From the NCBI RefSeq assembly GCF_033955345.1, contig NZ_CP138332.1, forward strand, positions 3,906,001-3,970,000: a DNA stretch of 64,000 bases, read 5' to 3'. A program made the position numbers and the translations under genes. The notes under the pieces were generated by a model. The model was not told the DNA's origin. It did no database searches and saw only the letters and a list, made by a program, of their open reading frames with translations. Position 1 is the stretch's first letter. Every line of letters starts with the position of its first letter. Of the stretch, positions 1-64,000 are shown one piece after another. This DNA comes from Sphingobacterium bambusae (GTDB lineage Bacteria; Bacteroidota; Bacteroidia; Sphingobacteriales; Sphingobacteriaceae).

Positions 1-1
1 G

Positions 2-1180
2 GGGACGGCAGAAAGTCCAAATACTTGGCTTACGTTAGAAAAAATGGGTGTTACTTGGCTTAACACGGACTATCCTGTTCTGTTGAAGGAGTATTTGGAT
101 CATCTTGCTTCTAGTCGTTATAGATCCTCAAATACGTACGATGTGTATCAGCCTACCTATGTGTCTGACGGACGATCTGCGCATGGGGTGAAAAACGTGA
201 TCTTATTAATAGGCGATGGAATGGGGATGGGGCACATACAGGCGGCTATCTCCGCAAATAAAGGTCTGGCAAACATGAGTCGGATGAAACATATCGGTTT
301 TTCTTTTACCAGTTCCCTTAGCCCGGGTAATACAGACTCTGGAGCCGGGGGCTCAGCCATAGCCACCGGTCAAAAAACCTTTAACGAGCAGCTCAGCGTG
401 GACAGCAGCGGGAATGCGCTACCACGAATACCTGCTATTCTTCGTCCCTTGGGCATCCGTACAGGAATTATTACAACAGGCGACCTCTCTGATGCCACAC
501 CGGCGGCATTCTACACCTCGCATAAAGATCGCAATGCATCAGAGGCGATCAGCGAGTCGCTAATGCACAATGAAGACACTGATATCTTGATAGGCGGAAA
601 ACCTGGTGCATATCAAGATGTGGAAAAATGGAAAAAATTGGTCGCTGGTTTAAAGCGTAATAATTTTGAGCTGCCCGATACGAAACAGGAATTTAGCGCA
701 TCAAAATCGGAAAAATCCATTTACTTTCTGCCCGACTCCCTCACTCGGCCAGTAAAGGACGGACGCGGTCCTATCCTGAGCGAAACCTTGATCGCTACAA
801 TCGAAAAACTCCAAAACCGTGACAAAGGCTTTTTCATCATGGCCGAAGGCGCGCAGATCGATTGGGGAGGACATGCGCGAAACATGGAATATACCTTAAC
901 AGAAACGCAGGATTTTGACAGGGCAGTAGGCGAAGCATTGCGGTTTGCTGACGAAGACGGAAATACATTGGTTATTGTATTGGCTGATCACGAAACGGGA
1001 GCGTTATCCCTTATTGACACGGACTGGCAATCGGGATACGTACAGGGTAACTTTGCATCCAACGATCATAGTAGCATGGCGGTGCCCGTGATGGCTTACG
1101 GTCCCGGAGCGCAGCTATTTACGGGGTTCTTTCAAAATACGGCTATATTTGATCGTATTTTAACCCTCTTTCGCAAATAG
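2..1180 (+). CDS. GDPD-like/alkaline phosphatase fusion, C-terminal part (5' end outside window)
   Basis: The frame is open from base 2, and the residues before the first ATG (position 44) continue the domain, so the true start lies upstream of the window. The first ~40 residues, ending WLNTDYP, match the end of a glycerophosphodiesterase/PLC-like TIM barrel; the paralogue at 62282-63999 has INTDKP at the same place. The rest is an alkaline phosphatase domain: KNVILLIGDGMG (metal-binding Asp), TDSGAGGSA with the nucleophile Ser after Asp, the metal-ligand stretch AEGAQIDWGGH, and ADHETG. Family knowledge: these enzymes hydrolyse phosphomonoesters with a zinc/magnesium centre outside the cytoplasm. 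Inference: one polypeptide could cleave a phosphodiester and then remove the phosphate. A terminator follows directly, so it is separate from the SusC operon. Confidence 0.85.
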   Translation, partial: GTAESPNTWLTLEKMGVTWLNTDYPVLLKEYLDHLASSRYRSSNTYDVYQPTYVSDGRSAHGVKNVILLIGDGMGMGHIQAAISANKGLANMSRMKHIGFSFTSSLSPGNTDSGAGGSAIATGQKTFNEQLSVDSSGNALPRIPAILRPLGIRTGIITTGDLSDATPAAFYTSHKDRNASEAISESLMHNEDTDILIGGKPGAYQDVEKWKKLVAGLKRNNFELPDTKQEFSASKSEKSIYFLPDSLTRPVKDGRGPILSETLIATIEKLQNRDKGFFIMAEGAQIDWGGHARNMEYTLTETQDFDRAVGEALRFADEDGNTLVIVLADHETGALSLIDTDWQSGYVQGNFASNDHSSMAVPVMAYGPGAQLFTGFFQNTAIFDRILTLFRK

Positions 1181-1198
1181 GCCACGGAGGAGAGGGCG

Positions 1199-1235
1199 GA
1201 AAAATCCCAATGCTCTTCATCTTTGGGATTTTTCT
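1199..1235 (+). terminator. intrinsic terminator after the phosphatase gene
   Basis: An 11-bp perfect stem (1200-1210 pairing with 1223-1233) has an A-rich 5' arm and a T-rich 3' arm around a 12-nt loop. It lies 19 nt after the stop codon. The A/T symmetry would let it work on both strands. Confidence 0.75.
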
Positions 1236-1364
1236 TGCAAAAGTGGATTTCTCCCAGCACATGTGTCTACCGGAGAGGTCAAACGGGGAGCTCCTGACCG
1301 CATACAGGAAATCAATGTCCTCTTACTTTATTATTCATTAAGGTATCAATTCCTTGTTGTTGCC

Positions 1365-1559
1365 TTACATCGTCTCATCTGCAAAGATCGACAAAGCAAC
1401 ATACCCGATCAACAAAGTAAGGACAAGCAAAAGAAAGCCCATGAGGCACATCAATAAACGATCATCAGCCCTCAACATCTCCTTGTCGACAATCAGGTTG
1501 CAAGAGGAGTTTTTCACAAATCTAACAGGCTTCATCAATATCCTGTTCTCAAACTTCAT
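1365..1559 (-). CDS. possible small single-pass membrane protein
   Basis: This is a 64-codon frame whose C-terminal half is one long hydrophobic stretch (roughly residues 35-58), flanked by charged residues, as in a small membrane protein. I do not recognise it. Its start codon lies inside the 36-bp palindrome at 1556-1591, which leaves little room for a normal ribosome-binding site, and both other strand frames here are also partly open. It may be chance or the remnant of a longer gene. Confidence 0.25.
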   Translation of the reverse strand: MKFENRILMKPVRFVKNSSCNLIVDKEMLRADDRLLMCLMGFLLLVLTLLIGYVALSIFADETM

Positions 1560-1591
1560 CTAACGAATGCTACGTAGCATTCGTTAGATGA
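1556..1591. repeat. 36-bp perfect palindrome
   Basis: The 18-nt arms 1556-1573 and 1574-1591 are exact reverse complements with no loop, centred on GCTAC/GTAGC. There is no adjacent T-tract and no coding gene directly upstream, so it does not look like an ordinary terminator. A diverged copy of the central 22 bp lies at 1941-1962. Confidence 0.85.
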
Positions 1592-1623
1592 TAGTGCAAT
1601 TAATTTATGTGAAATATATTGTT

Positions 1624-1920
1624 ATGAAAGAGTACGTTGTCACAATGATAGGCTCAAGCGTAACAGACAACTTGAAGGTGCTCCGTGCCAATTTTTACCC
1701 TGTTCTTGCTTCAACGAATACGATCGAAGGACTACCGTTGCTTAAATGAATAAAAAAAGCATATGAAGAACCAAAGGAGTCATCCATCAGCTAAAACCTG
1801 TTACACAGCAAGGTGCAGTTTGCAGTTGTCGACGGAGCAAAAATATCCGACAGCAAGAAAAAAGCATCCGACAAGAAGAACAAATTGGTTGACAAGGAGA
1901 AGTTGATGCTTGTTCAATAA
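1624..1920 (+). pseudogene. decayed 99-codon reading frame with two in-frame stops
   Basis: Starting at the ATG at 1624, one frame reads as protein-like sequence, MKEYVVTMIGSSVTDN and onward, interrupted by TGA at 1747 and TAA at 1792. It then continues in the same frame through AVVDGAKISDSKKK to a TAA at 1918-1920. The lysine-rich C-terminal third and the single continuous frame suggest a former small gene with two nonsense mutations. I do not recognise the family. It sits between the palindrome at 1556-1591 and its diverged copy at 1941-1962, so the three may once have formed one element. Chance openness of a short frame cannot be excluded. Confidence 0.4.
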
Positions 1921-1940
1921 GCGATTTTCGGCGACGATAG

Positions 1941-1962
1941 ACGAATGTTACGTAGCATTTGT
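1941..1962. repeat. diverged copy of the palindrome core
   Basis: Twenty of 22 bases match the core of the palindrome at 1556-1591 (ACGAATG, then TACGTAGCATT). The two differences are both C to T. The copies are 378 bp apart in direct orientation. Confidence 0.65.
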
Positions 1963-2292
1963 AACCGCAAACAGTGAAAAAAGTGGACTGAAAGGTTTTT
2001 AAACGAGGATTTCTTGCAAATAGTGACGGGTACCGAAATGCGTTTAAGCACGTTATTTACCTGTCCGTGATTTTCTTTTAAACGTCTGCGCGATTTTTTG
2101 AAAGACTGCCGTATATTTTTCAATATCATTTTTGGCATATCCCATCGCTATGAAATGCTTTTGATCAGATTTTGCAATTTTTAGATCAGAATAGACAATT
2201 TTCCAATAGGTATGAATTGCTATATTTATGCTGTGCTGATTCTAACCAATCACGACAATCGCTAACCATAACTATTTTTAAATTGTAAGCCT
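1963..2292. other. gene-poor stretch upstream of the SusC operon
   Basis: No convincing gene is visible. On the minus strand a 62-codon open segment (about 2246 down to 2059) reads WKIVYSDLKIAKSDQKHF and ends KRKSRTGK before a stop, but it has no start codon near its beginning and may be a gene remnant. A near-match to the Bacteroidota -7 element (TATATTTA, 2221-2228, plus strand) could belong to the SusC operon promoter, without a well-placed TTG. Confidence 0.3.
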
Positions 2293-2310
2293 TCTGGTCC
2301 TTGGACCAGA
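2293..2310. promoter_or_regulatory. dyad in the 5' leader of the susC-like gene
   Basis: TCTGGTCC, two bases, then GGACCAGA forms an 8-bp perfect inverted repeat that ends 26 nt before the SusC ATG. It could be a regulator-binding site or a short mRNA hairpin near the ribosome-binding region. No T-tract follows, so it is not a terminator. Confidence 0.4.
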
Positions 2311-2336
2311 TACCTGATAAACCTAAATAAATTCAT

Positions 2337-5300
2337 ATGCAAAGATCGAAAGAAAAGTTGCTTTTGTTTATGCTTCTTCTTCTTGCTCCTGCTCTCGCCT
2401 TAGCGCAGAAACAGGTGACTGGGGTTGTTAAGAACGCAAGCAATGGAGAGCTTATGCCCGGAGTAAGCATCCTCAAAAACCGTGTATCATCCGTGGTGAC
2501 CAATGAGAACGGAGAGTTTGAAATTATGGCCGTCGTTGGCGATAGCCTTACCTTCACTTCGGTGGGCATGAAACAGCTCACACAGGTTGTTGATCAACGG
2601 AACATATTGGAAATCATGCTGTACGAAGACGATAGTTACATCGACGAGGTTACGGTAGTTGCTTTTGGTACACAGAAGAAGTCCTCTATCGTGGGTGCGG
2701 TCACAACGGTCAATGCGGCCGACCTGCGGATTCCGGCATCCAACCTGACCGGTTCGTTCGCTGGCCGTATCCCGGGCGTGATTTCCTACCAAACTTCCGG
2801 CGAGCCCGGCGCGGATAACGCGCAGTTTTTTATTCGTGGTGTTACCACATTCGGCTACCAAACCTCACCGTTGATCTTGATCGACGGTTTTGAATCGACC
2901 ACCGATGTGCTGGCCCGTATCCTGCCGGACGATATCGAGAGCTTTTCGATACTGAAAGATGCCTCGGCCACGGTGCTCTATGGTGCGCGTGGTGCAAACG
3001 GTATCATCATGATCACCACCAAGGCGGGGCGGGAAGGGCCTGTGCGCATGAATGCGCGGGTGGATGTCAACACGGCGTCGCCAACGAGGATGGTCAATAT
3101 GATCGACGGGGTGAGCTACATGCAATTGTATAATCAAGCGCGCATTACGCGCGATCCCGTGCTGGGCGGCTACTACTCCCAACAAAAAATACAGTCGACC
3201 ATAGATGGTGAGGATCCTATGATCTTCCCAAATGTAGACTGGTTCAACACCTTATTCAAAACATCCACCACCAACTACAAGGCCAACGTGAACCTATCCG
3301 GTGGGGGACAGGTGGCCACATACTATGTATCCACGGGCTACGACAAGGAAACCGGGCTCCTGAAGGTGGATAACCGCAATAACTTCAACAACAATATAGA
3401 CATCAATAGGCTTTTCATCCGATCAAATGTGATCCTGAAGCTCACCAAAACGACTACCCTTGATACCCGTATCCAAGGGCGCTTTGATCGTTACACCGGC
3501 CCATACGAGTCGGCCAGTAATATCTTCCGGATGATTATGAACAGCAACCCCGTCGATTTTCCGGCCGTCTATGCGCCCGATCCGGCGAACGCCTTCACCA
3601 ATCACGTCCTTTTTGGGAACACCTCGGTAGCAGGCAATCTAAAAACAAACCCCTATGCCGAAATGGTACGTGGCTATGAAGATCGGGACGAAAGCAGTAT
3701 TGTGGCACAGGCCACGCTATCGCAAGATCTTGGTTTCCTTACTGAAGGGCTGCGCGTTCAGGGTAAGGCATCTGTAAACACCTGGAGCAAGTATGCCAGC
3801 CGACGAACTTACTTCCCTTTTTTCTACGACCTCGAATCCTACAATCAAATTAGCGGCGAATACACCCTGTATCCGCTGAATCCCACTACAGGACAGGCTT
3901 ATCTTGGCGATGTAATTCCGGTTCGGGATGCCAACGGGCATTACTATTTTGAAGTCAGGCTTAATTGGAACCGAACTTTTGGATCGCATAACGTAGGTGC
4001 CATGACCGTGGGCATGATGGAAGAAAAGCTGCTAACCGCTGGCAATAGCACCTCCATCTATGAAACGCTACCCGAACGTAATATGGGTAACTCTGGTCGT
4101 TTGACCTACGATTACGACAATAGATACTTCGCCGAGGTGTCCTACGGCTTCAATGGTTCAGAGAAGTTTACCGGCCAAAGGCGGTTTGGATTCTTTCCTT
4201 CTTTTGGTGCGAGCTGGATGGTTTCCAACGAAAAGTTTTGGGAGCCGCTCCGAAGCGCCATCAGCACCTTGAAGGTGCGTGGTACCTGGGGACTTGTTGG
4301 TAACGATGCCATTGCAGGCAGGGCGGATCGTTTCTTTTACCTCTCGGATATATCCTTGGGTGGAGGTTCCTACCGTTGGGGAAATAGCTTTATGAATTCC
4401 TACAATGGATTCAACGTAAACCGATATGCCAACCCAGATATCTCTTGGGAACAGTCTGAAAAGATGAACCTCGGCCTCGAAGTGAACTTTATGAACGAGT
4501 CGCTGAAATTTGTCGGTGATTTCTTTCGCGATGTACGCAGCAACATTTACATGAACCGAGAGAACTTTCCTGCCTCCGCCGGTTTGGAGGCTAGCGTAAG
4601 CGGCAACGTTGGTAAAGTGAGCTCGCAGGGCTTTGATGGATCCATCGACTACCAAAAGTCTTTTGGATCTGACTTTTGGCTATCCGGCAGGGCCAATTTC
4701 ACCTATGCGGTTAACAAGCTTTTGGAATTGGATGAGCGTGATTACCCTGATCAATACCTTAAAAGGCAAGGACATAACATCAACCAGCAATGGGGCTTGT
4801 TGGCCGAGCGTCTTTTTGTTGATGCGTATGAAATAGCAAATTCTCCGCGGCAGGATTTTGGTGAATACATGGCTGGTGATATCAAATATAAGGATATCAA
4901 TGGCGACGGTGTGATCAACGATAACGACCGTATTCCGATGGGATATCCCACCGTTCCAGAGATACAATATGGTTTTGGGATGTCCATGGGGTATAAAAGC
5001 TTTGACTTTTCATTCTTCTTTCAGGGCAACAAAAATGTGTCCTTCTTTATCAATGCCACTGATGAGTCTAACGCCTCCAACGGTTCCTATGGTATAGCGC
5101 CCTTTGCCAATAGAAGGAACGCACTATCCATTATCGCCGATGATTACTGGAGCGAAACAAATCCGAATATTCATGCCTTTTGGCCACGTTTATCTACGGA
5201 ACCGATCAACAACAACACCCAGCAGTCTTCTTGGTGGATGCGTGATGGTTCTTTCCTGCGGCTTAAATCCTTGGAGATTGGTTTCAGCCCGAAAACACTC

Positions 5301-5459
5301 AAACGTATCGGGATAAACCCCGGAAGCCGGATCTATTTCAGCACCGAGAACCTCTTTGTGCTGAGCCCTTTCCAATTGTGGGATCCAGAAGTCGGGCGCA
5401 ATGGCCTTGGCTACCCGCCGAACCGACGATTTAACGTAGGGATCCAATTAACGTATTAA
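2337..5459 (+). CDS. SusC/RagA family TonB-linked outer membrane protein
   Basis: Family role: the TonB-driven barrel half of a SusCD importer, taking up ligands too large for porins. The signal peptide ends ALAQ at residues 21-24. A carboxypeptidase-regulatory-like domain follows (about 25-100), then a TonB-box-like EVTVVAFG (104-111) and the plug with the RagA signature SILKDASATVLYGARGANG (204-222). The long C-terminal barrel ends in an aromatic-rich strand (GIQLTY). At 1040 residues it is of normal length. The SusD partner starts 12 nt downstream, which fixes the pairing. No sigma/anti-sigma or hybrid sensor gene is adjacent, so its regulation is not evident. The substrate cannot be read from the sequence: no glycoside hydrolase lies in the operon, so a classical polysaccharide locus is doubtful. 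Confidence 0.95.
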   Translation: MQRSKEKLLLFMLLLLAPALALAQKQVTGVVKNASNGELMPGVSILKNRVSSVVTNENGEFEIMAVVGDSLTFTSVGMKQLTQVVDQRNILEIMLYEDDSYIDEVTVVAFGTQKKSSIVGAVTTVNAADLRIPASNLTGSFAGRIPGVISYQTSGEPGADNAQFFIRGVTTFGYQTSPLILIDGFESTTDVLARILPDDIESFSILKDASATVLYGARGANGIIMITTKAGREGPVRMNARVDVNTASPTRMVNMIDGVSYMQLYNQARITRDPVLGGYYSQQKIQSTIDGEDPMIFPNVDWFNTLFKTSTTNYKANVNLSGGGQVATYYVSTGYDKETGLLKVDNRNNFNNNIDINRLFIRSNVILKLTKTTTLDTRIQGRFDRYTGPYESASNIFRMIMNSNPVDFPAVYAPDPANAFTNHVLFGNTSVAGNLKTNPYAEMVRGYEDRDESSIVAQATLSQDLGFLTEGLRVQGKASVNTWSKYASRRTYFPFFYDLESYNQISGEYTLYPLNPTTGQAYLGDVIPVRDANGHYYFEVRLNWNRTFGSHNVGAMTVGMMEEKLLTAGNSTSIYETLPERNMGNSGRLTYDYDNRYFAEVSYGFNGSEKFTGQRRFGFFPSFGASWMVSNEKFWEPLRSAISTLKVRGTWGLVGNDAIAGRADRFFYLSDISLGGGSYRWGNSFMNSYNGFNVNRYANPDISWEQSEKMNLGLEVNFMNESLKFVGDFFRDVRSNIYMNRENFPASAGLEASVSGNVGKVSSQGFDGSIDYQKSFGSDFWLSGRANFTYAVNKLLELDERDYPDQYLKRQGHNINQQWGLLAERLFVDAYEIANSPRQDFGEYMAGDIKYKDINGDGVINDNDRIPMGYPTVPEIQYGFGMSMGYKSFDFSFFFQGNKNVSFFINATDESNASNGSYGIAPFANRRNALSIIADDYWSETNPNIHAFWPRLSTEPINNNTQQSSWWMRDGSFLRLKSLEIGFSPKTLKRIGINPGSRIYFSTENLFVLSPFQLWDPEVGRNGLGYPPNRRFNVGIQLTY

Positions 5460-5471
5460 TCATTAAGAACC

Positions 5472-7433
5472 ATGAAGATGAGAAAGACCGCATATATCAT
5501 ACTGGCAAGCATCCTGATGCTGTGCTCTTGCAGCAAGTACCTGGATGTGGTGCCGGATAACACATTGAAACTAGAAGATTTATTCAATCTTAAGATTGAT
5601 GCCTATAATGCGCTAGCGAAGGTATACAGTTATCTTCCTAATGACGACAAAACCCATGTGACCTCTTGGACGCTGGGCGATGAGTGGGTGGGGCGATTGG
5701 ATCTGAATAACAATAACGGAGACCTACGCGCCATGCGTATCATGCGTGGGTTGCAGTCGCAAACCTCGCCGCAGTTGGGACTTTGGTCGGGCACTGAAGG
5801 TGGTAAGCCGCTTTATGAAGGGATGCGCCAGGCAGACGTTTTCCTGATGAATATCGATAATGTGCGCGACATGTCGGATGGGGAGAAAGCCGACTGGAAA
5901 GCGCAGGTTAAATTTCTGAAAGCCTATTACGCTTTCCTGCTTGTGCAGCGCTACGGACCTATCGTGATCCCCAAAACCATGGCCTCGCCGGAATCCACGA
6001 AGGAAGAGCTGTTTCTGCCGAGAACAAAAGTAGAGGACTGCTTCACCTTTATCCTGGATTTGATGAACGAAGCCATCCCTAATTTGGTGGAACGTGCCAC
6101 CTCCAATAACCTTGGACAGGTAGATCAAGTCGCTGCCAAGGCCATTAAGGCGCGCGTTTTAGTGTTCCGTGCGAGTCCATTTTTTAATGGTAACCAAGAG
6201 TATTTTGGCGACTTTATGGACAAAGATGGGCAACCATTTTTCCCAATTCAGGAAAATAGGGAAAAATGGAAGGAGGCTCTTGATGCACTAAACGAATCCA
6301 TCGCCCTTTGCGAAACCAACGGTTTAAGGCTGTATCATTACGAGCGAGAACCTTATATCTACGACCGACCAGCATTTGAAGCCAACAATCAACGCATGAA
6401 GACGCTCTATGACCTGCGCATGGTGGTGGTAGACCCTTGGAACAATGAGTTGGTATGGGGAAATTCCAACTTAGATTATTATAACTCCGGCGAGTTGGCG
6501 CATTCCAGTAATATTCGTTTGCCCGAGGGCTATGGCGATGGGGTGGTCAACTCCTCCAGCTTCTCTTGGCAATGGATGGCCGCCACCTACAAAATGGCCG
6601 AGAAGTACTATACCGAGAATGGCCTGCCCATCGAAGAAGACCTGAGCTACGATGCGGTGAACAAGCATGAGATCATACGCACCCCCGGATTATTGGATCC
6701 GTCCTACACCCCATGGAACGGTTATATGCAGCCCGGGGCGGAGACAATTAAGCTGTATATGAACCGCGAACCGCGATTCTATGCCAATTTGGGGATCACA
6801 GCGGGGTATTGGCGGGCACATGCTGTCCGAATCAACACGATGATGTTTGGCAACTCCCATGGGGGCTACAACTCTTCCCAGCATACCACGGACTTTATGG
6901 CCACAGGGATTGGTACCCAGAAGTTGGTGCATCCCGAGTCGCAGTCTGGGGCTTGGCAACGAACTATAAAATTTCCATACCCTATTATCCGTATGGCGGA
7001 TCTTTACCTGATGAAAGCTGAAGCGCTCAATGAATACAGTGGGCCATCGCAGCAGGTTTACCAGGAGATCAATAAAGTAAGGCAGCGTGCGGGCATCCCG
7101 AATATCGAAACCGTATGGGCTGATGGCTCCTTGGCGCGTAGCGTAAACAAGCATACGACGAAAGAAGGGCTTCGCGATATCATCTTGCAGGAGCGCAGCA
7201 TTGAGTTTGCCTTCGAAGGTATTCATTTTTGGGATATGTGGCGCCACAAAAGGGCTACTTCCGCCTTCTCTGCCCCCGTGTGGGGATGGACACACACGGG
7301 CACGACAGCCTCCACATTTTTTGTGCTGGAGGTGAAGCAGGAACGACGTTTCACCATCACGGACTGCCTATGGCCTATCAGCCTGAACGAAATGAACACC
7401 AACGGACAGCTTGTGCAAAACCCCGGATGGTAA
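5472..7433 (+). CDS. SusD/RagB family nutrient-binding outer membrane lipoprotein
   Basis: Family role: the surface lid that binds ligand and closes over the SusC barrel. It has a lipoprotein signal (LCSC, acylated Cys at about residue 20), then the usual N-terminal start KYLDVVPDNTL, a TPR-rich helical body, and the C-terminal RagB/SusD segment with MADLYLMKAEALNEYSG, VRQRAGIPN and LRDIILQERSIEFAFEG followed by WDMWRHKRA. The ending LVQNPGW is typical. Length 653 residues, at the long end for the family. It is tightly linked to the SusC gene upstream and to two lipoprotein genes downstream. Confidence 0.95.
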   Translation: MKMRKTAYIILASILMLCSCSKYLDVVPDNTLKLEDLFNLKIDAYNALAKVYSYLPNDDKTHVTSWTLGDEWVGRLDLNNNNGDLRAMRIMRGLQSQTSPQLGLWSGTEGGKPLYEGMRQADVFLMNIDNVRDMSDGEKADWKAQVKFLKAYYAFLLVQRYGPIVIPKTMASPESTKEELFLPRTKVEDCFTFILDLMNEAIPNLVERATSNNLGQVDQVAAKAIKARVLVFRASPFFNGNQEYFGDFMDKDGQPFFPIQENREKWKEALDALNESIALCETNGLRLYHYEREPYIYDRPAFEANNQRMKTLYDLRMVVVDPWNNELVWGNSNLDYYNSGELAHSSNIRLPEGYGDGVVNSSSFSWQWMAATYKMAEKYYTENGLPIEEDLSYDAVNKHEIIRTPGLLDPSYTPWNGYMQPGAETIKLYMNREPRFYANLGITAGYWRAHAVRINTMMFGNSHGGYNSSQHTTDFMATGIGTQKLVHPESQSGAWQRTIKFPYPIIRMADLYLMKAEALNEYSGPSQQVYQEINKVRQRAGIPNIETVWADGSLARSVNKHTTKEGLRDIILQERSIEFAFEGIHFWDMWRHKRATSAFSAPVWGWTHTGTTASTFFVLEVKQERRFTITDCLWPISLNEMNTNGQLVQNPGW

Positions 7434-7460
7434 GGATCAACAGTTGAACCATAAATCAAA

Positions 7461-8741
7461 ATGACGATGAAATATATACCTATAAATCCCCTATATATCC
7501 TGCTTACTTGCTTTATGCTGCTTTCTTGCGAGAAGCTCGATCGCTTCAAGCCGAATAGCGATGATGGAAATCCGCCGGGTATGGTCACCCTGAAATCGTA
7601 TAAACCGCTCTTTGGCGGTGCACGATTCTTTTACAATATACCCAACGATGAAGACCTGATGAGTGTCGAAGCTGTATACACGACGCCGGCAGGAAAATCT
7701 TTTACCTTCGCTGCCTCCTATTTTGTGGACTCGTTGGATGTTTATGGTTTTCCCAGTAGCGATGCGTACAATGTACAGCTATTTGCCGTAGATCGGGCAG
7801 GTAACCGTTCGCAAGCCTTGGATGTATCGGTAACCCCGTTGGAACCCGCATTTAGCCGCGTGGCGAATTCGCTGGAAGTAAAGCCCGGGTTTAGTTCGTT
7901 CTTTCTGGACTGGACGAACGAACTCAAACAGAACATCAATGTGTATGTTGATTTTACCTTTAACCAAGATGGCGCCTCCCGCACCTTGACGTCCGTTTTT
8001 TCTTCCAATTTGGAGAAAGATCGTCGCTTCGTCAACGACTTGTTCCTGCCACCGACTGAACAAGTGGGGGTGAAGGTTCGTGTTGAGGATATGTATGGTA
8101 ACATCACAGAGACCATCGATAAGGGAAACATCTCCCTCTTTGAGGATAACAAAATTCCGAAGGCGGGGTGGCAGTTGCCCAACGCAAACGACTCGATCGG
8201 CGGCGTGCCTATGGTGTTCGGTAACGCGCTGGAAGGACGTAATCGGTATGTCATCGATGATATGATCGACCGTGGAGATAACCTCAATTTTCTGCATACC
8301 GGCAGTCGAGGAAGAACCGGCAGGACCAGCGATGGAAATATGCCTTGGAACTTTATCATCGACCTCGGTGCACACTATGAGCTGAGCCGTATCATTACCG
8401 TGCAACGGCACTCGGGCGGATTGGCTAACATCAATCGTGGACAGTATTACCGCGACGAGAACGTGGGACTCTATAACATGTATATCTGGGATGATGCCAG
8501 TAGTTCTTGGGAGTTTGTATCGCAAAGCAAAATTTTGGTTCCGCAAGGTTTAACGGAACTGGAGTTTGTGAAGACGGGCGAAGCCGGCGACATGGCTTAT
8601 ATGTATCCAGATGAACCGGCCTACACAAAGCCTACACGTTGGTTCAGGTATGAAGCGGTGAAAAGTTTCAACGGAAATTATACGCTCGAAGATGGCAATT
8701 GTTTGTCAGAAATCACGCTGTACGGAAGAAAAACGAATTAA
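7461..8741 (+). CDS. DUF5000-type (F5/8C-like) lipoprotein of the SusCD operon
   Basis: The lipoprotein signal ends LLSC (Cys23). The body matches the layout of DUF4959-DUF5126-DUF5000 lipoproteins that follow SusCD pairs in Bacteroidota: an N-terminal GMVTLKSYKPLFGGA segment, two beta-sandwich regions, and a C-terminal discoidin-like domain (from about residue 240) with WNFIIDLGAHYELSRIITVQRH and a final LSEITLYGR, both typical of F5/8C folds. By family knowledge these are surface accessory ligand-binding proteins. The domain names are recalled from similarity, not searched. It starts 27 nt after SusD and ends 9 nt before the next gene, so the four genes form one transcription unit. Confidence 0.8.
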   Translation: MTMKYIPINPLYILLTCFMLLSCEKLDRFKPNSDDGNPPGMVTLKSYKPLFGGARFFYNIPNDEDLMSVEAVYTTPAGKSFTFAASYFVDSLDVYGFPSSDAYNVQLFAVDRAGNRSQALDVSVTPLEPAFSRVANSLEVKPGFSSFFLDWTNELKQNINVYVDFTFNQDGASRTLTSVFSSNLEKDRRFVNDLFLPPTEQVGVKVRVEDMYGNITETIDKGNISLFEDNKIPKAGWQLPNANDSIGGVPMVFGNALEGRNRYVIDDMIDRGDNLNFLHTGSRGRTGRTSDGNMPWNFIIDLGAHYELSRIITVQRHSGGLANINRGQYYRDENVGLYNMYIWDDASSSWEFVSQSKILVPQGLTELEFVKTGEAGDMAYMYPDEPAYTKPTRWFRYEAVKSFNGNYTLEDGNCLSEITLYGRKTN

Positions 8742-8750
8742 AAAATAACC

Positions 8751-10448
8751 ATGCTAACAAAGAAAATAAAGGTTATGAACAGTCTGTCAAAAAATACAAT
8801 GCTGTGCCTGGGGATCCTCAGTATACTGAGCTTGATATCGGCATGTAAGGGTATGTTTGATAATATCGACCCTTATGCTACGGAAGTGATCTATCCGGGC
8901 AAGTATGATACGATCACGGCTAAAATAGGCTTTGAACGGGTAGAGCTGGATCTGCTTAAGGCTGGCCGAATCCCGTCTAGCCAAATATCGCTGGGGAAAT
9001 CCTCCAAAACGGTGATCGAATATGATGGTAAACAAATGATTATCGATTCACTGGTGTCGTGGATCAATGTGCCCGATATGAAGCAGTCTAAGCTATACCG
9101 CATCCGCGTGTATACACTGGACGAGTATGAAAATAAATCGGTTCCGCAAGAGATTGCGGTGATTCCCTACACGTCGAGTGATCTCGCCAATCTGGTGGTG
9201 GCTTCCCCTCGTGTGCTGACTTCGCCCAATGCTGTTGTCGTTGACTGGACGACTTCACTCTCATCCATTCTCTTGGATTACCGCAGTCTCGAATACGAGT
9301 ACACCGACCAAGATGGGAAAACAATAAAGGGTACGCAGGGTGCGCGACCACGGATTTTTGCGGCAAACCTACAGGCAGGCCAGCCATTCCAATTAAAGAT
9401 GACCCATCATGTCACGCCCAAAGTTAATGGTGTGCCTATATTGGATTCCCTAGCGGTCTCGATGCCATTGGATATCACCATGCCGACCTCGTCTACGGTG
9501 TTCAATCCGGCAGAACGCGATATTTTGGCAGCAAATGGTATAAGCGTGTTCACCGCGGACGGTGTAGCTTCCTACAAGAAACTCTACTTCCCAGTGCACA
9601 CGAACACCTTGCAGGATTTGTTTTACTTCCCGAATATCGAAGAACTTGACCTCACGGGAGGCACCTTGTTTCCGCTAAAGACGCTAGACTATAATAGAAA
9701 TGATATCGTGAAGACGATTGGCGGCGGTACTTATTTGCCCTTCATTCGGAAAGTATCACCGATATCGAATGAAAATGCGCAGACCATGGTGGATCTCCTG
9801 AATTTGGGATTCATCAAGAAAATAAAATACGTGCCTAATTCATTGGGGATCGATCATCTTTTAAAGCCTTTTGATGAAAAAGGAATCGTGGAGTGGGTCA
9901 CAACGCCCGATGAATCCTTTATCCCGATGAATTTCTTTTTGGATGGAAAAGTACAGGATGCAACTGCCTGGGCGCTCGATATCGTAAATCCTGCAACTTC
10001 CCATCCTGCGGGAACGAATATTGTCAATCCGCTTCGCGTGACAATGAGGAATAGAAGTGGTTCCTTCGCGTTTGTGTTGCCGAAAGAATACCGGTTTAAC
10101 ATAGCCGAGTATCGCTACCTGAAGTTTAAAGTGTTTATGCCTGCCAAATCAACATTTGAAGGTATTTATGCACCTTATCAGCGCCTTTGGCCCCGTTTTA
10201 TGAATTATATGTGGGCATTCCCAAGTGAGAGTTCTTTTAGTCAGGAACTATGGCAACCAAATGCCAACGACTACAGAATTGCGGATGCAAACCTCGAAAA
10301 ATGGACCGATGTATCGGTAGATTTATCGTCTCGTGAGAGCGCACATAACCGCGTGGTCGTGATCAATATTGGCGGTGAACCGTCGTTGGATTTTAAGCCA
10401 CCGGTCGATATGGTTTATTACTTCTCCAACTTTAGGTTTTCGAAGTAA
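8751..10448 (+). CDS. DUF4998-type lipoprotein of the SusCD operon
   Basis: The lipoprotein signal has Cys32 counted from the first ATG (LISACKG). An ATG at 8775 (residue 9), preceded by AAAGG, gives a more typical signal peptide and may be the real start. The N-terminal domain resembles DUF4998: it follows DNIDPYATEVIYPGKYDTI and contains fibronectin-like strands. The C-terminal ~170 residues form another beta-rich, possibly carbohydrate-binding-like domain (KYLKFKVFMPAKSTFEGIYAP and VVINIGGEP). No enzyme motif is visible. It is the last gene of the operon and is followed 18 nt later by a strong terminator. It probably helps capture the ligand at the surface. Confidence 0.75.
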   Translation: MLTKKIKVMNSLSKNTMLCLGILSILSLISACKGMFDNIDPYATEVIYPGKYDTITAKIGFERVELDLLKAGRIPSSQISLGKSSKTVIEYDGKQMIIDSLVSWINVPDMKQSKLYRIRVYTLDEYENKSVPQEIAVIPYTSSDLANLVVASPRVLTSPNAVVVDWTTSLSSILLDYRSLEYEYTDQDGKTIKGTQGARPRIFAANLQAGQPFQLKMTHHVTPKVNGVPILDSLAVSMPLDITMPTSSTVFNPAERDILAANGISVFTADGVASYKKLYFPVHTNTLQDLFYFPNIEELDLTGGTLFPLKTLDYNRNDIVKTIGGGTYLPFIRKVSPISNENAQTMVDLLNLGFIKKIKYVPNSLGIDHLLKPFDEKGIVEWVTTPDESFIPMNFFLDGKVQDATAWALDIVNPATSHPAGTNIVNPLRVTMRNRSGSFAFVLPKEYRFNIAEYRYLKFKVFMPAKSTFEGIYAPYQRLWPRFMNYMWAFPSESSFSQELWQPNANDYRIADANLEKWTDVSVDLSSRESAHNRVVVINIGGEPSLDFKPPVDMVYYFSNFRFSK

Positions 10449-10466
10449 TAGGCTTGATTTTAGGCA

Positions 10467-10508
10467 GGCTGCGGTGCCAAAAGTTCGGCACCGCAGCCTT
10501 CTTTTTTT
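10467..10508 (+). terminator. strong intrinsic terminator of the SusCD operon
   Basis: A 12-bp perfect GC-rich stem (10467-10478 with 10487-10498) has an 8-nt loop and is followed by a T-rich tract. The opposite strand lacks a T-tract, so it acts on the plus strand only. Confidence 0.9.
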
Positions 10509-10562
10509 ATAGTGCTCAGCACAGACCTATATCTGTTGCGGTCATGCTTTTTATGTTCGCTT

Positions 10563-12092
10563 CTATTGAAGTAAATCTTTTAAAGTGTCGAGTTGGAGGT
10601 TGGAAAGGGAGTTGACCGTTTTTTCGTCATAGCTTCCATCAGGTTTCAGTAATAGATAGGAAGGAAAGCCGCCCATATTGAACATGGTCATTAACTCGCT
10701 TATAGCCTTCGAGTCTACAAATAGATGCGTGCCCGGTTGCTGTATTTCCAGCACTTTATTCTTCCATTGTTCTTCATCCGAGCCGCCTGATGTACAGAGG
10801 TAAACAAATTCTACAGGCAGGTTAGAAGCCTTTGCCTCTTCTTGCAGTTTCTTTGCATAGGGCATGGCCTGTATGCAAGGGACGCACCATGTCGCCCAGA
10901 TATCGATTAGAACCAGTTTGTTGGCATAGGCTGATCGAAGGTCTTTTAAAAGCGATTCGCCAGTCTGCTGTGGGCTACGGTAAAGCGATATGCCTGTTTG
11001 CGTTTTAATGCTTAGGCTACCCAAGGAGCTGCTGAGGGGCTTTTCTACTGTTGCTGAATGACTGATGGAATCAATCTGTGCTATTTTTTTTCTCAAGCTC
11101 GTCAGCTGTTCACTAAGGTAATCGCGCGACCAGTCGAAATGAAGAGAGGGGCTTATGGCTTCGTAATGCTGTGTCAAGTGCTTTAAGTCAGGATGTCCCA
11201 TATAAAGTTTCAGCAGATCAGCATACGCTGCTGGCAACGTTTCATCATAATATCTCGCAAGTGTTTCCAAATTAGATGTTTGTTTCGTCGCGCTGAATCC
11301 AACTTTTTTTAAATATAAACTCAATACTCGCAGATATGAATACGTATCGTTGGAAATGGCATACACGGGAGCGAGGATCGCTGGCGTGTCAATAAGGGGC
11401 TGATCGTGCCTTAGAAAATAGGCTATTTTCTTCGCATAGTAAGCCAGCGTACTTTCACCTGTTATTAACTCCCTATGCTGGTTTCCGTAGCGAGCGAAAA
11501 ATCTCTCCATTTGTTCATTTTGTAGCTTAAATAGACTGTCCAGCCCTGAAAGATATGTTGGCCTGTTGATGTCGAGAGCTTCGATTTGGGTCGGTATATC
11601 AGGTGTTTGTTCGCGCTGAAAAACAATGTATTGGTTTATTAAACGATTTTTATCCGCATCTTTACCGCCGAAGTCTACGCCGTCGCCGATCCAATAAACG
11701 AAATTTTTCTTCAGCTTTTCCAAGTCAAAAGTCAATGTCAGTTCTTCATTAGCCATCAGGCACAGCCGGGCATAGTCGCCCAAGGTAAACCATATCTGCC
11801 GATTGGGGAGGCGCTCGTTAAGTACAATTTGGAAGGATCCGTTTGCATCGGGCCTAATTTCGTAGGACGATTGGATAGGTTGACCGATATGTACCAAGCT
11901 GTATTTTATGCGTATGTTGGCCATTTCCTCCGCTGAAGCATGTATAATCTTACCACGGATGGTCGGTTGCGGTCTGGAGGCATAGTGCTGTGCAAATTCC
12001 GGATCGGTAATGGCTGCTGTGTCGCTATTTTGCTGTGCCAGCAGAAGCATGGGCAGCAAGGCGCAGATTAGGTACGCGGTTAGTTTTTTCAT
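10563..12092 (-). CDS. TlpA-like thioredoxin-fold lipid- or periplasm-facing protein
   Basis: A signal peptide (MKKLTAYLICALLPMLLLAQ) points to the periplasm. Residues ~40-125 form a beta-rich N-terminal domain of the kind found in Bacteroidota thiol-disulfide proteins, followed by a long helical middle. The C-terminal ~130 residues are a TlpA/ResA thioredoxin fold with the redox motif WCVPC (402-406) and GGFPSYLLLKPDG carrying the cis-Pro. Family role: reduction of protein or cytochrome disulfides in the periplasm. Its start overlaps the stop of the LytTR regulator by 4 nt, so it is translated from the same mRNA as the two-component system and may act on or be controlled by it. Length 509 residues. 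Confidence 0.85.
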   Translation of the reverse strand: MKKLTAYLICALLPMLLLAQQNSDTAAITDPEFAQHYASRPQPTIRGKIIHASAEEMANIRIKYSLVHIGQPIQSSYEIRPDANGSFQIVLNERLPNRQIWFTLGDYARLCLMANEELTLTFDLEKLKKNFVYWIGDGVDFGGKDADKNRLINQYIVFQREQTPDIPTQIEALDINRPTYLSGLDSLFKLQNEQMERFFARYGNQHRELITGESTLAYYAKKIAYFLRHDQPLIDTPAILAPVYAISNDTYSYLRVLSLYLKKVGFSATKQTSNLETLARYYDETLPAAYADLLKLYMGHPDLKHLTQHYEAISPSLHFDWSRDYLSEQLTSLRKKIAQIDSISHSATVEKPLSSSLGSLSIKTQTGISLYRSPQQTGESLLKDLRSAYANKLVLIDIWATWCVPCIQAMPYAKKLQEEAKASNLPVEFVYLCTSGGSDEEQWKNKVLEIQQPGTHLFVDSKAISELMTMFNMGGFPSYLLLKPDGSYDEKTVNSLSNLQLDTLKDLLQ

Positions 12093-12856
12093 GGCTTGAT
12101 GATGTTCTTTAAGGCGTTAAATATATATTCTTTTTTTTGTCGTGCTATAGGGATAATAAGGCCTCCATGCATGTGTATTTGCGGTGACTGCCCCTTGCTG
12201 AGCGATAGCAGGTAGCTCGGATTGATGAGGTGGCTTTGATGTGTGCGCAGAAAGCCGTATGGACTCAACAGCTCGTCGTATTCTTTCAGCGTTTTACTGA
12301 TGATGATACATTCGCCATCGAGGAGGTGTATTTCCGTGTAATTGTTGTCGGCTTGGCATCGCACAATCGATGAAACGGCAATGTAACGTGTCTCTCTTCC
12401 TGTTGGTAACGCTATTTTATGATCATCGGACACTTTGTTCAAGTTTTGGATGAGGTTTTCAAGATTGGCATTCCTTTTCTTTTCCTTTACCTTGTGCATG
12501 GCTTTCGCCAAGGCATTTTCCAACTCGGTAAAGTTTAATGGCTTCAAGAGATAATCCAATGCGGAGAACTTGATGGCCTGTATACCAAATTTATCATAAG
12601 CCGTCACGAAAATAACTTCAAAATTCCGTTCACCAAGCTCCTGCAGGAGATCAAATCCGTTCTTTTGCGGCATTTGTATGTCGAGGAAGATAAGTTCGGG
12701 CTGTCGTTCCTTAATCAGTGCTACCGCCTCATCAGCATGACAGGCTGTGCATAGCAAACGCATACTATCCGCATGCTTGCTGAGGTAGTCTTTAAGTACT
12801 TCGATATTGTTTGGCTCATCATCCACGATGAGGTAGCTTATGCGTTGATCAGGCAT
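12089..12856 (-). CDS. LytTR family response regulator
   Basis: The receiver domain (about 1-125) has the acidic pair VDDE (11-14), phospho-acceptor Asp59 in IFLDIQMP, Thr in FVTAYD and Lys in LLKPL. The C-terminal LytTR DNA-binding domain (about 150-255) contains RYIAVSSIVRCQADNNYTEIHL and FLRTHQSHLINPSYL. By family knowledge it binds direct repeats upstream of target genes. It overlaps the 3' end of the sensor kinase gene by 8 nt and is followed by the TlpA-like gene with a 4-nt overlap, giving a tight kinase-regulator-thioredoxin operon. Confidence 0.95.
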   Translation of the reverse strand: MPDQRISYLIVDDEPNNIEVLKDYLSKHADSMRLLCTACHADEAVALIKERQPELIFLDIQMPQKNGFDLLQELGERNFEVIFVTAYDKFGIQAIKFSALDYLLKPLNFTELENALAKAMHKVKEKKRNANLENLIQNLNKVSDDHKIALPTGRETRYIAVSSIVRCQADNNYTEIHLLDGECIIISKTLKEYDELLSPYGFLRTHQSHLINPSYLLSLSKGQSPQIHMHGGLIIPIARQKKEYIFNALKNIIKP

Positions 12857-14591
12857 GGTTAATCCAATTTGAAATGCTTATCGTAATTTTTGTATTTCCG
12901 GGTTGGGAACTGATCTGCATACGGAAATCATTTTCCGGGTAGAGTTGTCCTAATAATAAAAGACGTTCGCGCGTCAAGCGTAGTCCGTAACCACTTTTGC
13001 TCGGTGGGGAGCTTTCTGTAAAGCCCATGCCATTATCTGCTACCGAAAGCAGCAGCGATTGCTCTTGTTGTTCGAAGCTGACGACAATCAAGCCCTCGAG
13101 GCCTCTTGTAGCGATACCGTGCTTCACGGCATTTTCTACCAAGGGCTGCAATAGGAATGTGGGGATTTCGACAAGATCACTGTGCACCGTTAGCTCGTTT
13201 TTTATTTGGTAGTGCATACCAAACCGGAGCTGTTCCATCTTCAGGTAATCGTCCAGCAATTGTATCTCTTGGCTGAGCACATTCATCTGTTTTTCGGCAT
13301 TTTCCAAGCTGGCTCTTGTCAAAGATGAAAACTTACTGAGGTAATAGTTTGTGGCTTCGAGCTCGTTCTTCTGGATCAAGTTTTGGATGGAGTTGATAGC
13401 ATTGAACATAAAGTGTGGATTTAGCTGTGCTTGAATGTTCCTGATCTGCAGGCTGGCCGATTGTCGTTGCTGTTCCACCTTTATTAGTCGCCTGCGGGCG
13501 CTGAAGCGCATAAAGAAAAATAACAAAGCGACGATTCCGATAAAGATGATTAGTACGATCCAAAAGGATTGGCTGTGTACAGATTTGGGCGGAACGATAT
13601 GGTATGCTATACGCAAAATATCGGCATCTGTATACTTGCGCAGGTGACCACATTTGTGGATCAACAGTTCATAGTCGCCTACGCTATTGAAATATTCTTT
13701 GGGGACTAAGTATCTGTTTTCTTGCGTCCACCACTCCAGTCCAATTGTATCTCTTTTGTTATCGATGGTTCGGATCAGGTTAATGGAATAGGGTGTTGTT
13801 TGATGGTTTGCAAAGGTCAGCTCCATGCCCTGCAAACTGTCCTTTTCGAATTGCATGGCCAAGGGTGCGTCCGTGCGTCCGGTATTTGATAGCATGTAGT
13901 GCTTATTGAGCTTCGGATCCAGTAGATTAAGGTAGCCATACGCTCCAATTCCGGAGGCGGTAATTTGTTCCAATACAGGCTTTTTGTTTTTGCGCCAATC
14001 TATCAGATATCCCTCCCGAATGCCTACCTGCTTTTTATGGCGCACCTCCACCATAATCAACTTTTCAGGATAGTTGAAGGTTCCGATGGCCGCAAAGGGC
14101 ACTTTCGCACCATATTTCATGGAGAGCGCCGGAATAGGGGACCATGGAATCAGCTCGACGCTATCATTTTCTACGATCCGATAAACGAAATCTTGTAGAT
14201 TGTTTTTATTGATGCCCATAGCGATGATTGTCGCGTCCGAACTATCGGGGATTAAGTAGCTGTGGTATGTTTTCGAGATATTTTGGACGTTGGCACTGAA
14301 GTAGTTTTTTAGTTTCGGATGAAGCTTGATGCCCAAGATAATTGGGGAGTTTGGGCGGTAATCTAGACCTTTTCCTGGCAGCTTAACGCTGTTGTCTAGT
14401 TTCTCGAAGATATGCCAGATATATTTATCGGACGTACTCAACGTGATTTCATTTCGTACCATCATGCGGGAATCGGTATAGACAGCATGAAAATCGAAGT
14501 TGTCGCCGAAATAGTAGTCGTTTCCTTCGGAGTCTTGCGCTCGCGCAACAAGTAAGGGTAATAGCATGATTAATAATAGTATTCGCTGCAT
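12849..14591 (-). CDS. LytS-type sensor histidine kinase with large periplasmic domain
   Basis: A cleavable or anchoring signal sequence (1-18) leads into a ~320-residue periplasmic beta-rich domain that I do not recognise. One membrane helix follows (343-361), then a short coiled region and the His_kinase domain with the phospho-acceptor His393 in QAQLNPHFMFNAINS, the N-box LLQPLVENAVKHG, and G-boxes DNGMGF and GYGLRLTRERL. Family role: signal sensing outside the inner membrane and phosphotransfer to the LytTR regulator encoded next. Length 580 residues. The ligand is unknown. It is the first gene of the operon; upstream bases 14592-14803 showed no clear promoter for it. Confidence 0.9.
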   Translation of the reverse strand: MQRILLLIMLLPLLVARAQDSEGNDYYFGDNFDFHAVYTDSRMMVRNEITLSTSDKYIWHIFEKLDNSVKLPGKGLDYRPNSPIILGIKLHPKLKNYFSANVQNISKTYHSYLIPDSSDATIIAMGINKNNLQDFVYRIVENDSVELIPWSPIPALSMKYGAKVPFAAIGTFNYPEKLIMVEVRHKKQVGIREGYLIDWRKNKKPVLEQITASGIGAYGYLNLLDPKLNKHYMLSNTGRTDAPLAMQFEKDSLQGMELTFANHQTTPYSINLIRTIDNKRDTIGLEWWTQENRYLVPKEYFNSVGDYELLIHKCGHLRKYTDADILRIAYHIVPPKSVHSQSFWIVLIIFIGIVALLFFFMRFSARRRLIKVEQQRQSASLQIRNIQAQLNPHFMFNAINSIQNLIQKNELEATNYYLSKFSSLTRASLENAEKQMNVLSQEIQLLDDYLKMEQLRFGMHYQIKNELTVHSDLVEIPTFLLQPLVENAVKHGIATRGLEGLIVVSFEQQEQSLLLSVADNGMGFTESSPPSKSGYGLRLTRERLLLLGQLYPENDFRMQISSQPGNTKITISISNWINHA

Positions 14592-14803
14592 TCTTTAGGG
14601 CTTATAGCTCGAAGATGCTTAAATAAATTGAGATGTAAAACAGCAATGAGCAATTGGGATACTGTGGCGAGTATTTGGAAGAATAAGGGGCTAAGGGAGG
14701 CATTCAGATAAACCTAGCTTCGCCAATGGCGCGGATTGGGCAATGTTGGAGTGGTAGGATAAGCTTATGTTGCTTACATATCTATACATATTGATTTTTT
14801 TAT

Positions 14804-14811
14804 TAATTTTG
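14804..14811 (+). promoter_or_regulatory. -7 element of the TPM-lipoprotein gene
   Basis: TAATTTTG matches the Bacteroidota TAnnTTTG element 43 nt before the ATG at 14855. No TTG lies at the ideal 19-21 bp distance, so the promoter is only partly supported. The position argues against the alternative upstream start at 14767. Confidence 0.4.
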
Positions 14812-14854
14812 GATTGGCATACGGGATCGTTCGCTACCAATAATTTATCCAACA

Positions 14855-15427
14855 ATGGCAAAACACCTTATATTTATTACCTGTTTATTATTCGCGTTTG
14901 TATTGTCGAGTTGCCAAAACAAAAACAAAATCAACGGCCATTGGCAAGAAATACCAGATCATGTTGGCTGGATAAATGACTTTGAGGATGTGTTGAGCGC
15001 TGAAGAGGAGACGAATTTAACGCAGTTGGTTAAAAACTATGAAAAAGGAACCAGCGTAGAGATAGCTGTTATCACCATTCCTGCTACAGCAGTGGAGGCA
15101 GATAAGTTTGATGACTTGGTACTGCGTATTGCAAATGAATGGGGAGTAGGCAAAGCCGAAAAGAACAATGGGATCCTAATTGGCATATCCAAGGGGCACA
15201 AAACGATTCGAATCTCGAACGGATATGGAATCGAGAAGGTACTGACCGATGAACAAACGAAAGACATTATTACTGATTTTTTTATACCGAATTTCAGGAA
15301 AGGCGATTTTTACAACGGTCTGTCCAATGGAATTGAAGCGTTGATCAAGGCCTTGAATGTGGAGAAAAATGCTGTAGGTGCGATTGTGTATCAAAACCTC
15401 AATTTCGAACTGGGTAAATCTTCATGA
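14855..15427 (+). CDS. TPM domain lipoprotein
   Basis: The lipoprotein signal ends VLSSC (Cys20). The body is a single TPM (YgcG/Psb32-like) domain: GWINDFEDVLSAEEETNL, then GTSVEIAVITIPAT, NNGILIGISKGHKTIRISNGYGIEKVLTDEQ, and the ending FRKGDFYNGLSNGIEALIKAL. TPM proteins are small membrane-attached proteins whose biochemical role is poorly defined; some have been reported as phosphatase-like or linked to envelope maintenance. There is no C-terminal membrane helix, so the lipid anchor holds it. The next gene starts 38 nt downstream on the same strand and may be co-transcribed. Confidence 0.85.
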   Translation: MAKHLIFITCLLFAFVLSSCQNKNKINGHWQEIPDHVGWINDFEDVLSAEEETNLTQLVKNYEKGTSVEIAVITIPATAVEADKFDDLVLRIANEWGVGKAEKNNGILIGISKGHKTIRISNGYGIEKVLTDEQTKDIITDFFIPNFRKGDFYNGLSNGIEALIKALNVEKNAVGAIVYQNLNFELGKSS

Positions 15428-15465
15428 AAAATAGCAAAGATGATAGAAGCTAGATACCTATTTTT

Positions 15466-16029
15466 ATGAAAAACTTAAATACGAACCAAAAGATTGGTCT
15501 GTCCAAAAGCATGAAAAAAGATTTGCTGATTAGAATGCTTGTGATTTGGTTTGCTTTTTTTTTGCCGGTTGTTGAATTTGTTCGGAAATATATCTCGTCT
15601 CCCGGACCGATAGACTTCGCATTTATGGTAACTGTATTCAGTTACGCACTTTTATTATTGTTGTTTTATCTATTTCTTACATCCTTTTTTTCGAACTGGG
15701 CAATTAGGCTGCAGGAAGAAGGTATTGTAATAAAATTCCTCTCTATACCTCAACTAATTCGGTATAGCGACATCGAAGCCGTTGGAGTGGTTGTTTTTAA
15801 ACGGCGTCAATGTATGCAGCTGACATTATTGGCGGATGCCAAGCTATCTGCTGTGGCAAGGCTGTTGAAATTTCGTTTTGCTAAAACCACGAAAGGTGGT
15901 CAGCGAGCCATTCTTCTTAATCTTGCTGATTATAAGATGGAACCGCAACTGTTGGTGAAGCTGATCAGCGATGCGGTGGCTCAATTAAGAGATACAACAC
16001 AAACGAGGGATAGAGAGGAGGACATATAG
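15466..16029 (+). CDS. two-helix membrane protein with PH-like C-terminal domain
   Basis: I do not recognise a named family. Two hydrophobic helices are visible (about residues 24-42 and 52-74), then a soluble domain that begins NWAIRLQEEGIVIKFLSIPQLIRYSDIEAVGV. That pattern is typical of bacterial PH-like domains (bPH), where a short strand-rich unit follows paired helices. The C-terminus is charged (TQTRDREEDI). Length 187 residues. It lies 38 nt after the TPM lipoprotein gene on the same strand, so an envelope-related role is a reasonable guess, but no function can be assigned. Confidence 0.6.
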   Translation: MKNLNTNQKIGLSKSMKKDLLIRMLVIWFAFFLPVVEFVRKYISSPGPIDFAFMVTVFSYALLLLLFYLFLTSFFSNWAIRLQEEGIVIKFLSIPQLIRYSDIEAVGVVVFKRRQCMQLTLLADAKLSAVARLLKFRFAKTTKGGQRAILLNLADYKMEPQLLVKLISDAVAQLRDTTQTRDREEDI

Positions 16030-16137
16030 CCGATCTGTTTAAGCCAAGTTGGTAGGTGGTGGAAGCCGAATAAATATTTTTTTCGTAAGTTACTGTCGTA
16101 AAACACATCGCTATCTACTAACAGAAAAATACACGAT

Positions 16138-16488
16138 ATGCTGAAAGCTATTATTCCTAAACTCCCGATGCGCGATAAAGCTGCCACAAAAGCTTTCTAT
16201 ATCGAAAGCCTTCAATTCAGTGAAATTGGCGATTACGGGGATTATCTATTGATCCGAAAGGATAATATCGAGATTCACTTCTTTTTATTTGAAGCGCTTG
16301 ATCCAGTTCAAAATTATGGACAGATTTATATCCGTGTAGCGGATATACGAACGCTCTACCAAGGCTATTTGGATCGCGGTATTTCCATACATCCGAACGG
16401 ACCTTTAACAATAAAGCCCTGGGGGCAACAGGAGTTTTCCTTGCTCGACCCAGATAATAATTTGCTCACTTTTGGAGAAAGCAGTTAG
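16138..16488 (+). CDS. VOC (glyoxalase/bleomycin-resistance) family protein
   Basis: A single vicinal-oxygen-chelate domain of 116 residues: N-terminal KLPMRDKAATKAFYIESLQF, central YLLIRKDNIEIHFFLFE, then IYIRVADIRTLYQGYLDRG and the closing strand EFSLLDPDNNLLTFGE. This order matches bleomycin-resistance-like members, which act as dimers and bind drug in the dimer cleft. The His in IEIHFF and the final Glu sit where VOC metal ligands usually are. Substrate cannot be told: it may be a resistance protein, a small-molecule lyase or a binding protein. It stands alone, 108 nt after the preceding gene. Confidence 0.8.
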   Translation: MLKAIIPKLPMRDKAATKAFYIESLQFSEIGDYGDYLLIRKDNIEIHFFLFEALDPVQNYGQIYIRVADIRTLYQGYLDRGISIHPNGPLTIKPWGQQEFSLLDPDNNLLTFGESS

Positions 16489-16492
16489 CAAG

Positions 16493-16511
16493 GGGTTGCA
16501 AAATGCAACCC
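16493..16511 (+). other. 8-bp hairpin after the VOC gene
   Basis: GGGTTGCA, a 3-nt loop and TGCAACCC form a perfect hairpin 4 nt after the VOC stop codon. No T-tract follows, so it is a weak terminator candidate or a 3'-end stabiliser. Confidence 0.4.
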
Positions 16512-16583
16512 GGCAGATATATGTTTCCACTATTTGTAGTTCCTTCTGGTGAGTATTTTTTTAATTAACTGAATTATAGTTTT

Positions 16584-18263
16584 TTATATATTATTTTTCT
16601 TTAATTCATTTACTGCATGATCCACAGCTCTTGCTGTTAACGCCATATAGGTTAGCGAAGGATTTTGACAAGCAGAAGATGTCATGCAAGCGCCATCGGT
16701 CACGAAAATATTCAGACAATCCCAGACTTGATTCCACTTATTTAACACCGAGGTCTTAGGATCCGTCCCCATGCGCGCCGTGCCCATTTCATGAATCCCG
16801 TGCCCGATAGCATGCCCACTATCCCAGCCTCCTATGTTTTTCACACCGGCCTTTTCCAACATTTCTTTCAACTCATGTTGTATATCTTTACGCATCTTCC
16901 ATTCATTGTCCTTCAATTCCGCATCCATCGCCAATATGGGCAGTCCCCATTTGTCCTGCTTGGTTTTATCTAATGAAATTTTATTTTCATGGTAGGGAAG
17001 TATCTCGCCGAAGCCTGTCGCACCTACGCTCCAAACACCGGGCTCTGTCAATGCATCTTTGAAAGCGCCTCCTAAACTCATTTCTGCAACGCTCCTGCTC
17101 CATCCCTCCCGATTTGCACTGCCTTGATAGCCAAATCCGCGAAGGTAGTCTCTTTTGTCACCGGCCAAATTCACAAACCTCGGAATGTAAAAACCATTCG
17201 CCCTTCTGCCGTAAACATATTTATCTTCATAGCCTTCGATAATACCGCCCGCACCAACGTTGTAGTGATGGTCCATTACGTTGTGTCCTAGTTCGCCACT
17301 TGAACTTCCTAATCCATCGGGCCAAACATCGGTTGCAGAATTAAATAATATCCAAGTGCTGTTGAGTGCTGACGCGCATAGGAAAACAATTTTGCTTTTT
17401 ATTTCGTAGGTTTTGTTGTCTTCGGTATCCAGAATCTCTACACCTTTAGCCCTCTTGGTAGCTTTATCATATAAGACCTTTGTTACCAATGAATAGGGGC
17501 GAATGGTTAAATTCCCCGTTTTCTTCGCTGCGGGAAGTGTAGACGATTGCGTGCTAAAATAGCCTCCAAAGGGGCAGCCTTCCCAACACCTGTTTCTATA
17601 TTGGCAGTTCACCCTTCCCTCAATGGGCTTCGTAAGGTTTGCTACCCGTCCGATAATCAGGTGACGCTTCGAATCATATTCTTTTTTGATCCGTTCGGCC
17701 ATATCTTTCTCTACGCAGTTTAACTCCATTGCTGGCAGAAACTGTCCATCCGGAAGATGCGGTAAATGCTCTATCGATCCGCTTATTCCGGCAAACTTCT
17801 CCACATAATCATACCACGGAGCCAAATCTGCATAGCCAATGGGCCACGGAACCGCGATTCCATCCTTTTCATTGGCTTCAAAATCCATTTGACTTAACCG
17901 ATACGACTGCCGACCCCATAAAATAGATCGCCCCCCCATGCGGTAACTACGCCACCAAGTGAATGGTTTTATTTCCGTGTAGGGATTGTCCTGTTCGTTG
18001 GCCCAACCATCCATCACCACTTCTGAAGCAGCCCATCCACGATGTATGGCTGGATATGTCTTCTTTTGCTCGATTGTGGTTTTGCCGCGGTGGGGAATCT
18101 CCCAAGGATCTTTGTTAGCCGTTTTGTAGTCCTTGACATGATCGTAAGGACCGCCTCGTTCCAATAATAGCACTTTCAATCCTTTCTCACACAGTTCTTT
18201 TGCTGCCCAACCTCCGCTAATACCGGATCCAACGACGATGGCGTCATACGTGGTGTTTTCCAT
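16584..18263 (-). CDS. GMC family FAD-dependent oxidoreductase
   Basis: The N-terminal Rossmann motif VVGSGISGGWAAKELCEKG (10-28) binds FAD, and WWRSYRMGGRSILWGRQSYR is the second GMC signature. A Cys-containing stretch NCQYRNRCWEGCPFGGY is typical of the gluconate 2-dehydrogenase-like branch. The C-terminal catalytic pair is His491 (HEMGTARMG) and Asn534 (NPSLTYMAL). Family role: oxidation of sugar or polyol hydroxyls. In Bacteroidota this branch is usually encoded with a gluconate 2-dehydrogenase subunit-3 protein that carries the export signal, but none is found next to it here, and it has no signal peptide of its own. The subunit may lie elsewhere. Length 559 residues. Confidence 0.9.
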   Translation of the reverse strand: MENTTYDAIVVGSGISGGWAAKELCEKGLKVLLLERGGPYDHVKDYKTANKDPWEIPHRGKTTIEQKKTYPAIHRGWAASEVVMDGWANEQDNPYTEIKPFTWWRSYRMGGRSILWGRQSYRLSQMDFEANEKDGIAVPWPIGYADLAPWYDYVEKFAGISGSIEHLPHLPDGQFLPAMELNCVEKDMAERIKKEYDSKRHLIIGRVANLTKPIEGRVNCQYRNRCWEGCPFGGYFSTQSSTLPAAKKTGNLTIRPYSLVTKVLYDKATKRAKGVEILDTEDNKTYEIKSKIVFLCASALNSTWILFNSATDVWPDGLGSSSGELGHNVMDHHYNVGAGGIIEGYEDKYVYGRRANGFYIPRFVNLAGDKRDYLRGFGYQGSANREGWSRSVAEMSLGGAFKDALTEPGVWSVGATGFGEILPYHENKISLDKTKQDKWGLPILAMDAELKDNEWKMRKDIQHELKEMLEKAGVKNIGGWDSGHAIGHGIHEMGTARMGTDPKTSVLNKWNQVWDCLNIFVTDGACMTSSACQNPSLTYMALTARAVDHAVNELKKNNI

Positions 18264-18769
18264 AGTTTAGTTTATAACGTTTCGTTTATAATGTAATCGT
18301 ATCCTGTCGAAAGCTTTTCGTTTCCATGCTACATGACGGTGCAATTATCAAACTACTTGTTGAAACAAGTCAACCGGTTGCATTAAGTTTCAACTGACGA
18401 TTTTCAGCACGATTAATGAATAAATTTTCGTTTAAGACTTATAATATCAGTTCTCAATTCCCTTACGCAGGGATCCCTACAAGCAATTTAAGTAGAACAA
18501 TGATAATGTTTTTTTTTGAAAATATCCTTGTCTAGTGAAGCTTACTTCATTTGTATCTTTTGCGTAGCTATCTCTGCAGCCGCGTTGTAATTTCTTTGCA
18601 CATTTCGAGTGGTTGGCGAGGTCAGCGTTTGGCAAGGAAGTGCTGTTGAATAAGTGCTAGCGATGAAAGCCACCTTAGAAAGCTCAAAGAACAAGGTGTC
18701 AATTCCCTAAATGATGTGTGAAAGGACGGTAACGTTCTCCCCACCGTTGTGGTCGATGTATCAAGCCGT
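18264..18769. other. intergenic stretch with a possible degraded coding remnant
   Basis: No intact gene is visible. Just upstream of the GMC start, GTTTATAA occurs twice in direct repeat 13 bp apart (about 18271-18291), a possible operator. At 18650-18769, plus strand, one frame reads ISASDESHLRKLKEQGVNS, a stop at 18719, then KDGNVLPTVVVDVSSRL. This resembles the C-terminal end of YetF/DUF421 membrane proteins by eye only. It lacks a start and the rest of the domain, so if real it is a relic. Confidence 0.25.
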
Positions 18770-19078
18770 CTATTGATTTTCTTCTTTATTTTGGTACCAT
18801 TCGATTAGGCTAAGCTTGTAGTCGTCTGGATGTGTTCCGGAATCAAAACGGACCAGCTTTTCATTTTCAAAAGTGAAAAATTTGTAAGACGTTTTGGCGT
18901 GGTACGTTCGGTATATGGTAGTGCCTTGGTCTGTTGCAAAAACCATTTGCGCTTTATTTTGTTCGTTGAAGTCTTTCTCCGACATCCCCATCGTAAATAC
19001 CGGTTCAGTGCCAAAAAAGAAAGAGGATTTACAACTCATTATGGTCATTACCAAACAAAGGATAGCTAATTTTCTCAT
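18770..19078 (-). CDS. small hypothetical lipoprotein
   Basis: I do not recognise the family. The start chosen is the ATG at 19078, because MRKLAILCLVMTIMSCKSS is a clean lipoprotein signal (acylated Cys at residue 16), whereas the upstream ATG at 19135 adds a non-signal segment. The mature part is about 85 residues, with FTMGMSEKDFNEQNKAQMVF, then alternating short strands (TTIYRTYHAKTSYKFFTFENEKLVRFDSG would be hairpin-like) and a charged end. The layout recalls small SmpA/BamE-like lipoproteins, which also have a short FxxGMxxxxVxxxxG start, but the resemblance is weak. It is flanked by non-coding DNA on both sides. Confidence 0.65.
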   Translation of the reverse strand: MRKLAILCLVMTIMSCKSSFFFGTEPVFTMGMSEKDFNEQNKAQMVFATDQGTTIYRTYHAKTSYKFFTFENEKLVRFDSGTHPDDYKLSLIEWYQNKEENQ

Positions 19079-19352
19079 GTATGTCACAGTGATTGTTACT
19101 GGAGAAAAAATACAATATAAATCAGAAAATACCAAATTTAGCGTAACCCGTTAACGAAGCCTATATAACCATTAAATTTTTCACACAAACGATTGCGTTT
19201 ATATCGCTGTTGATGTGGCGCTTTTTTCTAACTAATATTGCTTTCAGCGATCTGTTGGAAGAAAGTGGGCTACCGGTAATAGTAACTGCGCAATGTTGGC
19301 GCATACCGGCCTAACGAATTCTAGGCAGGGCTGATACTGATAAAGCCAATGT

Positions 19353-20567
19353 GTGATGATTAAAGCTGTTCATAATGCCAGTAGGCGCACGTTTTTGCGA
19401 TCCTTATCCATTTTTGGTGGATTATTTATCGCGAAGCATAGTGCTGCTGCTTTGGAAGGTGATCGACAGCATGCGGAATCTTTTTCCGTTGTTGCAGGGC
19501 CCTATCTACAAACCAATTTTGGAAATGAGATGTGTATTCAGTGGATTACGAATGCAGATGCCCACAGCTGGGTAATGTATGGTAGTGATCCCGAAGATCT
19601 GCATCTAAAAGCTACAGGCAATCCCGAATTGGGTTTGCTACCATTGGGGCAGATACATCGCGTGACCTTACGCAATCTAGTGCCCGGAAAAACGTACTAC
19701 TACCGCGTGGTATCGAAAGAGGTATTGGACTTTCAGCCCTATAAGCTTAGTTATGGCGATACGTTGAGCAGTGATGTATACCAGTTTGTAAACCAAGATG
19801 TGGCTAAGTCGAAAGTTTCTTTTATTGTGCTGAATGACCTTCATGAAAAGTCCGGCGCTATCGAACGAATGCTAGCTTTGGATGCTGGCAAAACGAGAGA
19901 CTTTGTGTTTTTTAATGGCGACATGTTCGATTATCAGGTGGATGAGCCGCAACTGCTTGCCGGCCTGCTCCAGCCGATTAGCAAAGCTTTCGCCAGCAAC
20001 GTTCCCTTACACTATGTTCGCGGCAACCACGAAACTCGTGGCGTTTTCGCCAGATCGATCGCCAAATATTTTAAGCATATAGGCTATACAGCCTTCACAT
20101 TGGGGCCGGCGCGATTTATCGTATTGGATACCGGAGAAGACAAGGTCGACAGCCATCCTGTGTATGGCGAGGTGGTGGATTTTGATGGCTATCGCGAGGA
20201 ACAGGCGCAATGGTTCGCACAAGAAATGCAACAACCGGAGTTTACCAAGGCTGCATTTCGAGTAGTATTGATGCATATCCCGCCTTTCTACAGTGAAGAC
20301 GAACATGGGTCTGTGCATTGTGCGACATTGTTTAATCCTTTGTTCAACACCGCACAGGTAGATTTAGTGCTTAGTGGACATACCCATGTCCATAAAATTC
20401 ATGCCCCCAATCCTGAGATACACCGCTATCCCATTATTATCGGCGGCGGTCCGCAAGATGGTGAAAGGACGCTCTTGCGCGTTGATATTTCGCAAGAGCA
20501 ATTGGATGTAGAAGTGTTGAACGATAGCGGAAAAAAGATTTCCGAATATCGGATAGATCGTCACTAG
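19353..20567 (+). CDS. exported metallophosphoesterase with N-terminal FN3-like domain
   Basis: The signal region SRRTFLRSLSIFGGLF (10-25) resembles a twin-arginine signal. Residues ~45-125 form a purple-acid-phosphatase-type N-terminal domain ending VTLRNLVPGKTYYYRVV. The calcineurin-like domain has the full metal set: D162 and H164 (NDLHEK), D190 (NGDMFD), N225-H226 (GNHE), H308 (LMHIPPF) and GHTH (342-345). Family role: hydrolysis of phosphate mono- or diesters at a two-metal centre, in the periplasm or at the surface. Length 404 residues. It converges on the heme-oxygenase gene with only 6 nt between stops. The exact substrate is unknown. Confidence 0.9.
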   Translation: MMIKAVHNASRRTFLRSLSIFGGLFIAKHSAAALEGDRQHAESFSVVAGPYLQTNFGNEMCIQWITNADAHSWVMYGSDPEDLHLKATGNPELGLLPLGQIHRVTLRNLVPGKTYYYRVVSKEVLDFQPYKLSYGDTLSSDVYQFVNQDVAKSKVSFIVLNDLHEKSGAIERMLALDAGKTRDFVFFNGDMFDYQVDEPQLLAGLLQPISKAFASNVPLHYVRGNHETRGVFARSIAKYFKHIGYTAFTLGPARFIVLDTGEDKVDSHPVYGEVVDFDGYREEQAQWFAQEMQQPEFTKAAFRVVLMHIPPFYSEDEHGSVHCATLFNPLFNTAQVDLVLSGHTHVHKIHAPNPEIHRYPIIIGGGPQDGERTLLRVDISQEQLDVEVLNDSGKKISEYRIDRH

Positions 20568-20573
20568 CTATTT

Positions 20574-21143
20574 CTAGCTCAACGAGGTTTCTTCTTGAAA
20601 TACATCACCAAATCTGCGGAATGTCTCCACGGCCGTATCCACGGCGACAACCTTGTCCAGCTCGTATTTAGGGAGGCTGTTCAACGATTCGGTAAAAGAA
20701 TGCCACATCTGTCCCGAATTTTCACCGTAGCCGCTGAAGAAGGAGAAGCCGCGGGTAATGCCCAACTTCTTTAACATCTGTACGATGTAGGGGCCACCCA
20801 TGATGGATCCCTCCAATACATAGAGGGCACCCATAGCCTGTAGCTCGTTCGTCACGGAAGGAGCAGTCGCCGCAGGGAGATTGCTAAGATCGCCGCCCAA
20901 CTCTTGGATATCCGCTTTAATATAAGCGGAGTTTCTTCGTTCTTGGTGATCTGGGAGGGTGTTCGCCGTAATGTAAGGGGCAATTGCTCGCTCCACGGCA
21001 GAAAAATAGGCATAGAAGCAGCGGAGCAGTTCAAGATAGTCCTGCTCTGTTTTGATGTGCTTGATGCGCATGACGACTTTCTTTTCGGTGTCCTGATGTC
21101 CGGTTTTGGTGGCTTTTTTTATGCTGTTGCTTAATAAATTCAT
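20574..21143 (-). CDS. biliverdin-producing heme oxygenase
   Basis: The start is the ATG at 21143 (MNLLSNSIKKATKTGH); the longer frame to 21185 overlaps the protease gene and adds no domain. His16 in KATKTGHQDTE is the expected proximal heme ligand, and GALYVLEGSIMGG (105-117) is the heme-oxygenase signature with the distal-helix Gly. Length 189 residues, as in bacterial HemO/BphO-type enzymes. Reaction: heme plus oxygen and reductant gives biliverdin, iron and CO in the cytoplasm. There is no phytochrome gene nearby, and it is the last gene of an eight-gene heme-uptake operon, 10 nt after the S41 protease, so iron release from imported heme is the likely job. Confidence 0.9.
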   Translation of the reverse strand: MNLLSNSIKKATKTGHQDTEKKVVMRIKHIKTEQDYLELLRCFYAYFSAVERAIAPYITANTLPDHQERRNSAYIKADIQELGGDLSNLPAATAPSVTNELQAMGALYVLEGSIMGGPYIVQMLKKLGITRGFSFFSGYGENSGQMWHSFTESLNSLPKYELDKVVAVDTAVETFRRFGDVFQEETSLS

Positions 21144-21153
21144 GGCAAATTGT

Positions 21154-22431
21154 TTAATGTTTATGTAGTGGCGGCTGTGCCACAATAGGAATAAATGCAG
21201 GAGCTGTCGAGCGCTTGGTCGAGGGGCTGTTCATATTGAGGGATCTTGCTACACTGCCGCGCGGCGTAGCAGATTTATCGTCCCCTTGGATAGCGGCGAG
21301 GACGGCCTTCAAGGCCGGCTCAGTTGGGTTGCCCTGATCTCCGTTTGCTAATCCGGGTACCGAAATATCGGGCTCCATGCCGTTATAATAATCGCCCCAA
21401 CCCTCGGCATTATGCAAGCTGAAACTGGCGAGGTAAAGGCTGTATTGGTCAATATGTATCGGGAAAAAGCCCACAGGCTTGCCATAGCTGCGCTCGCCCA
21501 CCAGCACACAGGCTACATAGGGTTTAAGTGCGCTGATCAACAGCTCAGCTGCGGAAGCCGTTGTTCCTGAGACGATGAAGTATAGCGTTCGCAGCGATGT
21601 AAGGCTACCTTCCTTGCTGAAATAGACGCTGTTTGCTTTTTCTGAATAATCTACATCAGCCATTGTTGCGGAGCGTCCTTGGTATTGCACCGGCTTGCCC
21701 GAGCTGTCCAGGTAAGGTTGAAACTGCAATATTCGAGCGTTCGCATTTTGTAGGCGACTGTTAAACCGCTCGGTATACATCAACTTTCCATTAGCACTGC
21801 TGGGCGCAATGAGATTGGCTACATGGGCTGCAGTTTCCACATATCCGCCGGGATTATTGCGCAGGTCGATAATCATAATGCTTGGAGCATCCTGCGCGAT
21901 AGCGGCAAACTTATTATCCAATGCTGTCTTGATATTGCTAAGCAATGGAAAGCCGTTTAAGGCTAAGTAGGCAACTTTCGTCGTACCCACCTCAAAGTTG
22001 CTGGAAGGGCCCAGTGTTTCTGTGCCTGTTAAGGTACTTGCTGCTAAAAGACCGCTACTGCCCGTTTTGGTCTGGATGGAGGAGTAGCGCGGTGCCCAAG
22101 CATCATCTTCTAGCTCGTAAGGCTTGTTTTTACTGGGATTGACGGCGTATTGCGCCATGTCGAAGAGCTCCTGTCGGTACATCTCGATTTCGGATAGTGC
22201 ACTGTTTGCGTAGCGTGTACGCGGCGAAAACTGTGCGTAGCTAGGCAAGCTATTGTGCCATAGATACACTTGCCGTGCATATAGAAAAATAGAGTCCAAC
22301 GTCAGTTCGTTACGCGAACCTGTGCCGGGTGATAACTGCTCGTCTTCGGTGTGAGGTGCAGGATCATCTTTTTCGCAACTGCTTAGCGCAACGAGTCCGA
22401 AGAGAAGGCAGAAAAGAGCTATTCGTTTCAT
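21154..22431 (-). CDS. S41 family (CtpA-like) protease lipoprotein
   Basis: The lipoprotein signal ends LSSC (Cys19) and is followed by EKDD, the acidic stretch associated with surface display in Bacteroidota. The S41 fold shows IIDLRNNPGGYVETA (188-202), the catalytic Ser293 in TTASAAE and Lys318 in GERSYGKPVG. No PDZ domain is evident between the N-terminal helical part and the core, unlike classical CtpA. The tail after about residue 370 is low-complexity and ends in HKH. Family role: serine-lysine proteolysis of exported proteins. In an operon of HmuY-like lipoproteins, an attractive inference is maturation or shedding of those hemophores or degradation of host hemoproteins; nothing here proves it. 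Confidence 0.85.
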   Translation of the reverse strand: MKRIALFCLLFGLVALSSCEKDDPAPHTEDEQLSPGTGSRNELTLDSIFLYARQVYLWHNSLPSYAQFSPRTRYANSALSEIEMYRQELFDMAQYAVNPSKNKPYELEDDAWAPRYSSIQTKTGSSGLLAASTLTGTETLGPSSNFEVGTTKVAYLALNGFPLLSNIKTALDNKFAAIAQDAPSIMIIDLRNNPGGYVETAAHVANLIAPSSANGKLMYTERFNSRLQNANARILQFQPYLDSSGKPVQYQGRSATMADVDYSEKANSVYFSKEGSLTSLRTLYFIVSGTTASAAELLISALKPYVACVLVGERSYGKPVGFFPIHIDQYSLYLASFSLHNAEGWGDYYNGMEPDISVPGLANGDQGNPTEPALKAVLAAIQGDDKSATPRGSVARSLNMNSPSTKRSTAPAFIPIVAQPPLHKH

Positions 22432-22454
22432 TTCGCTAGTTTAGGTAAAAGACC

Positions 22455-23201
22455 TTACTTTTTTGTTGTTAGATCCGTGCTGCCTTCTTCCGTGATATAA
22501 TATTTGAAAGAGATAAAGCCGCGTTTGGTTTGATAATCTTGTGGCGTAGGCGTGGTTAATGCTCCTTTATAGATGGAGATCATCTTGAATTTTACGTAGC
22601 GACCGTCGGTCAGTTTATAGACGGCTAAGTGTTCCGGAATAGGTGTAAAAGTAATTAAGTTGTTGTCATTTGAATTTTCGCTAACAGCCCAGATGTTATA
22701 TTGTTCTGCAGCAAGGGCAGCCGTGTTAACTTGAAGAGAATAACGGTGTGTAAACACACTCTCCTCCGGAACAGTTTCTATAGCATCAAAATCACCGCGA
22801 AGATAGGCGACGCGGTTGTCTCCCTCCAAAGGGTCTTCGAAATGATTATTGAATGCAAAACCATTCATGAAAATATTTGATCCGTCTTTCCCTTTAAACG
22901 CGATATCCCAATCGGTTGGACTTTTTGCCTTATCTATGGAGACAAAAGCATTACTATTAAAGTCGAAATAGGTAAAATCCGTATAGGTATGAACTTCTGT
23001 AATTGCAGCTTGATCTAAAGGATAGTCGGTTACATAGACCACACCATTTGTGTCTTGCTTGGTATATTCATTGATGATGGTGAACTCTTCTTTTTCCTCT
23101 TCCTCTGGAGCAGGAGCGTCATTTTTGCTGCAGGCACCGGTAATACATGTGATAAAAAGGCCTGCGAAGAGATAAGCTAGTAGGTTTTTTTTTGTTGTCA
23201 T
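22455..23201 (-). CDS. HmuY-like heme-binding lipoprotein (fifth of five)
   Basis: The start is the ATG at 23201 because MTTKKNLLAYLFAGLF leads to a lipobox ITGAC; the longer frame adds a non-signal leader. Cys is followed by SKND and a Glu-rich stretch, a likely surface-export signal. The body has the HmuY hallmarks: NSNAFVSIDKAKS, then DWDIAFKGKDGSNIFMNG, and the closing pair YVKFKMISIYKG and GFISFKYYITEEGS. Family role: capture of heme for the TonB receptor. It is 24 nt upstream of the S41 gene and 67 nt after the preceding hemophore. The heme ligands cannot be assigned by eye. Confidence 0.8.
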   Translation of the reverse strand: MTTKKNLLAYLFAGLFITCITGACSKNDAPAPEEEEKEEFTIINEYTKQDTNGVVYVTDYPLDQAAITEVHTYTDFTYFDFNSNAFVSIDKAKSPTDWDIAFKGKDGSNIFMNGFAFNNHFEDPLEGDNRVAYLRGDFDAIETVPEESVFTHRYSLQVNTAALAAEQYNIWAVSENSNDNNLITFTPIPEHLAVYKLTDGRYVKFKMISIYKGALTTPTPQDYQTKRGFISFKYYITEEGSTDLTTKK

Positions 23202-23268
23202 TGTGGTTAAACGTGATAGATTAATAAATAAGTAAGGCATCCAGCTTTTGCTGGATGCCTGTATTGCA

Positions 23269-24030
23269 TTAGAAAGCTTGGTAATCGAAGCTATAGTAAG
23301 GATAATTTGTTGCTGCAACAGGTGCATTCGGTGTTTCGCCGGTGTACAAGCTGTTGATTTTAAACTTGAATTTTGGTGTGCCGTTTTGTAACAATACCAA
23401 GGTTCTGCCTGCTTGAGCGCTAACGATGTGCGTGGTTAGGTTGTAGTTATACCAACCATTGCCATATACCGTAGATCCTGTAGGGCGTACAACCGAATTA
23501 ATACCAATAGTGTTGCTGGTTGCTGCAGTGAAGCTATCGGAAGCGGTAACCGAAGCGAAAGCTTTATCGATATAAGCTAAGGTGTATCCTCCAGTTGTAC
23601 GCGCTTTAATATCACCTGAAGCAGAACCAGTAAACGTAATTTGGTAATTTGCATCGGTAGCACCATCATTCTGAGTGAAATTAAAGTAGTATGTTCCAGA
23701 GATTGCCCAAGTAGAGTCTGTCCCGCCGCCAGAAATATTGCCTTGTGCAAAGTTGCGTACAGCATAAACAGATCCGGCCCGAGATACAGTTCCCTTCGTT
23801 CCGTTTACATCTGAGTAAACTTCATAGTTTCTCGTCACGCCATCGGGGATAACGATAGCCGATTCATTTTGCAAAGGTAAGCTAGGATTTACCACTTCAT
23901 CTTTATTACACGAAGAGAAGGTAACTAAGCCTAAAAGTACCGCTACTGCGATTTGATTCCATTTTTTCTTTGTAGCTTTGAAAGCTTTTGATTGATTGAA
24001 CATCGGGATTGAAAGTTCCATGTTTTTCAT
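23269..24030 (-). CDS. divergent HmuY-like lipoprotein (fourth of five)
   Basis: A long N-terminal segment precedes the lipobox TFSSC (residue ~41), followed by NKDE. The C-terminal half matches the family through NGWYNYNLTTHIVSAQAGRT, parallel to GWYNYSLNTHLAVPIKGRT in the first hemophore of the operon, and the ending INSLYTGETPNAPV then YYSFDYQ. The N-terminal half differs: the DWDIAF motif is missing and a beta-rich, Gly/Thr/Ser segment is found instead (GTYYFNFTQND and so on). It may bind another ligand or act as a scaffold. A 174-nt non-coding gap with two hairpins separates it from the preceding gene, so it may have its own mRNA end or start. Confidence 0.65.
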   Translation of the reverse strand: MKNMELSIPMFNQSKAFKATKKKWNQIAVAVLLGLVTFSSCNKDEVVNPSLPLQNESAIVIPDGVTRNYEVYSDVNGTKGTVSRAGSVYAVRNFAQGNISGGGTDSTWAISGTYYFNFTQNDGATDANYQITFTGSASGDIKARTTGGYTLAYIDKAFASVTASDSFTAATSNTIGINSVVRPTGSTVYGNGWYNYNLTTHIVSAQAGRTLVLLQNGTPKFKFKINSLYTGETPNAPVAATNYPYYSFDYQAF

Positions 24031-24156
24031 TTTTTTGGTTACTTAATAACAATGAGTAAATAATAGCCATCGAGCTTTTCCTAGGCTCTTTGGCGGCCAC
24101 TAGTCCGGACAGTTTTCTGCTTGCAAGGTGATTATTGTCCTGACTACTGGTTTTTT

Positions 24157-24199
24157 GGTTCTTGCGAACCGCTTTTTAAGCATTTGGCGCCGTGCTTAA
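24157..24199 (-). other. two hairpins inside the hemophore operon
   Basis: In the 174-nt gap between the third and fourth HmuY-like genes, 24176-24199 (TTAAGCA/TGCTTAA stem) and 24157-24170 (GGTTC/GAACC stem, 4-nt loop) form inverted repeats starting 6 nt after the upstream stop. On the minus strand no T-tract follows either stem, so they look more like processing or stabilising structures than a full terminator. Confidence 0.4.
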
Positions 24200-24204
24200 G
24201 ATCT

Positions 24205-24981
24205 TTATCGCGTTTTTATCGTGGTGTTTCCCACTTCTTTCTGTACGTAATATTTAAAGTTGAGGTAAGGAGCGAGTGTCTTTGTTGTTGGCTCTCTCCA
24301 GTTGGGCGCTTCCGCGGGATTATCCTTGTAAAGATTGACGATCTGTACCTTCACGTAGCGTCCGTCTTGCAAAAGAAACAGCATCGAACGGTCTTTGTAT
24401 GGACGTAGTTCGTGGTTGGCAAATACATAAAAGCCCCAAGAATCGTTAGGCTCGCTTAGTCCCAAATGGTTGACGTTTTTTGTGAAATCTGCTGTGCTTG
24501 GCACCTGATCAAGTTCATCAAAAAGTGTTTTTGCCACCGTTACTTTTCCGCGGCCTGCTTGTCCATCGGCCGTGGTTGCGTTGGTATTAAAGCTGGAATT
24601 GTAAATGTTATCTACATAGAAGTGCCAAGTAGACGAGGTTTCGAACGTGTAAGCACTTAGATCGCCTGCGTTATGGTTATCACTATAGATCGGCATGCTG
24701 CTATCAAAATTAAAGCCTAGTGGTCGGTGTCCCTCCGAAGAAGAGTTGCCCACGTCAGGGCAAGGTAGATTGACAATATAGACCACTTGGAACTTTTCGT
24801 CGAGGTAGGCGTAATCATTGATCTTTTTCACGCGCGCGGGCACCCAATTCGTGCCGGCTAAAAAGCCTTCTTCTTCGGGTTCTGGCTCGACAATAGGATC
24901 TTCACCTTTCGAACAAGCTGTAAAGAACAGCGCTAGAAAGGCTATGGAAATCATGTTTTTAACAATCTTCATCTGTATCAT
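24205..24981 (-). CDS. HmuY-like lipoprotein (third of five)
   Basis: The lipobox FFTAC is followed by SKGED and a Pro/Glu-rich linker. The ATG at 24972 (MKIVKN) is an equally good start. The family pattern is present but diverged: STWHFYVDNIYNSSFNTNAT takes the place of DWDIAF-type strands, AGRGKVTVAKTLFDELDQVPS matches the loop seen in the other copies, DSWGFYVFANHELRPYKDR the His-containing strand, and YVKVQIVNLYKDNPAEAPNW with LNFKYYVQKE the end. The Cys in NLPCPDVG is unusual. Role by context: heme or heme-protein binding at the surface. It starts 15 nt after the second hemophore gene. Confidence 0.75.
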   Translation of the reverse strand: MIQMKIVKNMISIAFLALFFTACSKGEDPIVEPEPEEEGFLAGTNWVPARVKKINDYAYLDEKFQVVYIVNLPCPDVGNSSSEGHRPLGFNFDSSMPIYSDNHNAGDLSAYTFETSSTWHFYVDNIYNSSFNTNATTADGQAGRGKVTVAKTLFDELDQVPSTADFTKNVNHLGLSEPNDSWGFYVFANHELRPYKDRSMLFLLQDGRYVKVQIVNLYKDNPAEAPNWREPTTKTLAPYLNFKYYVQKEVGNTTIKTR

Positions 24982-24996
24982 GTTGGTTTGTATTTT

Positions 24997-25857
24997 TTAT
25001 TCTGCTGTGCTAAAGTCTGTACTTTTATCTTTTAAGATGGTGTATTTAAAGCTGATGAAAGGAGCTTTATCATCACGGTCGGGGTCTTCTGGCTTGTTCT
25101 TGTAGAAACTGTAGATGATAACCTTCGCCCAGTTGCCTTTGGCTGTTTTGATAATAATGGGGCGCGCCATGTTGTATACCACATGTGATTTTTTAGCATT
25201 GCCGGGATACATCGTGCCATAGAAATCGTAAAAGGCATAGCCATCACCACTCCCCAGAAAATGATCCAGGTTCAGGTAGCCGTTGGAGAGTAGCTTTGCC
25301 TGCGCCGCCGCCGGGACTTCTGCTATTTTATTGTACGCTTCATCGAGGTAGCTGAATGGTATAGGTAACACTTTTGGCTTGTGCGTATTGCTGTCGTAGT
25401 ATTTGCTGTCCACCTCGCTGTCGACAACCAAGTGAAGTCCGCCGCGACCGGTGCTTCCAAACCCAGGGCCTTTGCTGCCATCCTCAAATTGCACTTCGCC
25501 GTGGTTTGCCCAAATGCTGCTGTTGTAGATACCAGCAAAAGCGATGTCCCATTTATCGGTGGCTGCATATTCTTTAGGAATGGCGCGTCCGTCTTCCAAG
25601 CTGTAGTAGATCGTTTGGAAATTGCCATCGCTCGTTACGTCTTGTCCAGACATGGTTTGCGTGGTGTCGCCAGGGAGATTGTTTACGGTGTAGGTGCCAC
25701 TGCTGGTTACGGTGATGGCTGGTAACTCCGGCAAGATCGGCTCGGGTTCAGGCGTTTCGCCTTTGTCCGAACAGGCGACGAAGGGTGCTAAAAGCAGGCC
25801 GCAACAGGCTATTCGAAAGGAGAAGATCAAGCTGTTGTTTTTAAATTTCGTTATCAT
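24997..25857 (-). CDS. HmuY-like lipoprotein (second of five)
   Basis: The lipobox PFVAC is followed by SDKGE and a Pro/Glu linker. Hallmarks: KWDIAFAGIYNSSIWANHGE, GPGFGSTGRGG, SYLDEAYNKIAEVPAAAQ, YAFYDFYGTMYPGNAKKSH and the final FISFKYTILKDKSTDF. The order mirrors the other copies in the cluster, so the group arose by repeated duplication with strong divergence. Length 286 residues. Role: surface capture of heme or a related porphyrin, passed to the TonB receptor encoded two genes upstream. It lies 23 nt after the first hemophore. Confidence 0.8.
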   Translation of the reverse strand: MITKFKNNSLIFSFRIACCGLLLAPFVACSDKGETPEPEPILPELPAITVTSSGTYTVNNLPGDTTQTMSGQDVTSDGNFQTIYYSLEDGRAIPKEYAATDKWDIAFAGIYNSSIWANHGEVQFEDGSKGPGFGSTGRGGLHLVVDSEVDSKYYDSNTHKPKVLPIPFSYLDEAYNKIAEVPAAAQAKLLSNGYLNLDHFLGSGDGYAFYDFYGTMYPGNAKKSHVVYNMARPIIIKTAKGNWAKVIIYSFYKNKPEDPDRDDKAPFISFKYTILKDKSTDFSTAE

Positions 25858-25880
25858 CGTTTTAGCTATACAGTTATTGA

Positions 25881-26651
25881 TTATCTTGTTTTTAGGTTTG
25901 TGCTTCCATCCTCCTGCACAAAAAAGCGGAAGGTGAGGTAAGGGGCGGGCCAGTGCAGGTTGGTGACTACCGGCGGGTTTCCTTGATACACATTGATCAG
26001 CTCTAGCTTGGCATACTTGCCTGTGGCTGTTTTCAGTATGAATGTTCGTCCTTTAATTGGTACAGCCAAGTGGGTATTGAGGCTGTAGTTATACCATCCA
26101 TAATTATACTGCTGGGGCCATCCTTGCCAGCCCACAAAGCCTTGGTTGTTTTCAAAATTGGCATCCTCGGGCACGATATCCACTTCATCGTAGGGTTTAT
26201 CAACCTTGATGATTGCGCCTTGTCCGCTTCCACCGTAGCCCGGGCTTTTCACGACCTCGGGGTTGTTGACATAGACGATGGAGTTATAGATTTCTGTGAA
26301 GGCTATATCCCAGTCATTGGTCTTCATGTAGCGCGCCGAGTCGGCCGCATTGTTGAGCCAGATCTGTTTTTTTGTAGTGAAGCTATACAGAAAGGTGCGG
26401 AAATCACGTTTTTCTTTGCCATCGACACCATCGCCTACCGAGGCGCCGGTATCGCCTGCGAGATCTTCCACGACGGTGCTTTTCCCGTCGGCCAAATCAG
26501 GTTGTACTTCTTCTTTGCTACAGGACAGTGCCATAGCCGTAGCAAAGAATAATCCGATCAGCCATGGCGAGCGTCCTGTTCGACGTCTTGTGGAAGAAGC
26601 GTTAAGCGGTTTGTTTTTCATGTTGATCCGTATGCGTTTTATGTTCATCAT
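25881..26651 (-). CDS. HmuY-like lipoprotein (first of five)
   Basis: The signal has the lipobox MALSC, then SKEEV, the surface-export-type acidic stretch. Either the ATG at 26651, which directly follows the receptor stop, or the ATG at 26621 may be used. It carries DWDIAFTEIYNSIVYVNN, SPGYGGSGQGAIIKVD, then GWYNYSLNTHLAVPIKGRT and YAKLELINVYQGNPP followed by LTFRFFVQEDGS. In Porphyromonas gingivalis the hmuY gene also sits next to hmuR, and this neighbour position is the best functional clue. Length 256 residues. Confidence 0.85.
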   Translation of the reverse strand: MMNIKRIRINMKNKPLNASSTRRRTGRSPWLIGLFFATAMALSCSKEEVQPDLADGKSTVVEDLAGDTGASVGDGVDGKEKRDFRTFLYSFTTKKQIWLNNAADSARYMKTNDWDIAFTEIYNSIVYVNNPEVVKSPGYGGSGQGAIIKVDKPYDEVDIVPEDANFENNQGFVGWQGWPQQYNYGWYNYSLNTHLAVPIKGRTFILKTATGKYAKLELINVYQGNPPVVTNLHWPAPYLTFRFFVQEDGSTNLKTR

Positions 26652-26652
26652 T

Positions 26653-29124
26653 TTATCCTTTAAATAGCCGGTAGGTTAGCCCGGCGCTTAGTAATCTGCC
26701 CATCTGTCCCGGTATAAGCCGATCTACGTAGTCAAATAGATTTTCCGCGGTAAGTGTTGCCGTCAGACGGTTGTTGCGGAAGCGCTTCTCTAGCGAGGCA
26801 TAGACGATTACATGAGCGGCAACCTCAATATCGTATCTGTCGTAGAATCCGTTGCTGTTGGCATCGTCAAAACCATATCGGCTGCGGAAGTTAGCACGCG
26901 CGGTTGCGGTCAAGCTCCAAGGCATGCGGTAGGTGATATTGGCATTAAGCATATGTCGAGACCTATTCCATAAACCGATGTAGTCGCTAGGAACCGATGC
27001 ACGATCTGTCCCTGTTCGGGCATCGCGAATGCTGTAGTAGGGATGTCTTCCCGCGCTGATGCTATCGATGATTCCCTTGTTTTTGGTGATCAAGTATTGG
27101 TAGCCGATGTTAACATCCAATTTGGGCATGGGCGAATAGGATGCAGACAGCTCGAATCCCGTGTTGTAGGCCAGTGCAATATTTTCGAATGTATAGATTT
27201 GTTCTTGGTTTATCTTCCTTGCAATTTGAAGGGTGTTGATAAAATTCTCCTGCCGATGGTAAAACCAAGATCCTTCTAGTTTTAGCTTGTTTGAAGGGCT
27301 GTATGCCCATCCTGCGTTGAAGGATGTGGAGCTTTCGGGTAGTAGTCTGTCGGGAAGGTTACTTAACGTATATTCTTGAATATTAGATATCTCTCCCGCT
27401 GCCTGCAGATCCCGTAAACCTTGTTTGACCACCTCGGCCCCCATCACGGTGTAACCTTGCAAGGCGTTATAAAATATCTGGTAGCGTTTCTTAAAATCGG
27501 GCGCAATGAAGCCACGACCGAAACCGACTTTAAACGTTAGCTTTTCCGTTGGATGATATTGTGCACCAAAGCTGGGACTTAATTGGCCGCCATAGGTGCC
27601 GGCATGGTCATAGCGTAGGCCAGCGACAAAGTTGATGGTTTCCGATGGTATATAATCGGCTTGGGTGTAGGCAAACGCATTCCATAGCAGATCAGACTGT
27701 TCGACAGATGCGTCACGCATCTGACTCAAGTTGCCTCCTAAGCCCGATGTGAATTTGAGGCTACTACTTGCCGCGTAAGCGAACTGTTGCTCGATACGAT
27801 GGTTGTATTCGTTGAACTCGTTATTGGACAGTAGGGCATTACTGTTCTCGCGCACAATATCCATTTTAGTATCAAACTGGGTGTAGTAGTAGCGAAGCAT
27901 TGAGCGAAGGCCATTGCTGTAATTACTGTTAAGGTTAAGCGTGATGTTGATGTCGTCATCACGTAAGTTGTCCAAGTTGTTGTTAAGGGACGCCCCTCTG
28001 CCGAAAGCTTGGTTGTTATTCGATCTTCTGGAGTTTAAGCGTGCTTGTAAGCCTACGGTATGTATCTCATTGAGCTGATAGCGGACGCGTGACTGCAAGG
28101 TTAGGTTTTCGGTAGGGGGAATTGTTTGCCCATTCATGTACCGTCTATCGGTGTTGAAGCCATCGTTGCGGTAGTAGTTTCCGGTCAACAAAATAGAGCC
28201 GCGCTGGCCTTGGAATGGTGTTTCGCCTTCCAGCGTAGCGTCGACTAGATTGCGGGTTCCGTAGAATAGGGCGGCACGAGCCTGCGGTTCTACCGCGCCA
28301 TGGCGCGTGATGATATTGATGGCACCACCGAGCGCCTCACTGCCATAGAGGCAAGAGGTAGCGCCCTTGATAATTTCTATGCGTTCGACATTGGTCACGG
28401 ATATGCGCGAAAGATCAAGGTTTCCGTTATTGCGCCCTACCATGGGCTGCCCATCTACCAACACCATAATGTATTGCGAACTAAATCCCTGCATCTGTAT
28501 GCCTACGGCGCGGCTTCCGCTGGCAATATCGTTGACCATGGCTACGCCGGTCTGTTCGCGTAGTACCTCATCAAGTCGGCGGCTGCCCATCAGCTCGATT
28601 TGCCGACGGTCAATAACCTTGACAGGCATGGCGCTACGTGAAACATCAATCAGATTATCAGGATTGCCCACTTTGGCCTCCACCAACACATCTTCAATGC
28701 TTTGATCGCTCGCCGCAAGTTGAATGTCCAAACGAATCGTTTTGCCTACCGCGATAGAAACCTTGATTTCCTGCGGGGCGTAGCCTAAGCTAGAAACATG
28801 CAGTTTGTAACTTCCTGCAATGATATTCGAAAACTTGAAATTTCCCGCTTCATCACTATGACTAATATGCATATCCGGCATTAACCTCAGATTTACATGA
28901 GATAATGGTGCACCATTATTGTCGGTAACATGTCCGTTCAGGTTTCCCCTTATGCCGGTCTGCGCATGTGCAGGATAAATTCCGATGGATAGTGTAAAAA
29001 CCATGCTGAACAGGTATACTAGTTTTGTTAAATGCAATGTGATAATCCGTTTGTTATTTTTAATCGTTCTAAATAAAGATGTGGTACAAATATGGACATT
29101 AAGGCTTTTAACTGGTTTGTTCAT
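26653..29124 (-). CDS. hmuR: TonB-dependent heme receptor, HmuR-like
   Basis: After the signal peptide (ending AHAQ) comes a carboxypeptidase-regulatory-like domain (LNGHVTDNNGAPLSHVNLR), a TonB-box region VEDVLVEAK-like at about 140, and a plug with LDEVLREQTGVAMVNDIASG, VLVDGQPMVGRNNG and GATSCLYGSEALGGAINIIT, then a 22-strand-type barrel. Role: TonB-driven entry of heme into the periplasm. It is the first gene of the hemophore-protease-heme oxygenase operon. The coordinates use the first ATG, but this codon lies inside the 21-bp repeats and gives a poor signal peptide. A TTG at 29037 (HLTKLVYLFSMVFTLSIG) or the ATG at 29004 is more likely the true start. Confidence 0.88.
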   Translation of the reverse strand: MNKPVKSLNVHICTTSLFRTIKNNKRIITLHLTKLVYLFSMVFTLSIGIYPAHAQTGIRGNLNGHVTDNNGAPLSHVNLRLMPDMHISHSDEAGNFKFSNIIAGSYKLHVSSLGYAPQEIKVSIAVGKTIRLDIQLAASDQSIEDVLVEAKVGNPDNLIDVSRSAMPVKVIDRRQIELMGSRRLDEVLREQTGVAMVNDIASGSRAVGIQMQGFSSQYIMVLVDGQPMVGRNNGNLDLSRISVTNVERIEIIKGATSCLYGSEALGGAINIITRHGAVEPQARAALFYGTRNLVDATLEGETPFQGQRGSILLTGNYYRNDGFNTDRRYMNGQTIPPTENLTLQSRVRYQLNEIHTVGLQARLNSRRSNNNQAFGRGASLNNNLDNLRDDDINITLNLNSNYSNGLRSMLRYYYTQFDTKMDIVRENSNALLSNNEFNEYNHRIEQQFAYAASSSLKFTSGLGGNLSQMRDASVEQSDLLWNAFAYTQADYIPSETINFVAGLRYDHAGTYGGQLSPSFGAQYHPTEKLTFKVGFGRGFIAPDFKKRYQIFYNALQGYTVMGAEVVKQGLRDLQAAGEISNIQEYTLSNLPDRLLPESSTSFNAGWAYSPSNKLKLEGSWFYHRQENFINTLQIARKINQEQIYTFENIALAYNTGFELSASYSPMPKLDVNIGYQYLITKNKGIIDSISAGRHPYYSIRDARTGTDRASVPSDYIGLWNRSRHMLNANITYRMPWSLTATARANFRSRYGFDDANSNGFYDRYDIEVAAHVIVYASLEKRFRNNRLTATLTAENLFDYVDRLIPGQMGRLLSAGLTYRLFKG

Positions 29125-29181
29125 TCCGTTTTATTTTTTGTTCAATCCGTTTTATTTTTTGTTCAATCCGTTTTTTCTGTC
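29119..29181. repeat. three tandem 21-bp repeats in the divergent heme control region
   Basis: Copies start at 29119, 29140 and 29161 with core GTTCAATCCGTTTT; copy 1 has GTTCATTCC. The period is exactly 21 bp, two turns of the helix, so a protein would meet all copies on one face. They lie between the divergent hmuR-like and hmuT-like genes, which makes them operator candidates. Confidence 0.8.
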
Positions 29182-29292
29182 AGATTATCGCGTTGATTAT
29201 TACGACCTTATTTCTTTTGTTATTTGTTTTAAGATTCTTTTTATCAATGTTTTGTGTCTATTTTTAGGCAAGCGATTATTGATTTTCAATTT

Positions 29293-29310
29293 GTTCAATC
29301 CGTTTTTTAT
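29293..29310. promoter_or_regulatory. fourth, isolated copy of the heme-locus repeat
   Basis: GTTCAATCCGTTTTTT recurs here, 132 bp from the third tandem copy and about 80 bp before the hmuT-like start. The arrangement (three copies near one promoter, one near the other) would allow looping or separate control of both operons. Confidence 0.65.
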
Positions 29311-29388
29311 GAGAAAGTTCTTCGTTTGTATTTAGATTGATTAAATGCTTTTTTTGTGTCGATTTAAAGATTAAACGTAACCGGATTG

Positions 29389-30270
29389 ATGAAGGAATTT
29401 ATCAAATATAGCAGCTCCTTTCTAGGAGGTTTTACCATAAGAATTACGGCCATCATGGTTTGTTACCTGTGCTGTAGTATTAGTGTTTCGGCGAACCCCA
29501 AGCGAATTATAAGCTTGGGGGGAGCAATTTCCGAAACGATTACAGCATTGGGGCTTGGGGCTCACTTAGTAGCCGTGGATGTGACGAGTGTCTATCCTGA
29601 GACAGTGAAGCGCTTACCTAAAGTGAGTAAAAATCGCTCGGTATCCACCGAAGGATTGATCAGTTTTCGTCCCGACTTGGTGATTGCACCACAAGGGGAT
29701 GTGCCGGAAGGGATTATACAGGCTTTGCGTGGGGCGGGCATTCGCTTTGTTGCTGTTAAGCAGGAATATTCCGTGAAAGGTGCATTGGCGTTTATCCGGG
29801 AGATAGGTACCATCGTTGGCGTAAAGCAAAAGGGTGAGGCATTGGCCCTAGAAACCGAAAAGCGCATCATCAAAGCACAACAGCTGGTGAAATCCAGCAG
29901 TACGAGCAAACCTAAAGTGCTTTTCATCTATGCGCGCGGTACAGGCACCATGACGGTGGCTGGGCGCGGAAGTAATATGGATGCCATTATTTCTCTGGCC
30001 GGTGGACGAAATGCTATTCAGGAGTTCAATCGTTATAAAACCTATAGCACAGAGGGATTGGTCAGTGCCAATCCGGACGCTCTTCTTTTATTTGATTTTG
30101 GCGTACAAAGCTTGGGAGGAAAGGCGGCTATTTTGGAGATGCCCGGTGTGGCTTTTACCAACGCAGGCAAAAAAAAGCGTATCCTTTCCGTCGACGGACC
30201 GTTGATGGTCAACTTTAGTGTACGCTTGGATCAGGCCATATTGGCCCTTCATGGAGAACTGAAAAAGTAA
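29389..30270 (+). CDS. hmuT: periplasmic heme-binding protein of an ABC importer, HmuT-like
   Basis: The start is the ATG at 29389; the TTG just before it is also in frame. The signal sequence reads AIMVCYLCCSISVSA. The mature protein is a class III (helix-hinge) binding protein: KRIISLGGAISETITALGLGAHLVAVD, FRPDLVIAPQGDVPEGIIQALRGAG and GGRNAIQEFNRYKTYSTEGLVSANPD. The last with its Tyr is typical of HmuT/HutB proteins, where Tyr or His bind heme iron. Role: carries heme across the periplasm to the permease. First gene of the plus-strand import operon; the permease gene follows after 21 nt. About 293 residues. Confidence 0.9.
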   Translation: MKEFIKYSSSFLGGFTIRITAIMVCYLCCSISVSANPKRIISLGGAISETITALGLGAHLVAVDVTSVYPETVKRLPKVSKNRSVSTEGLISFRPDLVIAPQGDVPEGIIQALRGAGIRFVAVKQEYSVKGALAFIREIGTIVGVKQKGEALALETEKRIIKAQQLVKSSSTSKPKVLFIYARGTGTMTVAGRGSNMDAIISLAGGRNAIQEFNRYKTYSTEGLVSANPDALLLFDFGVQSLGGKAAILEMPGVAFTNAGKKKRILSVDGPLMVNFSVRLDQAILALHGELKK

Positions 30271-30291
30271 ACCTCAGTAACAGAAAGATAA

Positions 30292-31335
30292 ATGTTGAAT
30301 CGAAAATTGATATATGTGGGGCTCATCGCCGGGTTGGTTGCCGTTATTTTGGCGTCGCTGGCGATGGGAGCCATGAAAATCCCGCTAGGGGATGTTTTGG
30401 CAATTCTGGGGAGAAAAATAGGGTTTCCGGTACAAAGGCCAGTTCAGGATCTGTATGAAAATGTGCTGCTCTTTGTCCGGTTGCCACGCGTGGTACTCGG
30501 CATACTGGTTGGCGCTGCATTGGGAATTTCGGGCGCTGCTATACAAGGCATCTTCCGCAATCCGCTTGCTGAGCCTGGGCTTATCGGGATTTCGGCGGGT
30601 GCCTCCCTTTTTGCGGTGTTGGTCATCGGCATGGAAGCCTTGCTGTTCGTGTCGCTAGCCAACCTCTTAGGGCTTTATCTATTGGCTTTTGCAGCCTTTG
30701 CTGGCGCGGGGGTCGCGGCGCTGTTGGTTTATCAGTTTTCCAAAACTGATGGCAAACCCAATGTGGCCACCATGTTGCTCGCCGGCATAGCAATCAATGC
30801 ATTGGCTGGTGCGCTGACGGGGCTTTTCACGTACCTCGCCGATGAGCAACAGCTCCGGACGATTACCTTTTGGATGTTGGGCAGCTTAGGCGGGGCAAAT
30901 TGGCCTACGGTGGTGGGTGTGCTTCCATTTATCGCCCTGCCGTTGATCCTGCTTCCCTTTTATGGACGAGGCTTAAACCTGTTTGCTATCGGTGAGAGCC
31001 AAGCGGAGCAGATCGGTATGAACCCCAATCGCATTAAATCAGTGGTGGTATTGCTGTCTACTTTGGCGGTGGGTGCCTGTGTTTCTGTAACGGGAATCAT
31101 AGGGTTTGTGGGTTTATTAGTGCCGCATATTATCCGTCTGTTGGGCGGCGTAGACCATCGCTTGGTTTTGCCAGCTTCAGCGCTCTTGGGGGCGTTGGTG
31201 TTGACGGTCTCGGATATGTTGGCGCGCATTCTAGTCGCGCCGGTAGAACTACCCATAGGTGTAATTACAGCCTTGCTGGGAACACCGGTTTTTCTGTATA
31301 TCCTATACAAAGACAAAAAGAAGATATTGAATTAA
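30292..31335 (+). CDS. hmuU: FecCD-type heme ABC permease, HmuU-like
   Basis: A hydrophobic protein of 347 residues with about ten membrane helices and the FecCD signatures VRLPRVVLGILVGAALGISG, GIFRNPLAEPGLIGISAGA, AIGESQAEQIGMN (coupling loop to the ATPase) and the end PVELPIGVITALLGTPVF. Role: inner-membrane channel of the heme importer, working as a dimer with the ATPase encoded 35 nt downstream. The neighbourhood (heme-binding protein, HemS-fused ATPase) assigns it to heme rather than siderophore; a second, separate FecCD pair for siderophores is at 50674-52590. Confidence 0.9.
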   Translation: MLNRKLIYVGLIAGLVAVILASLAMGAMKIPLGDVLAILGRKIGFPVQRPVQDLYENVLLFVRLPRVVLGILVGAALGISGAAIQGIFRNPLAEPGLIGISAGASLFAVLVIGMEALLFVSLANLLGLYLLAFAAFAGAGVAALLVYQFSKTDGKPNVATMLLAGIAINALAGALTGLFTYLADEQQLRTITFWMLGSLGGANWPTVVGVLPFIALPLILLPFYGRGLNLFAIGESQAEQIGMNPNRIKSVVVLLSTLAVGACVSVTGIIGFVGLLVPHIIRLLGGVDHRLVLPASALLGALVLTVSDMLARILVAPVELPIGVITALLGTPVFLYILYKDKKKILN

Positions 31336-31370
31336 TTTGCCTAGCGCAATAGTATGTTAGTGGATCAATT

Positions 31371-33209
31371 ATGATTAGAGTAGAGTCCATAAGCTTTGAG
31401 ATCAACAAGCGACATTTGTTGAAAGATATTACCTTCAGCATTCGCAAGGGAGAGATGCTCGCAATTCTTGGTGCAAATGGCGCCGGCAAATCCACCTTGA
31501 TGAAGATCCTCTGTCGGGAAAAGAATCCCTCCGAGGGACGTATTATTTACAACGGCCGGGATATGAATAGCTATTCGATCAAGGAACTTGCGAATATGCG
31601 CGCCACACTTTACCAACAAAATGCCATTAGCTTGGCCTTTACCGTGCAAGAGGTGGTGCTAATGGGCCGTTATGGGAAATCAGGAAAAGCACCCGAGCTT
31701 TCTGACGAAGTCGTGCTGGAGGAAACGATGAGTGTATGTGGGATCGCTCATTTAGCCGAGCGTTCTATGCTTACCCTCTCTGGTGGGGAGCAACAGCGCG
31801 TGCACTTTGCCCGCGTACTGGCGCAGATATGGGATTGTAAGGAGGCCTTGCTGTTACTTGATGAACCCATTGCCAACATGGATATGCTCTATCAGCACCA
31901 AACCTTGGCGATAGCAAATGCTTTGACCAAAAAAGGCTTTATGGTGATTTGTGTACTGCATGAAATTAACCTTGCCGCACAATATGCCGACCGCGTTATT
32001 ATGTTGAAAGGAGGGCGCAAATGGTGGGATGGAACACCGGAGGAAGTGTTTACGGCGAAGAATATTTTTTCAGCCTTTGGGGTGGATGCACAGGTGCGTA
32101 TTGACCCACAGACGCTGACTACACAGATTGCACCGGTGGCGGTGCGCTTGGAAGCGACACACTTTAATTCCAGTATGGCAGCATCCTACCATCAGCTTTC
32201 ACTGAAGGAGCGGATGCTGACTTATATCGAACAAAACCCAGAGAAAGCATTGTGGCAGGTGGCGGATGCCTTGGGAACACGAGAGGCAGACTTGTTGTTG
32301 ATTGATCTGGGGAAAGATGTCTTTCTTTTGGGGAATGATATGGAGAAGATCCTACAGCGTATAGAAAGTCTAGGATGGGTGAAAGCAATGACCTACAATC
32401 CGCATTGCGAGAATCAACGGGAGGGGGTGTACCGCAATTTCAGCAAAGAGGAGCATGTGACACTCTTTTTGGGTGAAGATATTGACCTACGGATTTTTGC
32501 AAGCCGATGGTCACTAGCTTTGGCGGTATGCAAACCGGGAAAAGAAAGTTTGCAATTTTTTGATAAGATGGGCAAGGCGGTGCATAAAATTATGCTGACG
32601 GAAGGTAGCTACCGCGAGGCCTTTATGGAACTGGTGGCCGACTTTAAGGATATACAGCAATCGTTACCCGCTTTTGAACGTGCGACGCGCAAAGGAATGC
32701 CCGAGCGGCGGGATGCGGAAATCGATGTGGTTGAGTTTCGACGCTCTTGGGACAGCATGCAGGATACGCACGAGTTTTTTGGTCTCTTGAGACGGTATGG
32801 CATGACGCGCATGCAGGCATTGCGTTTAGCTGCCGGCCGGCGTGCCGTGCAGGTTACACTGGAATCCTTTCGGCGCACCATCATGCAATGCTCGTTGGAG
32901 AAAATACCCTTAATGGTGTTCACCGCCAATGAGGGCTGCGTGCAGATTAATACGGGCGAGCTCAAGCGTATTGACCAACAGGGCAAGTGGCTTACCTTGC
33001 AGAGCAACAGCACGGGACAGATCCGCCTAAACGAGGATGCCGTAAATTCGGTATGGCATGTGGTGAAACCCACCGCAGATGGTGATGTCAACTCGTTGGA
33101 GCTGTATGATACCGAAGGAGAGATGATTGTGCAGTTTTTTGGCGAGCGTAAGCCGGGCATTGCCGAACTGGAGAGTTGGCGCGAAGCACTGGGCCATGGC
33201 GTAGTTTAA
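31371..33209 (+). CDS. HmuV-HmuS fusion: heme importer ATPase joined to a HemS/HmuS domain
   Basis: Residues 1-~255 are a complete ABC ATPase: Walker A GANGAGKST (34-42), signature LSGGEQQR (136-143), Walker B LLLLDEP (160-166) and H-loop His197. Residues ~275-612 match full-length HemS/ChuS/HmuS, which has two repeats. The first half has LGTREADLL, LESLGWVKAMTYN-like and DIDLRIFASRW; the second has WDSMQDTHEFF with His467 in the place of the heme-ligating His by family comparison, then VFTANEGCVQINTG and VKPTADGDVNSLELYD. Roles: ATP hydrolysis for import, and heme binding, transfer or oxygen-dependent breakdown in the cytoplasm. In most bacteria these are separate genes. The permease lies upstream and a Fur-like gene 29 nt downstream. 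Confidence 0.9.
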   Translation: MIRVESISFEINKRHLLKDITFSIRKGEMLAILGANGAGKSTLMKILCREKNPSEGRIIYNGRDMNSYSIKELANMRATLYQQNAISLAFTVQEVVLMGRYGKSGKAPELSDEVVLEETMSVCGIAHLAERSMLTLSGGEQQRVHFARVLAQIWDCKEALLLLDEPIANMDMLYQHQTLAIANALTKKGFMVICVLHEINLAAQYADRVIMLKGGRKWWDGTPEEVFTAKNIFSAFGVDAQVRIDPQTLTTQIAPVAVRLEATHFNSSMAASYHQLSLKERMLTYIEQNPEKALWQVADALGTREADLLLIDLGKDVFLLGNDMEKILQRIESLGWVKAMTYNPHCENQREGVYRNFSKEEHVTLFLGEDIDLRIFASRWSLALAVCKPGKESLQFFDKMGKAVHKIMLTEGSYREAFMELVADFKDIQQSLPAFERATRKGMPERRDAEIDVVEFRRSWDSMQDTHEFFGLLRRYGMTRMQALRLAAGRRAVQVTLESFRRTIMQCSLEKIPLMVFTANEGCVQINTGELKRIDQQGKWLTLQSNSTGQIRLNEDAVNSVWHVVKPTADGDVNSLELYDTEGEMIVQFFGERKPGIAELESWREALGHGVV

Positions 33210-33238
33210 AATGTGAACAGTATAAACCAAGATGAACG

Positions 33239-33550
33239 ATGAAAAGACAAAAGCTAACGGATTTTCAAAAGATGGGCCACAGCGAATGGCTTATTAACCG
33301 ATTACAGAACTATTGCCTTGCGCGACGCATGAAATATTCGGAAAAGAGGCTGATGGTGGCCATCAAATTGGCCGAAATAGACCGAAAAGTGGAGGCCGAA
33401 GAACTGTGGATTTTATTGAAGAAAGATGGTTACCCGATCAGTATTGCATCGGTTTATCTTAATTTAGGAGTCTTGGTAGATGCCGGTATTTGCGCAGCGG
33501 AACGCCTAACGCAAAGGCAGGCCTTGTATTTTGTGCCCGCTACAGCTTAA
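33239..33550 (+). CDS. Fur-like protein reduced to the winged-helix domain
   Basis: The 103-residue protein matches only the N-terminal DNA-binding half of Fur. It has MKYSEKRLMVAIKLAEIDRK in the place of the family's T-x-Q-R-x-x-I-L-x-x-L helix, VEAEELWILLKKDG, and PISIASVYLNLGVLVDAGI, which parallels the recognition segment ISxATVYRTLxxLxExGL. The usual metal-binding and dimerisation half (His/Cys-rich, about 60 residues) is absent; the protein ends with LTQRQALYFVPATA. It lies 29 nt after the HmuV-HmuS fusion and is probably in the same mRNA, so it may regulate the heme locus without sensing metal by the normal route. Its stop overlaps the convergent AraC gene by 11 nt. It could instead be a non-DNA-binding relic. 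Confidence 0.7.
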   Translation: MKRQKLTDFQKMGHSEWLINRLQNYCLARRMKYSEKRLMVAIKLAEIDRKVEAEELWILLKKDGYPISIASVYLNLGVLVDAGICAAERLTQRQALYFVPATA

Positions 33551-34517
33551 CTTCGCTGGGCGGCATACCATAGTAACGTTTAAAGGCATTGGTGAAGCTC
33601 GCTTGGTGTTTAAAACCGACTAAATTGCCTATTTCGTACATGTTGCCTCGCTTTTCTTCGACAATCAATCGCCGGGCTTCCACCATACGCTTGCGCGTGA
33701 TAAAATCGTAAATAGTAGTGCCAAAGTATTTTTTGAAACCTGTACGCAACTTGGATTCGTTCAATAGGGCTTTTTTAGCCAGCTCTTTTTGCGTAGGCGG
33801 GTTGACATAATTCTCCTCCAACAGTTCCCGCACACGATCCAGCTTTTCGATATCCTCGTCCTGTAAAATTTCTTTTTCGTCTTGAAGATATTGACTAAAC
33901 TGCTCGAGCTGATACATGATAAGTTCCAGAATGCGGGCATCGGTAAACATGCGTTTTAAGTGCCCATCTTGTTTGCACTCGCGTATACCCTCGATAGAAT
34001 GACGCATCTCTGGCGTTACATAAAGGTCTTCATCCGTAAAGGAGCTCGTTATGCCCTTTTCCATTTCACGCAGAAAATCCTCGTGCAGCGGCGAGGTGGT
34101 ATCCACCAGATTCAGGTAATAATCTTTGGAAAGCACCACTAAAAAGTAGATGTATTCCATTTCGGCTCGTACTTCGTAAGATTCTTTTTGAGTCGGTAAG
34201 TAGCGTATATTGTGGCGGCTTCGTCCGTAGCGTGGTTTGCTTTTACTACCCGATTTCTTCTCTTTACTGAATATAAACTGGCTGGCAATGGCATCGCCTT
34301 CGATCTCGGTTTCTATCCGTACATTCTCGCTGAAGTTCATCTCGGCGTAAAGTAGGAAAAGCCCGTTAGTAGAAAGCTGATAGTTTTTCATGTCTACGGG
34401 GCTTTGCTTGATATTGACCTGTCGCTCCGATAGTCGGTGGTTGGACACAAATTTCTCCGGAAGTTCTTCCATAAAGAGGTATTCGTTGTGGTGCTCAATC
34501 TTCGCTTTGATCAACAT
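33540..34517 (-). CDS. AraC family transcriptional regulator
   Basis: The N-terminal ~210 residues form a sensor region of the PchR-like kind seen in Bacteroidota iron-uptake loci, with a beta-rich start (YQLSTNGLFLLYAEMNFSENV...) and no membrane segment. The C-terminal ~105 residues carry two helix-turn-helix units: PTQKELAKKALLNESKLRTGFKKYF and then GNLVGFKHQASFTNAFKRYYGMPPSEV, the second being the conserved AraC motif. Length 325 residues. Placed at the end of the heme locus and with its own Fur-like promoter box, it is a good candidate for the activator of the heme operons, possibly through the 21-bp repeats. Confidence 0.9.
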   Translation of the reverse strand: MLIKAKIEHHNEYLFMEELPEKFVSNHRLSERQVNIKQSPVDMKNYQLSTNGLFLLYAEMNFSENVRIETEIEGDAIASQFIFSKEKKSGSKSKPRYGRSRHNIRYLPTQKESYEVRAEMEYIYFLVVLSKDYYLNLVDTTSPLHEDFLREMEKGITSSFTDEDLYVTPEMRHSIEGIRECKQDGHLKRMFTDARILELIMYQLEQFSQYLQDEKEILQDEDIEKLDRVRELLEENYVNPPTQKELAKKALLNESKLRTGFKKYFGTTIYDFITRKRMVEARRLIVEEKRGNMYEIGNLVGFKHQASFTNAFKRYYGMPPSEVKL

Positions 34518-34556
34518 GGTAAGTTTGCTATAATACGTTGAAGGTTTTGTTCAGCA

Positions 34557-34592
34557 CAAATATATTATATTATTTATAAAGAATCTAAATAA
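34557..34592 (-). promoter_or_regulatory. promoter with Fur-like box before the AraC gene
   Basis: On the minus strand a perfect -7 element TATATTTG (34557-34564) lies 40 nt before the ATG. Upstream of it, 34570-34592 contains TTATTTA, nine bases, TAAATAA: an AT-rich inverted repeat with a TTTAGATT half like the box at 48168. It overlaps the -33 region, where a Fur-type repressor would block polymerase. Confidence 0.5.
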
Positions 34593-34605
34593 GAATGTAT
34601 TTATT

Positions 34606-35166
34606 TCAATACTTGTTGGCTTTCTCTTGAGATTGGTATTGCAGCTGAAGTAAAAGTGTACTTTTCTCGAAATAGGTTAGCGCTTCGAGCAGGTTGTCAA
34701 AGGTGGCACTTCGTAATTGACGAAATAAGGTTTCCAAATAGTTCTCCATAATTTGATAACACCAAGTGGCTAAGCCCAGCGGGATCTCCACACGAGGTAC
34801 ATAACGGCCTTTACTGCTCAAAGCCTTGCGCAGCGCATTGCTAATATTTTCGATCAACAGCAGATGTGCAGCTTGGTTAGCGCCTTCGTGTGTCTGATAC
34901 ACATCTTTCTCTTGAATTTCGTGGAGTTTTTTTAGCGTATTTTTCGCAATCTCTAGAAACGCGCTTCGGATAAGGTCGGTGTCCTGTGTCTCCCAAGTGA
35001 ATATTTCTAGCAACTCGTCCACCCGGTCATTGGCAAGTTGTACCTGTCTGTCCAACAACTGAAGATCATCACCTACGATGGCATGCTGTCGCAACCTGCG
35101 GACTTCACTAAGCTTCGCAGCGAGCTCTTTACTTGCTTGGAAATAGGCGGATACTTTATCGTTCAT
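34606..35166 (-). CDS. hypothetical helical cytoplasmic protein
   Basis: I do not recognise this family. The start is the ATG at 35166 (MNDKVSAYFQASKELAAKL), since the promoter at 35221-35251 places transcription start near 35214 and excludes the longer frame to 35241. The protein (186 residues) is nearly all helix, with heptad-like stretches around residues 10-60 and a second helical part containing HLLLIENISNALRKALSSKG and WCYQIMENYLETLFRQL. There is no signal peptide or membrane segment, and there are no recognisable catalytic motifs. It sits between the AraC gene and the metal-efflux operon on the same strand, with its own promoter, so co-regulation with either is not shown. Confidence 0.65.
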   Translation of the reverse strand: MNDKVSAYFQASKELAAKLSEVRRLRQHAIVGDDLQLLDRQVQLANDRVDELLEIFTWETQDTDLIRSAFLEIAKNTLKKLHEIQEKDVYQTHEGANQAAHLLLIENISNALRKALSSKGRYVPRVEIPLGLATWCYQIMENYLETLFRQLRSATFDNLLEALTYFEKSTLLLQLQYQSQEKANKY

Positions 35167-35220
35167 CGTGTATTCGGAGCATGGTACAGAGAGGCTATTT
35201 AAGTCCTCCCTGTCCATACA

Positions 35221-35251
35221 CAAATATAATGCTTTCAACACGATAGCGCAA
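35221..35251 (-). promoter_or_regulatory. Bacteroidota-type promoter of the hypothetical gene
   Basis: Minus strand: TTG (35249-35251), exactly 20 bp, then TATATTTG (35221-35228). This is a full match to the -33/-7 consensus and gives a leader of about 45 nt before the ATG at 35166. Confidence 0.7.
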
Positions 35252-35331
35252 CAGCAAGTCTCGCATTATCATCTTGAAATTGCAATTTTTTGATAGAGCA
35301 AACGCCTCTTGCTTAGCGTTATGCTCGCGTT

Positions 35332-36495
35332 TTACTCCGTGGCATTGTTCTTCATGGCCATCAACAGGTCGTAGGCGCCCCTTTGCACCACCGGTATACC
35401 TGTTAGGGACGCCGCATCAAGAATCTCGACAAGTCCGTCACTGCTTTCACCAATCGCTACGGCACGCAGCTCAAACGAAGAGTCGCCGATTTTTACAAAT
35501 ACGTATTGCTTGTTTTCAAACGATACAACACAGTTTTGTGGCAGGCTATTCACTTCATAATTACGAATGGCAACGTCTGCATTGATATATGTTCCCGAGA
35601 CCCATAACGGGTTCGGTTGATCCAGTCTCGCGTAGATAATACCGGCACCATCAGCATCTAAGCTGGCTACCTTATTGATAATCGTCGCCATTTTTTTGCT
35701 GTCTGGCGTACCGTTGGTATATGCCGCTATTTTCTGGCCATTTTGTAGCACAGGAAGATCCTTCTCAAAGGTATTCAGCTGCAAAATCAATCCACGCGGG
35801 TCAATCAACTCACAGATAATATCTGTCGGTGTGACGTACTGTCCGGTATTGACCAATACTTTACTTACCGTTCCTGTAAAAGGTGCGTAAATATTGATCG
35901 TCTGCTGAATATTGTTTGCATCCAGTGTATAGGGGTCTAGGTGCAGCAGGCGTAACTTTTGTTCCAACGCACGTAGCGTAGCACTTAATTTTTGAAAGTC
36001 TGCGCGCGCTGTTTGGAGTGTTTTCTCGCTCGTAGCTTGCTGTGTGTTGAGTTTCTGTTGGCGGTCGAAGTTTTCTTTCACCGAGATCCAATCGGCTTTA
36101 GCCGTGAGGTAGTCCTGTTGCAATTGGATGAGCTGCATATCGGCGATCGTGGCCAGCACCTGACCTTTGCTAAACTGTTGGCCCGCAATAATATGCAAAG
36201 TCTTTATATGTCCGCCCAGTACACTCGAGAGTGAAGTCAGGTGCGTTGGTGTTACCGATACCTTCCCCGTCAGCAAAATATTCTTTTGCATAGCTTTACG
36301 CTGGAGGGAGGTCGTGTCCAGATCAATCGTTTGCAGTTGTTCAGCCGATAAATGAAGTATGGCATGGTCTATACTGTCTGTTGCGTTTGCAGTTTCGTTG
36401 TTTTGCGCGGTTTCTTTCGCCGGTTGTTGGCAGGAGCTAAGCAAGAGACTAGTCCCAAAAAACAAAGCGATGAAGATAGAGTTGTATGTAGACAT
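35332..36495 (-). CDS. RND efflux periplasmic adaptor lipoprotein (CzcB/CusB-like)
   Basis: The start is the ATG at 36495 (MSTYNSIFIALFFGTSLLLSSC), giving a lipobox with Cys22; the longer frame begins inside the upstream gene. The domains follow the membrane-fusion-protein order: a lipoyl-like half motif HIKTLHIIAGQQFSKGQVLATIADM, a long alpha-hairpin with Gln-rich helices, the second lipoyl half YAPFTGTVSKVLVNTGQYV, a beta-barrel, and a membrane-proximal end (VVQRGAYDLLMAMKNN). Role: links the inner-membrane pump to the outer-membrane channel for metal export. It begins 8 nt after the CzcA-TolC gene and is the last gene of the operon. Confidence 0.92.
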   Translation of the reverse strand: MSTYNSIFIALFFGTSLLLSSCQQPAKETAQNNETANATDSIDHAILHLSAEQLQTIDLDTTSLQRKAMQKNILLTGKVSVTPTHLTSLSSVLGGHIKTLHIIAGQQFSKGQVLATIADMQLIQLQQDYLTAKADWISVKENFDRQQKLNTQQATSEKTLQTARADFQKLSATLRALEQKLRLLHLDPYTLDANNIQQTINIYAPFTGTVSKVLVNTGQYVTPTDIICELIDPRGLILQLNTFEKDLPVLQNGQKIAAYTNGTPDSKKMATIINKVASLDADGAGIIYARLDQPNPLWVSGTYINADVAIRNYEVNSLPQNCVVSFENKQYVFVKIGDSSFELRAVAIGESSDGLVEILDAASLTGIPVVQRGAYDLLMAMKNNATE

Positions 36496-36502
36496 GATAT
36501 GG

Positions 36503-39500
36503 TTATTTAGAAAAAAGATAATGTAATGAAATACTGTATTGATTAAGCAATTGCAGGGCATCAATGTACTGCGATTGGATGGCGACTGCCTGATTGGTCA
36601 AAATCACCCAATCCAGGAAATTGATCTCCCCAGCATTCAGTTGATTTTTTGCTGTTTGCAAAATTTGTGTGGCGGCGGGTAATTGCTTCTGTCGGTAACT
36701 GGCAACAATAGCAGCTTGTCGCGTGTATTGTGCTTCCAATTGTGCAATCTCCGTAAGTTGTTCCGCTTCTCTTTTTTGGAGTCGCGCTTTTTCCAGATCC
36801 ACCTGTATTTTGGCAGCGTCTGCCATAGCATGCTGCGATTTCGTAAAAATAGGAATCCCTACGCCCAGCTGTACCGAGCTAAAGCGGCCATTGTTTACGC
36901 TTTTCATACTTTGGTTGTTGTACGCGACCATGATATCGGGCAGAAACTTGCTTTTCTCCAACTTTTGGTTGGCCGTAGCTACCTCAACTTGTTGTTGCAG
37001 GAGTTCTAACTCGGGGTGTAGGCCGACTCTAGAATCTGTGCTAAACGGTGTATCAACCGTAAGGGAAGATGCATAAGGCGTATAGCGTTCCGTCGTTTGC
37101 AGTAGTAAGGCAAATTGCAGTTGGTTTACTGCAGCTTGTTGTTCCAACTGCTCCAGCTGTATCGCAATTTGTTCGCGCTGCACCTTGGCGGTCGACTCTT
37201 CCAGTACGTTGGCTTCGCCCGCGGCTAGGCGCAGGCTGGCTTTTTCCGAAAATTCTGTATATAGGCTATCCGTGTAGCGCAGCAATTTCCTTTTTTCGTT
37301 GAGTAAAAGCAGCTCATAAAATACAGTGGTCACCTCGCGTTTTACCTGCGCGGCTGTGAGTTGCTGCGCCAAGGTCGCGCTTAGCCATTGTCCATCAAGC
37401 AGACTTTTGCGGCGGGCATATACCGTGGGGAAGCTAAACCGTTGCGAAACGCTCCATAGATTGTCATTGTCTAAGGCATTGATTTTACCATACTCGCCGC
37501 TAACCTCCGTTTGCGGGATATCGAGGTAACTCGCCGTCAAGCGTTTTTGGATCTCGCTATTTATGGCGCTGTTGCGTACGGCTAGATTCTGCTTTTGCGC
37601 TAGCGTTACCGCTTCGGTTAGGCTGATGGTCTCCTGCGCCGGTGCTAGCGTTACACCGCTTAGCGACAATAGCAAAACAGCAAGCGCTTTCTTCGACCAT
37701 TTCAGTTTTGGTTTCTTCAAGTGCTCAAAGAGTACATAGAGAATTGGCAAGACAAATAAGGTTAAAAAGGTCGCTAACATCAGTCCGCCGATCACGACGG
37801 TGGCGAGAGGCCGTTGTACCTCTGCCCCGGAGCCATTGCTCAGTGCCATCGGCAAAAATCCAAGCGAAGCTACAAAGGCGGTCATTAGGACGGGGCGAAG
37901 ACGTGTTTTGGTACCGCTCACCACAATACGGGTGGTATTGGTCAGGCCGTGGCCCTTTAACCTATTAAATTCAGAAATCAATACTATGCCATTTAATACA
38001 GCAACCCCAAAGAGCGCAATAAAGCCTACACCTGCACTGATGCTGAAGGGCATATCTCGGAAGGCTAGAAAGTAAACACCACCAATGGCCGATAACGGGA
38101 TGGCCGTATAAATCAATAAACTGTGTTTCACCGACCCAAAAGCAAAGAATAAAAGCAAGAAAATTAAAATAAGCGATACCGGAACTGCTACGCCCAAACG
38201 TGCTTTTGCTTGGTTCAGGTTTTCAAAGGCGCCGCCGTAAGCGATTGTATAGGTCTTGGGTAGGTTGAGCTGTTGCCCTACTTTTTCTTGTAGCTCTTCA
38301 ACGATGCTTTGCACGTCCCTGCCGCGAACGTTAAAGCCCACAACGATGCGCCGTTTGGTGTCTTCTCGCTGAATTTGATTGGGGCTACTTTTCAATTCGA
38401 TCTGCGCCAACTGATGCAGAGGTATTTGCACTCCTGATGCGGTAGCAATCAGGAGGTTTCGGATATCACTCATACCGCGTTTTTGCTCCTCTTTTAAGCG
38501 AACCACAAGATCAAATCTACGCTCACCCTCATAAACGAGCCCTGCACTTTGTCCTGCGAAAGCCATATTGATGATTTTGTTGGCCTCCGCAATTTTGACA
38601 TGATGTTGCGCAAGCGCTGCGCGATTGAAGGTGATAGCCACTTGTGGTACACCAACAACGGGCTCGACGTATAGGTCCTGTGCACCCGGAACCTTACTGA
38701 TGATCGCCGCTAATTGATCCGCATAGTAGGAAAGGCTATCGAGATCTTCTCCGTAAATCTTACAGACCACATCTTGGCGAGCGCCTGTCATGAGTTCGTT
38801 GAAGCGCATCTGTACCGGAAACTGAAATCCTGTGGTCAATCCGGGAATGACCTGCAGCGCCTTGCTCATTTTTTCCGAGAGTTCGGGGAATCCTTTGGCT
38901 GATACCCATTCCTTTTTCGGCTTTAAGACGATGATCATATCGCCCGCGTCCATCGGCATTGGTTCTGTAGGGATCTCGGCACTACCAATCTTGGTTACTA
39001 TTTTTTCTACTTCTGGAAAATTAGTCAACAGGATATTGGCAGCCTTGGTGGTCACTTCTTTTGTTTTTTCGATATTGCTTCCCTGCAAGATGCGCATCTC
39101 CACGGCAAAGTCTCCTTCCTCTAAAGATGGAATGAATTCACCACCCATGCGTGATAAAATAACGACCGCACCTGCAAAGAGCGCTAAGACAACGATAATA
39201 ATTGTTTTACGGAATTTCAATGCGTTAACAAGCATCCCACGGTGAATTCCTTCAACTTTAGCCATGGCACGATCGGCAAAATTGGGCTTCGTTTTCTTTT
39301 TGCGACTCAGTAATACTGCACTCATCATGGGGATGTACGTGAGAGATAGGATAAAAGCACCTACCAAAGCGAAGGCTACTGTTTGCGCCATAGGTTTGAA
39401 CATTTTGCCTTCGATACCCTCTAGGGAGAATATGGGCAAATAGACAATGAGGATAACGATCTGTCCAAATACCGCACTATTTACCATTTTACTTGCCGCG

Positions 39501-40828
39501 CCAGTCACCTCTTTGTCCATTTCTACTTTACCGAGCTGATTGCCCAGTCCGAAATGTTTCTTATGGGCCAGCTGATGCAAAACGGCTTCTACAATAATGA
39601 CGGCACCATCAACGATCAATCCGAAGTCGAGAGCACCGAGGCTCATGAGATTGCCACCCACGCCGAACATGTTCATCATGATCACTGCGAACAACATGGA
39701 AAGTGGAATCACGGATGCAACTAAAAATCCTGCGCGAAAATTTCCTAAGAAAAGCACGAGGATAAAGACCACGATAAGCGCGCCTTCGGTGAGGTTAGTT
39801 TTGACGGTGCCAATGGTGTTGTTTACCATTTTCGCCCGATCAATAAAAGGCTCGATAACAACACCTTCAGGTAGGGTTTTTTCGATTTCTGCAAGCCTTG
39901 TTTTTATTTGCTGAACGACTTTATTAGCATTTTCTCCTTTGAGCATGAGGATGATGGCACCAGAGACCTCGCCTTTATCGTTGAAAGTCATCGCGCCATA
40001 GCGCGTGGCAAAGCCTTCGCGAATGTCAGCTACGTCTTTTAGCAGCACCGGTGCACCCGCTTGCGTCTCGGCGACGGGAATAGATTCGATGTCGAGGATA
40101 GAACCCACGAGCCCTTCACTTCGGATAAACAAGGTCGACTCTTGTTGTTCAATATATGCGCCACCGGTATTCTGGTTGTTTTGTTCCAAGGCATCGAAGA
40201 CATGGTTGATGCTCAGGTTTAAAGATTGTAGTTTCTTTGGGTTGATCGCAATTTCGTATTGTTTCAATTTGCCGCCAAAGCTGCTGACCTCGGCTACGCC
40301 GGGTGTACCCAGCAGTTGCCTGCGTACCACCCAGTCTTGAATTGTGCGGAGCTGCATTTCATTATAACGGTGCTCATAACCTTCTTTCGCACGCACGACA
40401 TACTGGAATATTTCACCCAAACCGGTGGAAACGGGACCTAACTCGGGGACGCCGATGCCTGCCGGAATCTGCTCTTTTACCGCTTGTAGGCGCTCGGTTA
40501 CTTGTTGGCGTGCCCAGTATACATCTGTAGCATCGTCAAACACGATGGTGACCAGCGATAGGCCAAAGCGGGAAAAACTTCGTGTTTCAGTGATGCCACT
40601 GATATTGCTGCTGGCATGTTCGATAGGGAAAGTGACGAGGCGCTCGATATCTAGGGCTCCGTAGGAAGGAGCTACCGTGATCACCTGTACTTGGTTGTTG
40701 GTGATGTCGGGCTGCGCATCGATAGGTAGTTTCTTTAGCTCGTATAGACCAAAGAGGATAAGTCCTAATGTAAATAGGACAACAATGAGTTTGTTCCGAA
40801 CGGAAGACTCAATAATTTTATTAAGCAT
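36503..40828 (-). CDS. CzcA/CusA-type heavy-metal RND pump fused to a TolC-like channel
   Basis: Residues 1 to ~1045 are a full heavy-metal RND transporter: N-terminal VRNKLIVVLFTLGLILFG, the metal-pump signature DFGLIVDGAVIIVEA, EFIPSLEEGDFAVEMRI, and a second set of membrane helices ending FVLPILYVLFE. A hydrophobic ALAVLLLSLSGVTLAPAQ links to a TolC/CzcC domain (~1060-1441) with EAVTLAQKQNLAVR, long Gln/Ala-rich coiled helices and the final AGEINFLDWVILTNQA. The linker looks like a retained signal sequence, so processing into two proteins is possible. Role: proton-driven export of divalent or monovalent metal ions from periplasm or cytoplasm to the outside. This fusion is known in Bacteroidota. 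Total 1441 residues. Confidence 0.93.
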   Translation of the reverse strand: MLNKIIESSVRNKLIVVLFTLGLILFGLYELKKLPIDAQPDITNNQVQVITVAPSYGALDIERLVTFPIEHASSNISGITETRSFSRFGLSLVTIVFDDATDVYWARQQVTERLQAVKEQIPAGIGVPELGPVSTGLGEIFQYVVRAKEGYEHRYNEMQLRTIQDWVVRRQLLGTPGVAEVSSFGGKLKQYEIAINPKKLQSLNLSINHVFDALEQNNQNTGGAYIEQQESTLFIRSEGLVGSILDIESIPVAETQAGAPVLLKDVADIREGFATRYGAMTFNDKGEVSGAIILMLKGENANKVVQQIKTRLAEIEKTLPEGVVIEPFIDRAKMVNNTIGTVKTNLTEGALIVVFILVLFLGNFRAGFLVASVIPLSMLFAVIMMNMFGVGGNLMSLGALDFGLIVDGAVIIVEAVLHQLAHKKHFGLGNQLGKVEMDKEVTGAASKMVNSAVFGQIVILIVYLPIFSLEGIEGKMFKPMAQTVAFALVGAFILSLTYIPMMSAVLLSRKKKTKPNFADRAMAKVEGIHRGMLVNALKFRKTIIIVVLALFAGAVVILSRMGGEFIPSLEEGDFAVEMRILQGSNIEKTKEVTTKAANILLTNFPEVEKIVTKIGSAEIPTEPMPMDAGDMIIVLKPKKEWVSAKGFPELSEKMSKALQVIPGLTTGFQFPVQMRFNELMTGARQDVVCKIYGEDLDSLSYYADQLAAIISKVPGAQDLYVEPVVGVPQVAITFNRAALAQHHVKIAEANKIINMAFAGQSAGLVYEGERRFDLVVRLKEEQKRGMSDIRNLLIATASGVQIPLHQLAQIELKSSPNQIQREDTKRRIVVGFNVRGRDVQSIVEELQEKVGQQLNLPKTYTIAYGGAFENLNQAKARLGVAVPVSLILIFLLLFFAFGSVKHSLLIYTAIPLSAIGGVYFLAFRDMPFSISAGVGFIALFGVAVLNGIVLISEFNRLKGHGLTNTTRIVVSGTKTRLRPVLMTAFVASLGFLPMALSNGSGAEVQRPLATVVIGGLMLATFLTLFVLPILYVLFEHLKKPKLKWSKKALAVLLLSLSGVTLAPAQETISLTEAVTLAQKQNLAVRNSAINSEIQKRLTASYLDIPQTEVSGEYGKINALDNDNLWSVSQRFSFPTVYARRKSLLDGQWLSATLAQQLTAAQVKREVTTVFYELLLLNEKRKLLRYTDSLYTEFSEKASLRLAAGEANVLEESTAKVQREQIAIQLEQLEQQAAVNQLQFALLLQTTERYTPYASSLTVDTPFSTDSRVGLHPELELLQQQVEVATANQKLEKSKFLPDIMVAYNNQSMKSVNNGRFSSVQLGVGIPIFTKSQHAMADAAKIQVDLEKARLQKREAEQLTEIAQLEAQYTRQAAIVASYRQKQLPAATQILQTAKNQLNAGEINFLDWVILTNQAVAIQSQYIDALQLLNQYSISLHYLFSK

Positions 40829-40914
40829 GATAAGCGTCTTGTCAAATGATTAAAATACATAGCATCGCTCCTCGTTTTGCGTAAGAACGTCTATGGTTTG
40901 TTATCTTAAGTCAA

Positions 40915-41277
40915 TTAACAAAAGCGGGGCGGCTGGAAAATGGGAGAGAGGTAATTGAAGCAGTGGCCGAGCTGATAATAGCATGTATCCCTTTCGGCCG
41001 GAAGGATGGAAACATTTGGAAGCTCAACCGTAATGTTATCGGGGACATTGGCTAGAACCATCATCACCGGCGTGCTTTTCATGAAAGGAAGTTTCATATC
41101 AGTATCCCAGTCTGCATCTTTTTCATGACCACCATAGTGGTGCACGACAAAATCCAAGAGATCGCCTTGGTATTCTGCATAATGCTCAATAAGAATAGGC
41201 AATTTCAGCAACTCAATAAGATGCGTCGTGGCCAGTAGATACATGGCAGAAAATAATATAGCAATATTTCTGATCAT
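40915..41277 (-). CDS. small secreted protein of the metal-efflux operon
   Basis: I know similar small proteins only as hypothetical genes at the head of Bacteroidota metal-efflux operons. The N-terminal hydrophobic segment (about 4-28) could be a signal or an anchor. The mature part has LLDFVVHHYGGHEKDADWDTDMKLPFM, rich in His and Asp, and a C-terminal pair of Cys (RDTCYYQLGHCFNYL), which together could bind metal. Length 120 residues. The promoter box at 41289 ends only ~12 nt before the ATG, so either the mRNA is nearly leaderless or an internal ATG (41244) is used. The pump gene follows after 86 nt. Confidence 0.7.
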   Translation of the reverse strand: MIRNIAILFSAMYLLATTHLIELLKLPILIEHYAEYQGDLLDFVVHHYGGHEKDADWDTDMKLPFMKSTPVMMVLANVPDNITVELPNVSILPAERDTCYYQLGHCFNYLSPIFQPPRFC

Positions 41278-41288
41278 TCCTTGTTGTC

Positions 41289-41319
41289 CAAAAATAGGCG
41301 ATTAATCCTATTGAAGCAA
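41289..41319 (-). promoter_or_regulatory. promoter of the metal-efflux operon
   Basis: Minus strand: TTG (41317-41319), exactly 20 bp, then TATTTTTG (41289-41296), a full match to the Bacteroidota consensus. It lies directly upstream of the first efflux-operon gene. Confidence 0.7.
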
Positions 41320-41365
41320 AGGAATGATCAAAAAAAATAAAATGTGTAGCGCGTTAATAGTGCGC

Positions 41366-41692
41366 TTATGCTTCTTTCGCATTCACAATGAGATAAGCGC
41401 GTACCAATTGTCCGTCGCGATCGTTTAATTTTGCTTTTGGAATCATCCGCTTAAGCGTATTGTTCCATTGTTCGGGCGTGCGGGTTTCCGGTTCTTTTTG
41501 TTTGTGGCATTTTGCGCAGTTGTTGGTAAATAGCACTTTTCCTTCGGCAATCTCGCTTTCGCTGTATTTGGCAAGAATCTGTTCTTTGTTTTCCACAGGT
41601 AGCGAACGGATAACCTCACTGGCTTTCGGAAAACAACCTACAAGCATAGCGACCCCTAAACCGACTATGATGCTCGTTTTTAGTTTTTTCAT
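41366..41692 (-). CDS. monoheme cytochrome c-like lipoprotein
   Basis: The start used is the ATG at 41692 (MKKLKTSIIVG); an ATG two codons upstream is equivalent. The lipobox LVGC gives an acylated Cys20. One heme-binding motif CAKCH is at 59-63 within GKVLFTNNCAKCHKQKEP, and MIPKAKL supplies a Met that could be the axial ligand. Length 108 residues, a small c-type fold. Role: electron carrier at the membrane or periplasm; the partner is unknown. It is not obviously part of the efflux operon, being upstream of that operon's promoter, and an imperfect hairpin with a T-rich tail lies after its stop (about 41326-41362). Confidence 0.8.
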   Translation of the reverse strand: MKKLKTSIIVGLGVAMLVGCFPKASEVIRSLPVENKEQILAKYSESEIAEGKVLFTNNCAKCHKQKEPETRTPEQWNNTLKRMIPKAKLNDRDGQLVRAYLIVNAKEA

Positions 41693-41920
41693 GATCATTT
41701 TTTACATTAATACTCTTCTCTTTTATAAAACAGAAAACCTGAAAGATTTGTTTGTGCTTGGCGATAAAAATCGGTGCTTCTGCAGATGATCTCCTTTTTG
41801 GATTAGGCCTTGACCTAAAAAATGCACATTATCTGGAAAACATTTTTCCTCTTTTTTTATTTTAATAAAGTCCGTCCGGTTGTTTGATTGTTGAACAGGG
41901 GCATAAAAAGGTATTAGCGT

Positions 41921-42805
41921 ATGTTGCTTAAAGGAAAGATTTCGGTTTTAGATTTTGTAAAAACTATTAGATATGATTTAGTTGCTATCACGGCATTTAG
42001 CGTCTTTGTTGGCTATTTGGATACGCAGCGTTTTCTAGCATCAATGGTTATTCCGTTGGCGTTGGTGGCGATAGTGGGAACAGCGATTTCTCTGCTCTTG
42101 GCCTTTCGGACGGGGCAGGCCTACGACCGCTGGTGGGAAGCTAGAACGGTATGGGGAGCAATCGTGAACGATTCTAGAACATTCTTGCGCCAGCTACGGG
42201 AATTTTTGCCCGATGGTGAAGACCGAGAAATCCGACAATTCATTGAGCGGCAGATTATTTGGAATTTCGCGCTGAGTGAGTCCCTAAGACGTTTGCCTTT
42301 TTCTTCGCGGGTGAGGCAATATATTGATTTGGAAGGAGTGAAAGATGCTAATGTGCCGAATGCGCTTTTGCTCAAACATGGCTTGCAACTCAAAAAACTC
42401 AATGCTGAGGGTAAGCTAACGGAATTTCGGCAAGTGCAATTGGATACTACCTTAACCAAACTATGTGACTCCATGGGACGGTGTGAACGTATTAAAAACA
42501 CAGTTTTCCCCGTTTCTTACAGTACGCTCATTCACTTTTTGATCTATCTGTTTGCGTTCTTGTTGCCTTTTGGTCTGGATGATAATTTCCCCCTTATTGA
42601 GGCCATATTAACGGCAGGAATTCCGATAATCTTTATTGTTATTGAACGTACCGCAATTCTAATGCAGGATCCTTTTGAAAATGGACCGATGGATACGCCA
42701 ATGACAAATATCAGCCAAAATATTGAATTTGTTTTAAGGCAACAGCTGGGCGATGATGTAGAAAAACCAGCGCCCACTGATCCGAATTTTTACTATATGC
42801 TCTAA
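41921..42805 (+). CDS. bestrophin-like (UPF0187) anion channel
   Basis: Length 294 residues. Hydrophobic helices at about 20-75 and 205-250 frame a helical cytosolic part. The bestrophin family signature AYDRWWEARTVWGAIVNDSR is clear (about 66-86), with AISLLLAFRTGQ before it forming the pore-lining helix, and LLPFGLDDNFPLIEA near the C-terminus. Family role: pentameric ion channel; bacterial homologues conduct cations or anions, and the physiological role is unclear. It stands alone between divergent or convergent genes and ends 28 nt from the convergent amidohydrolase. Confidence 0.88.
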   Translation: MLLKGKISVLDFVKTIRYDLVAITAFSVFVGYLDTQRFLASMVIPLALVAIVGTAISLLLAFRTGQAYDRWWEARTVWGAIVNDSRTFLRQLREFLPDGEDREIRQFIERQIIWNFALSESLRRLPFSSRVRQYIDLEGVKDANVPNALLLKHGLQLKKLNAEGKLTEFRQVQLDTTLTKLCDSMGRCERIKNTVFPVSYSTLIHFLIYLFAFLLPFGLDDNFPLIEAILTAGIPIIFIVIERTAILMQDPFENGPMDTPMTNISQNIEFVLRQQLGDDVEKPAPTDPNFYYML

Positions 42806-42833
42806 TCGAGCACGCTATGGTTCGAGCATCCTG

Positions 42834-44159
42834 TTAAAAAACCGGATTGCCGTGTTGCACAAGTCCCTTCACATCAGCAATTCTTGCTATGGCTTCTGCC
42901 GAGCAGCTGGCATCGACCAGTACAAAGCTAGCCTCGTCGCCGGCCTTTGGCCATTGCTGTTGGCCGCTATCGTTTAATGGGAGTACTCCTCTAGTGGCTA
43001 TCTTTAAACTTCTCGATAACGCGAACTCGGTGACGTAACCGTAAAGCTGGGCTGCAAGATTCGCTTTTTGAAGTACACTTCCTGAACCGAAGGTGTTCCA
43101 ATGATCGATGATGCTATCGTTTCCCGTTAGTACTTCCACGCCATGTTTACACAGGGTAGGGATAGGCATGATGGTACGCCCAAAAGGTATGGTGGAGATA
43201 ATGCCAATTTTTGCCTGCCCCAGCGCTTCGGCAGTACGTTCCAGTTGAGCTCCGTCCAAATGAGCCAATATGAAGCTATGGCTAAGATATGTTTTGCCCT
43301 GTAGCACAGGATTCTCCTGCACCTTTTTGATGAGGTATTCGACCGTTTTCAATCCCGATTCACCGCCTTCATGAAGATGTATATCTATTCCTTTGCCATG
43401 ATCCAAGGCCAACTGCACCGTAAAATCTATGGTTCGCTCGATATTGCCATCGATCGAATAAGGATCTAGCCCTCCAATGAAATCAATATCCATTGTTGCA
43501 GCTTCTTTCATATACGAGCGGGAGTCCGTGTAAAAGAGTCCATGTTGAGGGAAAGCCACAAGCTCTGCTTGGAAGCCATCTTTTTTTCGTTCAAGCGCTC
43601 GTTGTAAGTTTTTCAGTGAATCCAACTTTGAGGTAGGTTCAATGTTAACATGGCTCCTAGCGTAGCCGCTGCCTTTGGATTGGAGCAGTTCGATCAGCTT
43701 TTCGGCATGCTCGGTGGATGATTGGAGCATCTTAGGCAGGAGTTGTTGTTCTAAGGCGATCATACCTTTTACACCTCCTTGCCGCGGGCGAACGGCTTGC
43801 CATTGGCCGCCGAAGAATGTTTTGTCTAGGTGTATATGCATATCATGAAAGGCGGGCAAGGCAAGCGCGCCTTGCGCGTCGATAGCCTGATCGTCGTTGA
43901 CGTTTGGAAGGATGGCTTTGATCTTTCCATCAGCAATTTCCAAGGTAAACGTTTCCGTTTTTGTGCCGATAACCTCGTCGTTTTCGTAAATGAAGCCCGT
44001 TTCCAGACGTACGTTCTTGATCCGGTAGGATGAGGAAGAGGCGATTCCTCTCTTAGCTTTGGCCGATGCCAAATAGGGACTACTTGCCATCATGCCGGCC
44101 GCTGCAAGACTGGTTTGCCAAATAAAATCCTTACGGGATAGGGCGTTTTTTGCTTTCAT
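42834..44159 (-). CDS. exported amidohydrolase, cytosine-deaminase-like
   Basis: The N-terminus SRKDFIWQTSLAAAGMMASSPYLASA resembles an exported metalloenzyme signal, though the Tat motif has only one Arg. The amidohydrolase barrel carries HDMHIHLDK with H108 and H110 as metal ligands, then IDIHLHEGGESG, LSHSFILAHLDG and TGNDSIIDHW with the catalytic-type Asp. This combination is nearest the CodA/N-isopropylammelide branch of hydrolytic deaminases. Reaction: hydrolytic deamination or C-N cleavage on a ring substrate; the substrate is not known. Length 441 residues. It is a single-gene unit with a -7 element 26 nt upstream. Confidence 0.85.
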   Translation of the reverse strand: MKAKNALSRKDFIWQTSLAAAGMMASSPYLASAKAKRGIASSSSYRIKNVRLETGFIYENDEVIGTKTETFTLEIADGKIKAILPNVNDDQAIDAQGALALPAFHDMHIHLDKTFFGGQWQAVRPRQGGVKGMIALEQQLLPKMLQSSTEHAEKLIELLQSKGSGYARSHVNIEPTSKLDSLKNLQRALERKKDGFQAELVAFPQHGLFYTDSRSYMKEAATMDIDFIGGLDPYSIDGNIERTIDFTVQLALDHGKGIDIHLHEGGESGLKTVEYLIKKVQENPVLQGKTYLSHSFILAHLDGAQLERTAEALGQAKIGIISTIPFGRTIMPIPTLCKHGVEVLTGNDSIIDHWNTFGSGSVLQKANLAAQLYGYVTEFALSRSLKIATRGVLPLNDSGQQQWPKAGDEASFVLVDASCSAEAIARIADVKGLVQHGNPVF

Positions 44160-44184
44160 GCTGTATCTGTTAAATTGAACGATA

Positions 44185-44192
44185 CAAACATA
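44185..44192 (-). promoter_or_regulatory. -7 element of the amidohydrolase gene
   Basis: TATGTTTG on the minus strand fits TAnnTTTG and lies 26 nt before the ATG. No TTG at the ideal distance was found. Confidence 0.4.
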
Positions 44193-44331
44193 GCTATCTT
44201 CGGCAGATGTCCTGTGTAGCGATTATCTCAAAGCTTGTACGGTTTATAGTTTTTACCGTATACACTCCTGTGCTGTGCTGGAATCGGTAGATCTTCTAAT
44301 GCAGATTTACTTGCCCAGTTAACAAATGCAA

Positions 44332-44357
44332 AATGGCCGGAAATCGTTCCGGCCATT
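44332..44357 (-). terminator. terminator of the TonB receptor-DUF4374 operon
   Basis: An 11-bp perfect stem (44332-44342 with 44347-44357) and a 4-nt loop lie 54 nt after the DUF4374 stop, with a short T-rich run after it on the minus strand. Confidence 0.7.
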
Positions 44358-44411
44358 GTTATGCTTCCTGCCTTCTGCAGTCTTGTGAAGCGTCGTCGAT
44401 CAGTATTTTAT

Positions 44412-45710
44412 TTATTTCATGCTGATCTTGGCAAAGCCCGATACGGCTCCACCCTCGCTGACATCGAAAAGTTTTGTAGCGCTATTGTTGCTTTGGTTGT
44501 ACTCATAGTATCCATTGGTGCCGCTATTTTGCGTTGAGGCTCGCAATAGAATTTTACCATCGACTTCGGTAACAGCATAAGCTGCACCAGGATTATTACC
44601 CGTAGGGATGCCGGTAATTTCTGCAAAAGTCTTTGAAGCGACATCTACGCTGTAATACTTCCAAATATCGGCTGAATTGATATTGCCGTTTGGACCTCCC
44701 GTTAGACTTGCCGTGTTCAGGGTTAGGATTAATTTGCCATTATGGGCGAAGACGTTCACAAATTTACCATTATCCTCGGCTCTAAAGTCTGAAAATTTCA
44801 ACTCCCAGCTTGTGTCGATGACCGTTTCGCTAGCTTTGATGCGCACGATCTTGGATTTTCCACCGAGCCCTTGAGGGCTTACCCCCTGGGTCACGATATA
44901 GAGGTCGCCGTTGCTGTCGAAATCATACATTTGGTTTTCGTTGATGTAGGCGATACTTCCCGTGCCTTCAATGGAGATCGTTTTTTCGTAGGCACCCGTC
45001 GCGACATCGATCACGGCAATATCGATATTGGAATAAAAGTCGTCGAAGAAACCAGCTTGCGTGGTAGCTACTTTGCCGTAACCGATATTGGCAAACAACT
45101 TTCCATTTTTGATGGCCAAAAATTTCTGACCTATAGCTCTAAAAACAATGCCGCTTTCGTTGGCGCCGCGCAGGTTGACCTGTGTGGCAAAATCCAATGA
45201 TCCGGTATTGCTCATGGTTGTAGGATTAAATTTCTGAATTTTTAAAGGCTCTGCCGCATCCCAATAGAAGCCCGTGGTTTCGTTATGGATGACGAAGTTT
45301 CCTGTTCCATAGCGCTTTGCTGCTTCGGTGGGGTTCTTGGAGGTAATAAACTGCCCTGAGGTTACCGTGCCATCAGCAGCAACAGAGAGTTTTTCTATGC
45401 CTTGCGTAGCGTCGGCACTGCGAAACATCTTGAATATCCAGTTCCCATATACACGCCAGCCTGCCGCACCGCGGTTGGCGACCAGTGATTTTCCACCGAC
45501 AACATTGCTTATGCTGCCGCTGGGGAACGCATCAAACGTACTCACGTAACCGCCGCCATATTGCTGCGTCCTATCGGAGACCGTCATCAATACATATTTG
45601 CTGCTATTTTCTTCCGTAGGAGGCGTCGGATTGTCGTCGCTGCTGCACCCCGCAAATAGGGCGCTTAAACTGATGATTCCAAGGATAGTATAAAATCTTG
45701 TTTTCTTCAT
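44412..45710 (-). CDS. DUF4374 lipoprotein
   Basis: The lipobox LFAGC (Cys22) is followed by SSDDNPTPP, an acidic stretch compatible with surface export. The mature ~410 residues look like a beta-propeller: repeated strands such as YVLMTVSDRTQQYGGGYVS, NFVIHNETTGFYWD, FDSNGDLYIVTQGVS and ILLRASTQNSGTNGYYEY. The family is DUF4374 by recall; its genes commonly accompany TonB receptors for iron complexes, and a ligand-binding surface role is inferred. It begins 1 nt after the receptor stop (TGAtATG), so translation is coupled. Confidence 0.85.
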   Translation of the reverse strand: MKKTRFYTILGIISLSALFAGCSSDDNPTPPTEENSSKYVLMTVSDRTQQYGGGYVSTFDAFPSGSISNVVGGKSLVANRGAAGWRVYGNWIFKMFRSADATQGIEKLSVAADGTVTSGQFITSKNPTEAAKRYGTGNFVIHNETTGFYWDAAEPLKIQKFNPTTMSNTGSLDFATQVNLRGANESGIVFRAIGQKFLAIKNGKLFANIGYGKVATTQAGFFDDFYSNIDIAVIDVATGAYEKTISIEGTGSIAYINENQMYDFDSNGDLYIVTQGVSPQGLGGKSKIVRIKASETVIDTSWELKFSDFRAEDNGKFVNVFAHNGKLILTLNTASLTGGPNGNINSADIWKYYSVDVASKTFAEITGIPTGNNPGAAYAVTEVDGKILLRASTQNSGTNGYYEYNQSNNSATKLFDVSEGGAVSGFAKISMK

Positions 45711-45711
45711 A

Positions 45712-48117
45712 TCATTGATTTTTTATGGATTTAATGTGGTATGTTAATTTTAAATGGAAACTACGGCCAGGACGCTGGATTTTGTAGTAATCATAGAGCT
45801 TGGCATTCATGATATTCTTCACTTCCGCACCCAAAATGAGATTTGTGGCGGGAAATACATAATTGAACCCCGCACTCCATAAGCTTTGGTCGGGCACGAG
45901 ATCTTTGATCGGCACACGGGAGTCTCCAAATATGCCCAAGAAGCCCTGTGGCTCTTGATCCTTTGGTATTGGTACGAGGTAAAACTCGCGGATGAAGTTG
46001 TAGTTGATATAGGGTTTTAGAACATCCCGTTGGGTGAAGACATGGTGAAAGGTACCAGTAGCGCCAAGGTTGGCAAAGAAGTAGGGCGTATTGCGTTGCC
46101 GCGTGCCCTCTGTCCATTGGTATATCGCCGATCCAACATCGGTCATCCTGTTGTCTTGCCAGGTCATGTTTCCATTGACCTCTACATTCTTCAAGAGCTG
46201 ATAGGTTAAGTCCATGTCGAATCCATAACCGCGGATGCTATCCAAGTTTTGATACTGCGCAAAGGGCGACTGTATAGGCACCAGCATAATCATTCCAGAA
46301 GTCTTGCGGTAGAAGGCGCCAAATTCGGCGGCCATCTTATTTCGCGCATAGCGGTATCCCAAATTCACATTGAGGCTGCGCTCCGGTTTGAGATTGAAAT
46401 TTGGGGCACGGGTGTCGTTGTTTCCGAATAGTTCTTCTGCAATAGGCAGGCGGTTTGTTAATTCGGCAGAAGCGCGAATAAAACTGTATGCATTGATCTG
46501 GTATTTCAACGCGTTGCCGATTCCCCAGTTGTTATCACTCGCCTTGGTAAATTTACTGATGTCGGTATCATTGGACAGGAAGGCATTGATGCCTTCCGAG
46601 GTGAAGCTGAAATGCTTAACAAACAATTGGTTGCTCAACCTGCTGTCCAACCATTTTGATTCCCAAGATAAGCCGACAATGGTTTTTTCATAGCTCGCTC
46701 TTCTACTCAGGATGTCTACGTCGGTGCCTGCAAAACGAAATCCATAAGGGTCACTACCTATTCTGCTATTTCTGTTGTAAACAATATTCGCCTCGAGTTG
46801 ATTCCTTTCATTAATCGCGTAACCTATGTTTGTTCGCGATAGGATATTGGTAAAGTCGATATCGGAAAGGGAAGGGGTAGGCGTTTCACCAACCTGATCG
46901 CCTGCTCTGGGGATAAAGTTGCCATACCAATCGTAGGTGCCCCGGACGGTGTCGGTGCGGTTTCGCTGCGTATAGCTATACGAGACAAACTGGTCAAGCC
47001 TAAGTTTCTCGTCAAAGAATGATTTCCGATAGCGCAATGCAGGCACTACACCTTTGTTCTGCAATGTCGCTGCCCCATACGGATTGGTCATCAATGCCGG
47101 ATGTTGCGACTCGCGGTCGATACCATAGGCCGCCACAGAAAAACGAAGTTCATCTGCCCAGCGCTTATTTCTTAGACCGAAGTAGAGCTCGGCAAATCCG
47201 TGTTTATAAGCATTATGAAACAAAGGTACCGTAACGGTGTCGTAATTGGCGTTTGCGTTGGTGACCTCTACATCAGCCTTGTAGTTGTTGTCGGAATAGT
47301 TGTAAAAGGCATCAAGACCAATAAACTTTTGGTTCTTCTTGTCGCTGCTGTAGAAAGATAGGTTTGCAATATGCGTATTGAAGGATGCTATTTCATAAGA
47401 TGCGTTGAGCTGTGTGCCGGCATGTTGGGATGTGACCAGATTAACGGCACCACCGAGGGCATCGCCTCCCAAGGAAACAGGTACGACACCTTTGTAAACT
47501 TCCACACGGTTCAATAGATTCAATGGAACGTTGTTAATACCATAGCCGCCGCCGAGGTAGTCTAGTGGTATCCCGTCTCGGAAGTACTGTACCGAGCTTC
47601 CCTGAAAGCCATTGATTGACACATCTACGGCGTTGCCTAGACCGCCACTTTGCCGAATACGAATACCCGCCGATCGGTTCATCAGCTCGGCCAAGGTAGC
47701 CGGTTGCTGCGCCACCGCACGCGTGTCGATCACGATGGCACGGATGGGCTGTTCCTTCACCTGCTGGGTAGCGGATTTCCCGATGACACTGACCTCGTCG
47801 ATAAGCCTATCCGCTGGTTCCAGATCAATGCTTAGCTGCTGCTCTTGACCGGTAACCTGAATGGTGTCGCTAAATGTTTTAAATCCTACCGCCGTGGCAA
47901 CGAGGATGTACTCGCCATGCCGAACATCTGAAAAATAAAATGCACCGCTTTCATCGGTCTGGCTAGACTGTAAGCCTAAAACAATGGTTACGCCCGGTAT
48001 CGCAGTACCCTTTCCACGCACCTGCCCGCTGACGGTCGATCCTGTTTGCGAAAAGGTAGTTTGTCCAGTTAAAGTAAATAGTAATAAAAGCGCGATGCTT
48101 AAAATGTTAATGCGCAT
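45712..48117 (-). CDS. TonB-dependent receptor of the siderophore locus
   Basis: The start is the ATG at 48117 (MRINILSIALLLLFTLTGQ, signal ending TTFSQ); the frame to 48159 adds a basic leader overlapping the -7 element. It has a carboxypeptidase-regulatory-like domain (VSGQVRGKGTAIPGVTIV), the TonB-box area DEVSVIGKSATQQ, a plug with LAELMNRSAGIRIRQSGGLG and VEVYKGVVPVSLGGDALGGAVNLV, and a barrel ending FHLKLTYHI. Role: TonB-driven uptake of an iron complex. The ligand is suggested by the divergent esterase, CeuBCDE-type importer and siderophore-interacting protein, pointing to a catecholate siderophore. About 800 residues. Confidence 0.92.
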   Translation of the reverse strand: MRINILSIALLLLFTLTGQTTFSQTGSTVSGQVRGKGTAIPGVTIVLGLQSSQTDESGAFYFSDVRHGEYILVATAVGFKTFSDTIQVTGQEQQLSIDLEPADRLIDEVSVIGKSATQQVKEQPIRAIVIDTRAVAQQPATLAELMNRSAGIRIRQSGGLGNAVDVSINGFQGSSVQYFRDGIPLDYLGGGYGINNVPLNLLNRVEVYKGVVPVSLGGDALGGAVNLVTSQHAGTQLNASYEIASFNTHIANLSFYSSDKKNQKFIGLDAFYNYSDNNYKADVEVTNANANYDTVTVPLFHNAYKHGFAELYFGLRNKRWADELRFSVAAYGIDRESQHPALMTNPYGAATLQNKGVVPALRYRKSFFDEKLRLDQFVSYSYTQRNRTDTVRGTYDWYGNFIPRAGDQVGETPTPSLSDIDFTNILSRTNIGYAINERNQLEANIVYNRNSRIGSDPYGFRFAGTDVDILSRRASYEKTIVGLSWESKWLDSRLSNQLFVKHFSFTSEGINAFLSNDTDISKFTKASDNNWGIGNALKYQINAYSFIRASAELTNRLPIAEELFGNNDTRAPNFNLKPERSLNVNLGYRYARNKMAAEFGAFYRKTSGMIMLVPIQSPFAQYQNLDSIRGYGFDMDLTYQLLKNVEVNGNMTWQDNRMTDVGSAIYQWTEGTRQRNTPYFFANLGATGTFHHVFTQRDVLKPYINYNFIREFYLVPIPKDQEPQGFLGIFGDSRVPIKDLVPDQSLWSAGFNYVFPATNLILGAEVKNIMNAKLYDYYKIQRPGRSFHLKLTYHIKSIKNQ

Positions 48118-48156
48118 GGTCAAGATTCTTATTCGGTTTTGCTTCAAAACTGCTTG

Positions 48157-48220
48157 CAAAGATAATCTTATTTAGATTAAATTTAATTAATTCTTGTAAT
48201 TTGTTTAGAATCTATCTAAA
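48157..48220. promoter_or_regulatory. divergent siderophore promoter with two Fur-like boxes
   Basis: On the minus strand TATCTTTG (48157-48164) is a perfect -7 element for the receptor gene. Box A (48168-48190) contains TTATTTAGATTAAATTTAAT and overlaps its spacer. Box B (48204-48220) is a perfect dyad TTTAGA, five bases, TCTAAA, close to the esterase start. Such AT-rich TTTAGA dyads resemble Fur boxes I recall from Bacteroidota, so iron repression of both directions is likely. Confidence 0.6.
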
Positions 48221-48238
48221 TTAGTGCCGCGCTAGCGA

Positions 48239-49411
48239 ATGGATGTCAAGCATTCGGGCGCCAATCAAACAATGAATCAGAACGACAGGCATCAGGTACG
48301 TATAGAGGTTATCAACAATTGCGACAGCTTTATTGGTGAGCGCTGTTACCTGACCGGTAGTTTCAACAACTGGGTGGCTGATGATCATTTGATCGGTGAG
48401 TTGCCGGCGAAAGGCGAAGCGTTTAGCACCATCATTCGCGACGTGCGTCCGGGTGAACTGGAGCTGAAAATCAACCGCGGAAGTTGGGATAAACTGCAAT
48501 CTACCCCAGAAGGAAAGTTGCCTTTGCCTTTTAGTTTTCAGGTTAATCACGACTTGGAAATTTCGTTAACCATCGATGCTTGGCGAGATGAATTTCCGAG
48601 TTCTACAGCAAGCGCACAGGTGAAGCTATTGGATGAAAATTTCTACTTTCCTCATCTAGATTGCTACCGGAAGGTATGGATTTACTTGCCGAAAAGCTAT
48701 GCAGAAGGCGATCGTTCTTACCCAGTATTATACATGCACGATGGGCAGCATCTTTTTGACGAGGCTACTTCGGTAGGACGTGCCGGACCGGTGGAATGGA
48801 TGGTGGACGAGACGATTGATGCCCACGAAGGGCAGGTGTTGGTGGTTGCTGTCGATCATGCGCCGACCTACGCTGAACGGGAAACTGAATTTTTGATGCA
48901 TCCGAAACCCGAAGTGCCCGTTGTAAAAGGAGAGGCCTACCTGAAAGATATTGTTTCCGTCTTGAAACCTTACGTCGATAAACACTACCGTACAAAATCC
49001 GATCGCGACCATACGGCCATGGTAGGAAGTTCGATCGGCGGTTTGCTGAGTCTATATGCTGCGCTAAGCTACCCGGAAACCTTCGGTACCTTGGGAATCT
49101 TTTCTCCTTCAATATGGATGGATCGTACGGCGCTCTATCAGATCAGTCAAGAACGTTTGGAACGATCTAAAGCGGCATTTAAGGGGATGGACTTTTACCT
49201 CTATGTTGGTGGCCGTGAAAAACGGATGGATAGCCGGGGTAAGCACGGGAATATGTCGCGCGACTTACAGGAATACGCTGATTTCTTAAAGGAACATGCC
49301 ACGATAGCTATGGAGTTGGATATTGATCCGCATGGGAAACACGGCGCACAGGCTTGGCAACAGGCCTTTTCACGCTTTTACCTGTTTTGGCAGGAAAAGA
49401 TTAATAATTAG
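48239..49411 (+). CDS. Fes/IroE-like alpha/beta-hydrolase esterase
   Basis: Residues ~18-115 form a starch-binding-like beta-sandwich (RCYLTGSFNNWVADDH), common at the front of Bacteroidota esterases. Residues ~125-390 are an esterase D-type hydrolase: YRKVWIYLPKSYAEGDRSYPVLYMHDGQHLFDE, the nucleophile Ser265 in GSSIGG, and a C-terminal His in DPHGKHGAQAW. No signal peptide is seen, so it should act in the cytoplasm. Reaction: ester hydrolysis; in this locus, cleavage of a trilactone or other ester siderophore to release iron is the best inference. ATGs at 48239 and 48272 are both possible starts; the second leaves more room after box B. YncE follows after 25 nt. Confidence 0.82.
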   Translation: MDVKHSGANQTMNQNDRHQVRIEVINNCDSFIGERCYLTGSFNNWVADDHLIGELPAKGEAFSTIIRDVRPGELELKINRGSWDKLQSTPEGKLPLPFSFQVNHDLEISLTIDAWRDEFPSSTASAQVKLLDENFYFPHLDCYRKVWIYLPKSYAEGDRSYPVLYMHDGQHLFDEATSVGRAGPVEWMVDETIDAHEGQVLVVAVDHAPTYAERETEFLMHPKPEVPVVKGEAYLKDIVSVLKPYVDKHYRTKSDRDHTAMVGSSIGGLLSLYAALSYPETFGTLGIFSPSIWMDRTALYQISQERLERSKAAFKGMDFYLYVGGREKRMDSRGKHGNMSRDLQEYADFLKEHATIAMELDIDPHGKHGAQAWQQAFSRFYLFWQEKINN

Positions 49412-49436
49412 CATTTTTTACTAATAATATAACAAT

Positions 49437-50483
49437 ATGCGTATGTTCAATCCAAATTTTGAAAAAAAGAATAGCCTTAAAATGATACTGGCCATCACGG
49501 CAATGGGCCTACCATTCATGCATGCTTCGGCGCAGCAGGTAGATAAATCATCACCAGCAGGGAAAGGCGTGTACGAGTCTGCCTTCAACGCGAAGGATGG
49601 ACATGTATACGTAACAAGTGCAGGCTCTAGGAACGTTCCCGGAGGCGCTTTGTACAAAATCAATCCAGCGGATCTTTCGGTAGTAGACAGCATCTCGCTG
49701 AAGGAGAATCCTCCTTATGGCATTGCTATAAACAGCAAAACACAAGTGGCTTACACCACCAACACCCGTACGAATTCAGTAAGCGCTGTTGATTTGAAAA
49801 CAGGGAAGGTTTTGGCAACTATCAATAGTGGTGCGGAGAAATCACACACGCGTGAGGTCTTGGTAGATGAAGACAATAACTTGGTGTACGTGACCGATGT
49901 GGGCGATCCGAGCAGCATTTGGGTAATCGATGGAAAAACAAATACCTTCTCGCACCTTATTCCTGATTTGGGGAAAACAGCAACCGGTATGGCCTTCGCG
50001 AAATCTAAAGATAAATTGTATGTGACCGTTATGGGAACCAACTCTATTGCGGTGATCAACACAAAGACTCGTAAGATCGAGAAATCATTCGCTTCGGGTG
50101 GCGAAGCACCTATCAATATTGCGAGCGATGGCAAACGTCTTTTCGTGACCAACCAAAAATCAGGAACGGTGACGGTGTTGGATACGGAGGGGAACTTGCT
50201 TAAAAGTATTGAAACCGGCGCTGGTGCCATCGGCTTAGCCTATGACGGTGTTAAGAATCGCATCTACTCGGCCAATCGCGGAACGGGAACAACGACCGTC
50301 ATCGATGCAAAAACTTATGCCGTGTTAGCTGATTTGCAAACGGGATCTGCACCCAATCACGTGCGGGTAGACCCTAAATCGGGAGTAGCCTATGTGGTCA
50401 ATAAAACAAAAGGTGGCCGTCCAGTAGAAGGACAGGCACCAGTGGTGGATACCAATGGTGACACCATCACTAAAATTAATTAA
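49437..50483 (+). CDS. YncE-like seven-bladed beta-propeller protein
   Basis: The signal peptide ends HASAQ (about residue 33). The mature protein shows regularly spaced propeller strands typical of YncE/YVTN repeats: VYVTSAGSRNVPGGALYKIN, VAYTTNTRTNSVSAVDLKTG, LVYVTDVGDPSSIWVIDGKT, LYVTVMGTNSIAVINTKTR, LFVTNQKSGTVTVLDTEG, RIYSANRGTGTTTVIDAKT and AYVVNK. Length 348 residues. In E. coli yncE is iron-repressed and sits next to a TonB-receptor gene; its exact role is unknown. Here it lies between the esterase and the siderophore ABC genes and is probably part of that system. Confidence 0.88.
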   Translation: MRMFNPNFEKKNSLKMILAITAMGLPFMHASAQQVDKSSPAGKGVYESAFNAKDGHVYVTSAGSRNVPGGALYKINPADLSVVDSISLKENPPYGIAINSKTQVAYTTNTRTNSVSAVDLKTGKVLATINSGAEKSHTREVLVDEDNNLVYVTDVGDPSSIWVIDGKTNTFSHLIPDLGKTATGMAFAKSKDKLYVTVMGTNSIAVINTKTRKIEKSFASGGEAPINIASDGKRLFVTNQKSGTVTVLDTEGNLLKSIETGAGAIGLAYDGVKNRIYSANRGTGTTTVIDAKTYAVLADLQTGSAPNHVRVDPKSGVAYVVNKTKGGRPVEGQAPVVDTNGDTITKIN

Positions 50484-50512
50484 TAATCCGTTAGTGTAAT
50501 CTGGAGTTGTTT

Positions 50513-50548
50513 CTGGGCGGAAACAGTATGCCCTGTTTCCGTTCCCAG
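50513..50548 (+). other. large hairpin between yncE-like and ABC genes
   Basis: A 14-bp stem with a 2-nt bulge (50513-50526 with 50533-50548) and a 6-nt loop starts 30 nt after the YncE stop. No T-tract follows, so it may be an mRNA processing or stabilising structure that separates expression of the two gene groups. Confidence 0.55.
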
Positions 50549-50613
50549 GACGGCTTCCCTACCTCGGTTCTTCTGGAAGCTTCATCTACGATGACGTTTT
50601 GTGAAGAGTTAGC

Positions 50614-50634
50614 TTGAGCAAGAGAGGTGCTCAA
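50614..50634 (+). other. second hairpin upstream of the siderophore permease gene
   Basis: TTGAGCA (50614-50620), a 7-nt purine-rich loop AGAGAGG, and TGCTCAA (50628-50634). The loop is Shine-Dalgarno-like, but no good start codon follows it. The structure lies 40 nt before the permease start. Confidence 0.45.
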
Positions 50635-50673
50635 TGGTAGGATGGGAACACAAACGTCTAGGAAGAGATAATT

Positions 50674-51636
50674 TTGAATAGTTATAGAAGTCGTATCGGT
50701 ATACCGTTAATCGCTGTGTGCAGCATCCTGCTATTAGCGTGGATTTCGTTGTTTACAGGTGTTAAGGATATTCGATTTTCCGAGCTTTACACCGATAGTG
50801 AAAAACTGCTGTTTTTTGTCATCAGCCGCATACCACGAACCCTATCCTTGGTTTTGGTGGGAGCGGGAATGAGCGTTGCGGGTTTTGTCATGCAACAGCT
50901 TTCCCAAAACAAATTTGTTTCGCCTACTACTTCGGGGGCGTTGGAAGCCGCAAAAATGGGTATTCTCTTTTCCCTGATTTTTGTGCCACAGGCATCCTTA
51001 ACGCTGCGTATGGTTTTCGCGTTGGTCTTCACCTTTTTGTCGGCATTTCTCTTTATCCTTTTTGTGGGAAAATTGCGAATGCGAAGCACCGTTTTCATTC
51101 CGCTGGTAGGGTTGATGTTTGGGAGTATTCTAAGTGCGATAGCTACCTTTTTCGCCTATCGCTACGGTATTGTACAAAATACACAAGAATGGCTGCTGGG
51201 CGATTTTTCATCGGTAATACAGGGTCAGTATGAGACCGTTTACGTTATTCTACCGGCTGTGCTGTTGATCTATATTTATGCAGAGCGGTTTACTATTGCT
51301 GGTATGGGCGAAAGCTTTGCCAAGAACCTGGGATTATCCTACAATAGCATTGTGCAGATCGGCCTATTTGCGGTTTCCTTAGTGGTGAGTGCTTCGGTTG
51401 TTACCGTGGGCGCTATCCCTTTCGTGGGCTTAATTATTCCTAATTTGGTAAGTATCTTCGTGGGCGATAACCTTAGAAAAGCCTTGCCCTTGACCGCTTT
51501 TATTGGGGCTGCTTTCCTGTTGAGTTGTGACATCGTTGGTAGGCTAATCGTGTTTCCCTACGAAGTACCTATCGGCATGACTGTAGGCATCATTGGAAGC
51601 ATCGTATTCTTGGTGATGATCTTAAGGAAGAAGTAG
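50674..51636 (+). CDS. FecCD-type siderophore permease, CeuB/YclN-like
   Basis: The start is a TTG (50674), chosen because GGAAGAGA precedes it at normal distance and no ATG is near. It is a 320-residue, multi-helix protein with SRIPRTLSLVLVGAGMSVAG, MQQLSQNKFVSPTTSGALEAAKMG, AKNLGLSYNSIVQIGL (coupling region) and VGAIPFVGLIIPNLVS, and the end PYEVPIGMTVGIIGSIVF. These favour the CeuB/YclN half of a heterodimeric importer. Role: inner-membrane passage of a ferric siderophore. The stop is directly followed by the ATG of the second permease. Confidence 0.88.
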   Translation: MNSYRSRIGIPLIAVCSILLLAWISLFTGVKDIRFSELYTDSEKLLFFVISRIPRTLSLVLVGAGMSVAGFVMQQLSQNKFVSPTTSGALEAAKMGILFSLIFVPQASLTLRMVFALVFTFLSAFLFILFVGKLRMRSTVFIPLVGLMFGSILSAIATFFAYRYGIVQNTQEWLLGDFSSVIQGQYETVYVILPAVLLIYIYAERFTIAGMGESFAKNLGLSYNSIVQIGLFAVSLVVSASVVTVGAIPFVGLIIPNLVSIFVGDNLRKALPLTAFIGAAFLLSCDIVGRLIVFPYEVPIGMTVGIIGSIVFLVMILRKK

Positions 51637-52590
51637 ATGAAGATGTACTATAAATTTCTGATGATCCTATTGCTGCTATTCGTCGTGGCAGGTCTGTTTA
51701 TGTTCTACGACGTTGGTGCGAACAGCAATTATGTACTCAGCAAGCGCGGCATTCGTTTGGCGAGTATGTTGGTGGTGGGGATTAGTGTTGCCTTTTCATC
51801 TGTCATCTTTCAGACCTTGACGAACAATCGTATTCTAACCCCTTCCATTATGGGGTATGAAGCGATTTTTATTCTTTTCCAAACTATCATTGTCTTTCTT
51901 TACGGCGATAAGGCATTTAAAGTGATTTCCCAGCAGGAAAACTTTTTTTATGCGGTGTTGCTGATGTTGGTCTTCTCGGTCGTCATGTATTTGCTGATGT
52001 TCGGCAAGCAGAAGCGCGGTATGTTTTACCTGTTACTGACGGGCATGGTTATGGGAACTTTGTTCCAGACCTTGAGCCAATTTATGCATGTGCTGATCGA
52101 TCCAAACGAGTTTTCGATTGTGCAGAACTTTATGTTCGTGTCCTTTGCGAAAATGAATACCAAGTTGCTGAGTATGGCCAGCATAACCATGCTGCTCACA
52201 ATTGTGTATGCGCTTTATCATGCCAGGTATTTGGACGTAATTGCGTTGGGAAGGGAGCATGCTATCAATCTAGGGCTGGATTACAATAAACTGGTTCGTC
52301 GCTTTATGTTGGTCATTTCCTTGCTTGTGTCTGTATCTACTGCGCTGGTCGGGCCCATCACGTTTTTGGGGATATTGGTAACCAACCTGACCTACGAACT
52401 ATTCACTACAAGAAAACATCGATGGATGCTATGGATTTGCAGTGTTATTGCTTGTCTTTGCTTAGTGTTAGGGCAATTTCTCGTGGAACACGTCCTTCGT
52501 TTTTCTACGACGGTCAGCATTGTTATTAACTTTATTGGAGGTGTATACTTTATGTATTTAATATGGATATCGCGGAAAAAAGTAAGCTAA
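51637..52590 (+). CDS. FecCD-type siderophore permease, CeuC/YclO-like
   Basis: Length 317 residues, many membrane helices. Motifs: RGIRLASMLVVGISVAFSSVIFQTLTNNRILTPSIMGYEAIF, LGREHAINLGLDYNKLVRRF (coupling loop) and VGPITFLGILVTNLTYELF. It lacks the canonical ending of FepD-like proteins, as expected for the second subunit of the CeuBC/YclNO pair. It starts without any gap after the first permease, and its last 28 nt overlap the ATPase gene. Both subunits are expected to be needed for one channel. Confidence 0.88.
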   Translation: MKMYYKFLMILLLLFVVAGLFMFYDVGANSNYVLSKRGIRLASMLVVGISVAFSSVIFQTLTNNRILTPSIMGYEAIFILFQTIIVFLYGDKAFKVISQQENFFYAVLLMLVFSVVMYLLMFGKQKRGMFYLLLTGMVMGTLFQTLSQFMHVLIDPNEFSIVQNFMFVSFAKMNTKLLSMASITMLLTIVYALYHARYLDVIALGREHAINLGLDYNKLVRRFMLVISLLVSVSTALVGPITFLGILVTNLTYELFTTRKHRWMLWICSVIACLCLVLGQFLVEHVLRFSTTVSIVINFIGGVYFMYLIWISRKKVS

Positions 52591-53345
52591 GTTTTGAACA
52601 TATTGAAAAGCGATATGGGAAGAAAGCTGTTTTGAAAGGACTTTCCGGACAGATTCCCAATCGAAAGATCACATCCCTCATTGGGCCAAATGGAGCGGGA
52701 AAAAGTACGCTGCTATCCATCATCAGCCGACTGTTGAAGCAGGATGGTGGAGATGTTTTTTTTGTTGACAAGCTGCTGCATGCCTACAAGGGTGATGAGC
52801 TTGCTACGCAATTGTCCATTCTGAAACAGTCTAACCACCTCGATTTGAAGTTGACCGTGCGCGACTTGGTTTCCTTCGGCCGTTTCCCTTATTGTAAAGG
52901 GCGCTTGAAAGATGAAGACTGGGCAAAGGTGGATGAGGCCTTGGCCTTCTCGGCATTGACGGATCTGCAGCACGCGTATATTGATGAGTTAAGTGGTGGT
53001 CAACGACAGCGAGCCTTTATAGCCATGATCATTGCCCAAGATACCGAGTTTATCCTGCTCGACGAACCATTAAATAACCTGGATATGAAACATGCTGTGC
53101 ATGTGATGAAAACCTTGCGCCGGTTAGTGGATGAACTGGGAAAGACCGTTATCATCGTGATCCATGAAATCAATTTTGCGGCGCAGTATTCGGATCATAT
53201 CATTGCGTTAAGGGACGGCGAGATTCGCTATGACGATTGCACCGATAAGGTGATCCAAGCCCCCATACTACACGAAATTTTCGATATCGACTTTGATATC
53301 GTGGAGCGAAACAATAAAAAAATATGTAATTACTTTAATTTATAA
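52563..53345 (+). CDS. siderophore ABC importer ATPase, CeuD/YclP/FepC-like
   Basis: Length 260 residues. Walker A GPNGAGKST, Q-loop in LSILKQSNHLDLKLTVRDLVSFGRFPY, signature LSGGQRQRAFIAM, Walker B FILLDEPLNNLDMKH and H-loop VIHEINFAAQ are all present. The FGRFPY segment is typical of ferric-siderophore ATPases. Unlike the heme ATPase at 31371 it carries no extra domain. It overlaps the second permease gene by 28 nt and its stop abuts the binding-protein start, so the four subunits are translationally coupled. Confidence 0.93.
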   Translation: MDIAEKSKLSFEHIEKRYGKKAVLKGLSGQIPNRKITSLIGPNGAGKSTLLSIISRLLKQDGGDVFFVDKLLHAYKGDELATQLSILKQSNHLDLKLTVRDLVSFGRFPYCKGRLKDEDWAKVDEALAFSALTDLQHAYIDELSGGQRQRAFIAMIIAQDTEFILLDEPLNNLDMKHAVHVMKTLRRLVDELGKTVIIVIHEINFAAQYSDHIIALRDGEIRYDDCTDKVIQAPILHEIFDIDFDIVERNNKKICNYFNL

Positions 53346-54296
53346 ATGATGCAACAAATAACATATAATTTGGGAAAAGCATTCCTGTTAGCACTTTGTA
53401 TACCCTTGTTTTTTAGTGCTTGCCAGTCGGCGACTACTAACGGAGAGGCAGCACAAGACTCTACCGAAGTGCCCCATAAATTGGGGACGACTAAGATACC
53501 GGTGCATCCTGCTCGTATTGTGGTGTTGGATATTGGCGCCTTGGAGACCCTGCACGAACTAGGCGTAACACCTACGGGTGTACCCAAAAAGTTCATGCCC
53601 GATTATCTTGATCCGATTAAAAATAATCCGGATGTAGCGGATGTAGGATCGGTAATCGAGCCTGATTTCGAAGCCATCAGTGCGCTGAATCCGCAACTTA
53701 TCTTGATGTCTACGCGTCAAGAACGCTTTTATGATGAACTTAGCGAAATTGCACCGGCCATTTTTATCGGTACAGACAATAAAGACTACATCCCTTCTTT
53801 TATCCACAACACGCAGCTATTGGCCAAGATTGTAGGTAAGGAAGAGCTGGCGCAGCAGAAGATCGATTCGCTGCAGGTTCAGATCAGCAACGCACAGGAG
53901 AAATTTAAAGCTGATCCGAAAAAAGGATTGTTCATGCTGTTTAACAATGGACGTTTCAGTGCTTTTGGAAAGGGATCGCGTTTTGGGTTTGTGCACGATG
54001 TACTAGGCATTAAGCCGGTGATGGATTTGACCGATGAGTCGGTGCATGGTCAACGCGTGTCAAACGAACTTATAGCGGAAGCAAACCCAGACTATCTTTT
54101 TATAGTCGATAGAAATGCTGCTGTGGTGGGACAGAAGGCGGAGAAATCTGATATGGAAAACGCATTGATTAAACAAACGAATGCCTATAAGCAAGGAAAG
54201 GTTTTCTATTTGGATCCCAATGTATGGTTTATCTCGGGCGGTGGGTTGACCTCCGTAGAGCTAATGGTCAACGATATTGTGAAACTGTTTAATTAA
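53346..54296 (+). CDS. siderophore-binding lipoprotein, CeuE/YclQ-like
   Basis: The lipobox FFSAC gives Cys26. The class III binding fold begins KLGTTKIPVHPARIVVLDIGALETLHELGVTPTGVPK, close to YclQ/CeuE starts, followed by LDPIKNNPDVADVGSVIEPDFEAISALNPQLIL, RQERFYDELSEIAPAIFIG, GKGSRFGFVHDVLGIKP and a final VWFISGGGLTSVELMVNDIV. By family knowledge CeuE and YclQ bind catecholates such as petrobactin or tetradentate bis-catecholates. Role: periplasmic capture of ferric siderophore. Length 316 residues. The siderophore-interacting reductase follows after 7 nt. Confidence 0.88.
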   Translation: MMQQITYNLGKAFLLALCIPLFFSACQSATTNGEAAQDSTEVPHKLGTTKIPVHPARIVVLDIGALETLHELGVTPTGVPKKFMPDYLDPIKNNPDVADVGSVIEPDFEAISALNPQLILMSTRQERFYDELSEIAPAIFIGTDNKDYIPSFIHNTQLLAKIVGKEELAQQKIDSLQVQISNAQEKFKADPKKGLFMLFNNGRFSAFGKGSRFGFVHDVLGIKPVMDLTDESVHGQRVSNELIAEANPDYLFIVDRNAAVVGQKAEKSDMENALIKQTNAYKQGKVFYLDPNVWFISGGGLTSVELMVNDIVKLFN

Positions 54297-54303
54297 GATA
54301 GAT

Positions 54304-55125
54304 ATGGAAAAGCCAATCATAGCAAAACATGTTTTTGAAGTTGTTGCCAAGGAGTATGTAACCCCACACTATATCCGCGTATGGTTGCAAGGTGAAGGGG
54401 CAGCTGACTTTAGCCAATGTACGCCCGGCGCGAACAACAAGATATTTATTCCCCCTGCGGGCGAGAAAAATGTACAATTTGCAGCTTTCGATGCGACGAA
54501 AGGAGAATGGGTGATGCCCGATGAACAGGTAAAGCCTATCGTGCGCACCTACACGCACCGAGGCATGTCGACAGATAAGAAACAGATTATTATTGATTTC
54601 GTTAATCATGGCGATAATGGACCTGCATCAACGTGGGCTAGGGCTGCCGCGGTTCATGATCAGTTGGGCGTGGCGATGAAGATTCGGGAGACGACGCTTT
54701 GTCCTACCGATGTACAGTGGTATTTCCTAATCGGTGATGCCACCGCTATACCGGTGATGAGCTGTATCTTGGAAAGTCTGCCTGCTTCGGCGAAAGGCAT
54801 TTGCCTTATCGAAGTGCCGACGGTGGAAGATATCCACCCTGAGGTGAAGCATCCCGGTTTTACGGTACAGTGGTTGTTCAACGAACATCCCGAACAGGGA
54901 AGTTTATTGGCCGAGGAGGCTAAAACACAGTCGATTCCTACGGATCTTTCACACTTTGCGTACATCGCCTGCGAGTATACTTCTGTTAAGAACCTTCGTC
55001 ACTATTTCCGTGAAGAGCTACATTGGACAAACCAAGATATGTATGCCTTTTCGTATTGGAAAGCTGGCGTGGCGGAAGATAAGTCTGCGCAAGACCGTCG
55101 GGAAGAGAAAACGGGTGCCGCGTAA
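54304..55125 (+). CDS. siderophore-interacting protein (ViuB-like ferric reductase)
   Basis: Length 273 residues. The N-terminal FAD-binding barrel contains HYIRVWLQGEG and the SIP signature VRTYTHRG (R81-R86); the C-terminal NAD(P)H-binding-like half has YFLIGDATAIPVMSCILESLP and YIACEYTSVKNLRHYFREE, as in SIP family proteins (ViuB, YqjH). Reaction: reduction of siderophore-bound Fe(III) to Fe(II), which frees the iron in the cytoplasm. It is the last gene of the siderophore import operon. Together with the esterase it gives two possible ways to release iron. Confidence 0.92.
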   Translation: MEKPIIAKHVFEVVAKEYVTPHYIRVWLQGEGAADFSQCTPGANNKIFIPPAGEKNVQFAAFDATKGEWVMPDEQVKPIVRTYTHRGMSTDKKQIIIDFVNHGDNGPASTWARAAAVHDQLGVAMKIRETTLCPTDVQWYFLIGDATAIPVMSCILESLPASAKGICLIEVPTVEDIHPEVKHPGFTVQWLFNEHPEQGSLLAEEAKTQSIPTDLSHFAYIACEYTSVKNLRHYFREELHWTNQDMYAFSYWKAGVAEDKSAQDRREEKTGAA

Positions 55126-55187
55126 ATCGTAAAAAAGATTTACCTTGTGCGGGATAAGCGAGCGAAATACTAAAAAAAGAAAACGAT

Positions 55188-56315
55188 ATGAACAGGGGCA
55201 TAGCGACGCGCGGAGGAACCGAACGATCATGGATCTTGATCCACCTCTTCGCTTGGCTATGCTTTTTGTCTTTTCCCTTACTTTTTGTGAATCAGGATGC
55301 CGCGGCAGCATGGACAATGCTCAGTCGCGGAACCTTTTGGTTTTTTGCGCTTTCTTTTATGCTAGCCTTTTATGGTAATGCCTACCTTTGGATCCCATAC
55401 GTGATGGACAAACGCAGGTATGTGCTCTATGGCTTGTCTATTGTGTTGCTTGCTGTGTTGTTCGGCTATTACCTCAAGCCGTTTGATCGCTTAATGCGTT
55501 TTTCCAATACGGTCGAACGACCTTTACAGCTGCCCCATCCACCATTAGTTGAGATGCGTCGAGATGTCGATTACCCTCGGCCGGCAAAACCCCCATTGCA
55601 GCCTAGCATTGGCGCCCCTGGACAACGTATCGATGTTGCCTCCTTGTATATCTTTTTGTTGGTCATCGCATTGGGCTCTCTTTTTCAGGTAAGCCAACGC
55701 TGGATGCTCGCGCAGCGCAAGGTGCAGTCGGCAGAGCAAGAACGTATGCAAGCTGAACTGTCCTTTCTTAAGGCGCAAGTACATCCACATTTTTTGTTCA
55801 ATACATTAAATAATCTCTATGCGCTGGCATTGACGAACGACACTGCCTTGGCGGGCAGCATTTATAAGCTGTCCCAATTGATGCGGTACTACATGGACGA
55901 GCGAGGCCGCGAAAAGGTGGATGTACAGGTGGAAATTCGAGCTGTGCAAGACTTTATCAGCCTGCAGCGTCTGCGTAGTGGCGAGCAATGTCTCATCGTG
56001 GAGCAGTATGAAGGCATGGAGCATGTGAAAGAAATACATCCCTTTATCTTGCTGCCTTTTGTGGAAAATGCATTTAAATATGGATTAAGCATAACCGAGA
56101 ACTGTAGCCTTTTCTTCGGGATATCCCTAACATCGGAGAGCTGTACGCTAGTGGTGAAAAACAGTATTCCAACGCATAAATCCGAACAATATCGAAGCGG
56201 AACAGGATTAAAAAATACCCGTCGTTTGTTGGAGCATTTTTACCCCGATCGCTTTGATCTCGCTATTCAGGAGCTGCCGAGTAGTTTTGAAGTAAAGCTA
56301 TTATTGTATATTTAA
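55188..56315 (+). CDS. LytS-type sensor histidine kinase, four membrane helices
   Basis: Four hydrophobic helices span about residues 15-40, 45-70, 78-98 and 152-170, with a Pro-rich loop between the last two. The kinase part has QVHPHFLFNTLNNLYAL with the phospho-acceptor His, LPFVENAFKYG (N-box) and GTGLKNTRRLLEHFYP (G-box). It has no sizeable periplasmic domain, so it probably senses a membrane or small signal. Length 375 residues. The regulator gene follows with 2 nt between them. A six-pair hairpin (about 55124-55143) lies between the SIP gene and this one. Confidence 0.92.
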   Translation: MNRGIATRGGTERSWILIHLFAWLCFLSFPLLFVNQDAAAAWTMLSRGTFWFFALSFMLAFYGNAYLWIPYVMDKRRYVLYGLSIVLLAVLFGYYLKPFDRLMRFSNTVERPLQLPHPPLVEMRRDVDYPRPAKPPLQPSIGAPGQRIDVASLYIFLLVIALGSLFQVSQRWMLAQRKVQSAEQERMQAELSFLKAQVHPHFLFNTLNNLYALALTNDTALAGSIYKLSQLMRYYMDERGREKVDVQVEIRAVQDFISLQRLRSGEQCLIVEQYEGMEHVKEIHPFILLPFVENAFKYGLSITENCSLFFGISLTSESCTLVVKNSIPTHKSEQYRSGTGLKNTRRLLEHFYPDRFDLAIQELPSSFEVKLLLYI

Positions 56316-56317
56316 GG

Positions 56318-57010
56318 ATGCTATCTTGTATTGCCATAGATGATGAACCGTTGGCGCTGCGTGTGATCGCAGCCTTTGCTCAGCAGCATGCTCATTTATC
56401 GTTGCAGGCTAGCTTTGTTAATCCGTTGGAGGCAAAGGCCTTCTTGGACAAGAATCCAGTTGACCTTTTGTTTTTGGATATCGATATGTTGGAAATCAAT
56501 GGGTTGGAATTTGCGAAAACCCTATTGCCAGCACCCATGCTTATTTTTACCACGGCACACAAGGAATTTGCCTTGGAAGGTTTCGAGTTAGATTCTGTGG
56601 ATTATTTGCTTAAACCTTTTGACTATGAGCGATTTGAACGTGCAATAGACAAAGCACAACTACGGCAACGTGCGCAGCAGGGTTATCGCCCTTATATGTT
56701 GGTTTATGCGGAATACCAACGGACTAAAGTTTACTTTGACGAAATCGAATGCTTGGAAAGCATGCAGGATTATGTGAAGATTCACCTGCTGCAAGGAAAA
56801 ACTATCCTGACCTTGGCCACATTAAAGTCCATGGTTGATCGTTTACCGGCGAGTCAGTTCCTGCGCATACATCGCAGTTACATTGTTTCGGTCAATCATA
56901 TCCTTTCTTTTTCCCAAAAGAAAATAGAACTTCCTCACTTCCTGCTCAATGTTGGTGACAACTATTACAAAGATGTGTTGCGCACATTGGCCGATTCATC
57001 GACACAATAG
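56318..57010 (+). CDS. LytTR family response regulator
   Basis: The receiver domain has IDDE (7-10), phospho-acceptor Asp54 in LFLDIDM, Thr in FTTAHKE and Lys in LLKPFD. The C-terminal LytTR domain contains YFDEIECLESMQDYVKIHL and FLRIHRSYIVSVNHI. Length 230 residues. It is paired with the kinase 2 nt upstream and is the second LytTR system in the window (the other is at 12089-14591). Its targets are unknown; the dioxygenase 74 nt downstream is a simple candidate. Confidence 0.95.
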   Translation: MLSCIAIDDEPLALRVIAAFAQQHAHLSLQASFVNPLEAKAFLDKNPVDLLFLDIDMLEINGLEFAKTLLPAPMLIFTTAHKEFALEGFELDSVDYLLKPFDYERFERAIDKAQLRQRAQQGYRPYMLVYAEYQRTKVYFDEIECLESMQDYVKIHLLQGKTILTLATLKSMVDRLPASQFLRIHRSYIVSVNHILSFSQKKIELPHFLLNVGDNYYKDVLRTLADSSTQ

Positions 57011-57084
57011 GCTTCTTCATCGGTACTTAACAAAATTTTACATCTCCTGCACGTAAACTTGTTCCATAGATAGAAGAGATAGCT

Positions 57085-57810
57085 ATGGAAAGAAAACAAT
57101 TTATCAGAACCTTGTCCCTGTTGGCATTTTCTGGGCCTATGGTTTGGGCCGCCTGTAAAAAGGACGATGAAGTGGATCCAACAACAGATACCGGCACGGA
57201 CGTCGATGTTGACAGCAGTTGCAGTGTTACACCGACAGAAACTGAAGGGCCATTCCCGACAAAGACACCATCTTCTTATGTACGTTCGGATATCCGAAAA
57301 GGGGATGGGCTGGGCGTGGATATGGACGCCGTGATTACCATTCTCAATGTGAACGCCAATTGCGCCGTCTTGGCAGGAGCACTGGTTGATATTTGGCATT
57401 GTGATGTGGCGGGCAACTATTCACAATATGGTGGAACACAGATGCAATCCAGCAACTACCAGTCGGTTAACTGGTACCGTGGACGTCAGGTGACCAATAG
57501 CGAAGGAAAAGTAACTTTCCAAACCGTTTTTCCTGGTTGGTACCAAGGTCGCTCCACGCATATCCATGTACATGTGTATGACGCTACGGGGAAATCACTT
57601 TTGGTAACGCAAATAGCTTTTCAGGATAGTCTTTGTGTGAGCGTCAACAGCAATGGATCTGCATATGGTTACACAAAAGGCACGTCGGGGTACACCTACA
57701 ACGCCAATGACAATGTATTTGGTGATGGCGTAGATAAGGAGATGTCGACGGTAACGGGTTCGTTAACCGATGGCTTCGACATGCAAATTGATATTAAGGT
57801 GAACGCATAG
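57085..57810 (+). CDS. exported intradiol ring-cleavage dioxygenase
   Basis: The lipobox VWAAC (Cys24) is followed by KKDDEVDP, so it should be a lipoprotein. The catalytic domain matches protocatechuate 3,4-dioxygenase-type enzymes: TEGPF (53-57), VDIWHCDVAGNYSQY with Tyr112, GWYQGRSTHIHVHV with Tyr153, His159 and His161 as the four non-heme Fe(III) ligands. Reaction: opening of a catechol ring between the hydroxyls with oxygen. Length 241 residues. No beta-ketoadipate pathway genes are nearby. It lies downstream of the siderophore operon, so a catechol from a siderophore or plant phenolic is a possible substrate (inference). The cupin follows after 18 nt. Confidence 0.9.
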   Translation: MERKQFIRTLSLLAFSGPMVWAACKKDDEVDPTTDTGTDVDVDSSCSVTPTETEGPFPTKTPSSYVRSDIRKGDGLGVDMDAVITILNVNANCAVLAGALVDIWHCDVAGNYSQYGGTQMQSSNYQSVNWYRGRQVTNSEGKVTFQTVFPGWYQGRSTHIHVHVYDATGKSLLVTQIAFQDSLCVSVNSNGSAYGYTKGTSGYTYNANDNVFGDGVDKEMSTVTGSLTDGFDMQIDIKVNA

Positions 57811-57828
57811 CGTTTGGAAAGAGGCAAG

Positions 57829-58515
57829 ATGGAAGAGGTTAGGATCTACACAGCAGAACAACGCGGAGAAACGCTGGCGGAGGCGGGAATAGTGCGGAGC
57901 ACATTGAATTACGAAGGGTATGTTTCTGCTCATCGTGGGCCGATCGATATATTGCGGCATGTCAATGAATGGGTAGCGGAGGAAGGAAAGACAATAGCGC
58001 TGTCGGTTGAAGCAGATACGGTTACACTGCTGATTCCTTTGCTCGATGGAATTCTGGTCGAAGTGGACGGAAAGAAGGAGCAAGTGTTGGTTGGGAAAGT
58101 ATTTGTATGGAAAGCGCAGGAAAGCAAGCCTTTGTTGGTACATGCTCTTGCGAAATCGGAGGAGCCTTTCGCATTCCAACAGATCGTTTTTACTTCCCCG
58201 ATTGTGAGAAACTCATTCGGAACACAGTATGGCTTACCAATTATTGATCCGGAGGCGAAGAATAAAATGTTGCCCGTGCTGGCCGATTCCTCTTTGCCCT
58301 TTCAACTGTATGTCGGTGCTTTCCTTGGCAAAAGCGAGTTCAACCTCGGGAGCGTGGCTGATAAAAATCATCACTTTGTTATCGCCTTGGACGGTACGTT
58401 TGAAGTAGAGGAAAGACTTTTATTTACTGGCGATAGCCTCGCCTTGGAAAATTACCCGCAGCTTGCTGTGGAGTGTCTCTCCTCAACGGGAATATTACTC
58501 GTGCTAGAATTTTAG
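57829..58515 (+). CDS. pirin-like (YhhW-type) cupin protein
   Basis: The start is the ATG at 57829, which has GAAAGAGG before it; a TTG at 57814 is less likely. Length about 228 residues. The layout is two cupin-like halves: the first with VRSTLNYEGYVSAHRGPI and VSVEADTVTLLIPLLDG-like strands, the second with NHHFVIALDGTFEVEERLLFTGDSLALENY, similar to the C-terminal cupin of quercetinase-like pirins. The classical pirin HxH metal pattern is not obvious in the first half, so metal binding is uncertain. It sits 18 nt after the dioxygenase and is probably in the same mRNA, possibly as an auxiliary to aromatic-ring breakdown. Confidence 0.6.
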   Translation: MEEVRIYTAEQRGETLAEAGIVRSTLNYEGYVSAHRGPIDILRHVNEWVAEEGKTIALSVEADTVTLLIPLLDGILVEVDGKKEQVLVGKVFVWKAQESKPLLVHALAKSEEPFAFQQIVFTSPIVRNSFGTQYGLPIIDPEAKNKMLPVLADSSLPFQLYVGAFLGKSEFNLGSVADKNHHFVIALDGTFEVEERLLFTGDSLALENYPQLAVECLSSTGILLVLEF

Positions 58516-58562
58516 ACAGCAGCTATCAACCTATCGTGGAAGGGATAGATTCACGTAAGCGC

Positions 58563-58576
58563 TTGCGATATCGCAA
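58563..58576. promoter_or_regulatory. 14-bp perfect palindrome between cupin and aminotransferase genes
   Basis: TTGCGATATCGCAA is a gap-free palindrome 48 nt after the cupin stop and about 200 nt before the aminotransferase. It could be an operator. The rest of 58516-58775 is AT-rich, with no perfect promoter match. Confidence 0.3.
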
Positions 58577-58775
58577 CATGTTTAAAAAATGTAGGTGTTT
58601 TTAGATAATTTCTTGTGGAATTGGATATTTCTGATATTTTTCTTGAATAATATGGTTGTCGTTGTTTATTGTTTTAACATATTGAAATTTTGCAAAAATT
58701 TAATCGTTTTGTAGAGCTTCGGTAGATGTTGCCGAAGAGATCTGCAACATTTTTTGATCTTTAACAAAATCACAT

Positions 58776-59999
58776 ATGTTCGAGCATATTGAAATGTACC
58801 TTGGGGATCCTATTTTGTCTTTAATGGAGCGCTATTTACAGGATGAACGAGAAGAGAAAGTTAACTTAAGCATCGGTTTGTACTATGACCAAGATGGTCA
58901 GGTACCCATGTTGGAGACGGTGCGCCAAGCGAAAGAGATTGTGCACAGCAAAGTAGAACAGAAAGCGTTGTATTTGCCGATGAGTGGATCGCCAGCATAC
59001 TGCGAACAGGTGCAACAGCTTATTTTTCCCATGTTTAGCGAGCTCGAACACGGCAAAAACCGTATTGCTACGATACAGACGCTTGGTGGGTCGGGAGCCT
59101 TGAAAGTAGGCGCTGATTTTCTAAAACGGTGGTTTCCTCAGGCATCCGTGAGGGTGAGTGATCCCACATGGGAGAACCATATCACGTTATTTGAAGGAGC
59201 CGGTTTTCCGGTCTACAAGTATCCCTATCTAAACGCACAGAATGGGGATGTTCATATAGAAGGGATGCTCTCCAATCTAGATTCGCTGCCACCTCAGACT
59301 GTTGTGCTGTTGCATCCCTGCTGCCATAATCCAACCGGTGCAGATCTTACGCCCGTACAATGGGATGCGGTGATTGCGATATTGCAACGCAGGCAACTTA
59401 TTCCGTTCTTGGACATGGCCTACTATGGCTTGGGTCAAGGGCTAATGGAAGATTTATATGTTGTTAAAGCGCTGTTTGATTCCGGTATACGTTTTTTACT
59501 GAGCACCTCCTTTTCCAAAATTTTTTCACTTTACGGCGAGCGCGTGGGGGCTTTATCGGTGGTTTGCACCAATCCGGATGAAGCTAGCCGTGTTTTGGGG
59601 CAGCTGAAAGCTACCGTGCGAAGAAACTATTCAAGCCCACCGATGCACGGTGCGTTGCTTGTGCAAACGGTGCTTGGCGACGCCCAACTGCGGGTACAGT
59701 GGCTAGGTGAGCTGACATCTATGCGGCAGCGGATGCGTGCGATGCGTGAAAAATTGTATCAGCTGATATTAGAAGGCGGCGGGGCGGCTGCGCGTTACGC
59801 TTTTTTGTTGAATCAGCAGGGGATGTTCAGTTATACTAACTTTTCGGCTCGGCAGGTGGATGAGTTGCGACGTGAGTTTGGAATTTATTTGATTGCTAGC
59901 GGGCGCATGTGCATTGCTGGACTTAATGACGGAAATGTTCAACGGGTTGCAGACGCCATGTTAGCTGTGGAGCAGGTGTATGATTTGGAATTGGTGTAA
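58776..59999 (+). CDS. class I aminotransferase, aspartate/aromatic type
   Basis: Length 407 residues, PLP fold type I, subgroup I-alpha (AspC/TyrB). Motifs: VNLSIGLYYDQDG at the front, LGGSGALKVGADFLKRW, SDPTWENHITLFEGAG, HNPTGADLT (Asn185), FLDMAYYGLGQG (Asp213), the PLP lysine Lys248 in STSFSKIFSLYGERVG and Arg256. A C-terminal Arg in SGRMCIAGL binds the substrate carboxylate. Reaction: transfer of an amino group between an aspartate or aromatic amino acid and 2-oxoglutarate. Many Bacteroidota annotate this as aromatic aminotransferase. It is a single-gene unit with a 260-nt leader region. Confidence 0.93.
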   Translation: MFEHIEMYLGDPILSLMERYLQDEREEKVNLSIGLYYDQDGQVPMLETVRQAKEIVHSKVEQKALYLPMSGSPAYCEQVQQLIFPMFSELEHGKNRIATIQTLGGSGALKVGADFLKRWFPQASVRVSDPTWENHITLFEGAGFPVYKYPYLNAQNGDVHIEGMLSNLDSLPPQTVVLLHPCCHNPTGADLTPVQWDAVIAILQRRQLIPFLDMAYYGLGQGLMEDLYVVKALFDSGIRFLLSTSFSKIFSLYGERVGALSVVCTNPDEASRVLGQLKATVRRNYSSPPMHGALLVQTVLGDAQLRVQWLGELTSMRQRMRAMREKLYQLILEGGGAAARYAFLLNQQGMFSYTNFSARQVDELRREFGIYLIASGRMCIAGLNDGNVQRVADAMLAVEQVYDLELV

Positions 60000-60074
60000 A
60001 TATAGCGATATATCGACAGCTTACTCTTTTACAAAGCTTTACTTGGACTTGATGCATAACAAGTGCAAAGTTTG

Positions 60075-60082
60075 TAACTTTG
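60075..60082 (+). promoter_or_regulatory. -7 element of the FUSC gene
   Basis: TAACTTTG, a common form of the Bacteroidota -7 element, lies in a perfect 8-bp dyad (GCAAAGTT, 3 nt, AACTTTGC; 60065-60083). It puts transcription start near 60089, only about 7 nt before the GTG at 60096, which favours the ATG at 60114 as start. Confidence 0.55.
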
Positions 60083-60113
60083 CGCTCGATTTGAGGTGGG
60101 CGTTCAGCTAAGT

Positions 60114-62159
60114 ATGCAAGAAGCAGATATTTGCGACAGTCTATCAGAAATAATAAACAGAATACATTTGTTGAAGAAAGAATTATCAAAGATAGCACGG
60201 GTACTGAAAGCTCTGTTAGCAGAACATGGTGTGGAAGCCATGCGTACAACCTTAACCGGGATGATTCCTGCGGTGGTCATTGCGCTGACGATAGGCTTGG
60301 ATTATGCAATTCCTTTTGTCATTGGAGCATTGAATGCGTCGATGACTGATTTTCCGGGCTACAGACAGGAAAAATTGCAGGCGGCAGCTTGGGGGATTGT
60401 CTCTGCGGTATCGACGAGTCTCTTGATCGGTTTTTGCCTTGGGAATACGCTACTGTTGATTCCCCTTATTGCGTTTCTCGGTGCATTCTTTACCTTGTTT
60501 AATGCCTTAGGACCACGTATTGGCATGGTGGGGACAACTTCCTTGTTTCTCATTGCCTTCGTGATGGGTTTGAAACCTGCGCATGTTCCACAATTTGCTG
60601 CGTGTGTCGGCGCGGGTACGGCTTGGTTTTATCTGATCAATATCCTTCATACGTCGTTCGATCCGCTTTGGGAGTTGCGGAAGGCTATAGCCAATGGCTA
60701 TCGAACAACGGCATTATTGCTACGTGTCAAAGCTTCTTGCTACGATGAAACGGTGCCGCTCGATCAGCTGTATCATCGTGTCGCCGCCATCAGCATTAAG
60801 TTGGCCGATCAGCAGGAGACCGTCCGACACCTGTTGTTGCGGGAACGACGTCATCTTAGGCGCGAAGGTACAAAGGCATATTCCTTGTGGTTGCGAGCCT
60901 ATGTGCTGATGGATCTCTACGGTATGGTTACGGCGCTGGATCACGATTATGAACAGATCAGGGAGCGCTTAGCGCCTATCGGCGCACTTGCAACCGTACG
61001 GCAACTCGTGTTGTTGATTGCTGACGGCATGGAAATGGCGTCGCATCGGAAGGGAGCATTAGCTGTTGATTTTCAACAATTAGAACAGCGAATTACCGCG
61101 ATGCTGCAGCAATTGCAAGCACAACAGGATACACAAGAAGGGGAGTCCTCCGCGATGTTGGCCGGTGCTATGGCCAATGCGCGCACCTTTCTAGCTTCGA
61201 TGGAGCAGCTACGAAACGGGCAAGGTGACGAATTGATGGAAGAGTTTTATGCTCATAGCTTGGATTTATCGGGCTTTCTTCCTCCTCTATCTTCGGGATT
61301 GCAGGATCTTGTCAAGCATGTACGCAGCTATTCGCCTCTGTTTATGTTTGCCATCAGGATGTCGGTCTTGTTTCTTCTTGGTGGTTTGCTCGGCGAGCTG
61401 CTTTCGGACATGAAGTATACCTATTGGATTCTCATTACGATTATCGTCGTGGCAAGACCCAGTTACCTACTTACGCAACAGCGAAATAAGGAGCGTTTAC
61501 TGGGCACCCTGGGCGGCGTAGTTCTTGGCCTCTCCATTATCTTCCTTTTTCCAAATACCTATGTGTTGTTGGTGTTGATCAGCATCTTGCTTTTCTCTTT
61601 CTTGCTGTTCAATAAAAGGTATTACATGGTTAGTGTCTTTTTTATCACAGCGATGGTCATTGTGGCGTTACATCTGCACGATGACACTTGGACAGATGTG
61701 ATGCGGAATCGGGTTTTGTTCACCTTATTGGGATGCGGGCTTGCGCTGTTGGGCTGGTTTTTGGTCCCCGTGCGGCACAAAGCCAATTTGGCTCCTTTGG
61801 CATTGCGGGCTATGCAAACCCAGTATACTTACTTTGAAGCTGTGAAAGGTTATGTGGCCTCGGGAGTGAAGGGCGAACGCTATGAGATACGCTTGGCTAG
61901 AAAGCGAGCCTTTTTGGATTTAACGAAGCTGTCGGATGCCGTTTTACAGTCGCAGCGTGAGCCAGGAAGTGATCGTCAACTTTTAAGCAGAGGATCTTCA
62001 TTGCATATAGACCTTTACCGTTTACACGCCATGATCTCTGGTTTGTGGATACAACATAATCAGGATGTTTTAAAAGGTGATCATACGGAACTGTTGGAGA
62101 TGAATAGAACGCAACGTATTCAGAATTTCTTCGATTCCTTGAGCAATCGTTTACAATAA
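60114..62159 (+). CDS. FUSC family inner membrane protein (YccS/YhfK-like)
   Basis: The start is the ATG at 60114 because of the promoter at 60075. The layout is typical: a first block of about five or six membrane helices (~residues 45-170) with MIPAVVIALTIGLDYAIPFVIGALNASMTDFPG, a long cytoplasmic helical domain (~180-385) and a second membrane block (~390-530) with LGELLSDMKYTYWILITIIVVARPSYLLTQQRNKERLLGT, the FUSC signature, then a C-terminal soluble part. Family members include aromatic-acid efflux proteins such as AaeB. Role here: possibly export of small aromatic or toxic acids; the substrate is unknown. About 681 residues. It ends at a bidirectional terminator. Confidence 0.9.
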   Translation: MQEADICDSLSEIINRIHLLKKELSKIARVLKALLAEHGVEAMRTTLTGMIPAVVIALTIGLDYAIPFVIGALNASMTDFPGYRQEKLQAAAWGIVSAVSTSLLIGFCLGNTLLLIPLIAFLGAFFTLFNALGPRIGMVGTTSLFLIAFVMGLKPAHVPQFAACVGAGTAWFYLINILHTSFDPLWELRKAIANGYRTTALLLRVKASCYDETVPLDQLYHRVAAISIKLADQQETVRHLLLRERRHLRREGTKAYSLWLRAYVLMDLYGMVTALDHDYEQIRERLAPIGALATVRQLVLLIADGMEMASHRKGALAVDFQQLEQRITAMLQQLQAQQDTQEGESSAMLAGAMANARTFLASMEQLRNGQGDELMEEFYAHSLDLSGFLPPLSSGLQDLVKHVRSYSPLFMFAIRMSVLFLLGGLLGELLSDMKYTYWILITIIVVARPSYLLTQQRNKERLLGTLGGVVLGLSIIFLFPNTYVLLVLISILLFSFLLFNKRYYMVSVFFITAMVIVALHLHDDTWTDVMRNRVLFTLLGCGLALLGWFLVPVRHKANLAPLALRAMQTQYTYFEAVKGYVASGVKGERYEIRLARKRAFLDLTKLSDAVLQSQREPGSDRQLLSRGSSLHIDLYRLHAMISGLWIQHNQDVLKGDHTELLEMNRTQRIQNFFDSLSNRLQ

Positions 62160-62219
62160 TAGTTTTCGTTCTAGTCTGCTATAGAGCAATTCTTGAAAGC
62201 AGATGAGCTAAATAATCAA

Positions 62220-62258
62220 AAAGCGTATCCTCATTACTAAACAATGAGTGTACGCTTT
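62220..62258. terminator. bidirectional terminator between convergent genes
   Basis: AAAGCGTA/TACGCTTT and CTCATT/AATGAG stems flank a 7-nt loop, with a small internal mismatch. A-rich bases to the left and T-rich to the right give terminator tails for both the FUSC gene and the convergent phosphatase gene. Confidence 0.8.
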
Positions 62259-62281
62259 CTTTATGTTTCTGGAAGGCCTTT

Positions 62282-63999
62282 CTACTTTATGCCTAGCAGT
62301 TGGTATATCTTTTTCGCAATCTCGCTGTTGTCGACAAAGCCTTGAAAGTGTTCCGCGCCAGGGCCGTAAGCTGCTAGCGGCACCGGAATACCCGTATGGT
62401 CGGTTGTCGCAAAATTGCCCAGCACATGCCCGCTCTTTTGGTTGGCATCCAGCACAACAAGTCCTCCTGTTTCATGATCGGAGGTCACGATCACCAATGT
62501 TTCTCCATCTTGATCCGCATAAGCTAACGCTTGCCCCACCAACTTATCGAAGCTGAGGTATTCCGTTACCGTAAATGGCATGGAGTTGCCGTGACCACCG
62601 CCGTCAATTTTGGCTTCCTCTACCATTAGGAAAAACCATGTTTGCCGCCGCGTTGCTGCAGGAAATCTACACTTGGCGCAAAGGCATCTTCAATTAGCCG
62701 GTAGTCGGTCTTGATTTTTTCTTGCCCAGCACTCAGTTTGTCCCATTCGCGGCTCACCTTATCTTCTGCAAAGACGATCACACGTGGGGCTTTAGTTTTT
62801 CGGAGGGCTTCGACACCATCCTTAATCGCAAATCCCTTCCCCTTCAGTTGTTTAATCAAGCTGCTATCCGCCTTGGCGAAAGCTGGATGAAAACCACCGA
62901 CCACCAAGTCTAATTTACTGTCCAAAAGATCCTGTGCAATACTGTCGGAGAGATCTCGCTCGTTGACATGTGTGTAAAATGCCGATGGTGTTACTCCCGT
63001 TACGCGATCATTGGAAAGAATACCGCTAGCCATTTGTATTTCCGCCAGTCGATCGGGGATATTGGTAACGGCAAGGCCTAGCGTGTCGACACCGATATAT
63101 CGGTTTTTTGTTTTGACGCCAGTGGCTAGCGCGCTGCCGCCGGCAGCAGAGTCGGTATGGTAGTTGTCGGTTGATCCGGTGTACAGATAGCCCGTGTAGG
63201 GCATCTGAAGTACATTTAACTGACCTCTGTTGGCAAGTGCCGCCGCCCACAGCTGCGATAGGCCAGCGCCATCGCTGATGAGTAAGATCACGTTTTTCGG
63301 TTTTTTCCCGATCGCATATTGACGTGTAGACTGGTAAGGTTTGTAGGGTTGTTGCTCTTGATAGCTAACCTGATCGTAGCTTTGTAGAAATCTAGATACT
63401 TCATGAGGTTTGTCGGTATTGATGTAGTCGATGCCGATCTTGATCCATTCATACCAAGCTGTTTTGGTATCGGGCGAAGCCCAAAAGCGTATTTTCTTGC
63501 CCAGTTGATGTACGGAATCAACGGCAATACTCACTTTTTCTAGGTCCGCATCGGTCAGTCGACCGAGGCCATTCCATTTTGTAAAAGCAGGAAATGGCGC
63601 GCTGAATAGCCCGATGCGTGCCAGCTGCTCCTCGTTGTACACCTCACCTAAATCGCCGTCGAAAAAGAAAATGTCGTCAAAATTCTTAAAGTCGACAGCT
63701 TTGGGTTTGCGGCCGCTGATAACTAGTTTTACTGCTTTTGGGTTGTTACGACTATCAAAAAGAGCACGATGGGGCGCTAGTTTTTTTGTTAATACTTGGA
63801 GTATTTCCTTGCCGTCAGTTTTTGGGTCGATCAACAATTGTAGTTGACCTTGTTTCGGATAGAGGTAACCATCGCTACTTGTAGCGAAAGCATCGAGGAT
63901 AGGGGCTAGATACAGTTTATCAAAAGTGCGCGAAGCCGTGATTTCTTGAGGTTCATGGGCGACGTAAAGTTCTCCATCGCGCAAATATAGATCAACCTC
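62282..63999 (-). pseudogene. GDPD-like/alkaline phosphatase fusion, frameshifted and cut by window end
   Basis: The frame enters from beyond the window (EVDLYLRDGELYVAHEP, a glycerophosphodiesterase front motif). It continues through DDIFFFDGDLGEVYN and KIRFWASPDTKTAWYEWIKIGIDYINTD, then an alkaline phosphatase domain: KNVILLISDGAG and HTDSAAGGSALATGVK with the nucleophile Ser. The frame ends at a stop (62626) after QQRGGKHGFS. The rest (MVEEAKIDGGGHGNS, TSDHETGG, FATTDHTGIPVPLAAYGPGA) reads on in another frame. Restoring one T in the T-tract near 62633-62637 (minus strand GGTTTTTCC) would join them as HGFFLMVEEA. It may be a true pseudogene or a sequence error. The TTG at 63984 is not the start. 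Confidence 0.85.
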
Positions 64000-64000
64000 A

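Follow-up and report, generated by a model that had tools for sequence, protein, structure and literature searches.

The path by which heme travels from the exit of an importer to a cytoplasmic acceptor, without free heme on the way, is an open step of bacterial heme uptake. Two fates have been reported for heme held by acceptors of the HemS/ChuS/HmuS/PhuS family. PhuS hands its heme to the oxygenase HemO (PMC6449446, PMC6018153, PMC12670364), and PhuS His210 and His212 matter for the contact with HemO (PMC6018153). Yersinia HmuS and ChuS degrade heme in vitro (PMC6018153, PMC12670364), a reaction that in Y. pseudotuberculosis HmuS requires His196 and Arg102; whether the family degrades heme under physiological conditions is a matter of continuing debate (PMC6018153). 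In Bacteroidota the genes commonly stand in the order hmuT-hmuU-hmuV-hmuS, the last two separated or overlapping by a few bases; in the Proteobacterial loci of our set hmuS stands upstream.

In the window analysed here, 64,000 nucleotides of Sphingobacterium bambusae from a genome that is one 5.56 Mb contig, importer ATPase and acceptor are encoded by a single gene, hmuVS. An earlier note on this DNA, made from its letters, had pointed to the gene and had named two genes as the usual arrangement, which the adjacent hmuV-hmuS pairs of Bacteroidota bear out. No paper on an ATPase-HemS fusion was found in the literature searched, so that within this scope the fusion, which is real and conserved, is undescribed. 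Its two partners are well-known proteins, found here in their usual setting. A naturally occurring covalent link between importer and acceptor points, if circumstantially, to the two acting next to each other, and hmuVS offers a single polypeptide on which heme hand-over could be measured.

A fused gene in a heme-acquisition island

The hmuVS frame opens with an ATG and has no internal stop in its 612 codons (Table 1). Its ATPase part reaches 288 bits against NF010068, a heme-specific ABC ATPase model with a curated cut-off of 261, matches ABC_tran at residues 17-167 (E 5e-30) and aligns with the sequence of HmuV 4g1u over residues 5-253 (E 2.7e-49). The catalytic motifs are all intact (Walker A, G34-T42; signature LSGGEQ, 136-141; Walker B/DEP, 160-166; H-loop, H197) and are conserved in an alignment of 19 fusions, and the FecCD permease and substrate-binding protein of a HmuV importer are encoded in the same operon. 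The remainder matches ChuX_HutX at residues 298-421 and HemS (PF05171) in two stretches (E 1.1e-55), with a HemS match at 477-607; among proteins in the PDB, PhuS is matched over residues 268-606 (E 2e-52), and ChuS and HemS each over about 278-607. Both the HmuV-type ATPase domain and the two-repeat HemS domain are complete in one protein. The earlier note's reading of a 612-residue frame with HmuV and, after residue ~275, both HemS repeats therefore holds: no stop or frameshift separates the domains, and the HemS similarity after that residue is present.

The same note had singled out His467, in a DTHEFF motif, as a candidate heme ligand, and this residue does align with the axial ligand of the family, His196 of HemS, His193 of ChuS and His209 of PhuS. 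Arg374 aligns with the distal Arg102 of HemS, and F376, F470, R480, K566, Q588 and R593 also fall on HemS pocket positions. Besides His196 and Arg102, further HemS pocket residues are taken to contact heme; F104 and F199 of HemS are named in the title of a PDB entry. Across 19 full fusions R374, F376, H467, R480, K566, Q588, F590 and R593 are invariant in the alignment, and the residues of the HemS heme pocket are intact in hmuVS.

A single-chain AlphaFold2 model has two confident domains (mean pLDDT 92.9, pTM 0.62). In VIA-align the ATPase part (1..257) reaches Z 34 to both 5b58_C (BhuV) and 4g1u_D (HmuV), and the HemS part Z 42.4 to PhuS 4mgf_A (over 277..612) and Z 40.4 to HemS 2j0p, with residues 274..612 superposing on PhuS 9..353. 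No solved structure of a fused protein is among the best 50 Foldseek matches or the VIA-align matches listed. The linker is modelled with low confidence (pLDDT ~61 at residues 261-270), which fits a flexible tether, and tail comparison finds in it an FNSN-like signature common to most fused relatives. A conserved internal start from which free HemS could be made was considered and rejected: hmuVS has Met269 just before HemS, but the closest fusions have Leu or Ile.

Proteins combining ABC_tran and HemS were found well beyond this genome. A second species carries a fusion 87% identical to hmuVS, and independent full fusions occur in about 20 other genomes, single-contig ones among them. Of 400 genomes sampled from the family, 18 have full fusions, as do two genomes of Flavobacterium. 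A scan of genome contigs seeded with six peptides of hmuVS, which fusions in distant phyla could have escaped, gives as named carriers Sphingobacterium corticibacterium, Sphingobacterium sp. JB170, Pedobacter cryoconitis, Flavobacterium pectinovorum and F. limi. The loci of two named Sphingobacterium genomes (L032, L033) encode ATPase domains identical to those of G583 and G502, sampled genomes of the genus to which hmuVS belongs. In full fusions the HemS part shows a dN/dS of 0.03-0.12 where synonymous change is unsaturated. The fused HemS part is under strong purifying selection, and the fusion is maintained by selection in related bacteria.

The surroundings of hmuVS form a full heme-acquisition island, with TonB receptor, HmuY-like lipoproteins, HmuT, HmuU and heme oxygenase (Table 1), and the heme context read in the earlier note holds. 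This setting, the position of the TonB receptor included, is conserved in relatives. In the row of lipoprotein-like genes, those at 25881-26651 and 22455-23327 pass the Pfam cut-off for HmuY, the one at 24997-25857 falls just below it and the other two have no Pfam match; all five may be diverged HmuY paralogues. An S41-family peptidase gene (21154-22431) lies between this row and the heme oxygenase. The Fur-like gene sits between hmuVS and the AraC gene, and homologues occupy the same place in relatives' loci (L032, L033, L163-L167, L173, L175 and L177).

Table 1. The hmuVS island and the parts of hmuVS, in positions of the window.
Feature	Position	Strand	Evidence
Heme oxygenase (PF01126), about 10 kb from hmuVS	20574..21185	-	52.8 bits vs cut-off 23
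Row of five small genes for lipoprotein-like products, behind the TonB receptor	22455..26651	-	Pfam
TonB-dependent outer-membrane receptor, divergent from hmuTUVS	26653..29124	-	B12 and heme receptor models match, none above cut-off
hmuT, periplasmic heme-binding protein, start codon uncertain	29386..30270	+	PF01497 E 3.1e-29; weak IsdE (heme SBP) match
hmuU, FecCD-family permease	30292..31335	+	PF01032 E 1.2e-91
hmuVS, HmuV ABC ATPase and full HemS/ChuS/PhuS domain, 612 aa	31371..33209	+	ORF, Pfam, NCBIfam, PDB sequence, AlphaFold2
HmuV ATPase domain, residues 1-255	31371..32135	+	NF010068 above cut-off; motifs; VIA-align
Linker, residues 256-277, ~22 aa	32136..32201	+	pLDDT ~61 at 261-270; tail comparison
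HemS/ChuS/PhuS domain, two repeats, residues 278-612	32202..33206	+	Pfam, PDB sequence, VIA-align
Arg374 codon, counterpart of HemS distal Arg102	32490..32492	+	Alignment; Arg102 role PMC6018153
His467 codon, counterpart of heme axial ligand	32769..32771	+	Alignment; ligand assignment PMC6018153
Short Fur-like protein, 103 aa	33239..33550	+	PF01475 27.1 bits, N-terminal part of Fur profile only
AraC-family regulator, convergent with hmuVS, conserved neighbour	33540..34517	-	PF12833 E 1.1e-18

Proposed capture and fate of the imported heme

We read hmuVS as the probable ATPase subunit of a type-II heme importer, HmuT-HmuU-HmuV, whose acceptor would be tethered C-terminally by a short flexible linker. 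The tethered domain would take up heme at the pore exit by way of His467 and Arg374 and so keep free heme low beside the membrane; the heme would then be passed to the island's own heme oxygenase and/or opened by the HemS domain itself. We infer the U2V2 assembly, the binding of heme, its capture at the pore exit and its onward delivery or degradation, and we give the reading as a whole a little better than an even chance. If the transporter is like HmuUV (4g1u), the U2V2 architecture would place two HemS domains beneath the membrane on each transporter. The fixed 2:2 stoichiometry of the earlier note is supported to that extent, as a ratio. Its suggestion that the permease hands heme straight to HmuS stays hypothetical, and a pTM of 0.62 together with the low-confidence linker supports neither a docked geometry nor a fixed path from the pore to His467.

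A tethered acceptor is favoured by the domain and structure matches, the conserved pocket, the low dN/dS and the conserved heme context. It is also favoured by what PhuS (transfer to HemO) and Yersinia HmuS (degradation with His196 and Arg102) do with heme (PMC6018153, PMC12670364), and by the distribution of heme oxygenase genes: one lies no more than 35 kb from 11 of 20 full fusions, against 2 of 14 two-gene or broken loci examined. The corresponding figures are 14 of 15 for loci with an eroded HemS part and 12 of 12 for those lacking HemS (all raw counts, with kinship ignored). Besides the flexible linker and undocked model, it is opposed by split relatives with nearly adjacent genes, which evidently manage untethered, and by the erosion or loss of HemS in the oxygenase-linked groups, which marks the domain as dispensable. 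Delivery to an oxygenase in the manner of PhuS finds a candidate partner in the PF01126 gene of the same island. However, PhuS His210 and His212 are replaced by Glu468 and Phe470 in hmuVS and only the equivalent of His209 (H467) is present, so that the PhuS-type ligand switch is not conserved, and transfer to the oxygenase, if any, need not use it.

The HemS domain could instead be a heme-opening enzyme like ChuS and HmuS, in which case the importer would carry its own degradase and the separate oxygenase would act in parallel or as a backup. DTHEFF and Arg374 match the HemS/ChuS/HmuS type, in which the corresponding His196 and Arg102 are the residues needed by Y. pseudotuberculosis HmuS (PMC6018153). 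Split relatives, mostly without a linked oxygenase, have a ligand-competent HemS, and erosion or loss of HemS where an oxygenase is nearly always linked is what overlapping activities would lead one to expect; this pattern fits an overlap in function between HemS and heme oxygenase. Since hmuVS has an oxygenase in its own island, however, and degradation by the HemS family in vivo is debated (PMC6018153), we treat a tethered degradase as a tentative alternative, clearly below an even chance.

A labile junction and an eroded sister family

A single well-supported clade of the ATPase tree takes in all fused forms, together with nine two-gene members, six that lack HemS and two that are broken; the HemS tree agrees with it. 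An AU test on the concatenated tree rejected the fused genes as a single clade (p 8.6e-5), so that fusion and/or fission took place more than once. A single origin, unchanged since, was rejected by the same test. The hmuV-hmuS junction is thus evolutionarily labile, made or broken more than once. One relative's locus (L176, 4223-6066) continues for 46 residues of the HemS part until a frameshift splits the otherwise fused gene, which has the look of either a recently broken fusion or an error in sequencing; another (L117) has one in-frame TAA between the hmuV and hmuS parts. Identity to hmuVS is 68-69% for the two fusions in Flavobacterium, against 36-41% for the two-gene versions of other Flavobacterium, which suggests from sequence identity that they may have been acquired by transfer between families. 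On plasmid p74 of Leptospira biflexa (L205, 2032-5814) the order is T-U-V-S, hmuV and hmuS overlap by 4 bases, and the locus adjoins a TonB receptor and an HmuY gene, as in Bacteroidota. The matches listed in the plasmid search included no fusion, just this two-gene locus of Leptospira.

Such lability raises the possibility that the fusion is functionally near-neutral, a stop or frame change within one operon linking or unlinking the genes with a gain of, at most, equal dosage and co-translation. The gaps and overlaps of a few bases that are common in Bacteroidota and seen on p74, the rejected single clade, the resemblance of L176 to a frameshifted fusion and the single TAA of L117 would all follow readily. 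Against this, the fused state has lasted through deep branches without its linker falling out of frame, and the large fused clades have the FNSN-like linker in common; we consider a near-neutral fusion unlikely, though not far-fetched.

A sister family of 15 proteins in the genus (570-585 aa) has an intact ATPase and a recognisable HemS-like region. Its copy in the same genome (L002, 1048-2769, minus strand; G000:C1, ~147 kb) lies in a second hmu island, and its HemS-like region is above the cut-offs of both PF05171 and PF06228. The 13 aligned members have all lost the helix block bearing the axial His by deletion, and 12 of them have another residue in place of the distal Arg; the two unaligned members, L166 and L167, are near-copies of aligned ones in the ATPase tree. 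A model of L002, of moderate confidence (mean pLDDT 76.7), still resembles HemS and PhuS in fold (TMt 0.65-0.70), with disorder at the expected site of the ligand-helix block. Where measurable, dN/dS in the family is 0.10-0.33, faster than in full fusions but under constraint. In a third group, represented in the tree by six proteins (L172-L175, L177 and L039), the ATPase and an FNSN-like linker (FNSNL) are present with no HemS adjacent, and a PF05171 search in eleven genomes with such NBD-only forms found no HemS gene anywhere. Fused, split, eroded and lost HemS in close relatives, with and without a linked oxygenase, amount to a natural experiment on the role of HemS.

The retention of the sister domain without its ligand helix implies that something other than canonical heme ligation keeps it. 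One candidate is regulation, the fused domain mainly gating the ATPase in response to cytoplasmic heme, as the substrate-binding C-terminal domains of MetN-type importers do. The topology is the same, an accessory C-terminal domain on the ATPase, and the 15 sister proteins hold their domain under constraint. Yet the single-chain model of hmuVS gives no sign of inter-domain contact (pTM 0.62) and some relatives dropped the domain and kept the ATPase, which makes a mainly regulatory role improbable. A broader proposal is that HemS tethering created a new kind of transporter subunit that couples import to the cytoplasmic fate of heme, and that the sister family kept its domain and reshaped it into a ligand-altered or regulatory domain of the ATPase; we regard this as speculative and rather unlikely. 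An artefact, in which a missed stop or an assembly error joined two genes, has practically no probability, being ruled out by the open frame, by the 87% identical fusion and many further ones, some in single-contig genomes, and by selection on the whole frame, with nothing found in its favour.

Comparison with known systems

The HmuS of Bacteroides and Porphyromonas hmu operons shares a name, a phylum and a role in heme iron with hmuVS, but is a different protein, which we take to be CobN-like rather than of the HemS family, so that the likeness is in name only. It has been described as a de-chelatase (PMC12583661). True counterparts are the split hmuTUV-S loci of Flavobacterium, Spirosoma and Leptospira biflexa p74, with the same gene order and the same TonB receptor and HmuY neighbours; they differ in keeping hmuV and hmuS as separate genes, whose ends often touch or overlap by a few bases. 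ATPases of the MetN/MalK type have C-terminal regulatory domains and resemble hmuVS in carrying an accessory domain at that end of the ATPase, but the domain is unrelated, and a regulatory role in hmuVS is hypothetical.

The two halves have separate proteins as their closest known counterparts. HmuV of Yersinia pestis HmuUV (4g1u) and BhuV of Burkholderia (5b57/5b58) have the same ATPase domain (38% identity and VIA-align Z 34 between the hmuVS ATPase and 4g1u), the same catalytic motifs and a FecCD partner, but are single-domain, whereas hmuVS adds a C-terminal HemS domain of ~335 residues. HemS, ChuS and HmuS (Yersinia, E. coli O157) and PhuS (Pseudomonas) have the same two-repeat fold (Z 39-42), and their axial His, distal Arg and other pocket residues are kept in hmuVS, with the DTHEFF motif of the HemS/ChuS type instead of the His210/His212 set of PhuS. 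They are free soluble proteins, whereas the HemS of hmuVS is a covalent part of the importer.
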